DNA of 64,000 nucleotides, taken from positions 186,001 through 250,000 of the forward strand of contig JAHHGX010000020.1 in the NCBI GenBank assembly GCA_019359675.1, given 5' to 3'. Made by a program: the position numbers and the translations under genes. This DNA comes from Calothrix sp. FI2-JRJ7. GTDB lineage: Bacteria; Cyanobacteriota; Cyanobacteriia; Cyanobacteriales; Nostocaceae. Of this stretch, positions 1-64,000 are shown piece by piece. Numbering within the stretch: position 1 is the stretch's first letter; each line of letters opens with the position of its first letter. Below the pieces are notes generated by a model that did not search any database, was not told where the DNA came from, and saw only the letters and a list, made by a program, of their open reading frames with translations.

Positions 1-190
1 CTATCCTGTAATTACCCACACGAATTTTGTATTTATCGTCATACCCCTTCATTTTTTCTAGACATCCTATATCAAAAGGATTTTCTGACTCTAGTTCTTG
101 AAAAACAATTAGCTCTATTTTAGCTTGAATATCTTCTGGTAAATCTGCTAGGTCTTTCAGAAATCTTTTTGTATACTCAACTTTCCACAT
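1..190 (-). CDS. RelE/ParE-family toxin, partial (cut by window edge)
   Basis: The minus strand from an ATG at 190-188 stays open to base 2, giving 63 residues that begin MWKVEYTKRFLKDLADLP and include a basic 'YKIRVGNYRI' segment. That pattern is typical of RelE/ParE ribosome-dependent RNases or gyrase toxins of type II systems. The gene overlaps the end of the upstream antitoxin-like gene (177-386) by 14 bp, the usual coupled layout. The C-terminus lies outside the window, so completeness cannot be judged. It could be either a RelE or a ParE type; the family-level call is firm and the target is not. Confidence 0.8.
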   Translation of the reverse strand, partial: MWKVEYTKRFLKDLADLPEDIQAKIELIVFQELESENPFDIGCLEKMKGYDDKYKIRVGNYRI

Positions 191-386
191 GCTTTTTTTT
201 CAAAGATTGGTAATATTTTAAAGCTTCTTCTTTTGAAAGACGCTCGTTATCTTCTAAATCCATGAGTTTTGCCAAACCATAGTTTTCTAAGATTTCTTCA
301 ATTTTTTCAAACTCAGCAATAGGAATTTGTACAGCGATTGGTTGCTTATTCTCATCTGTAACAAAGTTTTTAGTAATTTCTAGCAT
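177..386 (-). CDS. Antitoxin of a type II toxin-antitoxin pair
   Basis: A 69-residue acidic protein (MLEITKNFVTDENKQPIAVQ...) with the look of cyanobacterial Phd/DUF2281-like antitoxins: an N-terminal strand with 'QPIAVQIPIAEFEKIEEILE', then an acidic helix and a lysine-rich tail. It is first in the operon and overlaps the RelE/ParE toxin at 1-190 by 14 bp, so the two are presumably translationally coupled. Function is inferred mainly from position and size. No DNA-binding motif is obvious by eye. Confidence 0.75.
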   Translation of the reverse strand: MLEITKNFVTDENKQPIAVQIPIAEFEKIEEILENYGLAKLMDLEDNERLSKEEALKYYQSLKKKHVES

Positions 387-626
387 TCTACAACCTTATG
401 CAAGCTATTCAGATTTTTATTTTAGCTTATAACCACCCAAAGCGAAACCCAAATTAAACAATAAAACAACAAGCTATTTAGAACGAATGAGCGCCGTAGG
501 TTGGGGAGCCACTCGCGTGGACGGGTTTCCCGACTCGAGCAGTGCCTACAATTCTAAACAGAGCAATTATCGGTGCCACTGTAATTACTTGCAGCTACTT
601 AGTAATTATCCTTTGAACATAAATTT
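387..626. other. Intergenic region with repeat-like sequence
   Basis: No convincing gene. Around 490-550 it holds a stretch beginning GCGCCGTAGGTTGGGG that resembles the dispersed 'GTAGGTTGGG...CCCAACCTAC' repeats seen near 31544 and 53041. An 84-codon open frame across 487-741 runs into the 3' end of the large opposite-strand gene and has no family resemblance, so I treat it as a shadow. Confidence 0.4.
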
Positions 627-3600
627 TTACTTATGTTTAAGAGCGGACATGATTTGTTGCTTCCTTTCTTCTTTACCTAGACAGCCATCTTTACAAAAGC
701 CGCAGCCTGGTTCTGGACAAATTAACTTACCACATATGTGACAATTATTGTGCTGACCTAATATAAGTGGAGACAAACCACATACCACGTTCGTCGTTTC
801 TAGGCGCCCGCCACAATAGGCAATAATTGTTTTTAGTGAATCTTTGCTATCTTTTTTACCTTCTAATAATCCTCTGCCTTTGAACCTAAAAATTTTGAAT
901 TCGTCTATTTTGCTTTTATGCTTATTATCCCATACTATAGATAAAATATTACAAAGCTCTTCAATTGTTTTTATTGGGTCACATATTCCTAAAGGATTAT
1001 TTTGATAATATATTAAGTCTTTATATTCTGCTGGATGAAAAGATGTGCTACCTGAGCGAAACGTATCTAGAAAATGGCTAAGTAAAGTTAAAAACACATA
1101 TGGTAATGTTATTCTTTCTAAATCAATTTTATTGAATCTATCAATCAAATCAATTTTCCATTTTGCTAAATGAGTCTTCCAATGTTCTGGTAAATCCATT
1201 TTAGCCTCTATAAATATAGGAATAAAATTAATTTTTAAAATTTGAATGTCCTCCCATTCAGGAAAATCAAATTCATTTAAATTTCTTAATTTTAAAACTG
1301 CTTGCTTTCGTTGGCTATAAAAAGGCTCAATGGGATAGTCAAAAAGCCAAGGGGGAAGATATAGTTTCTGTGTATCCCTTGGCATAATAACTGAAGAAAA
1401 TTGATTTAAAAAATGATTCTCAATTTCACTAATTTCTTTTTCTGTTATTTCTCCCATAAAAATTATGGGTGAAGTTCTAGGATGAATTTTACTAGATTCT
1501 TTTATCTGTTCTGGCTTTACATAGGGAGAAAGTACACCAGCTATAATAATTTCATCCTTATTACGATTTTTCTTAAATTTTTGAACACAAAATTCTGAAT
1601 AGCCTTTTTTATCATTGTTTCTATTACTGAACGTGGTACGAGCATTTTTAACATCCACATACAAAGTTTTTTTATTATTAATTAAACGTAAATCATAATT
1701 TATCCAATCTTGATTATAGCTTTCGGTTATTTGTTTTAAGGAAACATCCTCTACTGTAAAGCCAATAGATTGGTAAAATTTAATTGTAAATTTTTCGGCT
1801 GCTCTTGCAGAAAGCATTTGTGCTAGCATATAGTCATTTTTCACATATTCTGATGACATCCATTGTTTAGCCAAGCATTCATCTTGTTCAGAAAGTTGTG
1901 CGTATAATGTTTTTGTATCTGTAGTGATATCATTTTTGTATTCAAATTCACTTTTAAAAGCCTCAATGACATTTAAAAAACTAGTAAATCTTTTCTTGAG
2001 TATCTTCTCCTTTATTTCGTCAGGATATACACTCCATAAAAAACCTTTATATTTTATTTTGTCTCCAAAGTTTTTGTCCAACCATAACTTTCTTGTGCTA
2101 TCTGGTAGATTTTGTAACACGCAAACAATTTCTTGCTCCACACCATGTATCGCAAGTTCTTTGTCCGTGTACTTATCTATCATTAGCTCATAAAGGTCTA
2201 ATTTAGATTGGTCTGGTAAAACATTTCTGAAGACATAACCTTCAAATGAAGTTTTTAATTGATTTGGTATTAAATTCACAAACTCTACTTTATCATTTTG
2301 GTTTGAAATCTCATTCAATACGTTTTTAGCAATTTGTAAAGCTTCAGTATCTGATAATTTTTGTAAATATTTGGCAGATACTTTTAATCTAATTTTATCT
2401 GGCGCTATATAATATAACAAATCATTATATGTAATTTTATTTTCAACACGATTAAACCATAGTTCTCTTTTATCATTTGGCAAAGTTGTTAAAAAGTAGA
2501 AAATTTCATTTATAACTTTATAATTTTCTAAGTCATCTTTTGAATATTTATCAAACATATAATGATAAATATCTAATTTATTGTTTATTGGTAAAACATC
2601 TCGAAACCTTTGGCATCTTAATCCATATTTTAATTCGTTTGGAATTGAACTTATTAATTTTTTTTTATTAGTATCAAATTCTAAAAAAATATCTTTTACT
2701 AATTTAACAGCTTTATCAACATTATCTACAGGTAATTGTTTTAAATATGCTATCACAACTATAGTTTTTACAAAATCTGGAATAATATTCCATAAAAATC
2801 CTTTGTAAGCTATTTTATCTATAATTAGGTTAGTATCTATAGACTTCCAACAACTATAATTAGCATCTTTATCAAATGTAAATATTTTTTTAACTACGGT
2901 AAATAACTCATCTATAATAACTTCATCATTACTGTCTTGTTCCAAATTAATCATTTTTAAACAAAGCTTTAGCTGTTCCTTCAGAGGTAAAAGCTCTCTT
3001 AATGATTTAGTATATTTATTCAAAAGTATTTCGTCTGATAGTATACTTTTTATTTCTATGCGTGATTTGAATGAAGATAGTTCATTATATTTGTCAAGAG
3101 CGAATTTAACAGCATCATCATTGGTGAGATAAGTTATATATTTCTTAAATGCAGCTTCAAAAATTTGTGGATTTTGAGTGTCTAAACATGATTTTAAAAA
3201 ATCTTGATTTTCCTCATTTAGTAAAGATAATTCTACAGCTTCGTATTTTTTATCGGTATTATTGAATCGTATCCCAAAGCAAACAGAATCTTCATAGTGC
3301 AATATTCTATTCACGCATGACATTTTTTTTGTTTTGATTGGAATTCCAACTACTTCTTTTTTATGAATGTGAGTGTTAAGATTATTTTCACATTCTACTT
3401 GCTTATTTATTTTTAAGAGATGATCAACATATTTTTGAAAAGCAATAGAAGTGTCTATAACTGCTAACCGATGTTGAGACTGATTTGTATTAGTAACACG
3501 TATAAGATACCCCGCCAACCGCAACGGTTGAACATTTCTAGCCTCTTCTTTATCTTTATAGTAGCTTGCGTTAAAAGTAACTAATACACCTTTACCTTTA

Positions 3601-3779
3601 TACCCTTTTATTTCTTCAACTGGACATATTAATCCTTTCCAATGTACTTTTATATTCTGTGAATCTGGTTTTTCTACTCGCTTAATATAACCATAATTAC
3701 CTCTATCTCCTTCTTTAGTAGAATCACCAAACCATTCAAGCATCCCAACCTCGACATTTGTCTCATCAAAGCTTGTCAT
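627..3779 (-). CDS. Large multidomain protein: CSD-like N-terminus, helical repeats, PD-(D/E)XK-like nuclease, zinc cluster
   Basis: 1050 residues of no named family that I recognise. Residues about 10-87 look like a cold-shock/OB-type domain (GMLEWFGD...GNYGYIKRV...VTFNASYYKD). Residues about 305-600 hold roughly 100-residue imperfect repeats with a recurring 'KIxYxxFLWxxxPDxI' unit (about 322, 448 and 574) and 'LIPNxLK...FRxVLP...LDxYxxMxDKY' (about 376 and 503). Residues 660-711 fit a PD-(D/E)XK nuclease: E662 in AAEKFTIKFYQSIGF, D696 in YDLRL, then D709-V-K711. The C-terminus has six cysteines (1013, 1016, 1021, 1026, 1029, 1033), a likely zinc site. The gene is very AT-rich, has a single GGCGCC, and sits between toxin-antitoxin loci. 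This fits a mobile nucleic-acid-targeting or defence effector; that role is inference. Confidence 0.8.
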   Translation of the reverse strand: MTSFDETNVEVGMLEWFGDSTKEGDRGNYGYIKRVEKPDSQNIKVHWKGLICPVEEIKGYKGKGVLVTFNASYYKDKEEARNVQPLRLAGYLIRVTNTNQSQHRLAVIDTSIAFQKYVDHLLKINKQVECENNLNTHIHKKEVVGIPIKTKKMSCVNRILHYEDSVCFGIRFNNTDKKYEAVELSLLNEENQDFLKSCLDTQNPQIFEAAFKKYITYLTNDDAVKFALDKYNELSSFKSRIEIKSILSDEILLNKYTKSLRELLPLKEQLKLCLKMINLEQDSNDEVIIDELFTVVKKIFTFDKDANYSCWKSIDTNLIIDKIAYKGFLWNIIPDFVKTIVVIAYLKQLPVDNVDKAVKLVKDIFLEFDTNKKKLISSIPNELKYGLRCQRFRDVLPINNKLDIYHYMFDKYSKDDLENYKVINEIFYFLTTLPNDKRELWFNRVENKITYNDLLYYIAPDKIRLKVSAKYLQKLSDTEALQIAKNVLNEISNQNDKVEFVNLIPNQLKTSFEGYVFRNVLPDQSKLDLYELMIDKYTDKELAIHGVEQEIVCVLQNLPDSTRKLWLDKNFGDKIKYKGFLWSVYPDEIKEKILKKRFTSFLNVIEAFKSEFEYKNDITTDTKTLYAQLSEQDECLAKQWMSSEYVKNDYMLAQMLSARAAEKFTIKFYQSIGFTVEDVSLKQITESYNQDWINYDLRLINNKKTLYVDVKNARTTFSNRNNDKKGYSEFCVQKFKKNRNKDEIIIAGVLSPYVKPEQIKESSKIHPRTSPIIFMGEITEKEISEIENHFLNQFSSVIMPRDTQKLYLPPWLFDYPIEPFYSQRKQAVLKLRNLNEFDFPEWEDIQILKINFIPIFIEAKMDLPEHWKTHLAKWKIDLIDRFNKIDLERITLPYVFLTLLSHFLDTFRSGSTSFHPAEYKDLIYYQNNPLGICDPIKTIEELCNILSIVWDNKHKSKIDEFKIFRFKGRGLLEGKKDSKDSLKTIIAYCGGRLETTNVVCGLSPLILGQHNNCHICGKLICPEPGCGFCKDGCLGKEERKQQIMSALKHK

Positions 3780-4067
3780 ATAAGTGCATTAAAAATATAT
3801 TTGTAAAAGCTCTTTTTGCTCCCAAAGAGATGTAAACTCTGGTAGCGAAGAATACTATAGCTAATCATAATAACTTACTACTTAGACAAATGGCTACAAT
3901 TTAAATTAAATTACGTACAATCACTTAAAGTAGCAAAGCTTTAGTCGGCGCCATTCAACAGCCTTTAGGTCGTAGGTAGTCAATATGAAGAGCGAATAAA
4001 ACCTTAATTGCTTCAATTTGACGTGGCACAATATAATATAAGTTAAAATATATTCTGAAAAGTAAGG
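3780..4067. other. Intergenic region, divergent promoters presumed
   Basis: This lies between the start of the large minus-strand gene (3779) and a plus-strand small gene (4068), so it should contain both promoters. One GGCGCC occurs near 3945. I see no other gene or clear repeat. Confidence 0.4.
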
Positions 4068-4307
4068 TTGAATTTTATGTTAATGTCAGTTGAAGGAATT
4101 TATAAAGACGGTACGATTAAGCTATACGAAGTACCATCTGATATATCAGAAAGTCGTGTAATTGTTACTTTTTTAGATGTTCAACCTGTCAAGGTTACTC
4201 CGCAAAACATGTACTTTGGTATGTTATCTACTTCAAATCAACAATCAACCAAAGAAGATTTTAAAATAGGAGAGTTTCATGATGATCTAAATAACGACAA
4301 CTTCTAA
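4068..4307 (+). CDS. AF2212/DUF104-like antitoxin, orphan
   Basis: Up to 79 residues. The likely true start is the ATG at 4077 or 4083, giving MSVEGIYKDGTIKLYEVPSDI, because the family begins with 'xxxEGIYxxGxIxLxE'. The same opening is seen in the antitoxin at 52732-52962, where it is paired with MazF. Here the gene has no intact toxin directly downstream: the next 330 bp holds only a ParE-like fragment on the other strand. It is probably an orphan antitoxin, or belongs to a pair whose toxin was lost. Confidence 0.6.
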   Translation: MNFMLMSVEGIYKDGTIKLYEVPSDISESRVIVTFLDVQPVKVTPQNMYFGMLSTSNQQSTKEDFKIGEFHDDLNNDNF

Positions 4308-4389
4308 GAGTGCGCTTAAGCCCATAAATTTTTAGCGTTGTGTGTAATTCTTAAGTAATCATAGGTAATCACAGCATTATATCTCTCGA

Positions 4390-4480
4390 TTACTCACGAT
4401 TTTGCCAGTAATTTGGCTTACGTTTGTGATGCGCTACAGCTAAAATACGAATTTGACCATAGCTATTATGATAGCGCTGC
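4390..4480 (-). pseudogene. ParE-type toxin C-terminal fragment
   Basis: Reading the minus strand from about 4480 to the stop at 4390-4392 gives RYHNSYGQIRILAVAHHKRK then PNYWQNRE. This closely matches the usual C-terminal end of ParE toxins (IRILAVAHHKRxPxYW). The frame is closed upstream by a TAG at about 4481 and there is no start, so it is a remnant. It fits the toxin-antitoxin-rich island around it. Confidence 0.6.
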
Positions 4481-4637
4481 TAGTTACATCCGTTGGCGCC
4501 GTCCAAGAAGCTCTGGGGTTATAAAACGACAGGGAGAAATTGTGCTTATCCGTATTCTCAACACAAGCACCTAATTCCTTAACGTAAATAAACTGTGTGT
4601 TCCTGCAATAGTTATAGGGCAGTATGAATAACTATAA

Positions 4638-5018
4638 CTATATATCTTCCTCGTTTTCAACAGTAGTTTGCTCATATTCAGCAATAATACTGTTTATTTC
4701 GGAAGCTGCGATATCAACTTGTTCTGATTTTGTATAAATAGTAAGCAAAATGATAGTTGTTGCTATTTTTACATAATAAATAAGCCGATATCCACCACTT
4801 TTGCCTTTTTTGATATCACTGTTGCGGATTCTTAACTTAAAAACGATATAGTTAGTACCAGATATTTGGTCGCCGGGAAGCTCTCCTTGTTGAAGTTGTT
4901 CAATTACAGGTTGTACATCGCTGCGAATACTCCGATACTTTTTGGCAAGGTTACGTAGATTTCCCTTAAAAGTAGGCGCCGCTTCAACTTGTATAATTTC
5001 TTGCTCAGACATCTTCAA
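4638..5018 (-). CDS. RelE-family toxin
   Basis: 126 residues. The core 'LAKKYRSIRSDVQPVIEQL...GYRLIYYV...ILLTIYTKSEQVDI' is typical of cyanobacterial RelE/HigB-like mRNA interferases: a basic helix, the central G-Y-R-L-I-Y strand, and the KSEQxDI near-terminal motif. The start overlaps the upstream antitoxin gene (5005-5250) by 14 bp, an operon layout identical to the pair at the left edge. An internal ATG at residue 3 is an alternative start. The acidic C-terminal tail is slightly longer than usual. Confidence 0.85.
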   Translation of the reverse strand: MKMSEQEIIQVEAAPTFKGNLRNLAKKYRSIRSDVQPVIEQLQQGELPGDQISGTNYIVFKLRIRNSDIKKGKSGGYRLIYYVKIATTIILLTIYTKSEQVDIAASEINSIIAEYEQTTVENEEDI

Positions 5019-5250
5019 TTCCTTCCCAAAGCTGAGAAGCAGGAATAGTTTTGCCTGTCATTGCTTCATGCCAAGCTTGGCGAAAGTCCTCTAGAACTGC
5101 TTCTTTTGTTTGGTCTTCTTTATCAATATCTGTTTCTTCAGAAACAAGGACAATTACTTCAACACGCCTATTTTTATCTATCATTAAAGGATTATCTAAA
5201 GTAAGCTGTCCTTGCTCATCAATCGTTGCCATAACTTTAACTGCCTTCAT
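5005..5250 (-). CDS. Antitoxin partner of the RelE-like toxin
   Basis: 81 residues beginning MKAVKVMATIDEQGQLTLDN, a small beta-rich N-terminus (AbrB/SpoVT-like or a DUF-type antitoxin), followed by an acidic helix and a 'FRQAWHEAMTG...LWEGIED' tail that is common in cyanobacterial antitoxins. It is translated first and overlaps the toxin gene by 14 bp. The upstream 140 bp up to the next gene should hold the promoter; no clear operator was seen. Confidence 0.75.
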   Translation of the reverse strand: MKAVKVMATIDEQGQLTLDNPLMIDKNRRVEVIVLVSEETDIDKEDQTKEAVLEDFRQAWHEAMTGKTIPASQLWEGIEDV

Positions 5251-5390
5251 GGGTATACCTTATGCAAGCTCTCCATATTTATTTTAGCCGCAGCTTGGGT
5301 GGAGCGCAGCCAGATTTGCAGCTTCTTCAGCCCACATATTTACTATTTCAGGTTAAATTTTAATTGAATTTCCCACAAGCTCTCTTATTG

Positions 5391-5609
5391 TTATTCCATG
5401 AGAGCATCAAGTTTAGCCAGTATTCTTAAGCCTTCTTCTGGATTACCAGTTGCAGCCATTGCTTTAAATCTGGTGTGGGCATCAAATTCTGCTAAAGCGA
5501 TGGTGGACAATTCTTCAATCAGCTTATTGACACTTATGCCTTTAGATTGGGCAAGTTCTTTTAATCTACTGTGTTTTTCGTCTGGTAAGCGAATAGTTAA
5601 AGTAGCCAT
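5391..5609 (-). CDS. Ribbon-helix-helix antitoxin
   Basis: 72 residues. The opening 'MATLTIRLPDEKHSRLKELAQS' is a classic ribbon-helix-helix DNA-binding strand and helix, followed by 'KGISVNKLIEELSTIAL', so it should bind DNA as a dimer and repress its own operon. It lies 7 bp downstream of the PIN toxin gene, giving a toxin-first order that is the reverse of most type II systems. The probable operator is the 22-bp palindrome at 6046-6067 in front of the operon. Confidence 0.85.
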   Translation of the reverse strand: MATLTIRLPDEKHSRLKELAQSKGISVNKLIEELSTIALAEFDAHTRFKAMAATGNPEEGLRILAKLDALME

Positions 5610-5616
5610 TGTGCGT

Positions 5617-6039
5617 TTAACTCCTAATAATTTCTTCAGGTTTTAAGATGGATAAGTTAGGGAATAACAATTCGGAATTATGAAAATCTTTGATATTATG
5701 AGTAGCAATAATCTGAGCATTACCAGCAACTGCTAATTCAATTAGGTGATTATCTGCTTCATCTTTTAAATTAGGCCTCCATAAGTAGTAAATAAACACC
5801 CATTCACTAACGCTCATAAACGATGCGAGTAAAGCAGAAATTTCTGCATTATTTAAAGGACATTTGGCGAGAATTTCTTCTCGCGTCATAACCAACTCAT
5901 ACTCAGAAAATAGAGCGTTTCCCATTAAAGGCTGATATTCGCCTTTTAAGCAGCGTCGAATTAATTCTCTACTGGAACCCGTAGAGCTAATAAGCGCACT
6001 TATAAAGACACTAGTATCAACCACAATTTTAATTGCCAT
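5617..6039 (-). CDS. PIN-domain ribonuclease toxin
   Basis: 140 residues of the PIN_3/COG1569 type. The N-terminal 'KIVVDTSVFISALIS' carries the first catalytic acid (D8). 'KDEADNHLIELAVAGNAQIIATHNIKDF' carries the conserved later acids (the D-E-A-D-N-H-L-I-E-L block and a T-x-N-x-x-D-F end motif). PIN domains are Mg-dependent RNases, often cutting tRNA or mRNA. It is the first gene of the pair with the ribbon-helix-helix antitoxin at 5391-5609. The start codon at 6039-6037 is immediately preceded by the palindrome. Confidence 0.88.
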   Translation of the reverse strand: MAIKIVVDTSVFISALISSTGSSRELIRRCLKGEYQPLMGNALFSEYELVMTREEILAKCPLNNAEISALLASFMSVSEWVFIYYLWRPNLKDEADNHLIELAVAGNAQIIATHNIKDFHNSELLFPNLSILKPEEIIRS

Positions 6040-6045
6040 TTAATT

Positions 6046-6067
6046 ATGATAGCACATGTGCTATCAT
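6046..6067. promoter_or_regulatory. 22-bp perfect palindrome, candidate toxin-antitoxin operator
   Basis: ATGATAGCACATGTGCTATC followed by AT reads the same on both strands. It ends 7 bp before the PIN toxin start codon. Ribbon-helix-helix antitoxins bind short inverted repeats in exactly this place, so it is a good autoregulation candidate. It could also affect translation as a hairpin in the leader. Confidence 0.6.
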
Positions 6068-6200
6068 TCAGTTCCATTCTTCAATATAATTTTGCCAGTG
6101 TATAAGCCGTTAGTTGGCAACGCTTGTGGAAACCCAACGTTCACAAATACAGACATAAATACAGATTGAGCCAGGGATTGGATTAATAATTTATCGTAGG

Positions 6201-6356
6201 TTAGATGCTCCCGGCGCCTAAATTAACTGTATAGGAACCAAGAGTTGATGCTGTACCTGTACGAAATGTTTGTACGTAAAGATTTTGTCTGACTTGACGC
6301 ACACTATAAATACTAGGGAGTAAACCAGTAAACTGATATTGACCTGTAGTAGTAGT
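6201..6356 (-). pseudogene. Fragment of an SdrD B-like (surface repeat) domain protein
   Basis: Minus-strand reading from about 6350 to the stop at 6201-6203 gives TTTGQYQFTGLLPSIYSVRQ and then about 30 more residues ending NLGAGSI. The 'GxYxFTGLLPGxYxV' pattern is characteristic of SdrD B/carboxypeptidase-like beta repeats in secreted proteins. The open frame continues into the end of the HNH gene but has no start, so it is a gene tail left after rearrangement. Confidence 0.5.
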
Positions 6357-6601
6357 TATTTGGTAAAGCGACGCTTAAATCGGTTATCAAGTTTGTCTTT
6401 TTTTTTATTGTTGCAAATGCGACATAGAGTTTGTAAGTTACTAATATCGTTTGAGCCGCCACGAGCAAGAGGATTAATGTGGTCAATGGTTAGTTTAGCT
6501 TCTTGTTGAGATTGTCCGCAGCTTTGACATTGATAGTTATCGCGCTCATGTACATACTTCCTTACTATTTGAGGAATTAGAATCCGAGGAGTTTTTTTCA
6601 T
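6356..6601 (-). CDS. Small HNH endonuclease
   Basis: 81 residues consisting of little more than an HNH domain. 'RDNYQCQSCGQ' is the first zinc knuckle, 'LTIDHINPLARGGSNDISNLQTLCRICNNKKK' has the D-H, the central N and the second C-x-x-C. Standalone HNH proteins of this size are frequent in phages, introns and mobile regions, and nick or cut DNA using a metal ion. It has a lysine/arginine-rich tail. It sits next to gene fragments, which fits a mobile or decaying region. Native partner unknown. Confidence 0.85.
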   Translation of the reverse strand: MKKTPRILIPQIVRKYVHERDNYQCQSCGQSQQEAKLTIDHINPLARGGSNDISNLQTLCRICNNKKKDKLDNRFKRRFTK

Positions 6602-6720
6602 TTTAAAGTTGTTGATGTAAGTTTAGAATTAGACTGTTTTAAGATATAATACATTAGGAAACATTTGACAATATACCTCTTTACAACTAATACTAATTAA
6701 TTTAGCATCAACTATTATTT

Positions 6721-6768
6721 TAGAGACGTAAAATTTACCTGCGGTACACTCCGTGAACACGTCTCTAT
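6721..6768. repeat. Dispersed palindromic repeat, family A (degenerate copy)
   Basis: TAGAGACG at 6721 and CGTCTCTA at 6761-6768 bracket a non-palindromic 32-bp middle. It matches the arms of the family A elements at 7911, 9195, 24186 and elsewhere. Confidence 0.6.
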
Positions 6769-6782
6769 ACGATGAAATCAGA

Positions 6783-7133
6783 CTAAAAAGTTCGCCTGAA
6801 ACCCTTGTTTTTTCGTTTGCTCGCAAAAGTTTTTGATTGACTGGAATCAGTGGATTGAGAAGACGAATTATCTGATTGTATTAGTGAATTTGGTTGAATA
6901 ACTAATTCTGAAGTATGATGATCAACTTCTACCGAATTTATACTTATGTCGCTAGGCATTGTAATTGCATTATTGTTTAAATTATTCAAATCTAAACTAG
7001 GAGGTGCTTCTGAGAAACTTTCATCTGGATTCAAAGAATTAGAAATAGTAAAAAATGCAGTATCACTTGAATTATCGTGAGGTATTATAGGCAACTTGTA
7101 GTTGTCCAAAAATAATTTCAAATCTAGGATCAA
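6783..7133 (-). CDS. Hypothetical low-complexity protein, possibly the second half of a frameshifted gene
   Basis: 116 residues from a TTG start, rich in Ser, Asn, Asp and Gln (for example LIQSDNSSSQSTDSSQSK) with a basic end (KRKNKGFRRTF). I recognise no family. It overlaps the next upstream frame (7072-7266) by 62 bp and its start has only a poor ribosome site, so the two may once have been a single gene joined by a frameshift near 7075-7135. Existence as a protein is uncertain. Confidence 0.35.
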   Translation of the reverse strand: MILDLKLFLDNYKLPIIPHDNSSDTAFFTISNSLNPDESFSEAPPSLDLNNLNNNAITMPSDISINSVEVDHHTSELVIQPNSLIQSDNSSSQSTDSSQSKTFASKRKNKGFRRTF

Positions 7134-7266
7134 CTACCTTATCACGAGATGTTTTAATTTTACTTATATCATGCTTTCCTTTTAGAAAAGGCTCTTTGTC
7201 CACCAAACGCAGTAGAGAATTTACGTGTATTTCTATACTTTTAGATTCAGATGTAATTTGCTTCAT
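7072..7266 (-). CDS. Hypothetical small protein, possibly the 5' half of a broken gene
   Basis: 64 residues starting MKQITSESKSIEIHVNSLLRLV from an ATG at 7266. There is no recognisable domain. It runs into the frame of 6783-7133. The downstream frame carries a hydrophilic tail rather than a folded domain, so the joint product would be about 160 residues. Low confidence. Confidence 0.35.
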   Translation of the reverse strand: MKQITSESKSIEIHVNSLLRLVDKEPFLKGKHDISKIKTSRDKVVDPRFEIIFGQLQVAYNTSR

Positions 7267-7522
7267 CGGTTTACAAGCCTATCGCTTTAGGGTGATAACA
7301 GGATATTTAAGCGTATGAACTGGTATTATTTAGTACCAAAACAATTAAATTCCTTAAGCTTAGGGTTCCCTGAAATAAGGCTGTTTAATACACAGAAGAT
7401 AAAAATTTATAATGAAGTGTAAGGCGAAGTCGGCAGTAGTTAATCCTCTGGAGGGCGCCAGTAGCTTGCACGCAATAACTGCGAACGCGCTTCGGCATCT
7501 GGGTCATGGCTCAAATGTAAAG

Positions 7523-7726
7523 TTATAACTGTTGCTCGACGCTTTTGGTACAATAGTCTCTAGCTTCTTGCTCTAGCTGAGGAATTATTTTACGCCATCC
7601 TTGTCGTTGAAAATCTCGTTCTCGCTGTTTGTCGGGTGAAGGTGTGACAAGTCCAGTAATTGGGTTATACTTACCATACTTTTCAGGTAATGTTGGTAAA
7701 TAATTCACTTGTCGCTTTCCAAGCAT
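7523..7726 (-). CDS. Hypothetical small protein
   Basis: 67 residues, MLGKRQVNYLPTLPEKYGKY..., with proline-rich and glutamine/arginine-rich parts and no membrane segment. I do not recognise the family. It overlaps a 33-codon frame upstream (7683-7784) by 44 bp, which may be its own original N-terminus or a separate tiny gene. No ribosome site is clear. Confidence 0.4.
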   Translation of the reverse strand: MLGKRQVNYLPTLPEKYGKYNPITGLVTPSPDKQRERDFQRQGWRKIIPQLEQEARDYCTKSVEQQL

Positions 7727-7784
7727 GATTAAATGCTTTTATCTCCCGAACCAATTGTTCGAGAGAGGGATGCAGTAAATCCAT
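7683..7784 (-). CDS. Possible micro-ORF upstream of 7523-7726
   Basis: 33 residues, MDLLHPSLEQLVREIKAFNH followed by AWKATSELFTNIT, from the ATG at 7784. The amphipathic helical composition looks protein-like and the frame overlaps the start of the next gene. It could be a short gene or the head of a gene whose tail continues in another frame (a frameshift with 7523-7726). Low confidence. Confidence 0.3.
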   Translation of the reverse strand: MDLLHPSLEQLVREIKAFNHAWKATSELFTNIT

Positions 7785-7910
7785 GATTTCACTGATGATT
7801 GATTTTTTGAATATTTTTTGTACTTATTCGTATAATTCCCATCAATCACTGTGAACTAACAAAAACAAAAATAAATTATATCAATACATTTGTACGTAAA
7901 AGATAATCTT

Positions 7911-7938
7911 GTAGAGACGTTACATGTAACGTCTCTAC
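7911..7938. repeat. Perfect 28-bp palindrome, repeat family A
   Basis: GTAGAGACGTTACATG is followed by its exact complement TAACGTCTCTAC. It is the same as the copy at 24186-24213. It sits in the 309-bp region between divergent genes (7726 minus, 8036 plus); nothing else is evident there except one GGCGCC near 7974. Confidence 0.85.
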
Positions 7939-8035
7939 ACCTACCCCATAAAGGTTTTACGGAATAGGCGCCTTCATTAAAAAACTATAAGCTATTTGGT
8001 CTGATATATTAGCGTGGTTATTACAAGCTAAACAT

Positions 8036-8551
8036 ATGCCTTCTTCAGAACCGGACAGTAAGATTGCAAGCTATGTAGAACGAATGAGGGTTTTGGGAAA
8101 CTTGCGTCTTTTAATTCTTAAATGTATAAATGCTATTAACCCAAAATTACCCGGATACTTTAACCCAAGCTCAGAAGCTGATTTATTTCAAGAATGTCGG
8201 CGCCATTTTGAAAGGTTATACGAACAAGAAACTGCTATAGCTAATCAAAGCGGCACCAATTTGGGTGTTGCAATTTTTGCAGCTGGGCTACTAACTTACG
8301 GTTGTGAGCAAATGGCTGAAGTAGTACTTGAAAATATACAGCCAAAATACGAAACAGATCATGGCTGTGGATATTGTAACTTGGTGCCCATGCTCATTTT
8401 TTGTACAGTGTTACCTTTGCCACGAGAAATAGGTTACTGTACTTTTAGAAAAGGTCAAATTGATTTGGAGGCAGCAAAAACATGGTTACATCAAAATCAA
8501 GCGTCGTTCCGGTGGGATGCTGAGACAGAAAGTTTTCTTCTTTGTTACTAG
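8036..8551 (+). CDS. Hypothetical protein (cysteine-containing, cyanobacterial)
   Basis: 171 residues starting MPSSEPDSKIASYVERMRVL. The middle has a hydrophobic helix-like 'GVAIFAAGLLTYG' and a 'DHGCGYCNLVPMLIFCTVLP' segment with a C-x-x-C pair. The C-terminus ends in FLLCY. I do not recognise a family. One GGCGCC lies inside, in keeping with native genes. It is convergent with 8604-9065; two GGCGCC sites lie in the 52-bp gap between the two stops. Confidence 0.6.
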   Translation: MPSSEPDSKIASYVERMRVLGNLRLLILKCINAINPKLPGYFNPSSEADLFQECRRHFERLYEQETAIANQSGTNLGVAIFAAGLLTYGCEQMAEVVLENIQPKYETDHGCGYCNLVPMLIFCTVLPLPREIGYCTFRKGQIDLEAAKTWLHQNQASFRWDAETESFLLCY

Positions 8552-8603
8552 GCGCCATTTAATAACCCAGGCGCCACAGTTTGAAAATGAGTTAATATTT
8601 TTC

Positions 8604-9065
8604 TTAATTAAGGTCTTGGGGATTAAAACCAAATCCTGACTTGTGTATAGCCATTTCAGTAAAACGTGAATACTTAACTGCATCGGTAGGGGGATAATCT
8701 GCCGACACTGCAATTAGCCCTACTCTTATATCCTCAAAATAAATAAAACCGCCAATGCGTCCTCCTGCTTGGAACGGTCCATGAAAGAACTTATGCTCTG
8801 CAATATAGATTGTGAGGTCATGATGAATCTTTACTTTCCTACCAAACATTTCTTGGCAAGTTTTGCGGACAACTGTATCTAGGTGTTTATTTTGGACACG
8901 TCTGCCGTGTTGTTCAATGAATTCTGGAATGTCCGCAAAATTATCCATGTAATACAGCCAGATTTTAGAAAAGTCTCTTTCATTAGTCAGTTTTTGCTTA
9001 AGTTCCTGCAATTTGTCAAGTTTCATGGTGTCGGTAGTAGATACTCGTTTTGATAGGAGAGGCAA
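8604..9065 (-). CDS. Hypothetical protein
   Basis: Up to 153 residues; the ATG at 9026 (MKLDKLQELKQKLTNERDF) is the more natural start, giving 140 residues, since the upstream extension begins at a TTG. It contains 'ARGxVGG'-like 'GGRIGGFIYFEDIRVGLIAVS', suggesting a beta-sheet domain, and no membrane segment or signal peptide. I do not recognise the family. Confidence 0.6.
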   Translation of the reverse strand: MPLLSKRVSTTDTMKLDKLQELKQKLTNERDFSKIWLYYMDNFADIPEFIEQHGRRVQNKHLDTVVRKTCQEMFGRKVKIHHDLTIYIAEHKFFHGPFQAGGRIGGFIYFEDIRVGLIAVSADYPPTDAVKYSRFTEMAIHKSGFGFNPQDLN

Positions 9066-9194
9066 ATAACAGTGTTCAGAATTACTATAAATCTAACATA
9101 GCAATCGTCAATCTTTTTAACCTTGAATTTAAAGATTCGCATCAAAAATTAGGTAATGTTTTATACTCTTAATTAATTATGAAATTTTACCTCC

Positions 9195-9246
9195 GTAGAG
9201 ACGTGATTAATAAGAGCGGGAAATCCTCCGGATTACACGTCTCTAC
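9195..9246. repeat. Family A palindromic repeat with expanded centre
   Basis: GTAGAGACGTGATTAATAAG opens the element and ATTACACGTCTCTAC closes it. The 20-odd bp centre (AGCGGGAAATCCTCCGG) looks like an insertion into an ordinary copy. It lies upstream of the small membrane protein gene at 9305. Confidence 0.7.
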
Positions 9247-9304
9247 ACACACGTAAACCGAAGGTTTTCCCGTAGGGAATTTTACAAATAATGCGTGAAC
9301 TACT

Positions 9305-9604
9305 ATGAAACAAATATTTATTAGTTTACTTGTTTATACTTTCACGGCGCCAGTAATTTATATAGTAGGTAGAATCATTGCTCGATATATTTACCAATGT
9401 GTCGAGAAACTAAGTTCTTGGGGTTCATATTTAAGTTGTAGCACTGATACACATTGGAATTACGTAATTTCACACCAATTAGTAAAAATACTTGATGGGT
9501 ATTTAGTAGCTAGTATTTTAACAATACCATCAGGTATAATTTTTATTATAATAGCTGCATTGATTTTATTAATTAAACTTTGCGCCAGGTATGGAGGGAG
9601 TTGA
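9305..9604 (+). CDS. Small membrane protein, unknown function
   Basis: 99 residues with two strong hydrophobic stretches, 'IFISLLVYTFTAPVIYIVG' near the N-terminus and 'SIIFIIIAALILLIKL'-like near the C-terminus, separated by a hydrophilic loop with two cysteines. Probably an inner or thylakoid membrane protein with two spans. There is no family I can name and no operon partner. Confidence 0.55.
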   Translation: MKQIFISLLVYTFTAPVIYIVGRIIARYIYQCVEKLSSWGSYLSCSTDTHWNYVISHQLVKILDGYLVASILTIPSGIIFIIIAALILLIKLCARYGGS

Positions 9605-9706
9605 AGGGTAACAGTTTCAGCCATATGTTAAAAGCCTGCTTTTTATATTTTAATTATAGACATGAATATTATTTAGTTTTTACAAAATAGTCAGATACGT
9701 GTCCAC

Positions 9707-10123
9707 TCAACTGGTGGGTAGCACCTTTAACTTTTGATTTTTCAAGTCTAATTCTATACCTAAAGCCTCTAACGGAATAACACCCAAAAGTGCATCACGT
9801 CCTCCAGGCAGTTCTAAGCACTCAAAAGTTCCCTCTCTTTCGCAAAGGGAAATAGTAGCATCACGGAAAATCCTTGCTTGTCCGATACCCATTGCAGTTG
9901 CGACATCAACTTCTTTTAGCAATTTTAAGCCGAGTTTAGCAATAACATCTCCTGGTAAACATAATGTTGTGGCGCCTATATCCACTAATACATTTTCAAG
10001 CGTAACAGAGCGTATTTGTTCTAGTGATATTGTTCCATCAAGAGCGCGAATTTGGTCTGCACGATTTATTACAGTTAAGCTTGTTAAAACTTTACCCATT
10101 TGGGTTTTGTCTTGAATTTGCAT
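9707..10123 (-). CDS. Retropepsin-like (clan AA) aspartic protease-family protein
   Basis: 138 residues. 'VLVDIGATTLCLPGDV' corresponds to the hydrophobic-hydrophobic-D-T/S-G-A active site loop, here D-I-G-A, and 'LLGVIPLEALGIELDLKNQKL' is the typical C-terminal half of the cyanobacterial clan AA family. Retropepsins work as homodimers, each chain supplying one Asp. The change of the usual Thr/Ser to Ile after the Asp may reduce or remove activity. It stands alone on the minus strand. Confidence 0.7.
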   Translation of the reverse strand: MQIQDKTQMGKVLTSLTVINRADQIRALDGTISLEQIRSVTLENVLVDIGATTLCLPGDVIAKLGLKLLKEVDVATAMGIGQARIFRDATISLCEREGTFECLELPGGRDALLGVIPLEALGIELDLKNQKLKVLPTS

Positions 10124-10200
10124 GACTATCTCCTACGTACCATGCACGATATGGTATTGAAAATTTTTATAATTTTATTTTAACACTTGAATGTATAATT

Positions 10201-10230
10201 CTTGTGGGATGGGCATCTTGCCCGTCCCAG
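10201..10230. terminator. Inverted repeat, likely terminator of the hydrolase gene
   Basis: GGGATGGGCATCTTGCCCGTCCC forms a stem just downstream of the 10237 stop of the minus-strand hydrolase. Similar 'GGGATGGGC...GCCCATCCC' elements appear near 31957-31993 and 57318, so it is also a dispersed repeat. Confidence 0.5.
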
Positions 10231-10236
10231 TATTCA

Positions 10237-12099
10237 TTAGTACCCTTTACGATTACGCTCTTCACCTAACATATCTACACGATATCGCTCCGGCGCCAAA
10301 AATACTTTAATTCCTTTGTCTTCGCATTGTTTTGATAGAAGTTGTGATAATTTAATCATTGCTTCTTTATAAGCATCAAATGGTGTCTGTCCACTATTTG
10401 ATGATGTTTCAATTGGTGGCACTATCTCTTGATAATCAGGTTCATCTTTCAAAGAAACTAAAAAGTCTTTATATCCTAAAAATGCTAACCGATAAAGCAT
10501 TTTTCTGCTAAATTCCCCTTGGAAGTATCCACCATGAACGTTTTTGTCAATTATAATAGAATCAGAAATAAGAACTAAGCAATCCACAAAAGAAAGTTTG
10601 CTTTGGCGTAATGCTCTAGTTAAAACACCCTCTGTTTTTTCACTGATTTTTCCATTATTAATAATTACTTTATCTCTGTAATCTGTGCAGTCAAAGTAAG
10701 TAAATAATCCAGCGATGGCGTTATTTTGAGTGACCTTACTATTGTTTGACAAAAGGTCTGATAAGGTTTTTAGTGTGTTGTCAGAAACAATACCTATTTC
10801 TGCCATTGCACTTCTATCATCATCATTTACACTACCATCCTGGTTTTGATTAATAATGCCATAACGCATCGGTGCCGAATTTGATTTGTCATTTTTATCA
10901 ATACGACTATCTACTACTATGTTACCTAATCGAAAACCTCGGTCATAAGTATTTGCAGGGAAACTTATATAGTTTGCTGCTGTTGATGCAACTCGTAGTA
11001 TGACATCTCCTTGGCTACTAAATAAATAAGATTCTTCAAAACGACGTAATGAGGAACGCAAAAAGTTAGACCTTTCGGGCATTATTGTCTCGATAGGTAT
11101 ATCTGGTGAAGCTAAGACTAAACGACCTAATGAGAATACATTACCAATGTTTGGTGATGGTTCTATTTCTACATTACCTTGACTTAATTTCGGTATTGAG
11201 TTTTCATCGAATATATCAGAGAGGATGCGAATTACGTTTGTGGTAACGAATGCACCCATACTATGAGCTATAAATGATAGCTTAATTCTTGGATTATTAC
11301 CTTGAGAAAAATTCTTTTTCTTATCATATCGGGTTTCCCCATCCGCCTGTTCTATAATTGCATTATCTATTTGGCGAATAAACTCTACTAAGTCTGGAAC
11401 TCCGTAGTTAACCGCGCGGTAGTTATCCCGAAAATATATTGAAACTCTCAGTAATATGGAGCCGAAAACCCAACCAAATAAACAGGCAAAAAACGCAATT
11501 ACTAGCGTAAATAAGAAAAAGGCAAAACTGGAAAACTCGAATGAAAAATTATCATTGATACTTAAGCCAGAAATAGCCAAAATAAAGGCAAAAGCAGCTA
11601 TCAGTCCCCAACTTGAATAAGTATATATAGTTTTGAAAAAAATTGGTAGGCTTTTAATCGCTTTATTAAAGTGACTAATTACCAATTCATCTTTATTATC
11701 TGACTTGAAATTAATATATTCTGAGGGCCAGTAATAACCGATAAAAGCAACTTTCTTTTGTTTAATCAATGCATCTGTGGTAATATACTGTTGTATTTCT
11801 TTTACCCAGTTCTCAAAATCTTTACTTCTTGTATTGTATCCATGAATATGGATGACCACTTCTGCTTGTTTGTTTTTATCTGTTAAAAAGTCAGCTATTT
11901 TCCTAATTTTTTCGCGCGTTACATCTGGGGCATCATCTACATCTAACTTATCATTACTTCCATCAGTATGTTGTTGGCTACTAATTTCAACATTTTTTGG
12001 TGCATTGCTTGCAACTAAATAGGTTACAATATCAGGTGCGTTTTGATTTTCAAGTAGTATTTCTTTGATATCAAAGGGATAATTTGGGTAAGTTGCCAT
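10237..12099 (-). CDS. DUF900-type alpha/beta hydrolase with membrane segments
   Basis: 620 residues. 'VVIHIHGYNTRSKDFENWV' at about 81-99 is the oxyanion strand with H-G-Y-N (86-89), and 'SFIAHSMGAFVTTNVI' holds the G/A-x-S-x-G nucleophile elbow with Ser280, as in DUF900 esterase/lipase-like proteins. Two hydrophobic spans (about 164-180 and 190-215) sit between these motifs, which is unusual because an alpha/beta hydrolase domain is normally continuous; it suggests membrane anchoring of an inserted lid. A C-terminal 180 residues has no recognised domain. No clear operon; substrate unknown. Confidence 0.75.
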   Translation of the reverse strand: MATYPNYPFDIKEILLENQNAPDIVTYLVASNAPKNVEISSQQHTDGSNDKLDVDDAPDVTREKIRKIADFLTDKNKQAEVVIHIHGYNTRSKDFENWVKEIQQYITTDALIKQKKVAFIGYYWPSEYINFKSDNKDELVISHFNKAIKSLPIFFKTIYTYSSWGLIAAFAFILAISGLSINDNFSFEFSSFAFFLFTLVIAFFACLFGWVFGSILLRVSIYFRDNYRAVNYGVPDLVEFIRQIDNAIIEQADGETRYDKKKNFSQGNNPRIKLSFIAHSMGAFVTTNVIRILSDIFDENSIPKLSQGNVEIEPSPNIGNVFSLGRLVLASPDIPIETIMPERSNFLRSSLRRFEESYLFSSQGDVILRVASTAANYISFPANTYDRGFRLGNIVVDSRIDKNDKSNSAPMRYGIINQNQDGSVNDDDRSAMAEIGIVSDNTLKTLSDLLSNNSKVTQNNAIAGLFTYFDCTDYRDKVIINNGKISEKTEGVLTRALRQSKLSFVDCLVLISDSIIIDKNVHGGYFQGEFSRKMLYRLAFLGYKDFLVSLKDEPDYQEIVPPIETSSNSGQTPFDAYKEAMIKLSQLLSKQCEDKGIKVFLAPERYRVDMLGEERNRKGY

Positions 12100-12700
12100 A
12101 GATTTATTAATTGAGATTAATTGAGATTAAAATTAATGTGTGGTTAGCGAAGTCGGAATTTCATCATTATAGGGATATGGTCTGATGCCGTTTTTGCTTC
12201 TTTGAGAAGGCGCCTATTTTCAATAGTAGTACCATTGGCACACACGTCTTGATTTAACTTACATATAGATGTTACTATTTTTACATCAAGTATTTTCTGC
12301 TTAGAGTCATATCTTCTTATATCTTAAAGATTTTCAGGGCAAATGTACCAAGAAGATGACATTGATTTTTTTTACAATCTAGGGCGCCACGGTAGAAGTT
12401 CTACCAGGTAGGTACACCAGGTAGTGTAGATGGCGCCTGCAAACAAACATGAATCACACCATAACGTTATAGTGACGCACCTTCCTATCCTCGATCCTTT
12501 TGATTATGTTTGTTTTCTTTGGGCAAATCATCTTTCTCTGATGGGCTTAATTCTTGAACACATTCAATAAAATATACAGCCCATACCAATAAGTTACAGA
12601 TGTTTTTTACTTAGGAATTTTTAATCACAATTGAGAGTCGGTGCGTGAAAGCAGTTTAATATTTCATTTCCGCAGTAGATTGTAATAGCTTTCACACACC
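12100..12700. other. Long intergenic region with repeats and a short coding remnant
   Basis: 600 bp without an intact gene. It contains GGCGCC sites (about 12210, 12384, 12432), a degenerate minus-strand frame (12485-12607) reading VWAVYFIECVQELSPSEKDD and about 14 more residues before a stop, which may be a gene tail, and the palindromic repeat at 12640-12700. No RNA gene seen. Confidence 0.4.
12640..12700. repeat. Dispersed palindromic repeat, family B
   Basis: GGTGCGTGAAAGC...GCTTTCACACACC with about 35 bp of loop. It is nearly identical to 21067-21127. It abuts the stop codon of the minus-strand gene 12701-13315, so it probably acts as its transcription terminator. Confidence 0.75.
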
Positions 12701-13315
12701 CTACCTTCCGTAATAAAGCTTAAATGGTTCAGCAAGAATACCTAATATTTTGTCGATTTGATTAATGAAATATTCGGTTAAATCGATTTTGACTACATTA
12801 CCTTCTAATATCAAAAATTTCCAGTTAGTGCCTGTTGACACTGCACCATAAATAACTTTTTGTTCTGTTCCTTTTCGAGCGTTAAATATTTGGGCGCCTA
12901 CCATTTGTGCTATACATTGTCCTAGCCCAATACTAATATCATTATCTTTGGCTTCTACTAGAGTGAGTACAGGTGCTGTAATCAGCGATTGATTGTTTGA
13001 TGCACTTAATATAAAGTCACACGCACCAGTCAAACCTTTTGATGCATCAATATTAAATGTGTTGCCAGAAAAATAGCCGATTTTATTTTTGAATAGGCGC
13101 CGTATTTCTAGCAAGATGGGAGTGATAATCAATTCTGAACGCGCTTTCTCGGTACTTATGCTGGCTGCCAAGTCTAAGGTTTCTTCTAGTGTTTCTTTTA
13201 GCCGTTGCGATGGTTCGATTATTGGTATTTGGCTAAATAAGTGGGGAATATCTTCTATTGTTAAGTCAAGAGCGGTAACAGCTTGCTCAATTTTTGTGAA
13301 GTCGCTGTAAGACAT
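12701..13315 (-). CDS. PD-(D/E)XK-like nuclease family protein, cyanobacterial
   Basis: 204 residues. 'SELIITPILLEIRR' (about 60-73), 'TGACDFILS' (D100) and 'LTLVEAKDNDISIGLGQCIAQM' (E121-A-K123, then Q133) are the order of conserved residues of the restriction-endonuclease-like fold: E, D, ExK, Q. Many cyanobacterial proteins of this size exist with no known role. It is possibly nuclease-active on DNA. A family B palindrome follows the gene and a nested repeat element lies upstream. Confidence 0.65.
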   Translation of the reverse strand: MSYSDFTKIEQAVTALDLTIEDIPHLFSQIPIIEPSQRLKETLEETLDLAASISTEKARSELIITPILLEIRRLFKNKIGYFSGNTFNIDASKGLTGACDFILSASNNQSLITAPVLTLVEAKDNDISIGLGQCIAQMVGAQIFNARKGTEQKVIYGAVSTGTNWKFLILEGNVVKIDLTEYFINQIDKILGILAEPFKLYYGR

Positions 13316-13345
13316 ATGTTTGTTAAATTAAATGTATCTGATTTA

Positions 13346-13641
13346 ATCCCCCCTAGCCCCCCTTATTAAGCAGGGCTGATTCATTCCCTAAAAAGCTTGA
13401 AAAATCAAGGGTTTCGCGCAATTTACAATTGGTTATTTTGCTACAAAGGCGCCGAGAAAATAGACAATCACACTTATAGTGATGTGTTTAAAAGTCTATT
13501 TTCGAGTTCCCTATACTGATGATTTTTCTAGCTAACCATCTTGACAAATCCTGTTTGAGAGGGAATGAAACAGCCCTGCCTTATTAAGGGGGGGACAAGA
13601 GTATTTCTTAGCCCCCCTTATTAAGGGGGGTTGGGGGGATC
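13346..13641. repeat. Nested inverted-repeat element of about 290 bp (MITE-like)
   Basis: Outer arms: CCCCCCTAGCCCCCCTTATT at 13349 pairs in reverse with the run at 13614-13639. Next arms: CAGGGCTGATTCATTCCCT at 13371-13389 with AGGGAATGAAACAGCCCTG at 13560-13578. Inner arms: GAAAATAGAC at 13455 with GTCTATTTTC at 13493-13502. The three nested pairs predict a long cruciform. It has no coding capacity. It could be a non-autonomous transposable element or a structured terminator between 13649 and 13315. Confidence 0.65.
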
Positions 13642-13648
13642 AATTTGT

Positions 13649-14317
13649 TTATTGAGTTGGTGGCTCTTCTGCAGGAGGAGTTGGCGCCTCTTCGGTTGGT
13701 ACTTGTGCTGCTTCTATTAGTCCTGGTGATGGTGGGTTAGGTGGAATAGGTTCGGCAATTTTGGTTTCTGCGGTAGGTGCTGGTATTATTTCGATTGTTG
13801 AATTTACGATGTCGGCTTTTGGTGCTGGTGTAGTTGGCGCCTCTTCAATAAGTGCATCGATAATTTGTGCGGGTGAGGCAGTTGCGGAAGTTGTATCCTG
13901 CGGTCTAGCTTTTTTGATTGTTTCTTGTGCTTTGTTCTTTGCTCCAGAAAAGGCGCCTGTAATAGTTCTTTGTAATTGCCCAAGACTTTGAGGTAAGGAA
14001 AACTTGTTACCATCAACTTTGGCTTTGACTTGAACTGCACTGGGTAGGGGAGTTCGTTGTGATGCTGGTACAATTTGACGACGTAGTGCAAACGTTTGCC
14101 AGCCAAACCAATATAGTAGTGAGACGCTAGCAATGTGACCCAGTAAAAGACCTCCACCAATGCGACGCGCGAATATCCACAGTACTAATGCGTAAAAGAA
14201 ACCCACACCACTCCAAATAAAATCATTCTTTTTGTGGATTTCAGGAAAAAAGAAAGCTGCTAAGTATAAGGCGATACTGCCGATTCCAACTGCTAGAGCT
14301 AGGACATATGCCAGCAT
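13649..14317 (-). CDS. ycf66: Ycf66 family membrane protein
   Basis: 222 residues. The N-terminal 100 contain three or four hydrophobic spans (AYVLALAVGIGSIALYLAAF; 'IWSGVGFFYALVLWIFARR'; 'LLLGHIASVSLLYWFGWQTFALRRQ') followed by a long Pro/Ala/Glu-rich tail with repeated EAPTTPAP-type stretches. This is the layout of Ycf66, a conserved cyanobacterial and plastid protein of unknown role in the photosynthetic membrane. The tail is low complexity and probably disordered. It stands alone. Confidence 0.85.
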   Translation of the reverse strand: MLAYVLALAVGIGSIALYLAAFFFPEIHKKNDFIWSGVGFFYALVLWIFARRIGGGLLLGHIASVSLLYWFGWQTFALRRQIVPASQRTPLPSAVQVKAKVDGNKFSLPQSLGQLQRTITGAFSGAKNKAQETIKKARPQDTTSATASPAQIIDALIEEAPTTPAPKADIVNSTIEIIPAPTAETKIAEPIPPNPPSPGLIEAAQVPTEEAPTPPAEEPPTQ

Positions 14318-14513
14318 TTTTATGTACTCCTATAAAAAGTAATGAGTGAGTCGTGAGTCGTGCTGAGTAGTAGGTATAAAATTTTATGGTTTGATAATAT
14401 TTACTTATTAGTTAAACAGTTTTTAGAGTGTCAAGTTGTCATTATAAACGCATGAATACAAAATAAATATCTGTTATTACTTAACATCTTCTCACTCAGT
14501 ACTCAGCACTCAG

Positions 14514-14540
14514 CAGAGACCGTATTAATCCGGTCTCTAC
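14514..14540. repeat. Family A palindrome, variant arms
   Basis: CAGAGACCGTATTAATCCGG then TCTCTAC: the arms GAGACC and GGTCTC pair while differing from the GAGACGCG/CGCGTCTC form, so both arms changed together. Confidence 0.65.
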
Positions 14541-14651
14541 ATTTATGCCAATTTAGGGATTTTTGCAAGAGAAAGTTTACCTAGATACAAATTTAAATAT
14601 TTTATGTGTGTTGGCAATGTATTTTTACTCTGCGCTATAACTCTTAATGTC

Positions 14652-14693
14652 TTCTTTAGGGGAGAAGCGAAATTCTCGGACTACCCTAAAGAA
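14652..14693 (+). promoter_or_regulatory. Leader stem-loop before gnd
   Basis: TTCTTTAGGG pairs exactly with CCCTAAAGAA, with an inner GAGAA/TTCTC stem. It ends about 30 bp before the gnd start codon and 6 bp before AAAGGAAC, a ribosome-site-like run. It could be an mRNA-leader control element or a terminator of upstream transcription; it has no T-run. Confidence 0.45.
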
Positions 14694-14723
14694 TGAAAGG
14701 AACAGCAATTAGCCAATAGGATT

Positions 14724-16154
14724 ATGACATTGCAAAGCTTTGGTGTGATTGGTCTAGCTGTTATGGGCGAGAATATCGCGCTTAACGTCGAACGTAACGG
14801 CTTCCCAATTGCGGTTTACAACCGTTCGAGAGAAAAAACTGATGCCTTCATGGCGAAGCGCGCTGGAGGTCGGAACGTCAAAGCGGCTTTTGATTTGAAG
14901 GAATTTGTCGGCGCCCTTGAACGTCCCCGTCGTATTTTGGTGATGGTACAAGCAGGCAAACCAGTTGATGCGGTAATTGAGCAACTCAAACCCTTGCTCG
15001 ACGAAGGCGATATCATCATTGATGGTGGTAACTCTTGGTTTGAAGATACCGACCGACGCACCCGCGAATTAGAACCTACTGGTTTACGCTACATCGGTAT
15101 GGGTGTGAGTGGTGGTGAAGAAGGCGCCCTTAATGGTCCTTCGTTAATGCCCGGAGGAACTGATAGTTCTTATCAATACTTGTCCCCTATTTTTACAAAA
15201 GTTGCGGCTCAAGTTGATGATGGCCCTTGTGTAACTTATATTGGTCCTGGTGGTTCTGGTCACTACGTCAAAATGGTTCACAACGGTATCGAGTATGGTG
15301 ATATGCAGCTTATTGCAGAAGCATACGACTTGCTCAAAAACGTTGCTGGTTTAGACCACACTCAGCTTCATCAAGTCTTTACAGAGTGGAATACTACCGA
15401 CGAACTCAATTCATTTTTAATTGAGATAACCTCTAACATTTTCCCATACATCGACCCCGACACCAAGAAACCCCTCGTTGAGTTAATTGTTGACGCAGCA
15501 GGGCAAAAGGGAACAGGACGTTGGACTGTACAAACTGCATTGGAATTAGGTGTAGCCATTCCAACTATTGTTGCAGCAGTAAATGCACGGATTATGTCAT
15601 CTATCCGTGACGAGCGTATTGCAGCATCGAAGCAACTTACTGGCCCTTCTGGTAAATATGGCGAAGATGTGAAAGCGTTTGTTAATAAAGTCCGTGATGC
15701 GCTGTACTGCTCGAAGATTTGTTCTTACGCGCAAGGTATGGCATTATTAGGTACCGCTTCTACTACCTATAACTGGAATTTACAATTAGGCGAGTTAGCG
15801 CGAATTTGGAAAGGTGGTTGTATTATTCGTGCTGGCTTCTTAAATAAAATCAAACACGCATACGATGAAAATGCGTCTTTGGCAAACTTATTGTTAGCAC
15901 CAGAATTTAAACAAACCATTCTTGACAGACAAACTGCTTGGCGCGAAGTTATCATGACCGCTGCACAACTGGGTATTCCTGTTCCTGCGTTCAGCGCTTC
16001 GCTTGACTACTTCGATAGCTACCGTCGCGACAGATTGCCCCAAAACCTCACTCAGGCACAACGCGACTACTTCGGCGCCCACACTTATCAGCGTATTGAT
16101 AAAGCTGGTACGTTCCACACCGAATGGGTACCTATTACCGAATCTAAGAAATAA
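14724..16154 (+). CDS. gnd: 6-phosphogluconate dehydrogenase, decarboxylating
   Basis: 476 residues, full length. The Rossmann motif 'GVIGLAVMGENIALN' is at 7-21. The catalytic block 'GPGGSGHYVKMVHNGIEYGD' holds K183, N187 and E190. The C-terminal helical domain ends near the NADP/dimer-tail 'TFHTEWVP'. The enzyme oxidises 6-phosphogluconate to ribulose 5-phosphate and CO2 with NADP+, the last oxidative pentose phosphate step, giving NADPH; in heterocysts this pathway feeds reductant to nitrogenase. The gene contains three GGCGCC sites read as Gly-Ala. It stands alone with its own leader. Confidence 0.97.
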   Translation: MTLQSFGVIGLAVMGENIALNVERNGFPIAVYNRSREKTDAFMAKRAGGRNVKAAFDLKEFVGALERPRRILVMVQAGKPVDAVIEQLKPLLDEGDIIIDGGNSWFEDTDRRTRELEPTGLRYIGMGVSGGEEGALNGPSLMPGGTDSSYQYLSPIFTKVAAQVDDGPCVTYIGPGGSGHYVKMVHNGIEYGDMQLIAEAYDLLKNVAGLDHTQLHQVFTEWNTTDELNSFLIEITSNIFPYIDPDTKKPLVELIVDAAGQKGTGRWTVQTALELGVAIPTIVAAVNARIMSSIRDERIAASKQLTGPSGKYGEDVKAFVNKVRDALYCSKICSYAQGMALLGTASTTYNWNLQLGELARIWKGGCIIRAGFLNKIKHAYDENASLANLLLAPEFKQTILDRQTAWREVIMTAAQLGIPVPAFSASLDYFDSYRRDRLPQNLTQAQRDYFGAHTYQRIDKAGTFHTEWVPITESKK

Positions 16155-16188
16155 ATCTAAATGATTTGATCCCCCCTAGGGGATCAAT

Positions 16189-17385
16189 TTACGGATTATT
16201 TCCCAAAAACTTGCTGCGAATTTCTTCTAGTTCTTCGTCGATTTTACTTTTAGTATTAGCGGCGCCAGGCTGCGGTTGCGGTTGAGAATTATTCTTAGGC
16301 TTGCTTCCGGTAAGAAACATGGTCTTAATTTCTTCTAATTCTGTATCTATTTGACTTGGAGCCGCTGTTGGTATTAAATGATTATTCGTTGGTGATGTAT
16401 TGTTGACTACTGGTTGGGCATTAGTATTGGTAACTATAGGTTTAATTACTGGCTGATAATTGGTGTTTGGCACGGACTTATGTAAATCTTGTAACACTTC
16501 CGAAACCGATTGATAGCGCCGTGCGGGGATTGTTTCAATCATTTTATCGAGGACACCTGCTAAGTCGTCACTGATGGATGACTTTAAATACTGGCGCCAT
16601 ATCCAAACGTCGTTATGGATATCATGTAAATCAAAAGGAGATTTTCCGGTTAGTAGATGTATACAAGTTACACCTAGACTATATATATCACTGGCAAATA
16701 AGGCTTTACCGCGAATTTGTTCTGGCGCCACATATTCAGGAGACCCAATACTTGTTCCTGTTTTGTTGACATCCTCATTTGTAGCAACTTTTGAGGCGCC
16801 GAAGTCTACCAAAAACAAATTACCAGGATTATTTTGGCTAATTACAGTCGAACGTCCAGGTAAGCCACGGCGCCGGATAATATTTTCAGGCTTGATATCG
16901 CGGTGAATGACATGACGCACGTGACAAAATTGTAATACAGGCAACAAATCATCGAGGAGATAACGAATTTGTGCTTGGTTGTAGGCGCCTTGACGCACTA
17001 ACTCTTGTGCTAAGTTATATCCGTCTATAAATTCTTGCACCAAATATTGCCTATCTTCCTGAGTGAAGTAAGCTAATAAATCAGGAATTTGTGGATGCTC
17101 ACCCAACTCATCGAGACGCATTGCTTCTTGGTTGAACAACTCCACAGCTTTTTGCACCGTGCTTGTTCCTTGTGCTTGCGGGTAAAATTGCTTAATTACA
17201 CATTGGGGTCTAGAGGGTTTGTCTTCATCGACAGCTAAGAAAGTCCTGCCGAAACCACCTTGCCCAATTGGCTTTACTGCACGATACCTTTCTTTGAGCA
17301 ATAACTTGGCGCCACAACTCAAACAAAATTTAACGTCACTTGTATTCTCTGGTTTTGGACAACGGGGATTCAGGCAATAACTCAT
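16189..17385 (-). CDS. Ser/Thr protein kinase with N-terminal zinc ribbon
   Basis: 398 residues. Residues 1-30 are a zinc ribbon, 'CLNPRCPKPE...FCLSCGAKL', two C-x4-C/C-x-x-C pairs. The kinase follows: glycine loop about 39-46 (PIGQGGFG), K65 (VIKQF), E87, HRD at 161-163, DFG at 194-196, 'APEQIRG' activation segment. The C-terminus carries a low-complexity linker with repeated 'IDxELEEIxxxFLxxxPK' units near 345 and 390. It phosphorylates Ser/Thr of unknown targets. The combination of zinc ribbon and kinase resembles the gene at 62199. Confidence 0.93.
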   Translation of the reverse strand: MSYCLNPRCPKPENTSDVKFCLSCGAKLLLKERYRAVKPIGQGGFGRTFLAVDEDKPSRPQCVIKQFYPQAQGTSTVQKAVELFNQEAMRLDELGEHPQIPDLLAYFTQEDRQYLVQEFIDGYNLAQELVRQGAYNQAQIRYLLDDLLPVLQFCHVRHVIHRDIKPENIIRRRGLPGRSTVISQNNPGNLFLVDFGASKVATNEDVNKTGTSIGSPEYVAPEQIRGKALFASDIYSLGVTCIHLLTGKSPFDLHDIHNDVWIWRQYLKSSISDDLAGVLDKMIETIPARRYQSVSEVLQDLHKSVPNTNYQPVIKPIVTNTNAQPVVNNTSPTNNHLIPTAAPSQIDTELEEIKTMFLTGSKPKNNSQPQPQPGAANTKSKIDEELEEIRSKFLGNNP

Positions 17386-17444
17386 TTAACGGTAGCAATG
17401 CTATATATATCTATATTGCCTCAGATTCTATTGGTTGGTACAGG

Positions 17445-17573
17445 TTAATGCGATACCTCAGTATGGAAATGTAGATTTGTAGCACTAACTACACGGACTG
17501 CTTCTTGTCGAAACGCTTTAATAACAGAACCTTCAGCGACAAAGGATATACTGGGGCGTAGATTTTCACTCAT
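17445..17573 (-). CDS. Small ORF overlapping the end of 17566-17868
   Basis: 42 residues (MSENLRPSISFVAEGSVIKA then FRQEAVRVVSATNLHFHTEVSH) from an ATG that overlaps the previous stop by 8 bases (ATGAGTGA). The composition is protein-like. I do not recognise it. The tight overlap suggests translational coupling with the 100-residue gene upstream, but it may be chance. Confidence 0.4.
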   Translation of the reverse strand: MSENLRPSISFVAEGSVIKAFRQEAVRVVSATNLHFHTEVSH

Positions 17574-17868
17574 CGAAAATAACTTGGTCTTGATACCCTT
17601 GGTCATTTTCGCATACCCACAGAGTCATAAGCTTTTTACCTAGAAAGTCCTTGCACCAAACAGGAGTATCAATCGCAGAGAAATTAAGGTTATTTTCTTG
17701 ATTTATTTGAATTTCGTCAGTATCGATGATTGGCGTTAATGTAATAGCTGTATTTTTAAAGATAAATTGTACTTTGTCAAAACAGAGTTCATCGCTTTGA
17801 AATTCTTTATCTTCTATAATTGATACTGCTTTTAGCTCTTTTCCGATAGGAAATTCATTGCAAACCAT
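17566..17868 (-). CDS. Hypothetical protein
   Basis: 100 residues: MVCNEFPIGKELKAVSIIED, then beta-rich acidic sequence ending in QVIFDE, without signal peptide or membrane span. Predicted all-beta small soluble domain. I do not recognise its family. It may be coupled to the small ORF 17445-17573. Confidence 0.6.
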   Translation of the reverse strand: MVCNEFPIGKELKAVSIIEDKEFQSDELCFDKVQFIFKNTAITLTPIIDTDEIQINQENNLNFSAIDTPVWCKDFLGKKLMTLWVCENDQGYQDQVIFDE

Positions 17869-17981
17869 ATTTTTAACATATTTTTAACGTTTTTTCTTAA
17901 ATTATTTTGTTAAAAATAAGATTTCCAACTTTTTCAACACATCATATATCATGAAAAAAATGAAATTAATTTTAAATGGTA

Positions 17982-18587
17982 TTAAGTAATTGGGTGTTGA
18001 CCTGGGTTAACTGCGTGAATGTACTCACTACCTGATGCGGGGAAGCCTCTTTTATAACAAGCTTCTTCGGGTTTGCCCCATCCTAACTGTAAAACTATTT
18101 CTAAAAAGTTAGATTTTTCGTACACTAATAGACCTGCCCATTCAGTACGCTCTTGTATGCGCGCGCAGTCTTCTTTTGCAATTAACTGGTGTAGTTTCCC
18201 GTGGTTGACGCTCAAAAATAAATCCATGTCAGCTGTTGCTTGCTGCCAAAACTTCCATATTGAGCTTTTTGCATTTTTAAGTATTTCAATATCTTCTGGT
18301 AATGCCACTAACTGAGCGTCAACTTCAGGATATTTAAAACTTATACCTTTTACTGTACAGGAGCGCCAAACAATTCCCGATACATTATTATCGCGTTGAT
18401 ATTGATGAATTGCGGCTTTAAAATCTTGATAAGCAGTAAATTTTTGTAACCCTTCTGAACGGATAAACTGGTCAAGTACAGGACTACCCGATACAGTCAC
18501 ATCTAGCTTTAAGCGTTGTCCTTTTAAACAAGCTTGACGTTCAGAGTGCAAAATTTCGATTAATTTCTCTGTAGTGTAAACTGACAT
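17982..18587 (-). CDS. Hypothetical cyanobacterial protein
   Basis: 201 residues, MSVYTTEKLIEILHSERQAC..., without membrane spans. It has regions rich in charged helices and a C-terminal 'ERTEWAGLLVYEKSNFLEIVLQLGWG', typical of a conserved soluble fold, but I cannot name it. A heptamer-type direct repeat (GTTATGA/GTTATGAG units) lies at 18603-18641, directly upstream. Confidence 0.65.
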   Translation of the reverse strand: MSVYTTEKLIEILHSERQACLKGQRLKLDVTVSGSPVLDQFIRSEGLQKFTAYQDFKAAIHQYQRDNNVSGIVWRSCTVKGISFKYPEVDAQLVALPEDIEILKNAKSSIWKFWQQATADMDLFLSVNHGKLHQLIAKEDCARIQERTEWAGLLVYEKSNFLEIVLQLGWGKPEEACYKRGFPASGSEYIHAVNPGQHPIT

Positions 18588-18602
18588 CAGGAAACCTACG
18601 AG

Positions 18603-18641
18603 TTATAAGTTAGGAGTTATGAGTTATGAGTTATGAGTTAT
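18603..18641. repeat. Short tandem heptamer repeat (AGTTATG type)
   Basis: Four near-copies of the heptamer AGTTATG run upstream of 17982-18587. The same class of 7-bp tandem repeat occurs at 19437-19524 and 23248-23290. These are the STRR type of repeat known from filamentous cyanobacteria. Confidence 0.7.
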
Positions 18642-18725
18642 TTTTATTATCACTTTAATGCACACTAATTGCAGTATTCAATAACACTAAACTTTGAGGC
18701 AGGCTTCTAAAGCCCACCTACTATG

Positions 18726-19400
18726 TTACTTAGCTAACTCACTACTGAATTCATTGAACGAACGACGCTTTAATTCTACTGATTCGGTACGTGGTAATAA
18801 ATCAAACACTTCTCGAAATTTATCGTCGATTTGTTCAAAGGGTACTTGACCAGTTTTATTCAAAACAACCTTGCCATCAGTATTAAATACTACAACTTGA
18901 GGTACTTTGCCAGAGTAGTAATAACCTGGCTCGGTTGGTTCATATTTATCTTTTGGCAAAATTGTATCGACATCTACAGGGATAATTTCAGATGCGCGCC
19001 CATAAAATTCTTGTACTCGGTTTACAGTAATTGCATACTGTTTACAGTCCTTGCTGTCATCGACGTAGAACATCATAAATATGGGCTTGTGTTCTTTGAG
19101 TGCGGTTGGAAGGTTTGCCTTAGCTGGTACTAATGAACCATTACCTGCGTACACAACAAAAATATTCCCATCATACCTGTCATCACTGATGCCAGCTTGG
19201 GCTGGTTGAATAATCAAACAATACAAGCAAGCTGTCACCAGCAAGCATTTGGACAAGAACTGGCGCCAGTCTGTAATTATACTTTGGAGTATATTTTTTA
19301 AATCCCACTTCATAGAACGCATTAAAACAAGCCTTTCAACTTTGATAGATAATTTTGGTAAATTTGTGCTGAGGAAAGCAGACCAGACGAGAAAAAACAT
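18726..19400 (-). CDS. Thylakoid thioredoxin-like photosystem I accumulation factor family protein
   Basis: Up to 224 residues. The realistic start is MRSMKWDLKNIL (ATG at 19322) or MKWD (19313), which gives a secretion/lumenal signal (FLSKCLLVTACLYCLIIQPAQA) before ISDDRYDGNIFVVYAGNGS. The 'KPIFMMFYVDDSKDCKQYA...IIPVDVD...VPQVVVFNTDGKVV' part is a thioredoxin-like fold with a single cysteine, as in cyanobacterial proteins annotated as photosystem I accumulation factors. Family assignment from memory. Confidence 0.65.
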   Translation of the reverse strand: MFFLVWSAFLSTNLPKLSIKVERLVLMRSMKWDLKNILQSIITDWRQFLSKCLLVTACLYCLIIQPAQAGISDDRYDGNIFVVYAGNGSLVPAKANLPTALKEHKPIFMMFYVDDSKDCKQYAITVNRVQEFYGRASEIIPVDVDTILPKDKYEPTEPGYYYSGKVPQVVVFNTDGKVVLNKTGQVPFEQIDDKFREVFDLLPRTESVELKRRSFNEFSSELAK

Positions 19401-19436
19401 TTACTCCTGCACCATTTTTAAGATAACGCCAAAAGA

Positions 19437-19524
19437 GTTATTAGTTATTAGTTAGGAGTTAGGAGTTAGGAGTTAACAGTTAGGAGTTACAATTCATAAC
19501 TCATAACTCTTAACTTCTAACTTT
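19437..19524. repeat. Heptamer repeat run with inverted second half
   Basis: AGTTAGG heptamers (about six) from 19437 to 19486 are followed by the inverted units CATAACTCATAACTCTTAAC from about 19495. The arrangement can fold into a hairpin. It lies between 18726-19400 (minus) and murT (plus). Confidence 0.7.
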
Positions 19525-19606
19525 GTATATAAGTCGCTGGCTTTTTTTACGAAGATTCGCTAAACTTTCGCTTATTAATTTTTCTTTTTATGCTAGCTGT
19601 TAGCAT

Positions 19607-20965
19607 TTGCCTGAAAACAAAGGTACGGATGTGGGTAAGAATATAAATTTGATTGATAGAGTAAAACTTGGGGTGGCAGTATCAGCGGCAAAAAGTGTAA
19701 CTTTTGCTGTACGCACGCTGCGTTTGGGTGCTGCTTCGGTGCTTCCTGGTTCAATAGCGCGCAAAATTGAACCTCGTTTATTAGAGTTACTCACCCAACA
19801 GGTTAAAAATGGAGTTATTCTAATTGCTGGGACCAACGGTAAAACAACTACTTCGCTATTATTACGGGAAATTCTTGAGCGTAAGGGGTACCGTGTCGCA
19901 CATAACTCAACTGGCGCCAATCTCGAAAACGGCTTAGTAACTGCTTTAATGGAAAGTACTGATGCCTTTGGTGGGTTGAATGTTGACTATGCGATTTTAG
20001 AAGTTGATGAGAATATTGTGCCAAAAGTACTGGCGCCGATTCAACCGAAAGCAATTTTGTGCTTAAATCTATTTCGCGACCAGTTGGATAGATACGGCGA
20101 AGTCGATACAATCAGTAAACGGTGGACAAAAGCTATATCGACGAATTCCCCGAATACTACGGTTATTTCTAACGCTGACGACCCGACATTATCATATCTA
20201 GGTCAGCAGTTATCACAGAAAGTCGTATTTTTTGGTTTGAACGAACCAAATAAATACCTCGAAGAAATTCCTCACGCTGTAGACTCGATATATTGTCCTA
20301 ACTGTGGACATTCGCTTGACTACGAAGGTGTGTATTTATCGCACTTGGGAGAATTTAGTTGTCCTCAATGTGGTTTCAAGCGTAGCAAACCAGCTTTGAA
20401 TAGTAGCGAGTGGTCGCAGGTGCTAGTTGGACTGTATAACAAGTACAATACTTTGGCTGCGGCAACAGTAGCAATTGAGTTAGGTATTGATGAAGCGACT
20501 GTCAGGGATACTATACCGACATTTCAACCCGCATTTGGACGTGCGGAAGAGTTGCAAATCGACGGTAAACGAGTCAGAATTTTGCTATCTAAGAACCCTG
20601 TAGGAACAAACGAAACGATTCGAGTTGTTACGGAAAGTAATGATAAGACAACGCTGTTAATACTTAATGATAGGGTACAAGATGGAGAAGATGTATCTTG
20701 GATATGGGATGTAGATACAGAAGCGCTAGTTCAACGTGGTGGAACCCTTGTTGTAAGTGGAGACAGGGTATATGATATGGCACTACGTTTAAGATATAGC
20801 GATGTTTATGATAGTAAAGTTAATTTGATTGTTGAGGAAGATTTAAAGAAAGCAATTAGTACTGCGCTAGAACATACGAAACCGGATGAAACGTTACATA
20901 TTTTGCCAACATATACTGCAATGTTGGATGTGCGTGAAGTTCTGACGGGTAAGAAAATTAGGTAG
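19607..20965 (+). CDS. murT: Lipid II isoglutaminyl synthase, MurT-type ligase subunit
   Basis: 452 residues as read from a TTG; a GTG at 19631 (before KNINLIDRVKLGVAVSAAK) is closer to the family's normal start. The Mur-ligase P-loop 'IAGTNGKTTTS' is at about 73-83 and a zinc site 'CPNCGHSLDYEG...GEFSCPQCG' (four Cys) lies in the middle, as in MurT. MurT with GatD amidates D-Glu of lipid II to D-isoGln using glutamine. The partner gatD is at 21667-22488, but an opposite-strand gene and repeats lie between them instead of an adjacent operon. Confidence 0.9.
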   Translation: MPENKGTDVGKNINLIDRVKLGVAVSAAKSVTFAVRTLRLGAASVLPGSIARKIEPRLLELLTQQVKNGVILIAGTNGKTTTSLLLREILERKGYRVAHNSTGANLENGLVTALMESTDAFGGLNVDYAILEVDENIVPKVLAPIQPKAILCLNLFRDQLDRYGEVDTISKRWTKAISTNSPNTTVISNADDPTLSYLGQQLSQKVVFFGLNEPNKYLEEIPHAVDSIYCPNCGHSLDYEGVYLSHLGEFSCPQCGFKRSKPALNSSEWSQVLVGLYNKYNTLAAATVAIELGIDEATVRDTIPTFQPAFGRAEELQIDGKRVRILLSKNPVGTNETIRVVTESNDKTTLLILNDRVQDGEDVSWIWDVDTEALVQRGGTLVVSGDRVYDMALRLRYSDVYDSKVNLIVEEDLKKAISTALEHTKPDETLHILPTYTAMLDVREVLTGKKIR

Positions 20966-21025
20966 GGTGCGTGACGCTACTAACAATCTCAAAACGAAGC
21001 TCAAGGTCTAGTAGCGTCACGCACC
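20966..21025. repeat. Palindromic repeat, family B
   Basis: GGTGCGTGACGCTAC and its complement GTAGCGTCACGCACC enclose 30 bp. It starts at the murT stop codon. Nearly identical to 34879-34937. Confidence 0.8.
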
Positions 21026-21066
21026 TTACTTAACCAGGTTAATGGTGCGTGAAAGGAGCAGTTGAT

Positions 21067-21127
21067 GGTGCGTGAAAGCAGTTTAATATTTCGTTTCCGA
21101 AGTAGACAGTAATAGCTTTCACGCACC
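21067..21127. repeat. Palindromic repeat, family B, second copy
   Basis: GGTGCGTGAAAGC...GCTTTCACGCACC with a 35-bp loop. Ends one base before the stop codon of 21128-21574. Together with 20966-21025 it fills the gap between the convergent genes and can terminate both. Confidence 0.8.
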
Positions 21128-21574
21128 CTACTGTAGTTTCACAGCTGCACACTGTAACGGCAAAACTTCCTCCAAACTTAACTCGTGGTCAGAAGTCAAA
21201 TGGCTGTTACAGCAAATTGTGCTGAAAAATACGGGTTTTCCCACTACTTCCGAAAAATGCTTCTCCAGTAACAAACGTGAGGTAATATCACCCAATAAAT
21301 CAGATAAATCTTTGGTTAACTGGTCTCTATCATCACGGTGAACCATTCTAAATTTAAATGGTTGCTCCCCAACTATCTCTCTTATATCGGAATCAAACTT
21401 ATTGGGTTTCCCATCTACGTAAGCAAACGATACTTCTTCTAGAAACTTCCATGCAACGGGGAAAATCTCACGGATATTGTCGAGGTAGTTTCCACCCTGA
21501 TAAACCAAAGTCGCTGTTTTGCAGTCCATTGTATCTCGCGGTTGTAATTTGATTGGAACATCGGACACAGACAC
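21128..21574 (-). CDS. Hypothetical protein between murT and gatD
   Basis: 148 residues (MSVSDVPIKLQPRDTMDCKT...), soluble, with no signal or span. A 'CCNSHLTSD' near the end and 'GGNYLDNIREIFPVAW' in the middle give no known motif. It is transcribed opposite to murT and gatD and stands between them, so it is probably an insertion into an ancestral operon. The start may instead be the ATG 45 bp downstream (MDCKTATLV). Confidence 0.55.
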   Translation of the reverse strand: MSVSDVPIKLQPRDTMDCKTATLVYQGGNYLDNIREIFPVAWKFLEEVSFAYVDGKPNKFDSDIREIVGEQPFKFRMVHRDDRDQLTKDLSDLLGDITSRLLLEKHFSEVVGKPVFFSTICCNSHLTSDHELSLEEVLPLQCAAVKLQ

Positions 21575-21666
21575 AAAATATGGTAGTACTTTCTTTGAGG
21601 TGATTAAAGCAACATTTACAATACTTCTAATTTGTTTAGCGTTTTAAAAAATAAGGTAAAAAATTT

Positions 21667-22488
21667 ATGAGTACCCATTACGAAGTAGTTATCGGTTGGC
21701 TGTATCCTAAGTTGATGAGTACCTATGGTGACAGAGGTAACGTAATTACGATTCAACGTCGCGCACAATGGCGCCAATTCGATGTTAAAATAGTCAATCT
21801 CGATTCAGAAGCAACTCCAGAAGATATCAAATCTGTAGATATTATCGTTGGTGGAGGCGCCCAAGACCGTCAGCAAGAACTTGTAATGCGTGACTTAATT
21901 GGCGCCAAAGCTGAGGCAATGCGTGAAAAATTAGATAATGGTACACCTGGTGTGTTTACCTGTGGTTCACCTCAACTACTTGGACATTACTATGAACCAG
22001 GCGCCGGACAACGTATCGAAGGATTAGGAATTTTAGACTTAGTATCAATACATCCAGGTGAAAATACGAAGCGCTGTATTGGTAACTTAGTTATCGAAGT
22101 TACAGCAACAAAACTCGCGCGTGACCTGGAAGAAATGACTGGTACAAAACCTTATTTAGTCGGGTTTGAAAACCACGGTGGACGCACCAAACTGGGAAAA
22201 GTCGAAGCGCTAGGTAAAGTTGTTTACGGTTTAGGTAACAATGGTGAAGACGGTACCGAAGGAGCTTTTCATCAAAATGCTATCGCCACTTACTCACATG
22301 GCCCGTTATTACCGAAGAATCCTTTTGTGGCAGATTGGTTAATTCAAACAGCGTTACGTTTAAAGTATCAACAGCCTATTTTATTAAAACCTTTGGAAGA
22401 TGAATTGGCTATGCAAGCGCGCGAAGCTATGCTCAAACGCTTAAAAGTTAACCTATCTAACATACCCCAACCTGTAGGAGCAAGTTAA
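21667..22488 (+). CDS. gatD: Lipid II isoglutaminyl synthase, glutamine amidotransferase subunit
   Basis: 273 residues. The class I CobB/CobQ-like glutaminase: 'IVGGGAQDRQQELVMRD', the nucleophile in 'GVFTCGSPQLLGHYYEPG' and a late 'GFENHGG' with the His. It supplies ammonia from glutamine to the MurT active site to amidate lipid II at the membrane. Full length. The gene has several GGCGCC sites. Separated from murT by 700 bp here. Confidence 0.9.
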   Translation: MSTHYEVVIGWLYPKLMSTYGDRGNVITIQRRAQWRQFDVKIVNLDSEATPEDIKSVDIIVGGGAQDRQQELVMRDLIGAKAEAMREKLDNGTPGVFTCGSPQLLGHYYEPGAGQRIEGLGILDLVSIHPGENTKRCIGNLVIEVTATKLARDLEEMTGTKPYLVGFENHGGRTKLGKVEALGKVVYGLGNNGEDGTEGAFHQNAIATYSHGPLLPKNPFVADWLIQTALRLKYQQPILLKPLEDELAMQAREAMLKRLKVNLSNIPQPVGAS

Positions 22489-22511
22489 CCAGGACTTACG
22501 CATGAAAACCT

Positions 22512-22592
22512 AGAAACCTGGAATATACGTTGATAGCATGTAATAGAAATGACGATTTGTCTGCGACAATGAATGCGTAGAAACCAGGTTTA
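22512..22592. repeat. Dispersed repeat, family C
   Basis: AGAAACCTGG opens and AGAAACCAGGTTTA closes the element, with the core TGTAATAGAAATGACGATTTG between. It matches copies at 27305, 28069, 43131 and 58125, though the first arm here is degenerate. Confidence 0.6.
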
Positions 22593-22736
22593 TGCAGCGT
22601 AAGTCCTATTAACTTTTAACATACCTGGGTGCTATGACAAAAGTCATAGTATAAATCATGACGTTTAACTCATGTCGCTATAAGTAAGAAATCCTTACGA
22701 TGATGGTGTAGAGAGCAGGAAATTTACTTCCCAGGT

Positions 22737-23237
22737 ATGATGAAAATTAACAGATTAATTCCTTTCTTAGTTGGCGCCGTTGCTTTAAGTGTTGCCGCAG
22801 TTCCCTTAATGGTTAAAGCTGATGCAATTCATAATGGATATCCACTAGTAGCACAAGCTCAACAACAGAAACCTCACAAAAAAGGAGGCCTCTGGTCAAA
22901 ATTGAATCTCACTGACGCGCAAAAACAACAGATGCGTCAAATTGAACAAGATACTAAAAAGCAGATAGAAGGTGTTTATAGACCAGACCAGCTTGCAAAA
23001 CTCCAAGCAGCAAAATCACAGCGTCAACAAGGACAACGTATTAATCGTCGTGACTTAATGCAGTCGTTGAATTTGGATGAAGGTCAAAAAGCTCGAATTA
23101 AGCAAATTCGAGAAGCGCAAAAAGCTAAAATGGAAGGCATTTTGAATGATGACCAGAAAAAGCTACTCGAACAACAACGCGCGCAATGGCAGCAAAAGCG
23201 TCAACAACGACAACAACAGCAACAACAAAATCAATAA
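22737..23237 (+). CDS. Spy/CpxP-like periplasmic protein
   Basis: 166 residues, real start probably the second Met (MKINRLIPFLVGAVALSVAAVP). A signal peptide to about residue 30 is followed by a helix-rich region with 'LTDAQKQQMRQIEQD', 'LNLDEGQKARIKQIREAQKAKM' and 'LNDDQKKLLEQQR': the LTxxQ repeats typical of Spy/CpxP periplasmic chaperones. The tail is a poly-Gln/Arg stretch. Proteins of this type sense or buffer misfolded envelope proteins; cyanobacterial roles are not settled. Confidence 0.75.
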   Translation: MMKINRLIPFLVGAVALSVAAVPLMVKADAIHNGYPLVAQAQQQKPHKKGGLWSKLNLTDAQKQQMRQIEQDTKKQIEGVYRPDQLAKLQAAKSQRQQGQRINRRDLMQSLNLDEGQKARIKQIREAQKAKMEGILNDDQKKLLEQQRAQWQQKRQQRQQQQQQNQ

Positions 23238-23247
23238 TTAATACGGT

Positions 23248-23290
23248 TAAAGGTTAAAGAGTAAAGGTTAAAGGGTAAAGGAAGTAAGTT
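23248..23290. repeat. Short tandem repeat (TAAAGGT type)
   Basis: TTAAAGGTTAAAGAGTAAAGG and similar units, another STRR-type 7-bp tandem run just downstream of the Spy-like gene. The complementary CTTTACC units follow at about 23298-23312. No gene in the gap to 23507. Confidence 0.7.
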
Positions 23291-23506
23291 TTTGCCTTTA
23301 CCTTTTACTCTTATTTATACGGAACTACGGTTAAAAGTTGAAGTGCCTGTAAAAGGAGAAGCTGTTAAGGTTTAGATTAATGCACGAGGCTTGCGATACC
23401 TGTGCTACAAGAGCATTAAAATATACTTTTGTGCTGAGGAACTACAGTTGATTGGGGAAAATCTATAGATAATAGAAGTATCCTCACATACGGTAAATAG
23501 GAACAT

Positions 23507-24166
23507 ATGCGTACTTTATCGTTACTATTGCACTGGCGCCTACTTTTGGGAGTTGTGATTGTAAGCTCTATACTTTCTCCCTTTACTCTTGGTTTGTACG
23601 TTAATGCAGCTACTAACACTCGTCGGTTCACTGAAGCTGACAAAGTTCCGACACAAAAAGTTGCAGTTGTGTTTGGCGCCGGAATTCGACCGGATAATAC
23701 ACCAACACCAATGCTTGCTGATAGAGTAAGCGCTGCTGTTGATTTATATAAATTAGGACGAGTACAAAAGCTATTGATGACTGGTGACAATAGCAGGGTT
23801 GATTATAACGAAGTTATGGTCATGCAAAATTACGCAATTGCACAGGGTGTACCAATAAAAGATATTACACTTGACCATGCAGGGTTTAGCACTTACGAAA
23901 GCTGTTACCGTGCAAAAGAGGTTTTTGGTGTTAAAGAAGCTATCTTAGTAACGCAAAATTTCCATTTACCACGTGCTGTTTATACCTGTCGTCAACTTGG
24001 TATTGAAGCAACTGGTTTGGGAACTCCTGACTGGGGTAGTTATAGCAAAAAGACTGTTTCTTTCTACACTTTTAGAGAACAAGTTTCTACGTTAAAAGCA
24101 TTGTGGGAAGTTCATGTAACTCGCCCATTACCAACTTTTTTGGGAAGATTTGAAGGAATTAAATAA
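23507..24166 (+). CDS. SanA/YdcF (ElyC-type, DUF218) protein
   Basis: 219 residues. One N-terminal span (LLLHWRLLLGVVIVSSILSPF), then a DUF218 domain: 'VAVVFGAGIRPDNTPTPMLADRV' and 'LLMTGDNSRVDYNEVMVMQNYAI', 'TLDHAGFSTYESCYRAKEVF', 'ILVTQNFHLPRAVY'. SanA/YdcF proteins affect envelope permeability and peptidoglycan precursor handling in other bacteria; the reaction is unproven. It converges with hetF, with a palindrome between. Confidence 0.85.
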   Translation: MRTLSLLLHWRLLLGVVIVSSILSPFTLGLYVNAATNTRRFTEADKVPTQKVAVVFGAGIRPDNTPTPMLADRVSAAVDLYKLGRVQKLLMTGDNSRVDYNEVMVMQNYAIAQGVPIKDITLDHAGFSTYESCYRAKEVFGVKEAILVTQNFHLPRAVYTCRQLGIEATGLGTPDWGSYSKKTVSFYTFREQVSTLKALWEVHVTRPLPTFLGRFEGIK

Positions 24167-24185
24167 AATAAATGTAAAAACAAAT

Positions 24186-24213
24186 GTAGAGACGTTACAT
24201 GTAACGTCTCTAC
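24186..24213. repeat. Perfect 28-bp family A palindrome between convergent genes
   Basis: GTAGAGACGTTACATG followed by TAACGTCTCTAC, identical to 7911-7938. It lies in the 65-bp space between the stop of SanA-like (24166) and the stop of hetF (24232) and so is placed as a bidirectional terminator. Confidence 0.8.
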
Positions 24214-24231
24214 AGGAATATACATTTTGAA

Positions 24232-26775
24232 TTACCGTCGCGGACTGGGTGTTTTTGATAATGATTTCCAGTCTTGAGCAATTTTTTGAGTCCACAACCA
24301 ATTTTGATTGAGTTTATCGGGTTGGAAGCTTACCGGGTCTTCGCTTATTACTTTTTGTTGTAATTTTACTGCTTCGTCAAGATATCGCTCACGTTTTGCA
24401 GGGGGTTGTAAGCGCGCTGATTTATATAATCCTAGCGCTAGTCCAGCATGAGCGATTAAGTCTTGGCGTTGCTGTGGTACTACTGATGCGTTTGCTGCTG
24501 ACATGTTTGAGACTTTTGGCTGTTGGGATGAAGCAGCAATACTTAAGGCTTGAAACCAAGAATCATTAGCTAAATTAATATTACCTTCTGCGTAGTAAGC
24601 AAAACCTAAAGCGTTAGCATATACTATAGAGTCTGGTTTAGCTTTAAATGCTGTATTCCAGTAACGACGAGCATCATCAATACTATATTTTTTGTCACCT
24701 GCTTGTATCGATTGCCATGCAAGGCGCCCGAATGAGAAACTTACAGATGGGTTATCAATGTTTCGCTGGGGTACTTGTTTAAGTACAGATTCTGCCTCTG
24801 CAAGTGCATTACGATTTAATAAGGCATCGACGGCTTTTAATGCTGTGTCTAAATCACCTTGATTAAGTCTCTCAGTGGCAAATGCTGTAACTTTTTCAGT
24901 TTTTTCTCTCTCTAAATTAATTTTACTGTAATCTGGCGCCGTTATTTGAGGTAGGTTCGATAATGTGTTTGGTTGGCTTTGCCACCAGTTAATACCAACA
25001 GCAAATGTAATCGCACCTGCTCCTACAAGTCCAATGAGTGGTATTAATTTTCTTGATTTACGACGTGGTACGCCAGGTTCGATAATGCTAATTGGGTCAT
25101 GAGATGTTGCTCGGTTTGTCCTCACCTCCTGAGTGTTACCAACGGTCATTTCGTTACCCTGGAGATTATTTGATACTAAAGATTCTGACTCCCTTGCCGC
25201 TCTTTCTCGGCGCCATTTTTCGACTTCGCGGTCTAAAGAAGTTAAATCATCAGAGACTTCAACACCAGGGATACTATCATCATCTTCGTCATCGTCAAGG
25301 ATAGAAGTATTTATTGGAGTTTGTTCACTTGCCGTTTTTTGCTGGTCGAGTTGGCGAAATAAATCGGAAACTATCGCCGAATCATCAGCATAACTTGGGT
25401 CATCATAATCTTCGATTTCGTCAACTAAGTCACCCCAAGTTTCTTCTCCTAACCAATCAAGTTCTAAGTCATTTTGTCCCAATGACCTCGACATGACATG
25501 ATCGATTGGTAATGACATTTGAGCATCATCACCGATATTACTATATAGTGCATTTGTTGCCCTTATATTTGGTGGTTCACCGTACTCAGGCAATAATTCA
25601 CTTCTTTGCTGTACATATAATCCAGGGCTTAGATTACCATTAAATTCTGATTGGAGATATAAAATTGGTAAAGCCCAATACATTTGGTGCGAACCGTAAG
25701 CGGAAATTAATCCCTGACGTACACGACTTACGCACAAATCAATTGGATACCCTTGACTGAGATTACGATAAAACAGTTGTGTTAGTGTTAGCGCTACTTC
25801 ATCTGGAATTCGTTCGGACATCGCTAAGACACTAGGAATACCTCGTTTAACTAAACTCTCAGCTAAACTTTGCTCTCCCGCTTCTGTAGTACCTGTGCTG
25901 GCGCCATAAGCTCCCAAACACGAATTAAACACCGCCATTTGGATGTTATTGTTAACCAGCAAACCAGCTAAATCATCACCAGTTAAAGTCTCTGTTAAAC
26001 CAGTGCGTCGATTTACAAGATAAATTTCACCACCGTTTGCACCCAAGTTACTGTGACCTGAGTAATGCAAAATATGATAGCGTCCTTGTTCCAAGGCTTG
26101 CGTCAATTCTTCCCGTCCCGGTTGCTCAAGAAAGTACAACTGTATATCTGGGAAAAAATGACCACCTTCGGTAATATTTGGTGTTTGACGATTTAGTTCC
26201 GCTTGAAGTTTAATAGCTTCTTGCTTGAGCAAATCTAATCGCACTAAATCGGTTGGAGAGGCAAGCACCATTAATACCTTAATTCCACCCTCATCAGGTG
26301 GTATGGGCATATTCGTTGATGGTAAACGTGAGGCGCCTGCTACTCCAGTTTGGTAACGAGAAAATGAAATATAAGGACCTGTGGCAATAGGACGGTCACC
26401 AGCGTGCATAACCTCCCAAGGTAAGCGCGCTAATCGATTATCTTTAATTCCAATACGCAAATGCAGAACTTGTTGATGGTTTTGTGCAATGCCTTGTGCA
26501 GTAATCCAACTATCTCTGAGAGTGCCTTGAAAAAGTTCGTTATATAATTGTTGACCCAGCGCCGCTAAGTTGACCGAGTTCCGCACCATTGCATCTCCCT
26601 GCAACACGGACTTAAGCGGGTCATTCATAATATGTCCAGCAGCAGCTAACCATTCAGCTACAGGCCAAGTCACCAGTTCTTCCGCTAATGGCACCCCAGA
26701 CGCGACTTGTTCCGTTCGTACCAAGTAGTCATTTTGTCCTACCAGTGTTACGGAAATGTGAAATTCCTGGGTCAC
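24232..26775 (-). CDS. hetF: HetF, CHAT-domain protease of heterocyst differentiation
   Basis: 847 residues. A CHAT/caspase-like domain spans about 160-375: 'HYSGHSNLGANGGEIYL' supplies H241 and 'AVFNSCLGAYGAS' supplies C286, the His-Cys pair. An acidic linker with 'DDDEDDD' (about 496-500) and one transmembrane span at about 576-598 (LIPLIGLVGAGAITFAVGI) lead to TPR-like repeats to the end. HetF is needed for heterocyst formation and controls HetR levels in Anabaena. The call rests on domain order and on the tandem NsiR1-like array immediately upstream, the same synteny as in Anabaena. The first array unit is antisense to a leader region of this gene. Confidence 0.9.
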   Translation of the reverse strand: MTQEFHISVTLVGQNDYLVRTEQVASGVPLAEELVTWPVAEWLAAAGHIMNDPLKSVLQGDAMVRNSVNLAALGQQLYNELFQGTLRDSWITAQGIAQNHQQVLHLRIGIKDNRLARLPWEVMHAGDRPIATGPYISFSRYQTGVAGASRLPSTNMPIPPDEGGIKVLMVLASPTDLVRLDLLKQEAIKLQAELNRQTPNITEGGHFFPDIQLYFLEQPGREELTQALEQGRYHILHYSGHSNLGANGGEIYLVNRRTGLTETLTGDDLAGLLVNNNIQMAVFNSCLGAYGASTGTTEAGEQSLAESLVKRGIPSVLAMSERIPDEVALTLTQLFYRNLSQGYPIDLCVSRVRQGLISAYGSHQMYWALPILYLQSEFNGNLSPGLYVQQRSELLPEYGEPPNIRATNALYSNIGDDAQMSLPIDHVMSRSLGQNDLELDWLGEETWGDLVDEIEDYDDPSYADDSAIVSDLFRQLDQQKTASEQTPINTSILDDDEDDDSIPGVEVSDDLTSLDREVEKWRRERAARESESLVSNNLQGNEMTVGNTQEVRTNRATSHDPISIIEPGVPRRKSRKLIPLIGLVGAGAITFAVGINWWQSQPNTLSNLPQITAPDYSKINLEREKTEKVTAFATERLNQGDLDTALKAVDALLNRNALAEAESVLKQVPQRNIDNPSVSFSFGRLAWQSIQAGDKKYSIDDARRYWNTAFKAKPDSIVYANALGFAYYAEGNINLANDSWFQALSIAASSQQPKVSNMSAANASVVPQQRQDLIAHAGLALGLYKSARLQPPAKRERYLDEAVKLQQKVISEDPVSFQPDKLNQNWLWTQKIAQDWKSLSKTPSPRR

Positions 26776-26969
26776 AACTTCTCCTGTTCGTCTCCTAAAT
26801 CACTTGATTGAAATGGGAATATTCATTCATAAATATCTCTATAAATGTTCCCTTCCCTACTAATACCTTAGATGCATCCTCATAGCGGAATGTTTCACGC
26901 TCTCAGGTATTACCCAAGCTTTGACCAGTTTATCCGGATATCATCGCTTCGGCGCCGAACATCGTATTT

Positions 26970-27027
26970 GGTAGATGCACCTTAATCTTCAGTCCCCCAA
27001 TTGGTCTAAATCAAATGGGGGTTTTCT
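26970..27027 (+). ncRNA. nsiR1: NsiR1-like copy 1 (hetF-proximal)
   Basis: TCCGGA at 26933-26938 precedes GGTAGATGCACC at 26970 by 37 nt. The terminator pairs CCCCC(A) at 26994 with (T)GGGGG at 27017 and ends in TTTTC. This is the most divergent unit; a GGCGCC lies in its promoter spacer. Its location near the hetF start places the RNA antisense to the likely hetF leader. Confidence 0.75.
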
Positions 27028-27230
27028 CTATTTATACATAACGGTTGGGCACCGAAAGCTCTCACTTATGAATCCCATGTAACTAATTTATCTCAAAAAC
27101 AATATACTTTCACTACAAATACTCAGTATTTTACAGAAAATAACTGCAAAACACTCCAGTACAACATGATTAGAGATTTTAGTTTTTCAATATATCCGGA
27201 TAATGCTTGTGATTTTGAGAACAAGTATAT

Positions 27231-27290
27231 GGTAGATGCACCCTGATAATTAACCTCCCCTAGTTGGAAGCTTTCTACTAGGGGTTTTTT
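27231..27290 (+). ncRNA. nsiR1: NsiR1-like copy 2
   Basis: TCCGGA at 27195-27200, RNA head GGTAGATGCACCCTGATAAT at 27231, terminator CCCCTAG...CTAGGGGTTTTTT ending at 27290. Confidence 0.88.
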
Positions 27291-27304
27291 GTGTCTATCA
27301 AAAA

Positions 27305-27370
27305 AGAAACCCGGTTTCTGTCCAAAATTGTGATTTTTATTACAGATTTCCAAAAAGAAACCGGGTTTCT
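27305..27370. repeat. Family C repeat inside the NsiR1 array
   Basis: AGAAACCCGGTTTCT at 27305-27319 and AGAAACCGGGTTTCT at 27356-27370 flank a core TTGTGATTTTTATTACA, which is the reverse complement of the core seen in the 58125 copy. It fills the spacer between RNA copies 2 and 3. Confidence 0.75.
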
Positions 27371-27422
27371 AGGGTTTTCAAATTTTTCCGGAATAGGCTT
27401 GTAATTTATAGAACAAGTATAT

Positions 27423-27483
27423 GGTAGATGCACCCTGATAACTTACTCCCTTAGCTATTTAATTACGGCTGAGGGTTTTTTTT
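27423..27483 (+). ncRNA. nsiR1: NsiR1-like copy 3
   Basis: TCCGGA at 27387-27392, GGTAGATGCACCCTGATAAC at 27423, terminator CCCTTAGC...GCTGAGGG then T-run to 27483. Confidence 0.88.
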
Positions 27484-27528
27484 ACAATTTTTTCCGGAAT
27501 AACCTTGTAGCTTTAAGAACAAGTATAT

Positions 27529-27591
27529 GGTAGACGCACCCTGATAACCCACTCCCCTAATTGACTAAATGTTTAATTAGGGGTTTTTTTT
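27529..27591 (+). ncRNA. nsiR1: NsiR1-like copy 4
   Basis: TCCGGA at 27493-27498 only 10 bp after the copy 3 terminator. The head reads GGTAGACGCACCCTGATAAC. Terminator CCCCTAATTG...AATTAGGGG with an 8-T run. Confidence 0.88.
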
Positions 27592-27674
27592 GGCATTTTT
27601 TGGTGATGCAAAAATTTTCTCGCTTGAAATAAAAATTTTCCGGAATAGGTAGATGTAAGCACGAACAAGTAGAT

Positions 27675-27736
27675 GGTAGATGCACCCTAATAATTCACTC
27701 CCTCGGACGGTAACAACCAACTGAGGGAATTTTTTT
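27675..27736 (+). ncRNA. nsiR1: NsiR1-like copy 5
   Basis: TCCGGA at 27639-27644, GGTAGATGCACCCTAATAAT at 27675. Terminator CCCTCGG...CTGAGGG followed by AATTTTTTT, slightly weaker than the others. Confidence 0.85.
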
Positions 27737-27822
27737 GTCCATTTAATCTGCTACTAAAATTTTTGCTATCAATAGCAACAAAAATATCCGGACAGCACTG
27801 GTTATCAAGAGAACAAGTAAAT

Positions 27823-27872
27823 GGTAGATGCACCCTGATAACTCACTCCCCTAGTAGACTGCCATCCGCTAG
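27823..27872 (+). ncRNA. nsiR1: NsiR1-like copy 6
   Basis: TCCGGA at 27787-27792, GGTAGATGCACCCTGATAAC at 27823, terminator CCCCTAG...CTAGGGGTTTTTTT. Its 3' half is nearly the same as copy 8. Confidence 0.88.
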
Positions 27873-27968
27873 GGGTTTTTTTATGGCTATATTTACGACC
27901 TTGAACCAATTTTGAAGTAATACTCCAATTCTTCCTGAAGATGACCCTTAGATAACGAACAAGTAGTT

Positions 27969-28026
27969 GGTAGATGCACCCTGATAACTCACTCCCTAGT
28001 AGATTTCCATCCGCTAGGGTTTTTTA
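27969..28026 (+). ncRNA. nsiR1: NsiR1-like copy 7 (degenerate promoter)
   Basis: The -35-like element is TCCTGA (27933-27938) rather than TCCGGA, but spacing to GGTAGATGCACCC is still 36. The terminator is intact (CCCTAG...CTAGGGTTTTTT). It may be weakly transcribed. Confidence 0.8.
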
Positions 28027-28068
28027 TTGTAATCATAACGACACGAAATTGACAACTATCTCAAGCAA

Positions 28069-28133
28069 AGAAACCTGGTTTCTACGCAAAATACTCATTT
28101 CTATTACAAGTTATCTAAAGAAACCAGGTTTCT
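28069..28133. repeat. Family C repeat inside the NsiR1 array
   Basis: AGAAACCTGGTTTCT at 28069-28083 and AGAAACCAGGTTTCT at 28119-28133 bracket a core with TTTCTATTACAAG. It lies between RNA copies 7 and 8. Confidence 0.75.
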
Positions 28134-28177
28134 AAGATTCGTCCTGAAAACGACTACTATGCAGCGAACAATAAAGT

Positions 28178-28236
28178 GGTAGATGCACCCTAATAACTCA
28201 CTCCCCTAGTAGACTGCCATCCGCTAGGGGTTTTTT
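28178..28236 (+). ncRNA. nsiR1: NsiR1-like copy 8 (degenerate promoter)
   Basis: TCCTGA at 28142-28147, spacing 36 to GGTAGATGCACCCTAATAAC at 28178; terminator CCCCTAG...CTAGGGGTTTTTT. A headless partial unit (AATAACTCACTCCC, no terminator) follows at about 28268. Confidence 0.8.
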
Positions 28237-28343
28237 CATGGCTATTTGCTGCCACATTTACAACACCTTAATAACTCACTCCCTTGATAGAGCGCCTGTT
28301 TATTGATGCAATTATCGAATAAATACTTAACCTTCAGAAATGT

Positions 28344-28349
28344 TCCGGA
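28344..28349 (+). promoter_or_regulatory. Orphan TCCGGA element
   Basis: A TCCGGA hexamer with no NsiR1 head at +36. It lies 205 bp before the thioredoxin-like gene (28554). In Anabaena, TCCGGA near -35 marks a class of heterocyst-associated promoters. This could be a leftover of a ninth unit or a promoter for the downstream gene. Confidence 0.35.
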
Positions 28350-28553
28350 ATTAGCCTTTTTTCTTCGTACTAACTAGTAAGGACTAATAGTAGCTGCCGG
28401 AATGTGAGACAACAGTAGATTTTTAGTAGATTTTTATATACTAGCACTATTACAAGTTTTTGGACTATCAAAGAGCATTAAATATAAGATAAATTATTAG
28501 ATATTAAATTTAGCTACAACCTATACGTTGTTTAGTACAATAATACTAAAAAT

Positions 28554-28874
28554 ATGGCTTATTCTGTGATTAAGTTTTCGAGTGAAGATTGCGGTATTTG
28601 TCACAAAATGGCTTTCTATGACCAGAAAGTATCAGCAGAGCTTGGTTTAGAGTTTATTGATGTCAAGATGCAGGATACAGCGACTTACCGTAAATATCGA
28701 CAAATACTTTTGAAGCAATATCCCGATAAGTCAGAGATGGGATGGCCAACTTATATTGTATGCTCGGCGCCGTCTGGAGAGTTTGAAATTGTAGGCGAAG
28801 TAAAAGGGGGACATCCCAAAGGAGAGTTTCGAGAACGCTTGCAAGCAGTGTTAAATTCTGTTCCTGCTCAGTAG
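28554..28874 (+). CDS. Thioredoxin-family protein
   Basis: 106 residues. 'SSEDCGICHKMAFYD' gives a C13-G-I-C16 redox pair, followed by 'GLEFIDVKMQDTATYRKYRQ' and 'MGWPTYIVCSAP', where the proline before the T-Y-I strand matches the thioredoxin cis-Pro position. Small soluble reductase or thiol-sensing domain without a signal peptide. It lies just beyond the NsiR1 array, facing away from hetF. Target unknown. Confidence 0.8.
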   Translation: MAYSVIKFSSEDCGICHKMAFYDQKVSAELGLEFIDVKMQDTATYRKYRQILLKQYPDKSEMGWPTYIVCSAPSGEFEIVGEVKGGHPKGEFRERLQAVLNSVPAQ

Positions 28875-28878
28875 GTAT

Positions 28879-29103
28879 TTAAAGAACTTCAAAAGACTTA
28901 ACTTCTAGGACGGGTCCAATCATTGCACTCGTCATGACATCTTCACGTACCTGTCCTGTAACTTTAGCTTTTTGTCCTGCTTGAAGTAACTTTTTGTCGG
29001 CACTACGAGGAATTTCGTAAGTAGTGCCTTCATCGGTAACGAATGCCCAGGCGCCCATACCGATATCGCGACGTTGAATAGTACCAGTGACTGTAATAGA
29101 CAT
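28879..29103 (-). CDS. Small OB-like cyanobacterial protein
   Basis: 74 residues: MSITVTGTIQRRDIGMGAWA then FVTDEGTTYEIPRSADKKLLQ, a small all-beta domain. 'GTIQRRDIGMGAWAFVTDEG' and 'AKVTGQVREDVMT' suggest a beta-barrel of the type common in unnamed cyanobacterial small proteins. It converges with 28554-28874 (4 bp apart) and precedes a family A palindrome. Confidence 0.65.
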   Translation of the reverse strand: MSITVTGTIQRRDIGMGAWAFVTDEGTTYEIPRSADKKLLQAGQKAKVTGQVREDVMTSAMIGPVLEVKSFEVL

Positions 29104-29124
29104 AAATTAATGTATTAGGGGGGT

Positions 29125-29152
29125 GTAGAGACGCGATTAATCGCGTCTCTAC
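29125..29152. repeat. Perfect 28-bp family A palindrome
   Basis: GTAGAGACGCGATT followed by AATCGCGTCTCTAC. It lies between the subtilase stop (29154) and the start of the 74-residue gene (29103), both minus strand. Confidence 0.85.
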
Positions 29153-29153
29153 A

Positions 29154-31013
29154 TTATTGTGCAGTTTTTTCTTCGTTTGTCACAATAAAGTGAGCGAGAC
29201 CGTAACAGATGACGGCATTAACGAGAAGGAAAATTCTTGATATCCAATCGGCGCCTAAACCCCATACAGCAGGGTCAGAGAATGAACTAACCCCCAAACA
29301 TGTGGCGATACCTATTGAAGAACCAATAGCAAACCATTTTAATTTTGGATGTCCTAATAGCAAAGCAACTAGACCTAAAGGAATAAGTACGCTTGCGAAG
29401 ATAGGATTAAATGCATCAGTTCCTTGAATAGCGTTACCAAGTTCAGGAATAGAGCTACCTAGTACACGGAAGGGCCACTGTGGTAAATCAAAGATATAAA
29501 GTCCTTTGAGAGGAAATAAACCTGAGCTACCAAAAAGTAAACCTGCCGATAAACTCCAACTCCATGAGAATGGGAAGTAAACCCGTAGGAACCAAGCAAG
29601 CAGGTAAGAACCTACAACCATGAGAAGTTTTGGTATTAGTGCATATGCACCACCATCAATCCAGAAACGAGGATTGAGGTAACCGTTTTCACGTAACCAG
29701 CGCCAAAAGTCTTGGAAAGTAATTTGACCTTCGGTAGCTTGCTTAACTGCGGCTTCGGCGTTGAGTTGTCCGGCGCCGTAATAGTTTAAACCATCTTCAT
29801 GAATAGCCCGTGCGGAACCAAGAAGTACGTTTTCAATTTCCGATGGATTTTCAACTCCTGATGCACGAACTAAAGCAGCAACACCGGCAACATGGGGAGA
29901 TGCCATGCTAGTACCTTGTAAACCAAGGAATACTTCTTCTCCTTTGTTATCCATATCAACGGTTGCTTGGAGAACCTTACCAGCATCACTACCACCAGGG
30001 GCAGAAATATCAACACCTGCACCATAGTTAGAATAAGGCGCCCTTTCTCCATCAGGACCAAGTGCAGAAACACCGATAACGTGGGGATAGCGTGCAGGAT
30101 ATGCGGCGCCGTTAGCGTCTTCGTTACCAGCAGCAGCAATAATAACTACACCTTTACTGTGTGCATAGTCAATTGCTTCTTTCATCAACTGGCTTTCACC
30201 ACCACCACCCAAGCTCATATTAATAACGTTGGCGCCGTTGTCAGCAGCAAAGCGAATAGCTTCGGCAATATCAGCAACAGTACCACCACCGTAATCACTA
30301 AGAACCTTTAAAGGCATAATGCTGGCTTCATATGCAATACCCGCAACACCCCAACTATTATTAGTAGCTTGAGCAATAGTTCCGGCTACGTGTGTCCCAT
30401 GTCCATTGTCATCGTTTGCTTTTTCACGGTCGTTAACAAAGTCGTAACCTTTGACAAACTTAGTTTCAATCAAATCACGAACTTGTGTAACACCCGTGTC
30501 AATGACAGCAACGGTAACACCACTACCCTTAGTTTGTTTCCAGGCGCCTTCAACATTAATATTGTGTAAGTGCCATTGTTTGCTGTAATAAGGGTCATTT
30601 GCACCAGTTAATAAAGGTGCAGGTTCTTTAGATTCTTCTGGTCGCGGGTCGAGATATTCTGCAAGTCTTGCGACTTGACCTTGTTTAGGAATCTTGTAAA
30701 TATAGTTAGGTTCAATGAATTCGGTATCTTTTGCGAATTCAGAGCGCAACTGCTTAAGACGCGCTTTGTCACCTTTGATAATATAAACGTTATCCTTTTC
30801 GGAAAATTTATTATCCAGCTTTGGCGTGACGTTGAACTGCTGCGAGATTTTAGCCAAATCTTGCTGCAACTTGGTAGAAGGGATATCTTCCCGGAAGTCA
30901 AGTAGGAGCGTCTTAAACTCCCCTTGGGCGCCAAGTCCCTGGAAGTTAACGAAATTGAATAAGGCTGCACACAGCCCTATCACAAACAAACAAGTTAGTA
31001 TTAGCCTTCTCAT
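29154..31013 (-). CDS. S8 subtilase with C-terminal membrane domain
   Basis: 619 residues. Signal peptide/anchor in the first 30 (MRRLILTCLFVIGLCAALF). Propeptide-like region to about 135. Catalytic triad: D172 in 'VAVIDTGVT', H205 in 'NGHGTHVAGTI', S369 in 'GTSMASPHVAG', oxyanion N297 in 'AAAGNEDA'. After about 460 come four or five hydrophobic spans (for example LIPKLLMVVGSYLLAWFL), so the protease is tethered with its tail in the membrane, unlike simple secreted subtilases. It should process or degrade periplasmic or extracellular proteins. Confidence 0.9.
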   Translation of the reverse strand: MRRLILTCLFVIGLCAALFNFVNFQGLGAQGEFKTLLLDFREDIPSTKLQQDLAKISQQFNVTPKLDNKFSEKDNVYIIKGDKARLKQLRSEFAKDTEFIEPNYIYKIPKQGQVARLAEYLDPRPEESKEPAPLLTGANDPYYSKQWHLHNINVEGAWKQTKGSGVTVAVIDTGVTQVRDLIETKFVKGYDFVNDREKANDDNGHGTHVAGTIAQATNNSWGVAGIAYEASIMPLKVLSDYGGGTVADIAEAIRFAADNGANVINMSLGGGGESQLMKEAIDYAHSKGVVIIAAAGNEDANGAAYPARYPHVIGVSALGPDGERAPYSNYGAGVDISAPGGSDAGKVLQATVDMDNKGEEVFLGLQGTSMASPHVAGVAALVRASGVENPSEIENVLLGSARAIHEDGLNYYGAGQLNAEAAVKQATEGQITFQDFWRWLRENGYLNPRFWIDGGAYALIPKLLMVVGSYLLAWFLRVYFPFSWSWSLSAGLLFGSSGLFPLKGLYIFDLPQWPFRVLGSSIPELGNAIQGTDAFNPIFASVLIPLGLVALLLGHPKLKWFAIGSSIGIATCLGVSSFSDPAVWGLGADWISRIFLLVNAVICYGLAHFIVTNEEKTAQ

Positions 31014-31131
31014 ATATTACTGATTACCGATGAAAGCCAGTTGCCACTACGATAACTTATACACATCCAGCTTGGGTTTATATTGGGCGATTAGTTACAA
31101 AAATTTCACTTTAACAGATAATTAAAACATT

Positions 31132-31545
31132 ATGGAACGTGGTTTTTTATGGTTGCCTTTACTCGTAGCATTCTTTTGGCTAGCTTGGCAAGGTTCAAGG
31201 GAATTTAAAAAAGTTCAAGCTTACGAGACTTGGGCATCGCAGTTTGACAAGGCAAAATATGATATATACGCAGTACTGGGTCAAAAAGACAGTAATATTA
31301 CTTGGGGTAAACCGACTCCCAAGGGTTTAATCAACCTCGAAACTTTTTCACTTAAAGATGTGGTTAATATCCAGCTATTAGTCAATGGCAACAAAGTAGA
31401 TATCGAGCAACCACCCCAACGTGGTCGTTCCATTGAACTAGAGTTTAATTTTTCTGAACCCACAAAATCAGTACGAGTACCTTTTACTGAAGTACCCCTT
31501 GCTGCAAAATGGTGCGAATATCTACAAAAAGTAAAGACTATGTAG
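31132..31545 (+). CDS. Membrane-anchored hypothetical protein
   Basis: 137 residues. One N-terminal span (FLWLPLLVAFFWLAWQ), then a soluble domain with 'LNLETFSLKDVVNIQLLVNGNKV'-type beta strands and no known motif. Divergent from the subtilase. Conserved in cyanobacteria as far as I recall but unnamed. A 'GTAGGTTGGGT...ACCCAACCTAC' repeat follows the stop. Confidence 0.6.
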   Translation: MERGFLWLPLLVAFFWLAWQGSREFKKVQAYETWASQFDKAKYDIYAVLGQKDSNITWGKPTPKGLINLETFSLKDVVNIQLLVNGNKVDIEQPPQRGRSIELEFNFSEPTKSVRVPFTEVPLAAKWCEYLQKVKTM

Positions 31546-31612
31546 GTTGGGTGGAGCGTAAGCGCAACCCAACAGATATGAAGTGTGTTGGGTTGCACCC
31601 AACCTACGCTTT
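31544..31612. repeat. Inverted repeat GTAGGTTGGG...CCCAACCTAC
   Basis: GTAGGTTGGGTGGAGCG and its reverse complement around a central spacer, at the end of 31132-31545. Same family as the element around 53041-53094 and the degenerate copy at 490-550. Likely terminator. Confidence 0.7.
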
Positions 31613-31702
31613 AGCATTTATAGGAATAGTAATAATAAATTCTGCACCATGACCCGGCGCCGAAATGCACTTTAAGCTTCCATTATGTCTTTCGGTAATT
31701 AT
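31604..31702 (-). pseudogene. Histidine kinase C-terminal fragment
   Basis: Minus-strand reading ITERHNGSLKCISAPGHGAE then FIITIPINAKA and a stop at 31604-31606. 'IxxRHxGxLxxxSxPGxGAEFxIxIP' is the G2-box tail of HATPase_c in histidine kinases. The frame is closed immediately upstream (TAA). It is the tail of a lost kinase gene. The rest of the 31546-32021 gap is repeat sequence. Confidence 0.6.
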
Positions 31703-31847
31703 TTAATATTGGTGTAAAAATGCATCTGAATCAGAAAAAATCATTGACATATATTTTTTTAATTTAATAATCAGCCTGACTCTATAATGCCCATATGTAT
31801 CGAGGTAGTAATACCAATTCTGCATAAAGTTGCGCCAAATAAATCCC

Positions 31848-31873
31848 GTAGAGATTGACATGTCAATCTCTAC
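31848..31873. repeat. Family A palindrome, variant arms
   Basis: GTAGAGATTGACATGTCAAT then CTCTAC: a perfect 26-bp palindrome. Both arms changed from GACG.../...CGTC to GATTG.../...CAATC. Confidence 0.75.
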
Positions 31874-31956
31874 AGTCAGGGATAAAGCGCATCTTCATCG
31901 AGAAACGGTATAACAAAGGCGCCAACTCAAAGTTGGGATGGATGGGCAGATAAAAA

Positions 31957-31993
31957 TTTGGATGGACGGGGCACTCTTCAAGCCCATCCCACA
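31957..31993. repeat. Inverted repeat GGATG...CATCC
   Basis: A GGATGGACGGGGCACTCTTC run continues to AAGCCCATCCCACAAG, matching the dispersed 'GGGATGGGC...GCCCATCCC' class seen at 10206 and 57318. It lies upstream of thiD. Confidence 0.5.
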
Positions 31994-32021
31994 AGAATAA
32001 TAATTATTATGGATTTATGAT

Positions 32022-32858
32022 TTGAATTTATTAATTATGGATGTAAAAAAAGTATCTAGGGTGCCTGTTGCTTTGACTATTGCTGGTTCAGATAGTGGGG
32101 GAGGCGCCGGAATTCAGGCAGATTTGCGGACTTTTGCGTTTCATTGTGTACATGGTACTAGTGCGGTGACTTGCATTACTGCTCAAAATACACTCGGTGT
32201 AACGCGAGTTGATGCAATGCCACCTGAAGCTGTGGTTGCCCAAATGCAAGCGGTTGCCGAAGATATTGGTGTGCAAGCTGCGAAAACAGGTATGTTGCTT
32301 AATAAGGAAATAATAGGCGCCGTTGCCAAACAAGTAGAATTATTACAAATCGAAAACTTAGTTGTAGACCCAGTTATGGTGTCGCGGGCTGGGGCACAAT
32401 TAATTGATGATGAAGCTGTAAAAATACTTCGCGAAACTTTATTACCGTTAGCAGTTTTGGTAACACCTAACCGTTATGAAGCTCAAATTCTAACGGGGAT
32501 AGAAATTAATTCACTCGATGAGATGAAATTAGCTGCTGAATATATCCACCAACATTTAGCTGTTAAAGCAGTATTAGTCAAAGGTGGTGGAATGACAGGG
32601 CAAGAACGTGGTACAGATGTATGGTTTGATGGGAAAACTTTGGAGATAATAACGGCGCAGCGAGTTAATACAAAAAATACTCATGGTACAGGTTGCACAT
32701 TGGCAGCAGCAATAACAGCGAACCTTGCCCGTGGCGAAAATCTATTTACCGCAGTCCAAAAAGCTAAAGATTACGTGACTGTAGCCTTAACATATGCGCT
32801 TGATATAGGTAAAGGGACAGGGCCAGTGGGACATTTCTATCCACTGTTACAAATATAG
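32022..32858 (+). CDS. thiD: Hydroxymethylpyrimidine/phosphomethylpyrimidine kinase
   Basis: 278 residues; the ATG at 32037 (MDVKKVSRVPVALTIAG) is a more likely start than the TTG. 'TIAGSDSGGGAGIQADLRTF', 'AKTGML', 'VVDPVMVSRAGAQL' and the catalytic anion hole 'NTHGTGCTLAAAI' identify ThiD, which phosphorylates HMP twice to HMP-PP for thiamin. No TPP riboswitch lies upstream of it, unlike thiC at 53140. A strong stem-loop follows. Confidence 0.93.
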   Translation: MNLLIMDVKKVSRVPVALTIAGSDSGGGAGIQADLRTFAFHCVHGTSAVTCITAQNTLGVTRVDAMPPEAVVAQMQAVAEDIGVQAAKTGMLLNKEIIGAVAKQVELLQIENLVVDPVMVSRAGAQLIDDEAVKILRETLLPLAVLVTPNRYEAQILTGIEINSLDEMKLAAEYIHQHLAVKAVLVKGGGMTGQERGTDVWFDGKTLEIITAQRVNTKNTHGTGCTLAAAITANLARGENLFTAVQKAKDYVTVALTYALDIGKGTGPVGHFYPLLQI

Positions 32859-32913
32859 TGTTAAAAAACCTTTGCTCATAGAGCAGTTTTCTATTATCAT
32901 GCCGGCATAGCTT

Positions 32914-32946
32914 CAATAACTGCCTATTGGGTAGAGGCAGTTATTG
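32914..32946. terminator. Stem-loop after thiD
   Basis: CAATAACTGCC and GGCAGTTATTG form a perfect 11-bp stem with an 11-nt loop, 55 bp after the thiD stop and before the next gene. There is no long T-run, so termination may be bidirectional or weak. Confidence 0.6.
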
Positions 32947-33024
32947 TTGTATCTATCTAATCTTGATTGTGGCAATTTACACTTTGACTCAAATTCCGAA
33001 CAATATTTGAACGAACGAACAAAC

Positions 33025-33630
33025 ATGCGAACTACTGTAAACTCCGTCCCTAATACTCAATATTCAAATAATCAAGGTTACCCACCATCTGTACCCTTGT
33101 CAGTGTATCGTGACTTAGCAGCAGAACTCCAAGCTGCACAGTCAGTAGTTGATACACTTTCTGCTAAAAACCAGCATTTAAGCCAAGAAAATCAGCTTTT
33201 GCGGCAAGAAATAGCGAAAGCGGTTAATTCGGTAATGCAGTTACAGCAACTGATATCTACTCAATCCACAAACAGTTATAACCCACAAGTTTATCCAACT
33301 GACAACGAAAGAAGCGTAAATCGGCAAGCATCACCACAACCGCAACAAACTCCTAAACCACAACCACGCAAACAACGTGTTGCGGCGCCAAAAAAGATTA
33401 AAATCAACAGGGCGCCAAGTCCCGAACCAACTCCTGAATATTTTTCAATGTCAGAACCTGTGTACATTGAAGAACAGGAAGTTCGCTATTACCCTTACAG
33501 CAATACGCAAAAAGGCGAAACGAACGGATGGATGTTGTTAGTCGCTATATTATTAATCGTTCTTACAGCATTTGGCGCCGGATATTTGATTGTACGTCCA
33601 TTGTTAGCAAATCATAACAACTCTCAATAA
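33025..33630 (+). CDS. Coiled-coil protein with C-terminal transmembrane anchor
   Basis: The frame is open from 32944, but the ATG at 33025 (MRTTVNSVPNTQYS) is the likely start, giving about 201 residues, because the upstream part overlaps the thiD stem-loop. It has a coiled coil ('LAAELQAAQSVVDTLSAKNQ', 'LSQENQLLRQEIAKAV'), a Pro/Gln/Lys-rich disordered middle, and a single terminal span (GWMLLVAILLIVLTAFGAGYL). A tail-anchored-like layout; role unknown. Confidence 0.65.
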   Translation: MRTTVNSVPNTQYSNNQGYPPSVPLSVYRDLAAELQAAQSVVDTLSAKNQHLSQENQLLRQEIAKAVNSVMQLQQLISTQSTNSYNPQVYPTDNERSVNRQASPQPQQTPKPQPRKQRVAAPKKIKINRAPSPEPTPEYFSMSEPVYIEEQEVRYYPYSNTQKGETNGWMLLVAILLIVLTAFGAGYLIVRPLLANHNNSQ

Positions 33631-33678
33631 AAGAGTTAAGAGTGTATTTTTGCTTACCAAATATTAAACATTATTTCT

Positions 33679-33692
33679 GTTACAAGAAATAC
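33679..33692 (+). promoter_or_regulatory. Weak NtcA-like site before glnB
   Basis: GTTACAAGAAATAC is GTN10AC, one base from the NtcA consensus GTAN8TAC. A possible -10 TAAGAT is at 33718, 25 bp on, slightly more than the usual 22. The rest of the 308-bp intergenic region before glnB shows no clear feature. Confidence 0.3.
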
Positions 33693-33923
33693 AAAATAAT
33701 GTTAAATTAATGATGGTTAAGATTAGAAAACTATATACTAAGGGAGTGGTAAAGAAGCGTTATGGGGAGAGGCATCTTCTAAGATTTGCTGTGTGTGCTT
33801 TCGTAGGGCACAAATAGACCTAAGAATTTAGGTTTATTAGGAATAAATAAATTTTTCCTTAAATTAAAAAATTAGAGCTACTGACAGATGTTCTGATTAG
33901 ATATATAAACGAAGCTACTATAA

Positions 33924-34277
<354 letters not shown>

Positions 34278-34294
34278 TGTAATGATGTAATTGA

Positions 34295-34870
34295 TTACAT
34301 CTCTATATGTGGCAACTGTTGGAGTAAATTTGCAAAAGCTTTGCCGCGATGACTAACAGAGCGCTTCACTTCTGGTGTCATTTCAGCGAAAGTGAAATTT
34401 TGCTCCGGAACGTAAAAAACGGGGTCATAACCAAAACCCCCATTCCCACGCGGTGCATTAAGTATTTCACCGCGACAAACACCTTCAGCTTGCAGTGCAA
34501 TCGTTCCATCAGGGCGCGCGATTGCAGCTGCACAAACAAATTGCGCTCCCCTCTGATTATTATTCCCAAGTTCACGTAATAACCGAGCTATACGGTCAGC
34601 ATCAGAACTACCATAGCGTGCAGAGTACACACCAGGGGCGCCGTTCAAAGCATCAACTTCCAAACCAGAATCATCGGCAATTGCCCAGTTATTGGTAGCA
34701 ATTGCGACTTGGGAAGCTTTTAAACAAGCATTCTCAGAAAAAGTTTCGCCAGTTTCTTCAACATCTAATTCGGGTGGTTTAAGCGTTAATTCCCAACCAG
34801 AGTCAGCAAGGTAAGCTTGCATTTCGCGTAATTTGCCAGGATTACCTGTAGCAACAACCAATAAAGTCAT
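34295..34870 (-). CDS. rdgB: RdgB/HAM1 non-canonical purine NTP pyrophosphatase
   Basis: 191 residues. 'VVATGNPGKLREMQ', 'FSENACLKA', 'AIADDSGLEVDALNGAPGVYSARYG', 'NGGFGYDPVFYVP' and 'SHRGKA' are the HAM1 signatures. It hydrolyses ITP, dITP and XTP to monophosphates, keeping them out of DNA and RNA. Converges with glnB (17 bp between stops). Full length. Confidence 0.93.
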   Translation of the reverse strand: MTLLVVATGNPGKLREMQAYLADSGWELTLKPPELDVEETGETFSENACLKASQVAIATNNWAIADDSGLEVDALNGAPGVYSARYGSSDADRIARLLRELGNNNQRGAQFVCAAAIARPDGTIALQAEGVCRGEILNAPRGNGGFGYDPVFYVPEQNFTFAEMTPEVKRSVSHRGKAFANLLQQLPHIEM

Positions 34871-34878
34871 AAAAGTAG

Positions 34879-34937
34879 GGTGCGTGACGCTACAACAATC
34901 TTAAAACGAAGCCAGCTATCTAGTAGCGTCACGCACC
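34879..34937. repeat. Palindromic repeat, family B
   Basis: GGTGCGTGACGCTAC and GTAGCGTCACGCACC around a 29-bp loop, almost the same as 20966-21025. Between rdgB and the phosphohexomutase gene, both minus. Confidence 0.8.
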
Positions 34938-34959
34938 TTACAAGTTATGAGTTAATACT

Positions 34960-36396
34960 TTAAGACGCCCATTCTTTAGCCCACGCCAAAGTGTCATGTA
35001 CCTGTTCGAGGGTTGCAGCTTCGCAATAAAGACGTAAAACAGGTTCAGTACCGCTAAAACGAATCATCAACCAACGGTTATCAGCAAGACGATACTTATA
35101 ACCATCAATAGTTTGACAACTAGTTACCGCAACTCCGGCAATTTCCTTTAGAGGTTCTTTTTGCAGTTGTTCGAGTAACTTCGCGCGTACTTCCATGCTT
35201 GCTAAAGGTAAGTCAATACGGTCATATGCAGCATCAAAACCAGCTAAGGATTGTAACTCGCGGTAATAATCACCTAAATCTAAACCTGACTCGACAATAG
35301 CTTCTAAAACATATAAAGCAGATAACAGTGCATCACGTTCTGGAATATGTGTACCATAACCAATACCACCAGATTCTTCACCACCAAGCAAAACAGGTGC
35401 CGCGAGCATTCTATCAGCTATATATTTATAACCAACAGGAGTTTCAAAGATTGAAAGATTGTGCAGTTTTGCAACTAGCGGTATTAAATCGGAACCGCTA
35501 ACAGTTTTTACTATTTCACCAGTAAAACCGCGTCGCTTAGTTAAATGGTCAATTAAAATTGGAATTAGTATTTGTGAACTAAGAAAATTAACTTCCCCAT
35601 CAACAGCAGCAATACGGTCACAGTCACCATCAAAAACCAGAGCCACAGTTAAGTTATTTGGGTTTTGTTCGCGGTGTGTTTTCATTACACCAAACAATTT
35701 TGACAGATATTTGGGTAAAGGTTCCGGCGCCCCACCTTCAAAAGTTGGGTCACTATCGCTATTAATTTCTTTAACATTATCGCCCAACAGCATCGCCAAA
35801 CCACCAGCAGCGGCGCCGTGCATAACATCAGCAAACAAAGTTAGTTTACCATCCGCAATTGCATCGCGAAGCTTGGCTATATCAACTTTACTTTTTAAAC
35901 CTTCGCAATAACTCAACCAAGGATTAAATTTTTCTATTTTGCCTGGTGTCTCAGCAGGGGGTAATGTTTCACCCAACAAAGCTTCTATTTCTTTCGTTAC
36001 TTCTGGAGGTACAGACCCACCAAAAGCACTCTTAACTTTTAAACCTAAGTATTTACCTGGGTTATGACTTGCTGTAATTACTAAGGCGCCTAAAGCATTT
36101 TCTTGCTTTGCAGCCCAACTAAAAGCAGGCGTCGGGGCAAAAGATTCGCTCAATAACACATCAAAACCAGCAGCAGAAACAATATTTGCGACAAAAAGCG
36201 CAAAATCTTCCGCCATAAATCGGCGGTCAAAACCAACAATAATTTTACGGTTCCTGACTTGCTGACCGTAAGTATCAAATAAAACTTTAGCTGCAACGGG
36301 GGCGACTAATGCGACACGCTCAAAAGTGAACTCATCGGCAATTACACCGCGCCAGCCATCCGTACCAAACTTGATTGACTTAGCTGCTACTGACAT
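34960..36396 (-). CDS. Phosphoglucomutase/phosphomannomutase family protein
   Basis: 478 residues. 'KFGTDGWRGVIADEFT', the phosphoserine loop 'ALVITASHNPGKYLGLK' with S110, the metal loop 'DGDCDRIAA', the sugar-binding 'GGEESGG' and the phosphate-binding 'RFSGTEPVLRLY' are all present. It interconverts 1- and 6-phosphosugars (Glc, Man or GlcN); the specificity is not decided by sequence alone. Full length. Three GGCGCC sites. Confidence 0.9.
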   Translation of the reverse strand: MSVAAKSIKFGTDGWRGVIADEFTFERVALVAPVAAKVLFDTYGQQVRNRKIIVGFDRRFMAEDFALFVANIVSAAGFDVLLSESFAPTPAFSWAAKQENALGALVITASHNPGKYLGLKVKSAFGGSVPPEVTKEIEALLGETLPPAETPGKIEKFNPWLSYCEGLKSKVDIAKLRDAIADGKLTLFADVMHGAAAGGLAMLLGDNVKEINSDSDPTFEGGAPEPLPKYLSKLFGVMKTHREQNPNNLTVALVFDGDCDRIAAVDGEVNFLSSQILIPILIDHLTKRRGFTGEIVKTVSGSDLIPLVAKLHNLSIFETPVGYKYIADRMLAAPVLLGGEESGGIGYGTHIPERDALLSALYVLEAIVESGLDLGDYYRELQSLAGFDAAYDRIDLPLASMEVRAKLLEQLQKEPLKEIAGVAVTSCQTIDGYKYRLADNRWLMIRFSGTEPVLRLYCEAATLEQVHDTLAWAKEWAS

Positions 36397-36589
36397 CGAG
36401 ATATCCTAACTTTCCACCAGAGGATTCTAGCATTTACGTAAGTCACCCGGTAAAAAATGACTTCGGTATAACAATCATTACATTAAGTCCATAATACTTG
36501 ACACAAACATTACTGAAATTGTTTCTTGGTGGACTTGTTATTTTATGGACATATAGCAATCCCATATGAGTTGTAAAAAATGTATCCAC

Positions 36590-36617
36590 GTAGAGACGCG
36601 ATTAATTGCGTCTCTAC
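36590..36617. repeat. Family A palindrome
   Basis: GTAGAGACGCGATT then AATTGCGTCTCTAC, one mismatch (G-T) in the stem. Confidence 0.75.
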
Positions 36618-36657
36618 AGCGTATGGATTTTACAAATGATTTAGATCTGCTACATGA

Positions 36658-36807
36658 GTAAATATAGAAGTTCTGACACTGGAAATTCCAAATAATCCCT
36701 GGTTAGATTTTATTGGTATATTTGAGGGAGATAAGGACTTTGAGGAGATTTCGGCACAACTACTGGCAGAGCGCGAGTTGGATTTTGATACAGATGGTAC
36801 AGCATGA
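36658..36807 (+). pseudogene. Antitoxin remnant with lost N-terminus
   Basis: An open frame reading EVLTLEIPNNPWLDFIGIFE then GDKDFEEISAQLLAERELDF to a TGA at 36805-36807. The 'NPWLxFIGxFxxDxDFxEI' pattern is typical of the C-terminal half of cyanobacterial antitoxins paired with PIN toxins. It is stopped upstream by a TGA at 36655 and lacks a start; a frame shift separates it from MSKYRSS at 36654. Confidence 0.5.
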
Positions 36808-36905
36808 GCCATTGGTTGTTAGATACTGATTATTTGCGTACAGTGACTAATATATTAAGTCGAAAACCTTACTATTTCATTAACAAATATTTTACAAATA
36901 GATAA
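36804..36905 (+). pseudogene. PIN-toxin N-terminal remnant
   Basis: 33 codons starting MSHWLLDTDYLR, overlapping the antitoxin stop by ATGA. 'WLLDTDYL' resembles the PIN D-T-N/D opening. It then diverges into non-homologous 'TVTNILSRKPYYFINKYFTN' and ends, so the toxin was deleted. The pair shows decay of a toxin-antitoxin locus next to a live one. Confidence 0.4.
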
Positions 36906-36910
36906 AAACA

Positions 36911-37126
36911 ATGAAACTGACATCTATTAAAAAAGAAGTATATAAAGCCTTAATTGATGCTTTAGGGGTAGCAGGAACGCTGAAATTTTTACAGCAGTTT
37001 AAAGTAGGCTATGGTGACTATACAAAAGAACGTCATCAATGGCTCTCACAACTTACAGTGAATGGCTTTCGTAACTATGTTAAACAAAAAAAGTTGAATA
37101 ATAATGAAAAAAGTTTGTTAAGTTAA
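36911..37126 (+). CDS. Hypothetical small protein
   Basis: 71 residues: MKLTSIKKEVYKALIDALGV, 'GTLKFLQQFKVGYGDYTKERHQWL', basic C-terminus. Similar short proteins occur in other cyanobacteria next to toxin-antitoxin genes, but I have no functional name. Likely the first gene of a cluster with 37154 and 37492. Confidence 0.6.
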   Translation: MKLTSIKKEVYKALIDALGVAGTLKFLQQFKVGYGDYTKERHQWLSQLTVNGFRNYVKQKKLNNNEKSLLS

Positions 37127-37153
37127 AGTGAGTAAAAGTCTAAAAGTAATACT

Positions 37154-37489
37154 ATGACAACCAGCACATCATTCGGTGAAGGTAAAGAAAGCCAAATTCT
37201 TCACAATCTACAAGCAAGCCATAAACAAGAGATTGACAGAATTACACAAACGTTGATACAAATAACAAATTTATCAGAAGAAATTGTTAAACCTCACCTG
37301 AATGCAATGTTAAATGAGCTTTTGAAGTTAAAACAGGCAGAGCGAAAGCGACCATTTAGCGAAACAGCAACTGCTGACGAATGGATAGCAGCATTTGATG
37401 AGTGGGTAAATTGTCACCGGGGGCTTAACTTTCCAATGCTGTCCGATGAAGATATTAGTCGAGAAAGTATTTACGGAGAGCGAGGTTAA
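37154..37489 (+). CDS. Antitoxin partner of the PIN toxin
   Basis: 111 residues. The C-terminal 'FPMLSDEDISRESIYGERG' matches the toxin-binding tail of many PIN-associated antitoxins; the N-terminal half is a helical coiled region ('LLKLKQAERKR'). It is 2 bp from the toxin gene. Neutralises the PIN ribonuclease. Confidence 0.7.
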   Translation: MTTSTSFGEGKESQILHNLQASHKQEIDRITQTLIQITNLSEEIVKPHLNAMLNELLKLKQAERKRPFSETATADEWIAAFDEWVNCHRGLNFPMLSDEDISRESIYGERG

Positions 37490-37491
37490 AT

Positions 37492-37950
37492 GTGGCGTAT
37501 CTTATTGATACAAATATATTGCTTCGTAGCGTTGACCCCAACCACCCAATGAATAATGATGCTACGAATGCTATAAACGAACTACGTCGTCGCGGAGAAA
37601 AGCTTCATATCGTGCCGCAAAATTTGATTGAGTTTTGGGGAGTTTATACACGTCCTGCTCAGAGAAATGGTTTAGGACGCACTCCAGAAGAAGCAGAAGC
37701 AGAGATTAATCGATTAAAAGCATTGTTTACGCTGCTGCTAGATACTTCTGCTATTTACCAAGAATGGGAAAGGCTTGTTGTAACGTACTCAGTAAGAGGG
37801 GTTAATGTACATGATGCTCGTCTTGTTGCTGCCATGCTTGTTCATGGGTTAACTCATGTTCTTACATTCAATGTAGAAGACTTTAACCGTTACAGTACAG
37901 AAATATTTGTTGTAGAACCTACATCTGTAACGGCACCTCAAGATAACTAG
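37492..37950 (+). CDS. PIN-domain ribonuclease toxin (VapC-like)
   Basis: 152 residues from a GTG at 37492. 'MAYLIDTNILLRSVDP' has the first acid D6, 'VPQNLIEFWGVYTRPAQRNGLG' holds the E of the second site, and 'GVNVHDARLVAAMLVHGLTHVLTFNVEDFNRY' carries the D-x-x-L-V-A and the T-F-N-x-x-D-F end. A live endoribonuclease by sequence. With 37154 forms a complete pair. Confidence 0.85.
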   Translation: MAYLIDTNILLRSVDPNHPMNNDATNAINELRRRGEKLHIVPQNLIEFWGVYTRPAQRNGLGRTPEEAEAEINRLKALFTLLLDTSAIYQEWERLVVTYSVRGVNVHDARLVAAMLVHGLTHVLTFNVEDFNRYSTEIFVVEPTSVTAPQDN

Positions 37951-38022
37951 AGAAACAATGTCTGTATCGGCGCCAATTCGTTAAAAAGTTTCGACACTGA
38001 AATTTTTTTTACGGTGTTATTA

Positions 38023-38640
38023 TTATTCGCCAGAAGTATATAGCAACTTTTCAACCTCGGAAGCTTTTTCCTGTAAATCAAGCGCGCGGTAAATTTGCAG
38101 ACTCTCAGTTAAAAACTGTGTAGCAATTGCTCCTGCATTATTGCGATTACGCTCTCGACGCTTTAAATAGATTTCGCCCAAAAGCTTGCAAGCAGATGCT
38201 TCCAGCTGACGACGGTTGTACTCTTGGAATACATGAAGGAATTCTTGAGCTAATTGTTTGGCAAATTTAAGATTTTCTAAGGCGCCAACTTCAAGATATG
38301 CGCGCGCGATATCAAGCGCTTCATCTGCTTTACTTATAGTTTGCCCTAGCTCATCAAAGTAAGAAAAACCAGTATTATAATTTTGCTCAAATTGGGCTAT
38401 TCGTTCTTGTGGTGATAAGTCGTTGTTAGGTAAAAGGCGTAGACGTTCCGAAATAAGTAGGCTGAGGGCTATGTAATCGTAAGCAAGATTTTTTATGTAG
38501 GCGCCTGCGGTATTTATTTGCATGGCTTGATGGATATTTTGCTCCGCTTGTGCTAGTAGGTCAAAAGCTTGTGTTGTATCTTCAAGATTTCTTGCTAACA
38601 AGCTTTGAGTGTAAGCTAGGCGCCTGTAACGTAATCGTGT
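38023..38640 (-). pseudogene. TPR-like protein fragment, 5' truncated
   Basis: 192 or more residues (the frame is open to about 38640; the only starts are TTG). Helical repeats such as 'LLAQAEQNIHQAMQINTAGA' and 'ACKLLGEIYLKRRERNRNNAG' look like tetratricopeptide pairs. The upstream frame (38616-38800) encodes an ATPase fragment in a different phase, so the two probably come from one larger NTPase-TPR gene broken near the GGCGCC at 38620. Confidence 0.5.
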
Positions 38641-38800
38641 CTATCTAATCCATCTACTATTACTACTAGCTTTTGCTCGCTTTTTTTCTCTGCTACTTCA
38701 ACAATGACATTTACTCTTTCAATTATCTGGCTAATAACTGTTCCACAAGAAAAAACAATACTCCTCAATACACATGTATCAAGGAGTGCGAATAAAAGTA
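38616..38800 (-). pseudogene. NTPase fragment with Walker B motif
   Basis: Minus-strand frame: ...TVISQIIERVNVIVEVAEKK then SEQKLVVIVDGLDRHDYVTG and a stop at 38616. 'KLVVIVDGLD' is a Walker B strand as in AAA/STAND-type P-loop NTPases. No Walker A is left. The frame opens at a TGA near 38797. Confidence 0.45.
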
Positions 38801-38833
38801 TGATGACTCACCCTGTGTGAATATTTGCTTGAA

Positions 38834-39385
38834 CTAGAAATCATCAACAAGTAGACTCAAGCGGCTAATAACAGGGTCAACTTCAACAGGCGCCGGAGGA
38901 GGAGTGTTACTAGGTTTATATACTTCTCCTCCTGTAGGTAGTGATTGGGTTGGGGCAACTTGAACGGTGACACCCTGTGTTACCATAATTGCCAGTTGTG
39001 CAACTTGTTGACTCAGTTGTATTAGCTGAGTTTCGACGGCATCGAGTCTCGTAGCTTCTCTGGAATAATAGCGTCCTTCAAGGTCAGTAATTTGACGATG
39101 TAGGTCGGCGATTTGTGGTTCACCACCACCAGTACTACTAGGTAATGGCGGTGGTATTGATATTTGTGATGGTGATGACGACGGTAGTGCTTGTGTGGGT
39201 TTTTGGTTTGGGCGTACCGATTCTGGTACGCACAAAGCTTGCCACAACGCTTCTTTACAAAGGTCGCTAAACGACTTATCAGGGTCTTTTTCCAAATGGC
39301 TTTCGACTAGCGCAAGCAAACTTTCGTCCGCAACCCCCGGATTAAATGTGACTGATTTAACTACTTTTTTTGACCATTGGAACAT
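38834..39385 (-). CDS. Possible ParR-like adaptor next to a ParM-like actin
   Basis: 183 residues. N-terminal 'VTFNPGVADESLLALVESHL' and 'KSFSDLCKEALWQALCVP' resemble the ribbon-helix-helix start of small DNA-binding proteins. The middle is Pro/Ser/Gln-rich and the end has a coiled coil ('IADLHRQITDLEGRYYS', 'ETQLIQLSQQVAQLAI'). It follows the ParM-like gene by 5 bp, the order of ParM-ParR systems. ParR would link the filament to DNA; this is inferred from position and outline only. Confidence 0.55.
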   Translation of the reverse strand: MFQWSKKVVKSVTFNPGVADESLLALVESHLEKDPDKSFSDLCKEALWQALCVPESVRPNQKPTQALPSSSPSQISIPPPLPSSTGGGEPQIADLHRQITDLEGRYYSREATRLDAVETQLIQLSQQVAQLAIMVTQGVTVQVAPTQSLPTGGEVYKPSNTPPPAPVEVDPVISRLSLLVDDF

Positions 39386-39390
39386 TTCTT

Positions 39391-40581
39391 TTAAGCCTTA
39401 GCGGGACGATTGGATAGCTGTGCCTCTCCATAAATATACTGTCCCAAAGCGTTAGCTTGCCGCGATGGTGCAGCTAAATGAGCGTTAATTTTTGCTTCTT
39501 TAAGTAAACGTTGCATGTCATCCCAGAAAAATTCGCCACCACCACCAGTGAGAATTACGTCTGTTACCCGTTCTGGCAACCATGCTAATACACGATTACA
39601 AATTTCACGAGAGAACATCTCGGTCAGATTTGGTAGGAAATCATCTAAGTTTGCTGGTTTGCTGGCGCCACGTGGTCGGTAGAAGCGGTCACCTTTTGGA
39701 CGGTTTACAGCAGCGATTAAAGATAATGATTGTGCGTCAGAACCTTCGATTTCAGCGGCAACTAGTTCGTAGAACTTGTTCATACCAAATTCTTCGCTCT
39801 TGGAAGCTCCACGTGCGAAGCGGAAGTTATCAACCATTAAGCAGTCGATTGTTTGGTGACCAATGTCAACAATGGCAACTGAAACTTTTGTAAAGTCAGG
39901 TGTTCCAGGACCTTTTTTAGGTTGTGCTTCACACCATAGCAAGCTGCCGTAACCTTCGGGCATTATCCAAACTTTGGTGACGTTGAGTTCTACTGTCTCA
40001 CCACGGAAGTTCATTACGTGTGGTCCGCTGATTTGACTCATCAACTGACTTTTTTCACGTTCAAATTGCTCTTGGGAATGATAGGGCAAACTTAGTACTA
40101 CAGAAATTTCGTCTCTAAGTTTGAAGTAACCTGCACAAGCTAGTACTTTTGCAAGTGCGTCTTCTACTTTTGATTGACCGACACCTAAGTTAGCTCCAAA
40201 GTCAGCAGCTAATTGACCAATTGCGTAACCGCTACCTTGAAACTCCATCCACAAGTCCATCAATGGGTCGGTAGCACGTGCTTCAAATACTCCACCACGT
40301 ACTTCTTCCATCGTCATTTTTTTGACGTTGGCAGGAATAAATAATACGCTGTTTGGTTCGCGACTGACGGAGGTTTTTGTGGAAGTTCTACCTAAGTCAA
40401 CGCTAAGTATATTTTTGCCTGAGCTATTTCCAGTTGGTCTTGGCGCCACTCCTGGGTTTGCTGCCATTGGATTTGCACCAATGGGATTTGCAGTCACTGG
40501 GGTGCGATTCATTGGAATTGAGGCAGCGTTCATTGGAGTTGCTGCGCTAATTGGTGTTGTATTGTTGGGTTGGTCTGTCAT
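39391..40581 (-). CDS. ParM/StbA-type actin-like ATPase
   Basis: 396 residues. After a 55-residue Asn/Pro/Met-rich low-complexity leader comes an actin-like ATPase fold: phosphate 1 'ILSVDLGRTSTKTSVS' (58-73), phosphate 2 'VAIVDIGHQTIDCLMVDNF', and adenosine 'VILTGGGGEFF'. ParM-type proteins form dynamic filaments that push plasmids apart; on a chromosome the cargo is unknown. It is followed at 5 bp by a possible ParR-like gene. The low-complexity leader is unusual for ParM. Confidence 0.8.
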   Translation of the reverse strand: MTDQPNNTTPISAATPMNAASIPMNRTPVTANPIGANPMAANPGVAPRPTGNSSGKNILSVDLGRTSTKTSVSREPNSVLFIPANVKKMTMEEVRGGVFEARATDPLMDLWMEFQGSGYAIGQLAADFGANLGVGQSKVEDALAKVLACAGYFKLRDEISVVLSLPYHSQEQFEREKSQLMSQISGPHVMNFRGETVELNVTKVWIMPEGYGSLLWCEAQPKKGPGTPDFTKVSVAIVDIGHQTIDCLMVDNFRFARGASKSEEFGMNKFYELVAAEIEGSDAQSLSLIAAVNRPKGDRFYRPRGASKPANLDDFLPNLTEMFSREICNRVLAWLPERVTDVILTGGGGEFFWDDMQRLLKEAKINAHLAAPSRQANALGQYIYGEAQLSNRPAKA

Positions 40582-40787
40582 AAAGCTCCTAGTAATTACT
40601 TAGCTCTAACAAGTTATCATGCTCTTATCGCAAAAAAACGAGTACTAGAAAACGCTGGTAACAAAAATTTTTACCTAAATACAAATGTAGCTAGAGATAC
40701 GTTACTAAACGTTTGCATACTCGTTCTTCAACTCGAAGAAGTTACAAAATACACGAATGGTTGAAATTATCGCTCTACTAGTCGCTG

Positions 40788-41456
40788 CTATCTTGGTCTT
40801 CGTTTTTGTTTGCGTTTGAACACCCACAAGCCAAATGTCAGTACTAAAGCCGCCAGCACAATTTTTGATACAGGGGCAAGGTACTTATCAACTAACTCGT
40901 ACTGTGTACCTAACGCATATCCTGAGTATGTTAGCAAACCTGTCCACAGTGCGCTACCCAATGTTGTATAAAATAAGAAAGATGGCAACGGCATGTTACC
41001 AATACCCGCAGGAACCGAAATTAATGTTCGCACCCCTGGTACTAGGCGCCCAATAAAGACAGCTTTACTACCTTGACGGTCAAACCATTCGATAGATTTG
41101 GTAATGTCTTTGCTTGACACGGTTATCCACTTGCCGTATTTGTCTGCAAGTTTCTTCAGACGCTTTTCTCCAAGCATTTTACCTGGGTAGTACCAAACCA
41201 ACCCACCCAATGTAGAACCAATTAAGCCAGCTAAAAAAACTGCTCCAATATTGAGTGGTTGTACGGATAGAGGTAACTTTCCTGAAGCTTGCGCTGCTGC
41301 AACTGCGACGGGGTTGGCTGTAAAACCTGCTAGGGGCATTATCAATTCCGATGGAATTGGTGGGAACAGGTTCTCTAAGAACATCATTAAAGCTATTCCA
41401 AAGTAACCCAAGGAATAGACGATATTTATTACACTTGGTATTATCCAATCGAACAT
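40788..41456 (-). CDS. DedA family membrane protein
   Basis: 222 residues. 'GIALMMFLENLFPPIPSELIMPLAGFTA' near the start and 'GSKAVFIGRLVPGVRTLISVPAGIGNMP' in the middle are the DedA signatures. About five spans. DedA proteins act in lipid recycling and membrane homeostasis, often as polyprenyl-phosphate or phospholipid carriers. Basic C-terminus (KRKQKRRPR). No partner genes. Confidence 0.9.
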   Translation of the reverse strand: MFDWIIPSVINIVYSLGYFGIALMMFLENLFPPIPSELIMPLAGFTANPVAVAAAQASGKLPLSVQPLNIGAVFLAGLIGSTLGGLVWYYPGKMLGEKRLKKLADKYGKWITVSSKDITKSIEWFDRQGSKAVFIGRLVPGVRTLISVPAGIGNMPLPSFLFYTTLGSALWTGLLTYSGYALGTQYELVDKYLAPVSKIVLAALVLTFGLWVFKRKQKRRPR

Positions 41457-41696
41457 TGAGTTGATTTTGTGAAACTTCTAGCCGTCTCGTTACATTATTA
41501 CTTAAATAATTTTGCCCGATTATGGAGGCGCCTGCGCGTGTAGAATAGTTAAAATGTTAGCTTCTAATGTGATTAATACAAAATTAATACATTACAAGCA
41601 CGTAGCAAGTATAACAGCTAACTTAATTTATTAATCGTAGAAATTTGGTATAAATTTGAGAAGGGGGAATAGGCGCGCCAATCCCCCAACATCTAC

Positions 41697-42845
41697 CTAA
41701 ACAATAGGCGTTAATGATTGCCGGATATTAGAATGTTCTGATTCCCAATCTAATGGATTCCAATCACGCTCTTCAAGCGCCATTTGCTCTATTAAACTAG
41801 CTAAACGTAAAGCTTTTAATGCTTGTTCTCCACCCACAGAAGGAGGATTGCCACCACGAACACAGTTGACGAAATGGTCTAATTCCGCGCGTAAAGGCTC
41901 AATATTGCTAGTGTAAACTTTTTCAATTAAGCCATCTTGCTTGTAAAGTCCTTGTCGAAAATCGGTGTTTGGGTTAGCTCCTGTGTGTCGATGAATCAAT
42001 ATTTCGTTTTTAAGAAAATCTGCTTCAGTTAGTGAGTTTTGACAGTGAGCTAAGATATTGCGAGTTTTTCGATGCGTAATTTTACTTGCAGTCAGTGTAG
42101 CGACAACCCCGTTCGCAAATCCTAATGTTGCTGTCACATAATCTAAATAAACAGAGTCTGGACTGCGAGTCCCGCTAGCAGTTAACTTAACCACAGGCGC
42201 CGCAGCTAAATCAAGCAATAAATCAATATCATGAATCATTAAATCCAAGACAACTGACACATCGTTAGCTCGATTTGAGTAAGGACTCATTCTGTGCGCT
42301 TCGAGAGCTAAAACTTTTTCGGTTTTCAGAACTTTACTCAATTCTTGAAAAACAGGGTTAAAGCGCTCAATGTGACCGACTTGCAAAATACATCCCGACT
42401 CAGCAGCAGCATTAACGAGCGATTCTGCTTCAGAAAGACTTGCAGCAATAGGCTTTTCGATTAGAACATGGACGCCTGCTAACAAACAACTAATACCGAC
42501 GGCGTAATGCATCCTTGTTGGCACTGCAATACAAACCGCATCGACAAGAGGTAGCAGGTCAGCATAATCTTCAAAAAAGCGAGCTTTGTACTTGCTTGCT
42601 GTTTCCAGTCCACGCTCAAAATTAATATCTGCCACTCCCACTAGTTCAACGTCTTTCATTGAACTAAAAACGCGGACGTGATGTTGCCCCATGTTACCTA
42701 CACCAATCACACCGACGCGGATAGGGCGTAGTGGGCTACGTTGTGTATATGGATTTGGTTCTGCCACTGACATGCTATCTTGCACTATTATTCTCTCCTC
42801 AACCACCAAATATAGAGATGCTACGGACATTGGCATATCATACAA
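41697..42845 (-). CDS. Gfo/Idh/MocA-family NAD(P) oxidoreductase
   Basis: 382 residues as read; a start at MSVAEPNPYTQRSP (about 42773) is more likely. 'IRVGVIGVGNMGQHHVRVF' is the Rossmann loop, 'CIAVPTRMHYAVGISCLLAG' and 'VLIEKPIAASLSEAESL' give the E-K-P motif, 'LVLDLMIHDIDLLL'-type sequence supplies the active-site D/H. Resembles cyanobacterial UDP-N-acetylglucosamine 3-dehydrogenase-like proteins; the substrate is not settled. Confidence 0.85.
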   Translation of the reverse strand: MYDMPMSVASLYLVVEERIIVQDSMSVAEPNPYTQRSPLRPIRVGVIGVGNMGQHHVRVFSSMKDVELVGVADINFERGLETASKYKARFFEDYADLLPLVDAVCIAVPTRMHYAVGISCLLAGVHVLIEKPIAASLSEAESLVNAAAESGCILQVGHIERFNPVFQELSKVLKTEKVLALEAHRMSPYSNRANDVSVVLDLMIHDIDLLLDLAAAPVVKLTASGTRSPDSVYLDYVTATLGFANGVVATLTASKITHRKTRNILAHCQNSLTEADFLKNEILIHRHTGANPNTDFRQGLYKQDGLIEKVYTSNIEPLRAELDHFVNCVRGGNPPSVGGEQALKALRLASLIEQMALEERDWNPLDWESEHSNIRQSLTPIV

Positions 42846-43274
42846 AATACCAATAACGAGCCGTTTTAAACCATCCAGATGGTAACATGGAGGTTATATC
42901 TATGAAGAATTTCAAAGTTTGTTGTGAGTTCCCGTAACATGAGGTCTTATGCGCGCATTCCCTACACTATGGGATTCTACTTACGAGCGTTTTTGTATAC
43001 TATATACAAAATTGAATAAGTCTTCTCGCAAACTTTATATATTTTACTCCAAATACCGATTAGCCGGATTCATGTTACTACAGCGCAATTGCAGCTTATC
43101 AGCAACAAAATAAAAATTATTTTTAAATTTAGAAACCCGCTTTCTTGGTTGAAATATTGTAATGAAAAGAACAATTTTGCGTAGAAACCGGGTTTCTATT
43201 TTCTTTTAATTGGGAATAAAACTGTATTCGTCGATACGTTTACCATCAAAATTTTAACTCCATTACTTCCAATT
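42846..43274. other. Intergenic region with a repeat
   Basis: 430 bp without a convincing gene. It contains a GCGCGC at 42951 and the family C repeat at 43131-43197. Tiny frames (for example MKNFKVCCEFP at 42902) have no support. Confidence 0.5.
43131..43197. repeat. Dispersed repeat, family C
   Basis: AGAAACCCGCTTTCT and AGAAACCGGGTTTCT flank the core TGTAATGAAAAGAACAATTT. The first arm has a base change (G for G/C) not matched in its own stem. Confidence 0.75.
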
Positions 43275-44603
43275 TTAAACTTCTAATTTTCGCAGTTGAA
43301 TTTGGTGCAAGCGTGGACCAACGACTGAGATAACCGTGAACTCCAGGTTTTGGTAGATAAAAATTTCCCCCAAAGCTGGAATTTTCTGCAATTGATACAG
43401 TAAGAAGCCTCCTACTGTCTGATATTCTCTTGTCAGAGGTAAATTGATATGTAAATTTTCATTTAATTCTTCGACATTGATTTGTGCTTGCACCAAATAT
43501 GTGTGTTCATCCAGAACTTGAATAGATAGATTATTCGCATTCTCTGAGTCATTGGCATCACCGATAATAGTACCAATAACGTCTTCGATAGTAACCAGTC
43601 CAGCAGTTTGCCCAAACTCATCTACCACCATCACCATTGCTGGCTTTTGTCGCTGCATCACTGGCAGCAATTCATGGAGCAGTGTGTTTTCTGGGACAAA
43701 GCTTGCTGGTCTTATCCAAGGTTGAATTTGTGTATCTAGCGTGAGTTTGCCTAGAGCTAACGGTTTTGTTAGGTCTTTAAAGTAAGCAATACCACGAACG
43801 TCATCCAAATCTTCACCTATGACGGGGTAGCATGAATAACCAGTAGTTATCATTGTTTTGAGCAAAGTTTGTAATGAGGCGTTTACTGGTAGTGATACGA
43901 TACTAGTACGGGGAATCATTACTGCTTGAACGGTAATTTCTCCAAATTCAAAAACCCTTTTAAGTAATTTTCGTTCTTTCGCAAGTAGCCCTGTTGATTC
44001 GCGTTCGGTCGATATAATTAGCTGCAATTCTTCAGATGTAACAGGCGGGCGCCAGCTTTTACCAGTATACTCAATACCAAAAAGTCCGAGTAAGCATCGA
44101 TTAGATTGATTGAGTATCCAGATAAACGGTCTAAAGAATCTAACTATTGCTTTGAAAAGCGGACCCAAAAATCTTGCAAGCTGTTCCGAGTAAAGAATTG
44201 CCAGCGATTTTGGGCAAAGTTCACCCAAAACAATTTGCAAGTAAGCAATTAAAAGAAAAGTAATGGGAATTGAAAGCGAATGCATAACAAAAAAATTCAT
44301 CCCACTAGGCAGTGGTAATGACGTCAGCCATAGATCAATCAATTTAACCATCGTGCTTTCCCCTATCCATCCCAACGCCAAGCTGGATAGGGTTATGCCT
44401 AATTGAGTAGTAGATAGTAGTCTATCTATACTACGATGCAGCGATTCAACTGCAACGGCACCTGCATCACCTGACTCAACCAACTGGTGGATGCGCGAAC
44501 GTCGCACCGTCACCATCGAAAACTCAGCAATCACAAAAAAAGCATTGATTGCAATCAGCAACAACACCGACAACAACCTCAGCCCCACATCTCTGAAACT
44601 CAC
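43275..44603 (-). CDS. CNNM/CorC/HlyC-type hemolysin family membrane protein
   Basis: 442 residues. DUF21 (CNNM) transmembrane domain (four spans, about 5-180), a CBS pair ('VMIPRTSIVSLPVN', about 225-345) with 'TAGLVTIEDVIGTIIGD', and a CorC_HlyC C-terminal domain. Members are linked to Mg2+ or cation export; they are not true hemolysins. Full length and stands alone between two minus genes. Confidence 0.88.
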   Translation of the reverse strand: MSFRDVGLRLLSVLLLIAINAFFVIAEFSMVTVRRSRIHQLVESGDAGAVAVESLHRSIDRLLSTTQLGITLSSLALGWIGESTMVKLIDLWLTSLPLPSGMNFFVMHSLSIPITFLLIAYLQIVLGELCPKSLAILYSEQLARFLGPLFKAIVRFFRPFIWILNQSNRCLLGLFGIEYTGKSWRPPVTSEELQLIISTERESTGLLAKERKLLKRVFEFGEITVQAVMIPRTSIVSLPVNASLQTLLKTMITTGYSCYPVIGEDLDDVRGIAYFKDLTKPLALGKLTLDTQIQPWIRPASFVPENTLLHELLPVMQRQKPAMVMVVDEFGQTAGLVTIEDVIGTIIGDANDSENANNLSIQVLDEHTYLVQAQINVEELNENLHINLPLTREYQTVGGFLLYQLQKIPALGEIFIYQNLEFTVISVVGPRLHQIQLRKLEV

Positions 44604-44643
44604 TTTATTGATAACCCGCCAATAAATAAGCGCCCACTAAAAT

Positions 44644-45333
44644 TTATCTTTCCACTGGGATATTCGATACTTCAAGTCGCATTTTTTGTGCTGGGTAGTC
44701 AGTCAAAGCTAGTGATATTTTTTTGACATCATCAAGTAGTGGTGTAGGAATACTAACCGTTCCAGTAAATTCTGAGCTATTTCCTGGTAATTCGGCGGGT
44801 AATCCTTCAGTACTTTGGCTAAGAGTTCTGCCCTTATCGTCCGTAACATCCAAAAAACTATACAAAAAACGTACAGTTTCTGAACCTTTGTTTTGCATTT
44901 TTACCCTAAGTAACAAATCGCCACCCGAAAAGCGTGCTGACTGTACCGAGAAGTTCACACCGCCATTTTCAGCATTGATAGGAAATCCAGCTTGAGGCTT
45001 TTCTTGTGTCTCCTTTGGTTTCTCTTCTGGCTTTTGCTTTTCCTTATCTTCGTCATCATCAGACTTCGACGCTTTAGCAGCCTTAGTCTTACCTTCAATA
45101 CGTGCCTTTACAATTTTTAATATTTCTTCTTCCCTTAATAATGCCACTCCTGTGTGTGCCGTATTACCAGATTTAGCGCTAGCAAACTTACTAGTAGGAC
45201 GTGCGTCGGGTGTAGTTACGCCTTTTAGGGCTTTACTACCGACATCAAAACCGATTATTGCACTTACAGAACCAGCTCCCAACATCAGGGTTAATAAAGT
45301 CAACGTCAGAAGCACAGTAGAATTAAGTTTCAT
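44644..45333 (-). CDS. Secreted hypothetical protein with acidic-basic linker
   Basis: 229 residues. Signal peptide (VLLTLTLLTLMLGAGSVSA), then a disordered Lys/Glu/Ser-rich part with 'KASKSDDDEDKEKQKPEEKPKE' and a beta-rich C-terminal domain ('LLLRVKMQNKGSETVRFLYSFLDV' and so on), resembling a small immunoglobulin-like fold of cyanobacterial secreted proteins. No named family. The linker is probably flexible. Confidence 0.65.
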   Translation of the reverse strand: MKLNSTVLLTLTLLTLMLGAGSVSAIIGFDVGSKALKGVTTPDARPTSKFASAKSGNTAHTGVALLREEEILKIVKARIEGKTKAAKASKSDDDEDKEKQKPEEKPKETQEKPQAGFPINAENGGVNFSVQSARFSGGDLLLRVKMQNKGSETVRFLYSFLDVTDDKGRTLSQSTEGLPAELPGNSSEFTGTVSIPTPLLDDVKKISLALTDYPAQKMRLEVSNIPVER

Positions 45334-45564
45334 CGCTCTTAATACTCAAGAGAATAAAGAATTGGGCTAATGTAACAATAGAGGGGTTTGTGAACTAAAA
45401 GCATTAGTCAACTTTATCAATATTAGTTTGCACTATTTTATTCTCAAATTATGTATTATAATCCGATAAACTACCACTACTGACTTAACATTTACAGATT
45501 TTTTTTGACAGAGCAGCTGGCAAAAGTCTTTTTGTGTGTTATTGTAGATTATTAGTTTAGTCAG

Positions 45565-45637
45565 CCAGGGTTGGCCGATCGGTTTAGGCAACGAACTCAT
45601 AATTCGTCCCAGACAGGTTCAACTCCTGTACCCTGGA
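45565..45637 (+). tRNA. tRNA with CAU anticodon (Met or Ile2), unusual D arm
   Basis: 73 nt without an encoded CCA. Acceptor CCAGGGT pairs with ACCCTGG (discriminator A). Anticodon stem ACGAA/TTCGT with loop CTCATAA. T arm ACAGG-TTCAACT-CCTGT. The D arm is long for a CAU tRNA (GCCGATCGGTTTAGGC), like Ser/Leu tRNAs. It is not the initiator type, which has three G-C pairs beside the anticodon. Elongator Met, or a lysidine-modified Ile tRNA, remain possible. Confidence 0.8.
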
Positions 45638-45655
45638 TTTTTATAACAGAACGAT

Positions 45656-45685
45656 GTAGAGACGCGAGGAACATCGCGTCTCTAC
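45656..45685. repeat. Family A palindrome between tRNA and a convergent gene
   Basis: GTAGAGACGCGAGGAACATC then GCGTCTCTAC. Stem arms GTAGAGACGCGA and TCGCGTCTCTAC with a small loop. It lies after the tRNA and before the stop of 45695-46114. Confidence 0.75.
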
Positions 45686-45694
45686 ACACGTATA

Positions 45695-46114
45695 TTATCT
45701 TTGTTCAAATCGGAACTCAGTGCCGCTTCTGAGCTTCTCTTGATTCATACGTGGGGACATCATTAAAGATGTATTGTAAGGGTTGGGTAGGTCTGGTGTA
45801 CGAATGTACGGGTCATTCATTGCTTGCTGCATAATTACATCTCGGTAAAGCGCGTTTACCAAGTCAGCATCTCTCTCAATTTCTTTTTCAGGGAAAGAGC
45901 TACGGAAAGGTGTACCTGTACCTAATATCAAGTCAATATCTCGATTGATACCTTGGTTACGGTAATAGTTAGGACTATTCTTATAGAAAGCTCTTTCCAT
46001 TGCATCAGCTGCGGTTTCATAGCCAGGTGCGCTTTCTTGTGCTGCTGCAACTGATGGAACTGATGCTGCTAGTAGTATAAAAAGACTACTTAATAATTTA
46101 AACTTTAAACCCAC
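45695..46114 (-). CDS. Secreted hypothetical protein
   Basis: 139 residues: signal peptide (KLLSSLFILLAASVPSVAAAQ), then a Tyr/Asn/Arg-rich sequence 'ERAFYKNSPNYYRNQGINRD', 'NDPYIRTPDLPNPYNTSL'. Mature part about 115 residues. Typical of uncharacterised cyanobacterial exported proteins, possibly a short repeat or wall-associated polypeptide. No named family. Confidence 0.65.
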   Translation of the reverse strand: MGLKFKLLSSLFILLAASVPSVAAAQESAPGYETAADAMERAFYKNSPNYYRNQGINRDIDLILGTGTPFRSSFPEKEIERDADLVNALYRDVIMQQAMNDPYIRTPDLPNPYNTSLMMSPRMNQEKLRSGTEFRFEQR

Positions 46115-46250
46115 AATTAAATTACTCCTACTTTATGAACTATTAAGCTATTGCTCGTGGGCGCCTCAAGAGCGCACATCATAATTTATGCTTAGTTTGG
46201 GAACTCGGATGAGTTCAACTTTGGTGTAGCACAATTTTTTACCAGTTGTA

Positions 46251-46871
46251 ATGAGTTATTCCGCTGAAATTAGTCATAAATCAGATGTTTGGGCTGCCAG
46301 TACTGATATATCTACCCTACGTGACAAGTTATTAGATTTACTTTGCGAAGATGCGTACAAAGAAGGAGATTTTGTTCTTTCCTCTGGGGCAAAAAGTACA
46401 TACTATATAAACGGCAAGTTAATAACGCTGCATCCAATGGGCGCCTTGGCTATTGGCAGGTTACTTTTAAATATGTTGCCACCCGATACACAAGCTGTAG
46501 CTGGGTTAACTTTAGGCGCCGACCCCATAGTGAGTGCTGTTAGCGTTGTATCGGCATATGAGAATAAACCTGTATGCGCGCTTATTATTCGTAAAGAAGC
46601 TAAAGGTCATGGTACACAAGCGTATATTGAAGGGCCTGTTTTACAAAGTGGCGCCAAAGTTGTTGTGTTAGAAGATGTTGTCACAACTGGACAGTCAGCA
46701 ATGAAAGCTGTAACTCGACTGCGTGATGCTGGTTATGTAGTTGATGAAGTTATTTCGCTGGTGGATAGGAAACAAGGTGGCGCCGAGTTTTATGAGTCGC
46801 AAAATTTAAAGTTTGAAGCTGTGTTTGATATTGAGGATATTCAAAAGAGATATAAAGATTTACAGGTTTAA
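46251..46871 (+). CDS. pyrE: Orotate phosphoribosyltransferase
   Basis: 206 residues. 'GDFVLSSGAKSTYYINGKLITLHP' is the orotate/PRPP region and 'AKVVVLEDVVTTGQSAMKAVTRLRDAGY' is the PRPP loop. It converts orotate and PRPP to OMP in pyrimidine synthesis. The first 15 residues differ from most PyrE and the start could be the ATG or an alternative nearby. Four GGCGCC sites in 620 bp, all in the coding part. Confidence 0.95.
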   Translation: MSYSAEISHKSDVWAASTDISTLRDKLLDLLCEDAYKEGDFVLSSGAKSTYYINGKLITLHPMGALAIGRLLLNMLPPDTQAVAGLTLGADPIVSAVSVVSAYENKPVCALIIRKEAKGHGTQAYIEGPVLQSGAKVVVLEDVVTTGQSAMKAVTRLRDAGYVVDEVISLVDRKQGGAEFYESQNLKFEAVFDIEDIQKRYKDLQV

Positions 46872-47043
46872 TTTGTAGCACAGGGTAAAGTTGGCAACGG
46901 ATGATAAACGGATGTAACGGATAAGTGATTTTAAATAATTAGACTTTGTTTGATTATCAATCACTTATCTCTTAGATTCAGCTACAATTTATGAATACCT
47001 GTACTAATGATTAAAATCATTAGTTTTTTGGAAGTCGGTACAT

Positions 47044-47889
47044 ATGGTTATAGCCACATCCAAGCTTCAATCACCTATCGTTACCTGGGAGAAACTTCCA
47101 GACGATTTTATACTGCCTGATGAACCTGTGGAGAATATTCAGCAACCCCCGCTTGCAGCAGCTGTCACCGATGCTTTAATTGCAGCAAATTTGGTTCAAT
47201 CAGATATGTTGATTGCTTCAAACTTTGCTCTTGCCGCTAATATTAGCCAAAAAACTGTTGTTAAGGCGCCAGACTGGCTATATGTACCGCACGTATCACC
47301 AGTTGCTGCTGGAGTAATTCGTCGTAGTTACACACCTAATATAGAAGGTAGTTCTGTAGCTGTAGTGATGGAATTTCTCTCAGACACTGAGTGTGGAGAA
47401 TACTCTATTCGCCCCACACCACCTTACGGAAAATTATACTTTTACGAACAGGTGCTGCAAGTTCCTACTTACGTAATTTTTGACCCATATGCAATAACTT
47501 TAGAAGTACGGCGCCTTGAAAATGGTCGATATGCTTTGCAGGAAGGAGTATCAGGACGTTTTTGGATTCCAGAATTAGAGTTATTTTTAGGAATTTGGCA
47601 AGGAACTCGTGCAGGTTCAGATATTACTAATTGGTTAAGATGGTGGGACGAAGCTGGTAATTTATTACTGTGGAGTTCCGAACAGGCAGAGTTAGAACGC
47701 CAACGCGCAGAAGCGGAGCGCCAACGTGCAGAAGCGGAGCGCCAACGCGCAGAAGTTGAACGTCAACGTGCAGAAGTTGAAAGTCAACGCGCAGAAGCTG
47801 AAAGTCAACGCGCAGAAGCTGAACGACAGCGTGGAGAACTTTTAGCTGCGAAACTGCGAGAATTAGGTATAGACCCAGAGGCGCCGTGA
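47044..47889 (+). CDS. Uma2 family nuclease-like protein with C-terminal coiled coil
   Basis: 281 residues. The first 200 form a Uma2/DUF820 restriction-nuclease-like domain: D77 in 'KAPDWLYVP', E110 in 'VVMEFLSD', then K130 and 'VPTYVIFDPYAI'. The last 60 are eight 7-residue repeats close to (R/S)QRAE(A/V)E, a predicted coiled coil for self-association. Uma2 proteins are abundant in cyanobacteria and have no proven function. A good terminator hairpin follows. Confidence 0.85.
   Translation: MVIATSKLQSPIVTWEKLPDDFILPDEPVENIQQPPLAAAVTDALIAANLVQSDMLIASNFALAANISQKTVVKAPDWLYVPHVSPVAAGVIRRSYTPNIEGSSVAVVMEFLSDTECGEYSIRPTPPYGKLYFYEQVLQVPTYVIFDPYAITLEVRRLENGRYALQEGVSGRFWIPELELFLGIWQGTRAGSDITNWLRWWDEAGNLLLWSSEQAELERQRAEAERQRAEAERQRAEVERQRAEVESQRAEAESQRAEAERQRGELLAAKLRELGIDPEAP
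47690..47830 (+). repeat. 21-bp tandem repeats coding the coiled coil
   Basis: GAGCGCCAACGTGCAGAAGCG and close variants follow in series, each encoding one seven-residue (E/V/S)RQRAEA unit. Seven or eight copies; copy number may vary between strains. Confidence 0.75.
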
Positions 47890-47951
47890 CCTCTGTGACT
47901 ATTGCTTAAGCAAAATTTCCCTGCGTTACGAGGAAAACTTAACCTTATACT

Positions 47952-47986
47952 TAGGAGTGCAATATATTGAATTACACTCCTTTTTA
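47952..47986 (+). terminator. Stem-loop terminator after Uma2
   Basis: AGGAGTG at 47953-47959 pairs with CACTCCT at 47975-47981 and is followed by TTTTT. It lies just before the convergent dynamin gene. Confidence 0.75.
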
Positions 47987-47998
47987 AGTAAGCTATAA

Positions 47999-50608
47999 TC
48001 AAAACTCTTGTAATATTGCTTCCATTTTATTGTTTAGCTGTTCAAGCTCTTGCTGTTTTTGACATATCCATGTTTTGTCAGCTTGACGTTGTTCTAGAGT
48101 TTCTTGGTGTGCTTTTTCATGCTGCTGTAAAAGATTTTCATACAGCGAGATAGCTTGAGATATTACTCTACTTGCTGATTCGACTTTAGTGTTAAATACA
48201 GAAGTAGTAATTTCATCCAGCTTCTCAGAAAGTTTATCGATAGAGTCATCAAATTTTTGAAATCCTATTTCAAAAACTTTCAACTTGATTTGGTCATGTA
48301 GCCCATCAATATCAAACATTCCTAAACCGAATGAACCAGCGATTGTAGCAGCTATACTGGCAACAATAACTGCAACGAAGCCAAGACCCGTAAATACTAT
48401 TAATCCAGCAGCTAAAGCTCCACCTATCCCTAAACCACCACCTATTCCTCCTAAACCCATAAAATCATCGTTTATGCCGCTAATGGATAATTGAAGCTGT
48501 TGACTAAAATCAGCTTTGACTTGCTGTTCGATATTCTTAAATTCTGATTGAATTGCATCTAGTTCATGCTCGATATTAGCATCTAGAATTTTTAAGTTAT
48601 TTTGCAGGATGACATTTTTTAGCTGTGCATTTCCCCAATCATCTATTTCTTGTGATAAGTCTTTAACAAATTGATTAGTATAGTCTTGAATGAGTTGATT
48701 TTGGCTCCAAACAGGGCTGTGTTCAGAATACCAGTACTGACTTTTTTCAGCCATACGTTCGCCTAACTCTTCACGCCACTCATCCCAAGAGTCAGCAGCT
48801 TCGTCAATTACTTGCTCTATTAATTGAGAAGCTATTAAACGAATCCTGATATCACGTCCACTAGCTTCACCTATTTGTTCAAATATTTTCTGTTTTTCAG
48901 CCTCAGAAATTTCTACTTTACCATCTAATATTTTTTGTGCTTGGTCTAACCCATCTAAGGATTTTTTTATTAAATCACTAACTTCACTTACAGAACGTTT
49001 CATTTTCAAGGCGCCACGTTCAAGTGTCAGGAATTTTTCAAGAGAGTCACTAAAAGCGTGGAAACTTTTTCTGTATTCGTCATCATTGCCATTGATAATA
49101 GCTTTCAATGCTGCCTTTGCTGATATATAATGAATACGATTTTCTCCTGTTGAACTGAGCAAGTTCTTATCCTTAACAAAGCTTGTAAGCCGCTGTTTAA
49201 TATCTTGTTTATCTTGTTCATCATCGAGAGAATCCATAAAATTAACTACGACAAACAGATTTTCCGCAGGCTCGTTATCTTTATTCGCATTTAAATATAA
49301 TCTGACATCCTGTATTAATTCTTTTTCTCTCTCAGGCAGAAGACGCATTGCATTTGTAAGGAAAATCGCTGCATCTGCATCTTTGAGGAGTTTTTGAGTA
49401 ATCGCTGTTCTCTCTGGGTGTTCATTTAACCCCGGAGAATCAAGAATTTCTACACCACTTTTACATAATTCTAAGTCAGGATGCTCAAAAATTATTTCTG
49501 CAATATTAGATTGTGCTAACTCGTCACTACGATGCTCAAGTGCTGCTTCTTTGGAAATTGCTGCTTTGAGTTTATATTCATCGAAAGCAATTTCCTCAGA
49601 GCGTCCATCTTTGTAACAGCAAATTACCCGTTTTTCAGTTCCATATTTCAGAACTGTAACCGTACCACTACAAGGAATTGCTCTTACTGGCTGAATTTCT
49701 TCACCTAGTAAGGCATTAAGTAATGTTGATTTTCCTTGACTAAATTCACCTACTACCGCCAATCTAAAACTCTGAGATTGTAATTTTTTAGACGCTGCTC
49801 CTACTTCATCAATTAATGTGCTATGCAAGAAACCACGCGCGTTACAATCTTCAACTACTTGGAAAACACGATAACAAAGATAGTCTAGTTCTTTTTGATT
49901 TTCTTGAAACTTTTTTAATCCACTATAAGCTATTTGTTTTTTTTGAGTTACTTGTTCTTCAGGTTTGGTAGGTAAAGTAGCTAGCATATCACTCGCAGCT
50001 TTTACAAAGGCAATATCTAACTCGTTAAACCGACAAGGGTCGAGCCAGAATCTTACTTCATCTAAAGCTGCGTAGTCTATATGATTATTATGAGCGAACG
50101 CTGACTCTAAAACTGATAAATATTTAGGGTTAATGCCCAAATGTTTACCGATGATTTGTAAATATTGCTTCTCAGATAAATCTATACCACCATCTATGGT
50201 TGATATTTCATAGCCAAAAGCTATCAGCAATAATTTCTCAGATTCAGAGAGGGAATTGCTGAGTGTAAGTAAATTATTAATTTGTTTGTAAATCTGGTTT
50301 TCTTTAATTCCTTTAATCATCAGATGCGTCAGGCGCCGTACATCACTTTCAGGTGTGCTAAATCTATAAAGGATTGTTAGCAGCTTTTGCTTTTCCTCTT
50401 CTGCCACTGTGCCATCTACAAATATTACTCCCAGCAACACTGTTACTAAACTTGCCAGAAATGTTACAGGTGCCGTGATGTGATTTTGAGTCAACTTTTG
50501 CCCAGTAATGCGTGATAACAAATCAACGATTGGAGAGCTAACTAAGGAAGTATTCATATATACAGTACATAGACTAGTTGGATTTAGTATTCCCACATCC
50601 TTAGCCAA
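47999..50608 (-). CDS. TerB-dynamin family GTPase
   Basis: Up to 869 residues; the realistic start is the ATG at residue 18 (MNTSLVSSPIVDLLSRI). Residues about 45-170 match a TerB-like helical domain ('LLGVIFVDGTVAEEEKQKLL' and 'IDGGIDLSEKQYLQIIGKHL'). Then the dynamin GTPase: P-loop 'VVGEFSQGKSTLLNAL' with GxxxxGKS at 287-295, G3 'DSPG' at 390-393, G4-like N-F-M-D at 456-459. Helical stalk and a paddle-like hydrophobic segment (about 720-765, many Gly/Ala). Bacterial dynamins remodel or protect membranes, some in phage defence. Divergent partner gene 89 bp away. Confidence 0.85.
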   Translation of the reverse strand: MAKDVGILNPTSLCTVYMNTSLVSSPIVDLLSRITGQKLTQNHITAPVTFLASLVTVLLGVIFVDGTVAEEEKQKLLTILYRFSTPESDVRRLTHLMIKGIKENQIYKQINNLLTLSNSLSESEKLLLIAFGYEISTIDGGIDLSEKQYLQIIGKHLGINPKYLSVLESAFAHNNHIDYAALDEVRFWLDPCRFNELDIAFVKAASDMLATLPTKPEEQVTQKKQIAYSGLKKFQENQKELDYLCYRVFQVVEDCNARGFLHSTLIDEVGAASKKLQSQSFRLAVVGEFSQGKSTLLNALLGEEIQPVRAIPCSGTVTVLKYGTEKRVICCYKDGRSEEIAFDEYKLKAAISKEAALEHRSDELAQSNIAEIIFEHPDLELCKSGVEILDSPGLNEHPERTAITQKLLKDADAAIFLTNAMRLLPEREKELIQDVRLYLNANKDNEPAENLFVVVNFMDSLDDEQDKQDIKQRLTSFVKDKNLLSSTGENRIHYISAKAALKAIINGNDDEYRKSFHAFSDSLEKFLTLERGALKMKRSVSEVSDLIKKSLDGLDQAQKILDGKVEISEAEKQKIFEQIGEASGRDIRIRLIASQLIEQVIDEAADSWDEWREELGERMAEKSQYWYSEHSPVWSQNQLIQDYTNQFVKDLSQEIDDWGNAQLKNVILQNNLKILDANIEHELDAIQSEFKNIEQQVKADFSQQLQLSISGINDDFMGLGGIGGGLGIGGALAAGLIVFTGLGFVAVIVASIAATIAGSFGLGMFDIDGLHDQIKLKVFEIGFQKFDDSIDKLSEKLDEITTSVFNTKVESASRVISQAISLYENLLQQHEKAHQETLEQRQADKTWICQKQQELEQLNNKMEAILQEF

Positions 50609-50697
50609 AATTTATCTATATACCGCGTAATTACGGTTATTTTCACTTTGATGAACAAGTTAGGCTCAAAAAAATTAACTTATAACGCCTTAAAATA

Positions 50698-52296
50698 ATG
50701 CAGTTCCAATTCTCTCCTTTAATTGACGCTGGTATTCAAGCAGGAAAATACGCTCAGGTTTTTAGTAATGGCGTACCAATATCTATTGCCAGAGATAGTG
50801 TTACAGGGCAATTTGTCGCCCACGCTATCGGCGCCACAGTTAATAACAGTCCTTTATCTCCACTTTTAGCTGCTTCTCAATTCGTTACTGGTGGAGTGCA
50901 AATGTATCAAACGCACCAGGGATTTACAAGCGTACTAAGTAGTTTACAAACCATGCAGGCTAGTTTAGGTGTTCTGCAAGCGACTACAGCATTAATTGGT
51001 GTTGGGACTGTAGCGGGTATAGCATTAATAGCAGTAAATTTACATCAAACACTAAAATTGAGAAAAGAAGTCGAACAATTACGGTTAGAGGTCAAAAATG
51101 GGTTTGTTGACCTTAAACAAGCTTTAAAAGACCAAGGAGCAGAAATCAGGCAATTAATTGAAGAGGTATGCCAAGATATCAAATTTGAACAACACCGTAT
51201 AGTTTTAGTACGAGCGTATGGGTTATTTCTTCAGGCAATGAACCGCTTTCGTTCAGCGATGCAATTACAAGATTTAGGTCGTAGAAATGCTGAAATTGAT
51301 GGTGCGCGCGGAATGTTGTTTGAAGCATTAGCTGATTATACAAACCCGCATTTATTAGAAGAAACTTGTGCTGCTGGGCGCCTGCGAAGACTTGAGTGCG
51401 CTTGGATAATTGAGCAGGGAATAATTGCAACATATCAAGTGCAGAATGAAATGTCAGCAGTAAGCGATAGAATTTCGCAGTTACAAGACAACATTTGTCA
51501 AGAGTTTGTAAATATTATTAACAATTGTGAAACTTGTGACGAGCTTGATTTTCTATTTCCTGAGATTACACGTATTTACAACCATGATTTAGCTGTCTTA
51601 AACTCATGGCAAAATCATGTTGATTGGATGCGCGCGCTTCCCTCGTCAGAATCTAAACTTTTAAGTAGTGCTGATTTTAATGACTTTGAATTAATAAATA
51701 GTCAAGATGCAGTGTTAACGGCGCCAAAAGAGCAATTAATATATGAGAAGCTAGCGGAAAAGTCGCATTTTTACTCTTTGCGTGACCAGCTATTATTTTT
51801 GTTTGATTATGAATTACGGCAAGAATACGAACTTTATATTAATCAGCAGTCTGTAAATGCTGGTTATAAAACACTAGTTACATCTAATTTAGAAAAAGCA
51901 TCAAATTTAGCTGTTGCTAATCTGTATTATTATTTCAAAGTTAGAGATGAATCTGAAGATGAAGTTGAGGAAGAATTAGCTGATAGCCCTCAAACGACTC
52001 AAGTAGACACAAAAAATCTAGCAATAGAACCTGTAATTGATAATAATTTCAACGTAGGTCTATTCCAAAAAGTCAAAATTATTGTTGCTGAACAATTAGC
52101 AGTTGATGTTCATACAATAACTCTCAATACAAACTTAATTCAAGATTTAGGTGCGGATTCTTTAGATGCTGTTGAGTTAATTATGGCTTTAGAAGAAGAA
52201 TTTGATATTGAGATTCCCGATGAGGATGCTGAAAAAATTACAACAATTCAACAGGCTGTTAATTACATTAGCAAAAAGCTGTTAGCTAGTTGCTAA
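50698..52296 (+). CDS. Membrane/coiled-coil protein with C-terminal acyl carrier protein domain
   Basis: 532 residues. Residues about 90-115 are hydrophobic ([19 protein letters not shown]), then a coiled coil ([20 protein letters not shown], about 121-160) and a long helical region. Residues about 452-532 are an acyl carrier protein: '[27 protein letters not shown]' with the phosphopantetheine Ser488 in G-A-D-S-L. An ACP fused to a membrane-associated helical protein is rare. It is divergent with the TerB-dynamin gene and probably works with it. The acyl partner is unknown; a membrane-lipid-coupled role is inference. Confidence 0.8.
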
Positions 52297-52321
52297 AGCA
52301 ATGCAATGTAGCAGAGAGTAG

Positions 52322-52383
52322 GGTGCGTAACTGCATTAAATAACCACAACCAAAACGAAAAATTCAAATCGCAGTTACGCACC
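52322..52383. repeat. Palindromic repeat, family B, variant arms
   Basis: GGTGCGTAACTGC and GCAGTTACGCACC with a 36-bp loop. Same outer arms as the other family B elements but with a different, matched inner part (AACTGC/GCAGTT). It sits between convergent genes (52296 and 52392). Confidence 0.8.
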
Positions 52384-52391
52384 ACCAATTT

Positions 52392-52781
52392 TCAAGCAAG
52401 CCCAAAAGTATGTGCTAGCGCAACATCAACAGAAGACATATCCGACCAAACCCCAATTACTCTGTCAATTTCTATTTCAAGGACAGTAACAAGATTGTCA
52501 GTCATAATAACTGAGTCGTGTAGTAACCCAGTTTGTTGTCCTTCTTCTGTTGCTATTTGTATCAAAACCCTACTTGGATGCCCAGCGCGCGATAAATTAC
52601 TGGCAATCATGGCAACAATTATTTGCGGTAAACCAGTTGTTAAGTTATCGGCTTGCACAACTAGAGTTGGACGGCGTTTTGCAGTGCGAAGGTTTGAGCT
52701 TGGAAACAAAACTAATACTATTTGTCCGCGATTATAAGGCATCGTAAGCATCCATATCAGGATGTTCCCAGTCTTCAGCAA
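52392..52781 (-). CDS. MazF/PemK-family toxin
   Basis: The frame is 129 residues; the natural start is the ATG at 52742 (MPYNRGQIVLVLFPSSNLRT), giving 116 residues and an 11-bp overlap with the antitoxin-like gene 52732-52962. 'MPYNRGQIVLVLFP', 'KRRPTLVVQ', 'SNLSRAGHPSRVLI' and 'LHDSVIMTDNLVTV' are the MazF-type RNase layout. Sequence-specific mRNA cleavage is expected. Confidence 0.85.
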   Translation of the reverse strand: MLKTGNILIWMLTMPYNRGQIVLVLFPSSNLRTAKRRPTLVVQADNLTTGLPQIIVAMIASNLSRAGHPSRVLIQIATEEGQQTGLLHDSVIMTDNLVTVLEIEIDRVIGVWSDMSSVDVALAHTFGLA

Positions 52782-52962
52782 AACATTGTAATCTTGCGCG
52801 TAAGTTTGCCGCTTGTTCTGGGTTTATCCCACGAGAAGATAAATCTATGGAATTATCTTTTGAGACAAAAGTAACAATAACCTTTGCTCCTTCTAATAAA
52901 TCAAGTGTTTCAAGTAGTTCGATTTTTCCGTTCTGATAAATACCTTCTATCGATTTAAGCAT
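52732..52962 (-). CDS. AF2212/DUF104-like antitoxin, MazF partner
   Basis: 76 residues, MLKSIEGIYQNGKIELLETL. The opening is shared with the orphan at 4068-4307. The C-terminal half 'SSRGINPEQAANLRARLQCF' is an acidic-basic helical tail that likely binds the toxin. First gene of the operon with MazF. Confidence 0.75.
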   Translation of the reverse strand: MLKSIEGIYQNGKIELLETLDLLEGAKVIVTFVSKDNSIDLSSRGINPEQAANLRARLQCFAEDWEHPDMDAYDAL

Positions 52963-53040
52963 TTACTTGGTTCGATTGATACACAAATATACATATATTG
53001 TCTTCTCTATTTTATCGCAAAGAAACCTAACAGAGCTGTA

Positions 53041-53094
53041 ATGTTGGGTTTCCCTTCGGGACACTACGTGAGCGCAAAGCCTCCACCCAACCTA
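53041..53094. repeat. Inverted repeat GTTGGGTTTC...AACCTAC
   Basis: GTTGGGTTTCCCTTCGGG followed by a spacer and CCACCCAACCTAC: arms of the GGTTGGG family (see 31544). A separate CCCCCCTTATTAAGGGGGG stem lies at 53114-53132, next to the thiC stop, and is a likely terminator. Confidence 0.55.
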
Positions 53095-53139
53095 CGGCTT
53101 AAAATCTTGTTCCCCCCTTATTAAGGGGGGTTAGGGGGA

Positions 53140-54522
<1,383 letters not shown>

Positions 54523-54542
54523 TTAAATCATTTCCTTCATGA

Positions 54543-54632
54543 AAGAGCTTCCCTCCGCTGGTATTACCCAGACTCAGGTGTTAAGGGTGTAATCTCAGCC
54601 CGGTTTCACTCAGGCACCCCTAGCAAGGAAAT
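54543..54632 (-). promoter_or_regulatory. TPP riboswitch (THI element) of thiC
   Basis: On the minus strand: AGGGGTGCCTGAGTGAAACC, GGCTGAGATTACACCC, then CTGAGTCTGGGTAATACC and AGCGGAGGGAAGC. These are the conserved blocks (GGGGTGCC, CTGAGA, ACCC, CTGA...GGGTAATACCAGCGGAGGGA) of the thiamin pyrophosphate riboswitch. It ends about 25 bp before the thiC start, so it probably blocks ribosome access when TPP is bound. Confidence 0.93.
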
Positions 54633-54828
54633 TAATCCTATTGTTTTTATTGTGACAGTTTTTTGCCTCGTCAAAAATTAATTAATGTATTGCAAAATTG
54701 TCCAAATCCATTACTTTTATGTGCTTTTGTAAAGAAACTTGTACCACAGGTGCCTCCTTAAGCAGTAATATTTTTGTAAAACTGATGCTAAAATAAACAT
54801 CATTTATAACATCAAATTTGATGAGGAT

Positions 54829-55104
54829 ATGGAAAATAGCAGCATTCGGACGACTTTAACCTTACCAGCAGAACTATTACAAGCAGCTGATAGTGCTGTT
54901 AGCAAAGGAAAAGCTAAAAGCCGTAATGATTTTGTCGCACGCGCGATTCGTAATGAATTAGCAGCTTTGCTAAGAGCAGAAATTGATGCCGAATTTGCTT
55001 TAATGGCTAACGATACTGAGTATCAGGCAGAAGTTGAGATTTTGAATCAAGAATTTGCACACGCAGATTGGGAAGCTTTTAAATTAGGCGAATCTCAATC
55101 ATGA
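54829..55104 (+). CDS. Ribbon-helix-helix antitoxin, MazF partner
   Basis: 91 residues: 'IRTTLTLPAELLQAADSAVSKGKAKSRNDFVARAIRNEL' is a ribbon-helix-helix DNA-binding motif, followed by an acidic helical tail ('LNQEFAHADWEAFKLGE') that binds the toxin. The stop overlaps the toxin start by ATGA. Confidence 0.88.
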   Translation: MENSSIRTTLTLPAELLQAADSAVSKGKAKSRNDFVARAIRNELAALLRAEIDAEFALMANDTEYQAEVEILNQEFAHADWEAFKLGESQS

Positions 55105-55460
55105 AGAGAGGTGATGTTTATGACGCTTCGCTTGACCCAACATCCGGTTCTGAGCAAGCAGGAGTTCGACCTGTAATTGTAGTTAGTCGCAACTCTATCA
55201 ATCTTTCTAGTTCAGTAGTCTTAGCTGTTCCTTGTACTACTTACCGCATAGGAAAACGAATTTATCGAAGTCAGGTATTAATCAATGCACCAGAAGGAGG
55301 TTTAGAACAAGATTCTTTGGCAATGACAGAACAAGTGTGTGCTTTAGCCAAAACTCGGTTTTTGCGTTTATGTGGAAACGTTTCTGATTCAACTTTGCAG
55401 CAGCTAGAAATGGCTTTGCTAATAGCTTTTGATTTACCTGGACAAGCAGATTTTCGATAA
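55101..55460 (+). CDS. MazF/PemK-family toxin
   Basis: 119 residues. 'MKRGDVYDASLDPTSGSEQAGVRPVIVVS', 'AVPCTTYRIGKRIYRSQV', and 'DSLAMTEQVCALAKTRFL' are the MazF RNase outline. Four-base overlap with the antitoxin gene. Complete and probably active pair. Confidence 0.9.
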   Translation: MKRGDVYDASLDPTSGSEQAGVRPVIVVSRNSINLSSSVVLAVPCTTYRIGKRIYRSQVLINAPEGGLEQDSLAMTEQVCALAKTRFLRLCGNVSDSTLQQLEMALLIAFDLPGQADFR

Positions 55461-55535
55461 AATATAAAAGTTAGATAGTAAGTATTTTGGGGAAAACTAA
55501 AGTAGCCTTAAATACTTAATATTTACCTAGTCGTC

Positions 55536-56981
55536 ATGACTGAACATATCGATATAAATTCAGCTTTAAAAATCCTCGATTTAAAGCCAGGTGCATCTCA
55601 AGAAGAAATAAAACAAGCTTACCGGAAGCTTGCTCTTGAGTGTCATCCCGACCGTTTTCTAGACCCAACACAAAAAAGAGGCGCCGAAGAAAAGATTAAG
55701 ATAATTAATCAAGCTTACGAGCAGCTTAAGAATTATCAATATATAGATACAAACACCGTAAACACAACTTCATCAAACAAAACAAGCGTCTCTTCTAGTG
55801 CATCCACTCCAGAAACAATTTATCAAAGAGGGATGAGCAAAGCTTCCACAGGTAAATACAGCGAAGCTATTGAAGATTTTACTATCGCGATTCGGTTAAA
55901 GCCTGATTATATTGAAGCATACAAATTTCGCGCGCTGGCTTGTGAAAAGCTGGGATACGTCAACCGTGCAAAATCAGATTACAAAAAAGCTTCAGAGTTA
56001 GAAGTTATTCAACGTAAATTTGAGCTTCGCGAACGAATACGAAAAGAGCAAGAACAAAAGTATGAGCAAGAAACTGCTCCTCAAAAGCCAAAACGAGCAT
56101 ATCCATGTAAATTAGTCAAGTCTCTAAATCATGGTAGCTGTATTTGGAGATTAGCAGTTAGTGCCGATGGAAAATTGATTGCCAGTGCAGGTAGTGATAA
56201 CATTATCAAAATTTGGAACTTATCAATATGTGAATCAACAGGAGACTTAGTAAACACTATTAAGCATGACCAATTAATACGATGCGTTGTATTTAGTAAT
56301 GATAATCAAATGCTAGCTAGCGGTAGTGATGATGGTAGTATTGCCGTTTGGCAAGTTGCAACAGGTAAATTAATTAATAAATTCAAAGTACACTCGGCGC
56401 CTGTTAGCTCAGTTATTATCAATCCAGATAATCAAACTATAATTAGCAGTAGTAATGACACGAGTATCAAAATATCTCATATTAGTATGGGAGAAATGTT
56501 GCATGTAGTTAAAGCACATACTCATACTGTCCATTCGTTAATACTTAGTACAGATAAACAAACATTAATTAGCTGTAGTAGTGATAAAACCATAAAACTA
56601 TGGAATCTAAAAAATCTTAAATCTATAAGTGTAATATCACATTTGGCGCCTGTTACTTGTATTGCCATTAGTTCAAATGGAAAATATATAGCTAGTGCTT
56701 GCTCTGACCAAAGTATAATTTTATGGGATATCAGTACAGGGAAAAAAATTAATACTTTTGCAGGACATCGCGCGCATATTTCGTCTGTATCTTTTAGCTG
56801 TGATTCTCAGATTATTGCCAGTACAAGCACAGATGCAGCTTTGAAATTGTGGCAAATTCGTACAGGAGAAGAACTTGATATGGGAGCAAGTAAAATTAAC
56901 GTTGCTAAGTTTAGCGAAGTTTCCAAAAGTCTTATTTGTGCAACTAGTGAGAGAATAATTCAAATTTGGCAATGTGATTAA
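55536..56981 (+). CDS. DnaJ-TPR-WD40 fusion protein
   Basis: 481 residues. A J domain at about 7-68 with the HPD tripeptide at 37-39 (ECHPDRF), then a TPR pair at about 95-150 ('[20 protein letters not shown]', '[20 protein letters not shown]'), a charged helix, and seven WD40 blades from about 190 to the end ('[21 protein letters not shown]', '[19 protein letters not shown]', and so on). The J domain would recruit Hsp70 while TPR and WD40 bind clients. Cyanobacteria have related J-domain fusions, but this exact order is notable. Confidence 0.85.
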
Positions 56982-56990
56982 TTGTAAAAC

Positions 56991-57019
56991 TGTAGGTTAG
57001 GCATCTTGCCTGACCTACA
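56991..57019. terminator. Inverted repeat after the DnaJ fusion
   Basis: GTAGGTTAGGCATCTTGCCT continues GACCTAC; arms GTAGGTTAGGCA/TGCCTGACCTAC. Ten bases after the stop. No T-run on the plus strand. Confidence 0.6.
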
Positions 57020-57317
57020 TCAAGAAACTAGTATAAAAATCTTAAGGTTTTTGCTTCTGTTTGGCGTTTATGCTGAAATCGAAAAAGTCAAGCTACCGTC
57101 CCATAAAGGTTTCAGCCGATGCTTAGGCGTTGCAGAAAAATGGATAAAGTCGAGCTTAGAGGATGTTTGAAAAGTCGGATAAGGTATAAATCTAGATTTT
57201 ATACGTATACTGAGATGCTTCACCGCGTTCAGCATCCATCTTTGTGACATGCAGTGTTCTTTGTGGTTCATTCCTTTTATCTGTTCTTATATATACTTTT
57301 TCTGCTCACAGTATATA

Positions 57318-57346
57318 TAGAACGGGCAGGGATGCCCGTTCCACAA
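57318..57346. repeat. Inverted repeat GGAACGGGC...GCCCGTTCC type
   Basis: GAACGGGCAGGGATGCCCGTTC: arms GAACGGGC and GCCCGTTC. Relative of the elements at 10206 and 31957. It is followed by the end of a small minus-strand ORF (57352). Confidence 0.6.
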
Positions 57347-57351
57347 GAGAT

Positions 57352-57459
57352 TTAATATGTATTATGTGAATCGGCGACTTTATCTAGAATTTTACCTAGT
57401 GCGGCGCCGACTAAAAATAAAAATGAACGTCGATTAATTTTAGAACTAGAATCTGTCAT
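57352..57459 (-). CDS. Small protein with twin-Arg-like leader
   Basis: 35 residues: MTDSSSKINRRSFLFLVGAA then LGKILDKVADSHNTY. The 'NRRSFLFLVGAALG' opening resembles a Tat signal but the mature part is only 15 residues. A GGCGCC encodes Gly-Ala here. Probably a small exported or membrane peptide, or a truncated gene. In the gap 56982-57491 this is the only plausible coding item. Confidence 0.4.
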   Translation of the reverse strand: MTDSSSKINRRSFLFLVGAALGKILDKVADSHNTY

Positions 57460-57491
57460 GGTGCGATATTATTGTTTTTCCCCTTTACTAT

Positions 57492-58178
57492 TTGTCCCCC
57501 ATGACCGATATAGAATATAAGTATATTATTTTTTACAAGCCATACGGCGTACTGTGCCAATTTACACGCGATACCCCAGAACGTCAAACTCTCCAAGATT
57601 ATATAGATGTCCCAGATGTTTATCCAGTTGGGCGCCTGGACTGGGATAGTGAAGGTTTAGTATTATTAACGAACCACGGACAACTGCAACACCGTTTATC
57701 TGACCCAAAGTTTGGACACGAACGAAGTTATTGGGTACAAGTAGAGCGTATCCCCACTGAGGAAGCTTTGTCCCAATTACGTACTGGTGTAAAAATTCAA
57801 GATTACCGTTCTAGAAGCGCGAAAGTTCGGTTATTGCCACAAGCACCAGATGTACCCCAACGTAACCCACCGATAAGATTTAGAAAAAATGTCGATACTG
57901 CATGGTTAGAGATGACCCTGACTGAGGGAAAAAATCGCCAAGTTCGTAGAATGACCGCAGCAGTAGGTTTTCCAACATTGAGATTAGTACGTTTCCAAAT
58001 CGCCCATCTAATGTTAGATACTTTACAGATGGGTGAATGGCGCCACCTCACATCTGCTGAAGTCGATTTGCTGCATAATATTGTTTTTACAAGCTGTAAT
58101 TATAAACAGGTGGTCAAAAAACCTAGAAACCCGGTTTCTTCGATGAAATCTTGTAATAAAAATAACGATTTTGCATAG
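57492..58178 (+). CDS. Pseudouridine synthase, RsuA/RluE family
   Basis: 228 residues. 'YKPYGVLCQFTRDTPERQTL', the catalytic Asp in 'PVGRLDWDSEGLVLLTNHG' and 'LTEGKNRQVRRMTAAVGFPTLRLVR' identify an RsuA/RluB/RluE-type rRNA pseudouridine synthase, most like RluE. The C-terminal 20 residues (KKPRNPVSSMKSCNKNN...) are encoded by a family C repeat that runs over the end, so the true protein probably ended earlier. Confidence 0.9.
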   Translation: MSPMTDIEYKYIIFYKPYGVLCQFTRDTPERQTLQDYIDVPDVYPVGRLDWDSEGLVLLTNHGQLQHRLSDPKFGHERSYWVQVERIPTEEALSQLRTGVKIQDYRSRSAKVRLLPQAPDVPQRNPPIRFRKNVDTAWLEMTLTEGKNRQVRRMTAAVGFPTLRLVRFQIAHLMLDTLQMGEWRHLTSAEVDLLHNIVFTSCNYKQVVKKPRNPVSSMKSCNKNNDFA

Positions 58179-58191
58179 AAACCGGGTTTCT
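58125..58191. repeat. Family C repeat overlapping the pseudouridine synthase C-terminus
   Basis: AGAAACCCGGTTTCT at 58125-58139 and AGAAACCGGGTTTCT at 58177-58191 flank TTGTAATAAAAATAACGATT. The repeat supplies the last codons and the stop of 57492-58178, i.e. it inserted into the end of a coding frame. Confidence 0.8.
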
Positions 58192-58303
58192 TAGCATCTA
58201 TAAAATTATTAAAGATTTTTGTATTAAATATAGTATCATAATACTCCCTTCTTTGTTATCGTTTATAAACATTCGCATACGGGTGCTTTCAAACTAAATT
58301 ATT

Positions 58304-59992
58304 ATGAGCCGTAACCAAACATCTAGTCGGAATCGTATTTGTCAAGAGGAAGATAATATTTTATCTATTTCTTCAACGCGCTTGGAGCTTCTACCAGATA
58401 AAGTTTTAGCTAGCGAACTTAGTCAAACAACTGAGTTATATCCGTGTGATAGTACTTTGTCGTACCGTAAGCTTTACGATGAATTACCTTCGATTAACTT
58501 TACGCTTGATGCAAATGGTATTATTTTATCTGTAAATCGATTTGGCGCCTCGAAGCTTGGTTACACAAAAGAAGAGTTGCTTTATCAACCAATTTTTCAA
58601 TTATTCGCTCCAAACGAACGTGAGAAGTTCGCAAGTTTAATATTAAATCTATTTAAAGTATCCGGAACGGGCGTTGCGAGTTCGGAGTATCGCTTAAATT
58701 GTCCGAATAGTAAAATTGTTTGGGTAAAAGTAACTGCACAAATATTGTCTTCATCAGCAAATCCTGTAGTTGTGGTGGTTTGCGAGGATATTACGCAGCT
58801 TCATCATTTGAAAGAAGCTTATAATGAGTGCGAACAGCGGTTTAAGATGATAGCGAATAGCGCTCCTGTAATGCTGTGGACATCAAACAGTAATGGGATG
58901 TATGACTTTTTCAATGAGTTTTGGCTTGAATTTACAGGGTGTGCTTTAGAAAAAGCGCATGGTATAGGATGGCTTGAGCATGTACATATAGATGATAAAA
59001 TCAACTGCTTGCAAACCTATTACTCAGCTTTGAATGCAAAAACAAAGTTTGATATGGAGTATCGGTTAAAACGTGCTTCGGGTCAGTATTGTTGGGTTTC
59101 AGATACAGGTGTTCCAAGATTTACAGCGAGTGGAGAGTTTAGTGGGTATATTGGTTGCTGTGTAGATATTAGTCAATATAAAACGATTGAACTGGTACGA
59201 GAAGAAAGCGAAAGCAAGAAAAAACTCCAAGTTTCCGAGATGGAAAAACTTAATCGTCTCAAGGATCAATTTCTCAGCACTGTCTCGCACGAGTTACGTA
59301 CACCACTAACAAATATGAAGATGGCAATTCAGATGCTTGGGATTGCGCTGAATATGAATGTCGATGGAAACCAAGCTCTAGAAAGTAGAATACAGCAGAA
59401 GGAAGCGAAAACGGCCCGTTACTTCCAAATTTTAAATAATGAGTGTGAGCGTGAGATAAATTTAATTAGTAATTTTTTAGATTTACAGAAGCTTGATATT
59501 AATAGTAAACCTTTGGTTTTGGAAACCGTACATATTAAGGGGTGGGTAGTCAAGGTAGTCGGGTTATTCAAAGCGAGGAACCGGAACTCTTTGAGGAACT
59601 TATATGTGGATGTTGCTCCAGACCTTCCTCAATTGGTGTCGGATCCTTTTAGTTTGGAGCGAATTTTAATTGAACTCTTGACTAATGCGTGTAAGTTTAG
59701 TCCAGCAGACGAAGAAATCGTTGTTAGTGCGCGTTTAAAATCTCAAGATATTGAGCTTAGGGTGACGAATACAGGTGTAGAGATTCCTGCATCTGAGTTA
59801 CCACGTATTTTTGATAAGTTCTACCGTATTCCTAGTAATGACCCTTGGAAACAAGGTGGTACAGGTTTAGGATTAGCACTGGTACAAAAGCTTACCAAGT
59901 CTTTGGGGGGAAGTATAGAGGTTGAAAGTGCCTCGAATCGTACTTGTTTTACTTTGCTGATACCTATCAATAGTAACGGATGTAACGGATGA
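58304..59992 (+). CDS. PAS-PAS sensor histidine kinase
   Basis: 562 residues. Two PAS/PAC domains (about 65-165 with 'NFTLDANGIILSVNRFGASKLG', and about 180-300 with 'MIANSAPVMLWTSNSNGMYDFF'), HisKA with H329 in 'STVSHELRTPLTNMK', and HATPase_c with 'ELLTNACKFSPAD' (N box), 'DKFYRI' and 'GGTGLGLALVQKL'. No membrane span, so a cytosolic sensor. No response regulator gene next to it. Confidence 0.93.
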   Translation: MSRNQTSSRNRICQEEDNILSISSTRLELLPDKVLASELSQTTELYPCDSTLSYRKLYDELPSINFTLDANGIILSVNRFGASKLGYTKEELLYQPIFQLFAPNEREKFASLILNLFKVSGTGVASSEYRLNCPNSKIVWVKVTAQILSSSANPVVVVVCEDITQLHHLKEAYNECEQRFKMIANSAPVMLWTSNSNGMYDFFNEFWLEFTGCALEKAHGIGWLEHVHIDDKINCLQTYYSALNAKTKFDMEYRLKRASGQYCWVSDTGVPRFTASGEFSGYIGCCVDISQYKTIELVREESESKKKLQVSEMEKLNRLKDQFLSTVSHELRTPLTNMKMAIQMLGIALNMNVDGNQALESRIQQKEAKTARYFQILNNECEREINLISNFLDLQKLDINSKPLVLETVHIKGWVVKVVGLFKARNRNSLRNLYVDVAPDLPQLVSDPFSLERILIELLTNACKFSPADEEIVVSARLKSQDIELRVTNTGVEIPASELPRIFDKFYRIPSNDPWKQGGTGLGLALVQKLTKSLGGSIEVESASNRTCFTLLIPINSNGCNG

Positions 59993-60127
59993 TTTGGCCG
60001 TTGTGGGATAACCGGGCTGATAGATGGCAAATCATGGGTTAAAATAGTTGCCTATGCGATGTTGCCCGTATTAAGGACTTCAGTCCTTTCTACAGGCGCC
60101 TTAAAAAGGGATTAAGGAATTTCCACA

Positions 60128-62152
60128 ATGCTGATTTGCCCTGAATGTAAATTTGAGAACCCCGATAAGAATAAGTTTTGTCAAAATTGTGGCACTTCCC
60201 TGACTGAACGCGCTTGTCCTGCTTGTGGCGCCGATGTGCCGAATAATGTTGAACAGTGTCAGCATTGTGGTAAGGATTCTGGGACGATTTGGTGGGGAAT
60301 TATTAAATTTAATGAAGATACTGTTACGAATGATTCTAATTCTAATGTAGAGGCGCCTCCAGTTGAAGAAAGTACTTTTATTCAACTAGATGTACCTACA
60401 CCCGTTTTGGAATTAGAACAGAAAAAAGTTATTTCTAAATTTGACATTGGTTGTTACTTAGATAAACAAGAACGCTATAAAGTACTTGAATGTAGCGAAA
60501 CCCAAGCAGGTCAGCAAGAGTTATTAGTCAGAGTTCTAGATTGTAAGCCGTATCAAATTACACCGATTACTGCTCAATTAGAACAAGGAGTATCATCTGT
60601 AATTGAGGCGCCTGGTATTCCCGATGTTGCAAAACCATATTTAGCTTTACACAAGCTGTGTAATTATGGAATACCTCCAATACACGATGCTTGGGTTTTG
60701 GAAAATATGGAGGTAGTGCTGCTTCTTGACCGTTCAAATTACTCATATTTACTTGAGTTATGGCTTGAAGACGAAATGTCATCGCTACAAGTAGTGCATT
60801 ACTTCCACCGCATGACTCAACTTTGGCAAATGCTCGAACCGTTTAACTGTCGTCAAAGTTTATTAGAGTTAGGAAATTTACGTTTAGATGAAGACCAAGA
60901 GTTAGTGCTACAAAGACTTTATACTGAATCGAGTCCAGGCGCCAACGTTGATTTTGAAGCTTTTGAACCATCAGAAACATTAAGTATAAAAGCACTAGCG
61001 AATATTTGGCACACTTTATTCAAACAGTCGCAACGTACACAGTTTGGTCCGTTGATGCAGTTATTGGGAGACTTGGATGTTGGGAGTGTGGAGACGTTAG
61101 AGCAACTGCAAGCAAGGTTACGCAAAATTGCCTCAGAACTTGAGCCAACTCCAACTATAGAAGAAAATAATCATGATACTAAGGATATTCATGATAATTA
61201 CGAAGCAGAAGATGTGACGGTTACGATGGCAGCGGCGCCAAATACTGCGGCACCTACTGTTCTACAATTTGGAGAAGCAGGGGAGAATGAAACAAAAAGC
61301 GATGATATGCCTACAATCGTTCTTCCAATGCACCTAAACAGTCTCGATAATGCAGGACTTACCGATGTTGGTCGTCAACGCGACCATAACGAAGACTATT
61401 TTGGTATTGAGACAAGAATTAATAGAGTTGAATTTCCAAAAGCGCAAGCAATTGCAGCACGCGGACTATATATATTATGTGATGGGATGGGTGGACATGC
61501 TAGTGGCGAAGTTGCTAGCGAGTTAGCTGTCACCACACTCCAGAAGTATTTTAACTCGAATTGGAATTTTAATCATTTACCAAGTTTAGAAATCATCAAG
61601 GAAGGAGTACGTCAGGCAAATAAGGCTATATATGACCTCAACCAAAAAGATGCTCGTTCGGGTGTTGGCAGAATGGGGACTACATTAGTCATGCTTTTGA
61701 TACAAGATACACATGTTGCTGTTGCCCATGTTGGTGATAGTCGCATGTACTGTTTAACTCGCAGGGGACTTGAGCAGGTTACTATTGACCACGAAGTTGG
61801 ACAACGGGAAATAATGCGTGGTGTAGAACCGAGTATCGCATATGGGCGCCCGGATGCGTATCAACTAACACAAGCATTGGGACCACGAGATGAAAATTTA
61901 ATTGACCCAGACGTGCATTTTTTCCAAATAAATGAAGATAGTTTATTTATTCTTGCCTCAGACGGGTTAACAGATAATAATTTACTCGAAACAAATTGGC
62001 AAACGCATCTCAAACCTCTACTGAGTTCTAATGCTAACTTAGATAAAGGCACGCGCGAGCTAATTGACTTAGCCAATAAGTGCAACGGTCATGATAACAT
62101 CACTGCTGTGCTTGTACGAGCCAAAGTACGTCCAAATCCAGGGGCTGGTTAA
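60128..62152 (+). CDS. Zinc-ribbon PP2C-type Ser/Thr phosphatase
   Basis: 674 residues. Residues 4-53 carry two zinc ribbons ('CPECKFENPDKNKFCQNCG', 'CPACGADVPNNVEQCQHCG'). A middle region to about 400 is unassigned. The PP2C domain spans about 415-668: 'TDVGRQRDHNEDYFG', 'ILCDGMGGHASGEVAS', 'GMGTTLVMLLI'-like 'RMGTTLVMLL', 'HVGDSRMYCL', 'LILASDGLTDN'-like and the final 'GHDNITAVLV', with metal-binding Asp residues. It should dephosphorylate Ser/Thr proteins. 46 bp before the FHA-kinase gene, likely one operon. Confidence 0.92.
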   Translation: MLICPECKFENPDKNKFCQNCGTSLTERACPACGADVPNNVEQCQHCGKDSGTIWWGIIKFNEDTVTNDSNSNVEAPPVEESTFIQLDVPTPVLELEQKKVISKFDIGCYLDKQERYKVLECSETQAGQQELLVRVLDCKPYQITPITAQLEQGVSSVIEAPGIPDVAKPYLALHKLCNYGIPPIHDAWVLENMEVVLLLDRSNYSYLLELWLEDEMSSLQVVHYFHRMTQLWQMLEPFNCRQSLLELGNLRLDEDQELVLQRLYTESSPGANVDFEAFEPSETLSIKALANIWHTLFKQSQRTQFGPLMQLLGDLDVGSVETLEQLQARLRKIASELEPTPTIEENNHDTKDIHDNYEAEDVTVTMAAAPNTAAPTVLQFGEAGENETKSDDMPTIVLPMHLNSLDNAGLTDVGRQRDHNEDYFGIETRINRVEFPKAQAIAARGLYILCDGMGGHASGEVASELAVTTLQKYFNSNWNFNHLPSLEIIKEGVRQANKAIYDLNQKDARSGVGRMGTTLVMLLIQDTHVAVAHVGDSRMYCLTRRGLEQVTIDHEVGQREIMRGVEPSIAYGRPDAYQLTQALGPRDENLIDPDVHFFQINEDSLFILASDGLTDNNLLETNWQTHLKPLLSSNANLDKGTRELIDLANKCNGHDNITAVLVRAKVRPNPGAG

Positions 62153-62198
62153 TACATATTAACTGTCCACTACTACTAAATTTTATAATTTCAATAAT

Positions 62199-63410
62199 GT
62201 GGTTACGCTCACCTTACTAGAACCGCGACAAAAAAAACCACTTCACCAGTGGAATTTTAGCGATGAACCCTTAATACGGATTGGTCGCGCGTCAGATAAT
62301 CATATAGTTATTTCAGATGATTTGGTATCTCGCTATCATTTGGAACTTCGACGAGTTGATACAGGTGGGTTAGATGGTTCTTGGCATCTAGTCAATAAAG
62401 GAATAAATGGCACTTTTGTGGATGGTGTTTTAGTACCTCAGGCGCCGATACCCAATAACTGCCTATTACAATTAGCAAACGGTGGTCCTTTATTGAGGTT
62501 TCAAATCGAGCAAAAAGTCGAGCAACCAGCAGTAAAGCCTAAAATTACTCTACCTACCTGTAACCACGAAGGCAATAACCCCAATAATTTATTTTGTATA
62601 CATTGTGGTCAACCCATCAAAGTTCTACAAACAGTACGTAATTACCAAATACTGCGAACTTTAGGACAAGGAGGTATGGGGACTACCTTCTTGGCATGGG
62701 ACTCTGTGGGTCAAACAGGGCGCCCGCAACTGTTAGTATTAAAACAAATGAATGCCGATATGGCACGAATAGCGAAAGCGCAGGAATTATTCGAGCGTGA
62801 AGCAAATACGTTAAAATCGCTATCGCATCCAGGAATACCGAAATATTATGACTTTTTTGTCGAGGAAGGGAAAAAATATCTAGCAATGGAGCTAGTCCAC
62901 GGGGAAGATTTGGAGAAATTGGTTTTTTTAAAAGGGCCAGTTACACCAAACCAAGCAATATTTTGGATGATTCAAACCTGTGATGTACTAGACTACTTAC
63001 ATTCCCAGGAGCCACCATTAATACATCGCGATATCAAACCAGCGAATTTAATGATGCGCTCGTCGCATAATAATATAGTAGTACTGGATTTTGGCGCCGT
63101 CAAAGAAAGTTCAACGGCGCCGGGAACCCGTATAGGTGCAGAAGGATATTGTGCCCCAGAACAGGAGAGGGGGCAACCGTTAACGCAATCAGATTTATAC
63201 GCCATAGGACCTACCCTGATATTCTTGCTATCAGGTGAAAGCCCATTCAAATATTACCGCCAGCGTGGGCGCCAGTTTCGGTTTGAAATAGGAAATATTC
63301 CAACAATTACCCCTAAATTGCGAGAAGTCATCGACCGTTTGACGGAACCATTGCCACGCGATAGATATCAAAACGCTCTAGAGGTAATTGCTGCGCTGAA
63401 AGAATTGTAA
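62199..63410 (+). CDS. FHA-zinc-ribbon Ser/Thr protein kinase
   Basis: 403 residues from a GTG. FHA domain about 20-105 ('LIRIGRASDN', 'SRYHLEL', 'NGTFVDG'), zinc ribbon C121-x(11)-C133-x-x-C136 region ('NLFCIHCGQPI'), kinase about 149-400: glycine loop 155-163 (LGQGGMGTT), K182, E201, HRD 276-278, DFG 297-299, 'APEQERG' activation segment. FHA binds phospho-Thr, so it may be self-regulated or bind a phosphorylated partner. Downstream of the PP2C gene, forming a likely writer-eraser pair. Confidence 0.93.
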   Translation: MVTLTLLEPRQKKPLHQWNFSDEPLIRIGRASDNHIVISDDLVSRYHLELRRVDTGGLDGSWHLVNKGINGTFVDGVLVPQAPIPNNCLLQLANGGPLLRFQIEQKVEQPAVKPKITLPTCNHEGNNPNNLFCIHCGQPIKVLQTVRNYQILRTLGQGGMGTTFLAWDSVGQTGRPQLLVLKQMNADMARIAKAQELFEREANTLKSLSHPGIPKYYDFFVEEGKKYLAMELVHGEDLEKLVFLKGPVTPNQAIFWMIQTCDVLDYLHSQEPPLIHRDIKPANLMMRSSHNNIVVLDFGAVKESSTAPGTRIGAEGYCAPEQERGQPLTQSDLYAIGPTLIFLLSGESPFKYYRQRGRQFRFEIGNIPTITPKLREVIDRLTEPLPRDRYQNALEVIAALKEL

Positions 63411-63421
63411 AATTCGACCCC

Positions 63422-63449
63422 GTAGAGACGCCATTAATCGCGTCTCTAC
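63422..63449. repeat. Family A palindrome between convergent genes
   Basis: GTAGAGACGCCATT followed by AATCGCGTCTCTAC. One stem mismatch. Between the kinase stop (63410) and the stop of 63462-63683. Confidence 0.75.
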
Positions 63450-63461
63450 ATTAGTGGGTCA

Positions 63462-63683
63462 TTATTCTTCTTCGTCCCATGTTTCCACGGATAATAATTC
63501 GCCAAGAGGGTCTTGCATAGTAAATCCAAAATCTAGCAGTTCCTGTTTCCAGTGCTGCCAGTCATTGCCAAAAAGTAGAGCAATCTTCCAAATGCTGTCT
63601 GTTGGTTTGACAATATTAGAATCTACAAGTGATTGCACATTACGCTGCAATTTCACCATTGGGTGAAGTACTTGTTGAGCCAT
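63462..63683 (-). CDS. DUF4327-like cyanobacterial protein
   Basis: 73 residues. 'MVKLQRNVQSLVDSNIVKPTDSIWKIALLF' and 'WKQELLDFGFTMQDPLGELLSVETWDEE' fit the outline of the DUF4327 family of short cyanobacterial proteins (helix, V-x-x-x-x-x-I, then a D-x-x-x-D-x-x-x-x-L-L-x-x-E-x-W end). No known function. Converges with the FHA kinase gene. Family assignment by eye. Confidence 0.65.
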   Translation of the reverse strand: MAQQVLHPMVKLQRNVQSLVDSNIVKPTDSIWKIALLFGNDWQHWKQELLDFGFTMQDPLGELLSVETWDEEE

Positions 63684-64000
63684 AACCTCAATTTAATTTT
63701 GATTTGATTAGAATAAAAACTTGGTCAAAACTGCTTTCCATTTATTTTGGAAACCTTGCCTATACGTAGAGTGATATTACCTTTGGCAAAGTCAGTCTTA
63801 TCTACTTAACTATATCACAACAAACCCAATGTTGTGAGCATCGGATTCTGGTTTTGTACGGTAATTACCACAAAGTGCATATAGTACTGAGTTACGACGT
63901 TAAATTTGGGCAGAATAAATCATCCTACAAGGACTTGCAGATATTACACGGTTTATAAAAATCCGGATAATTGAGCAAAGATTACAATATTACTATTAAT
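63684..64000. other. Intergenic region to the window edge
   Basis: No gene seen in 317 bp. It holds the promoter of 63462-63683 and, at 63962-63967, a TCCGGA hexamer close to the right edge whose context is cut. Confidence 0.4.

Follow-up and report, generated by a model that had tools for sequence, protein, structure and literature searches.

Upstream of hetF in Calothrix sp. FI2-JRJ7, a small RNA unit of the NsiR1 type is repeated in tandem, and the question raised by this locus is whether the repetition serves to increase the dose of a regulatory RNA and, if so, on which messages this RNA would act. The locus was analysed in a window of 64,000 nucleotides (the whole stretch of DNA considered here). 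We consider it probable, at roughly 0.8, that this array and the NsiR1 array of Nostoc are orthologous and that it provides a multi-copy RNA acting on both hetF and hetP.

The array consists of eight tandem units that span 26933-28238 of the + strand and point away from the divergent hetF gene (Table 1). An Rfam search returned eight matches to RF02399 (NsiR1) on this strand, scoring 45.9-67.9 bits, so that all eight units exceed the gathering score of 39. Each unit carries a DIF1 hexamer (TCCGGA in the first six units, TCCTGA in the last two), as claimed in the initial annotation, and ends in a predicted stem-loop followed by a T-rich stretch, i.e., an intrinsic terminator; the identity of the units, their promoter motif and their terminators are established. 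By definition, the DIF1 hexamer stands some 35 nt ahead of the 5' end of the RNA, and the motif is that of PMC6133370 (in its accessible part), where one mismatch is allowed; here its distance to GGTAG is 36 nt in units 2-8 and 37 nt in unit 1. The hexamer count by itself is without significance in the window (11 versus 6.1 expected; 6 of 100 shuffles reach 11); it is the fixed spacing of the hexamer that counts. At up to three mismatches, the window contains nine occurrences of the 16-nt head (the eight units and a site in the hetF leader) versus 0.35 expected, a number reached in none of 100 shuffles. The heads of the array units (TGGTAGATG) are not constant, contrary to what had been proposed: GGTAGATGCACCCTGATAA is exact in units 2, 3, 6 and 7 only, while unit 1 has CACCTTAATC, unit 4 has GACG, and units 5 and 8 have CCCTAAT; no two of the eight units are identical. 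The assignment of the divergent gene to hetF is confirmed by the NCBIfam equivalog NF045509 ‘cell division protein HetF’ (1409 bits, cut-off 1200), which, together with the RF02399 matches, identifies the locus as NsiR1-hetF, a kind of locus that is already published. On the other side, the gene with the working name TrxL is matched by neither Pfam nor NCBIfam models at E ≤ 0.001, and the S8 subtilase gene still flanks the array in two genomes in which hetF is no longer adjacent.

Table 1. Features of the array and its flanks (positions in the window).
Feature	Position	Strand	Details
hetF (CHAT-domain cell division protein HetF)	24232..26775	-	GTG start at 26775; NF045509, Pfam CHAT
Head-like leader site (TTAGATGCATCCTCAT)	26868-26883	+	Without hexamer or terminator; closer to hetF than unit 1
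Unit 1	26933..27029	+	TCCGGA 26933-26938; RNA 26969-27029; RF02399 45.9 bits
Unit 2	27195..27292	+	TCCGGA 27195-27200; RNA 27230-27292; RF02399 61.2 bits
Unit 3	27387..27483	+	TCCGGA 27387-27392; RNA 27422-27483; RF02399 66.7 bits
Unit 4	27493..27591	+	TCCGGA 27493-27498; RNA 27528-27591; RF02399 56.7 bits
Unit 5	27639..27735	+	TCCGGA 27639-27644; RNA 27674-27735; RF02399 49.8 bits
Unit 6	27787..27883	+	TCCGGA 27787-27792; RNA 27822-27883; RF02399 67.9 bits
Unit 7	27933..28028	+	TCCTGA 27933-27938; RNA 27968-28028; RF02399 57.9 bits
Unit 8	28142..28238	+	TCCTGA 28142-28147; RNA 28177-28238; RF02399 60.9 bits
Half-decayed ninth repeat (CACCTTAATAACTCACTCCC)	28264-28296	+	Head's second half and linker only; direct repeat family D2, 82%
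TrxL (working name), conserved flanking gene	28554..28874	+	106 aa
S8 subtilase gene, array flank	29154..31013	-	Pfam PF00082/PF19366

This organization is widely conserved. DIF1-type units are found upstream of hetF in 78 of 80 named loci and, among these 78, the first unit lies 160-199 nt before hetF in 59; eight hexamer-bearing units are also present in Calothrix PCC 7716, Dulcicalothrix PCC 7102 and Calothrix HK-06. Hence neither the copy number nor unit 1 is particular to this genome, contrary to what had been supposed. Where any unit is present and 2.5 kb or more of sequence upstream of hetF is available (56 loci), the number of units ranges from 3 to 14. When the window is compared with each of three close relatives, substitutions affect 1 of 144 sites in the heads, 0 of 48 in the hexamers and 0 of 40 in the T-runs, while the DNA between the units diverges by 5.6-7.0%; the hexamer and the T-run are kept in all eight units and the head in seven, and the spacers drift. 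The exception is unit 4, whose head has C for T inside the pairing stretch, a private change found in none of the four aligned relatives, whereas the different head of unit 1 is preserved across all five aligned genomes. Furthermore, 5 of 13 stem pairs are changed on both sides. Constraint is thus established unit by unit and, since it extends to all eight, all of them are probably active, which fits the earlier proposal of a multi-copy dosage device.

The first message to consider is that of hetF itself. The RNA of unit 1 lies 194-254 nt upstream of the hetF start and, given a transcription start site of Nostoc hetF at -256 (PMC8406250, in its accessible part), unit 1 is expected to be antisense to the hetF leader, as NsiR1.1 is in Nostoc (PMC9045159, accessible part); in FI2-JRJ7, the best -10-like score in the region expected for the hetF promoter was no better than that of a control region. 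In a Nostoc hetF reporter, loss of nsiR1.1 or of its -10 box is described as changing fluorescence little (PMC8406250). A simple reason for this could be a second site in the leader, where the hetF mRNA contains an 8-nt complement of the NsiR1 head (UGCAUCUA), 94-101 nt before the start codon. TAGATGCA is present in 74 of 77 hetF leaders (chance about 0.001 under a uniform model) and is the second most frequent leader 8-mer, behind the overlapping TTAGATGC (75 of the 77), whereas the ribosome-site complement GCCTCCTA occurs in fewer, 66; the conservation of the site is therefore established, and it makes the hetF leader a candidate trans target of the NsiR1 head. Some observations weigh against such pairing. 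Beyond the 8-nt core, this site pairs poorly in many genomes, with 6-7 mismatches over 16 nt in 39 of 81 leaders, including those of PCC 7102 and PCC 7716. Its predicted pairing energy is moderately better than that of 200 shuffled leaders, being reached by 2% of them for units 2-3 and by up to 13.5% for unit 4. A structural switch at the ribosome site is not supported, in that blocking the leader site leaves the predicted accessibility of the ribosome site unchanged. Moreover, GATGCATC is a palindrome and could be a DNA site.

A second candidate trans target, new in the present analysis like the first, is the stretch upstream of hetP. TGCATCTACC, the exact complement of GGTAGATGCA, is found on the sense strand in 17 of 24 hetP loci and on the other strand in none of the 24; no 10-mer is more common in the 3.2-kb hetP stretches than this one and CTGCATCTAC, and this conserved 10-nt complement lies about 310 nt past a HetR-type box. 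That the commonest 10-mer upstream of hetP is a complement of the head suggests a target of the RNA right at the heart of the decision to commit. In FI2-JRJ7, an exact 11-nt head complement precedes the single HetP-family gene detected at E ≤ 0.001 (G000:C36:11396-11406, - strand). Nostoc NsiR1.4 is reported to regulate hetF partly and to repress the hetP-like gene alr3234 (PMC9045159, accessible part); with one HetP-family gene in FI2-JRJ7, this published target has no visible counterpart here. Two observations bear on how such sites are to be read: in hetR control loci, TGCATCTA occurs on the sense strand in 0 of 13 and on the opposite strand in 6 of 13, so that an 8-mer alone can persist for other reasons, and the conserved hetP block reaches past the complement, so that pairing need not be the sole reason for its conservation.

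Taken together, the array would comprise eight separate small RNA genes of about 60 nt, each equipped with an intrinsic terminator and a DIF1-type promoter (hexamer at about -35) of its own; from Nostoc, we infer their transcription and its dependence on HetR, the units being presumably switched on where HetR is active. Their combined product would be a multi-copy RNA that recognises target messages through its 5' head; this pairing in the cell, like its sign, is inferred. The first target would be hetF, a divisome gene to whose leader unit 1 would be placed antisense and through whose conserved 8-nt leader site the other units could act in trans; the second would be hetP, through the conserved 10-nt complement upstream. 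A higher copy number would then mean a larger dose on all targets, and the array may have grown by tandem expansion from a single, older DIF1 unit that faced hetF.

It is possible, though we would not expect it, that unit 1 alone matters for hetF through antisense overlap, that its siblings have sub-functionalised on other messages and that the leader site is unrelated. Such a division of labour is published for Nostoc, where NsiR1.4 acts on alr3234 (PMC9045159, accessible part), and agrees with the distinctive head CACCTTAATC of unit 1, kept in five of five aligned genomes, with the poor pairing past the hetF core in many genomes, and with the hetP site as a target of the other units' own; it is less in keeping, however, with a leader 8-mer that is among the two most frequent, with the partial regulation of hetF by NsiR1.4 in the same report, and with the little effect of removing nsiR1.1 from the reporter (PMC8406250, accessible part).

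That the array is a passive product of tandem duplication and concerted evolution, in which most units are neutral, is quite improbable: the 56 loci do differ in unit number (3 to 14), the array retains one remnant unit and unit 4 has its private change within the pairing stretch, but hexamers and T-runs are kept in 8 of 8 units and heads in seven while the spacers drift, both-side changes affect 5 of 13 stem pairs, and gene conversion is a poor explanation where no two units are identical. Very improbable, in our judgement, is also a DNA device in which the hexamers titrate, or offer a landing site to, HetR or a HetR-dependent factor, with the RNAs being secondary. DIF1-type sites with the head do track the presence of HetR (43/6/1/30), but conservation of the RNA head is about equal to that of the hexamer, and the head's complement is conserved at both hetP and hetF.

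The head is not confined to the array. Fourteen further FI2-JRJ7 genes carry it, exactly or with one mismatch, of which eight are NsiR1-like and six form a class B. In relatives, class B genes mostly have a HetR-type box and are often beside gatB or argJ; GGGN5CCC is found within 60 nt upstream of 36 of 47 class B, 7 of 18 unclassed and 0 of 179 class A units, against a background of 86 in 5000 random 60-mers. In FI2-JRJ7, the exact core precedes one of the six class B units. On contig C35, two of five class B units are matched by RF02399, with 33.2 and 32.3 bits, under the gathering score of 39, and the promoters have a TATAAT-like box and no DIF1 hexamer; with neither a score above gathering nor a DIF1 promoter, class B shares the head only and is not filed as NsiR1. 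An interpretation of class B as HetR-independent was dropped, the palindrome before most units being the HetR core (PMC4192349, PMC4649674, accessible parts). Nor do we claim identity with the Nostoc RNA 4547237r (51 nt; PMC4734099, accessible part), whose size fits in a comparison by size alone, and Rfam microRNA matches at two loci (L199, L205) were discounted as being under the gathering scores of those families. The C8 unit lies beside lgt and cobM and the C35 units beside gatB and argJ, and these neighbours show no common theme that would suggest that the dispersed DIF1 copies share targets in cis. The literature searched, a scope outside which the founding NsiR1 papers fall, contained no description of the leader sites, class B or the dispersed copies.

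Over 80 genomes, the DIF1-plus-head signature follows HetR (43/6/1/30), a gene also present in FI2-JRJ7. HetP occurs in some HetR-less genomes and was therefore not used alone as a heterocyst marker, NifH being added; 19 of 44 signature carriers have no NifH above cut-off. Single units face hetF homologues in other families, even outside the order. The module is probably older than heterocysts. More tentatively, and at slightly less than even odds, NsiR1 may belong, as one of its arms, to an ancient RNA network linked to HetR rather than being a heterocyst invention. Whether or not the cyanobacterium has nitrogenase, small RNAs sharing one 5' head would be expressed from two HetR-linked kinds of promoter, one with the DIF1 hexamer and the other with GGGN5CCC, the HetR box, which typically lies next to gatB. 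A DIF1 unit and the hetF gene that it faces would be an ancestral pair; in the heterocyst-forming family, this unit would have been multiplied into an array and the head would have acquired matching sites in the hetF and hetP leaders. With these sites, HetR would drive hetP directly and also check hetP and HetF via the RNA, a circuit that would be an incoherent feed-forward loop. If the DIF1 unit facing hetF does follow HetR into nitrogenase-less cyanobacteria, an early output of HetR may be cell-division control rather than nitrogen fixation.

Several known systems, described here from the accessible parts of the respective reports, can be compared with this locus. The NsiR1 array of Nostoc (Anabaena) sp. 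PCC 7120 is likewise upstream of and divergent from hetF, with one DIF1 promoter per unit, several near-identical units and a unit 1 that is closest to hetF and divergent in sequence (PMC9045159, PMC8406250); it has 12 units versus eight in FI2-JRJ7, which, unlike PCC 7120, has no block of identical copies, carries TCCTGA in units 7-8 and has one HetP-family gene. Tandem NsiR1 repeats, again 12, are also upstream of hetF in Nodularia spumigena CCY9414 (PMC3610870). In the non-heterocystous Limnospira indica PCC 8005, RNA162 (57 nt) is said to be NsiR1-like (PMC8400943) and fits the wide distribution seen here, although the accessible text describes it without hetF linkage, promoter motif or array. 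The HetR-bound hetP promoter contains a 17-bp inverted repeat, GAGGGGTCTAACCCCTC, with the core GGGN5CCC, and drives hetP, with no small RNA behind such a box in the accessible descriptions (PMC4192349, PMC4649674); boxes of this kind precede most class B genes, and one is located about 310 nt upstream of the hetP site. Yfr1/Yfr10 likewise comprise several RNA genes with one common motif, which differs from that of the NsiR1 head, and a differing remainder and synteny (PMC6778093). The array itself repeats a published system in another strain, and it is the comparison that makes the locus useful.

The eight tandem NsiR1 small-RNA genes (units, numbered from hetF outward) placed by the initial annotation upstream of, and divergent to, the divisome gene hetF are borne out by database searches: in an Rfam search of the window all eight score above the gathering score of RF02399 (NsiR1), and the divergent gene exceeds the NCBIfam HetF equivalog cut-off. 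The promoter hexamer of the DIF1 type, about 35 nt before the RNA start, reads TCCGGA in the first six units and TCCTGA in the last two, as had been noted, with GGTAG 36-37 nt downstream. The head, the 5' part of the RNA, had been called constant; this holds for units 2, 3, 6 and 7, to which exact copies of the 19-nt head are confined, while the remaining units deviate. Every unit is predicted to fold into a weakly paired head followed by a terminator stem, and at 5 of 13 consensus pairs compensatory changes on both sides keep the pair. In the same stretch, an extra TCCGGA about 200 nt before a conserved 106-aa gene (working name TrxL) might be its DIF1 promoter, two copies of an interspersed short element sit within the array (composed of AGAAACCNGGTTTCT palindromes at intervals of about 35 nt, of which the window has seven and none are expected), and a TPP riboswitch scores above its Rfam gathering score.

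Features of the array, the candidate target sites and neighboring elements (window positions unless a contig, C, or fetched locus, L, is named; G000, the genome itself)
Feature	Position	Strand	Remark
NsiR1 array, eight tandem units	26933-28238 (hexamers and RNAs)	+	Rfam RF02399
hetF	24232-26775	-	NCBIfam; divergent from the array
Head-like site, reads TTAGATGCATCCTCAT	26868-26883	+	closer to hetF than unit 1
Surviving half of a ninth repeat	28264-28296		direct repeat of array
Extra TCCGGA	28344-28349		before the 106-aa gene at 28554
AGAAACCNGGTTTCT palindrome element	27303-27370, 28067-28133, 58125-58191, 43183		first two within array
TPP riboswitch	54533-54631	-	Rfam
11-nt head complement before hetP	G000 C36 11396-11406 (L100 reverse strand 864-874)	-	exact match
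Second tandem array, five class B units	L014 (G000:C35:12000-22000) 4573-5320	-	NsiR1 head, gatB-argJ interval
Dispersed NsiR1-like unit	L012 (G000:C8) 5063	-	between lgt and cobM, strand opposite to both

Constraint on the single units was assessed by pairwise alignment of the window to HK-06, PCC 7102 and PCC 7716, comparisons that are not independent, since all three include the window branch. The heads carry one substitution in 144 sites per comparison, always the same window change in unit 4, which falls within the pairing stretch and lowers the predicted pairing; hexamers are unchanged at 48 sites and T-runs at 40, terminator stem-loops differ by 2.8-3.2%, the -14 to -1 stretch by 4.5-8.0% and inter-unit DNA by 5.6-7.0%. 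Against NIES-4105, which is more distant and has seven units (with unit 3 misaligned), the values are 0.076 for heads and 0.323 for inter-unit DNA. Because of this sequence constraint, all eight units are probably active.

Two candidate targets of the head were found. The hetF mRNA contains an 8-nt complement of the NsiR1 head, at a head-like site with three mismatches to the head and neither hexamer nor terminator. Leaders were taken from the window and 80 relatives, and in 77 of the 81 the aligned start is a start codon (L152, L163, L171 and L173 were dropped); TAGATGCA occurs in 74 of the 77, 72-106 nt before the start, and the overlapping TTAGATGC in 75, the two being the most frequent 8-mers, while the ribosome-site complement GCCTCCTA is found in 66. 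Seven 8-mers reach at least 65 leaders, and a uniform model puts at about 0.001 the chance that one of them matches one of the 12 head 8-mers; these seven overlap, and the leaders are related. Outside the core, pairing is poor in many leaders, the best 16-nt match having three mismatches in 8 of 81, four in 20, five in 14, six in 33 and seven in 6. The predicted duplex in the window ranges from -15.9 to -18.6 kcal/mol, equaled by 2% of shuffled leaders (n = 200) for units 2 and 3 and by up to 13.5% for unit 4; the predicted accessibility of the ribosome site is unchanged when the leader site is occupied, and the site is absent within 420 nt from all eight hetF leaders of other GTDB families. 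Since GATGCATC is palindromic, it may alternatively have a role as a DNA site. Pairing at the leader site would fit the Nostoc reports, in which removal of nsiR1.1 from a hetF reporter caused little change (PMC8406250) and NsiR1.4 partly regulates hetF (PMC9045159). The hetF start site could not be placed in the window; antisense overlap of unit 1 with the hetF leader would be expected.

The site upstream of hetP, a heterocyst commitment gene, is stronger than that in the hetF leader. In 3.2-kb stretches around the best HetP-family match, from 24 of the 36 genomes in the window's GTDB family, TGCATCTACC, the exact complement of GGTAGATGCA, lies on the sense strand in 17 and on the opposite strand in none of the 24, and it shares with CTGCATCTAC the rank of commonest 10-mer (17 each). 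In the window's own genome the 11-nt match lies 637 nt before the hetP domain; a reading frame of 163 aa follows it after 31 nt and is in turn followed by hetP. Ahead of the site, at a distance of 286-327 nt (mostly 311-315), 14 of the 17 have a palindrome, GGGG-CCCC, of the type tied to the regulator HetR, and the site is therefore probably within a long hetP leader; at the Anabaena hetP promoter HetR binds GAGGGGTCTAACCCCTC and requires GGGN5CCC (PMC4192349 and PMC4649674). Duplexes predicted in the own genome range from -14.7 (unit 4) to -25.0 kcal/mol (unit 1), calculated without a shuffle control. Against the site being a target of the head, however, conservation reaches past the complement into its flanks (AGAGGACAAAAC-site-AAGAGCCA), 7 of the 24 stretches are without the exact 10-mer, and the exact 11-mer is absent from all ten HetP loci of other families. 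At 13 control hetR loci, TGCATCTA was on the sense strand in none and on the strand opposite hetR in six (L306, L309, L311, L312, L313 and L318), in similar places, where it is probably coding sequence.

The head is not confined to the array: a genome-wide search for the 16-nt head that allowed two mismatches gives 25 occurrences, vs. one for the reversed pattern. Beyond the array, 14 copies are framed by promoter-like and terminator-like sequence, ten with the exact 15-mer TAGATGCACCCTGAT and four with one mismatch; three further copies lack such a frame (C39, C67, C85). Eight dispersed copies are NsiR1-like (two each on C5, C6 and C87, one each on C8 and C71), seven with a hexamer that differs from TCCGGA at one position at most, and the one at C6:76876 with TTCTGA; C5:25602, the C8 copy and both C6 copies exceed the Rfam threshold. 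Six others, five in tandem on C35 between gatB and argJ and one on C13, lack a DIF1 hexamer but have a TATAAT-like box, 11-14 nt ahead of the head (class B). The five-copy state also occurs in another genome (G004, L222).

These two promoter types recur among 245 distinct contexts of the exact 15-mer (loci by search rank, not random, the named hetF set left out): 179 are class A (DIF1), 47 class B (-10 box), one both and 18 other. Of the 245, 180 have a DIF1-like hexamer at -36 to -39, vs. 6 and 1 in two shifted windows, and a terminator-like end follows in 230 vs. 91 of 1225 random places. The 60 nt upstream contain the HetR core GGGN5CCC in 36 of 47 class B contexts, 7 of the 18 others and none of the 179 in class A (86 of 5000 random 60-mers), mostly with its start at -41; judged by this motif, class B is therefore mostly a HetR-box class. 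In the own genome the right arm of the box is degenerate, with an exact core in one of six class B units. Among 28 class B or B-like loci, 15 have gatB next to them and 13 argJ, one of these loci lying outside the order, and at L199 and L186 a class B promoter precedes a body scoring as NsiR1 above threshold.

Genome content links head-bearing units to HetR rather than to nitrogenase. The exact 15-mer occurs in 91 of 386 genomes of the phylum, with the reversed control absent from all rows. In 80 genomes, chosen partly because head-bearing, with relatedness only roughly allowed for and drafts that may miss genes, class A was found in 44, HetR (PF03574) in 49 and class B in 36; class A and HetR occur together in 43, HetR alone in 6, class A alone in 1 and neither in 30 (Fisher p = 6e-15; 19/2/1/17 by 39 GTDB families, p = 6e-8), the figures for class B being 34/15/2/29 (p = 1e-8). 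Counter-cases are G043, the sole class A genome of the 80 without a HetR match, which also has boxed class B units and whose HetR was perhaps missed in the draft; G052, with class B lacking the box and no HetR; G023, with HetR, whose only class A unit has one mismatch; and G058, G087, G098, G107 and G129, with HetR and no class A. Of the 44 genomes with class A, 25 have NifH above its cut-off and 19 do not, among them the one-contig G082 and G145, and class A is present in six of seven HetR genomes without a HetP-family gene among 60 relatives. An RNA of non-heterocystous Limnospira is said to resemble NsiR1 (PMC8400943).

The association of such a unit with hetF would be old. A single DIF1 unit faces a hetF homologue in G039 (278 nt), G049 (215), G046 (351), G396 (299) and, outside the order, G082 (355); G055 has three units beside it and G043 five, and G056, whose flanks are likewise TrxL-like and subtilase (S8), has one unit at a distance of 1.8 kb. 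The window has this order too: hetF, unit(s), (TrxL-like), S8. All eight genes are the best HetF match of their genome, at 575-941 bits (best piece), below the cut-off of 1200, and 'hetF homologue' is therefore the safe name. The five units of G043 (C200, L272) have TCCTGA or TCCCGA, never TCCGGA. G145 (L269, C1:1224000-1243000) and G036 (L270, C13) have DIF1 units in tandem, 10 and 9 respectively, by the S8 gene; in both, hetF is not adjacent and no NifH exceeds the cut-off. In the simplest account, one unit would have stood next to hetF ancestrally and have been multiplied in certain lineages.

What the analysis establishes is the identity of the RNA genes, their promoter motif and terminators, the per-unit constraint, the conserved hetF and hetP complements and the gene order. 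HetR would switch on transcription of the array, the NsiR1 head would pair with the hetF and hetP leaders, and pairing would lower HetF and HetP. An NsiR1 array acting on hetF and, in addition, on hetP is the best explanation, with a probability of about 0.80, slightly lower for including hetP; an old HetR-linked RNA network, with class B and its HetR box and the hetP site, falls slightly short of even odds.

The NsiR1-hetF locus as such is ordinary. Among the best 80 of 166 HetF relatives in named genomes (query, window HetF; units counted with a DIF1-type hexamer within one mismatch at -36 to -39), 78 have a unit upstream of hetF; the two without one are L123, where the upstream sequence is just 392 bases long, and L173 (Nostoc sp. 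TH1S01), where 6 kb upstream contain no unit. Copy number, which had been thought particular to this genome, is shared with the nearest of these relatives by HetF, Calothrix HK-06 (97% identity), D. desertica PCC 7102 and Calothrix PCC 7716 (both 96%), with eight units each; over the 57 loci whose upstream sequence reaches 2.5 kb or more it is 0 in one and 3-14 in the others (mode 5). Nor is the position of unit 1 peculiar, as the first unit starts 160-199 nt before hetF in 59 of 78 loci. According to PMC9045159, Nostoc PCC 7120 has 12 NsiR1 copies, each with a DIF1 promoter, nsiR1.1 is antisense to the hetF 5' UTR, and the targets are hetF and alr3234; Nodularia likewise has 12 repeats (PMC3610870), whereas the window array has eight.
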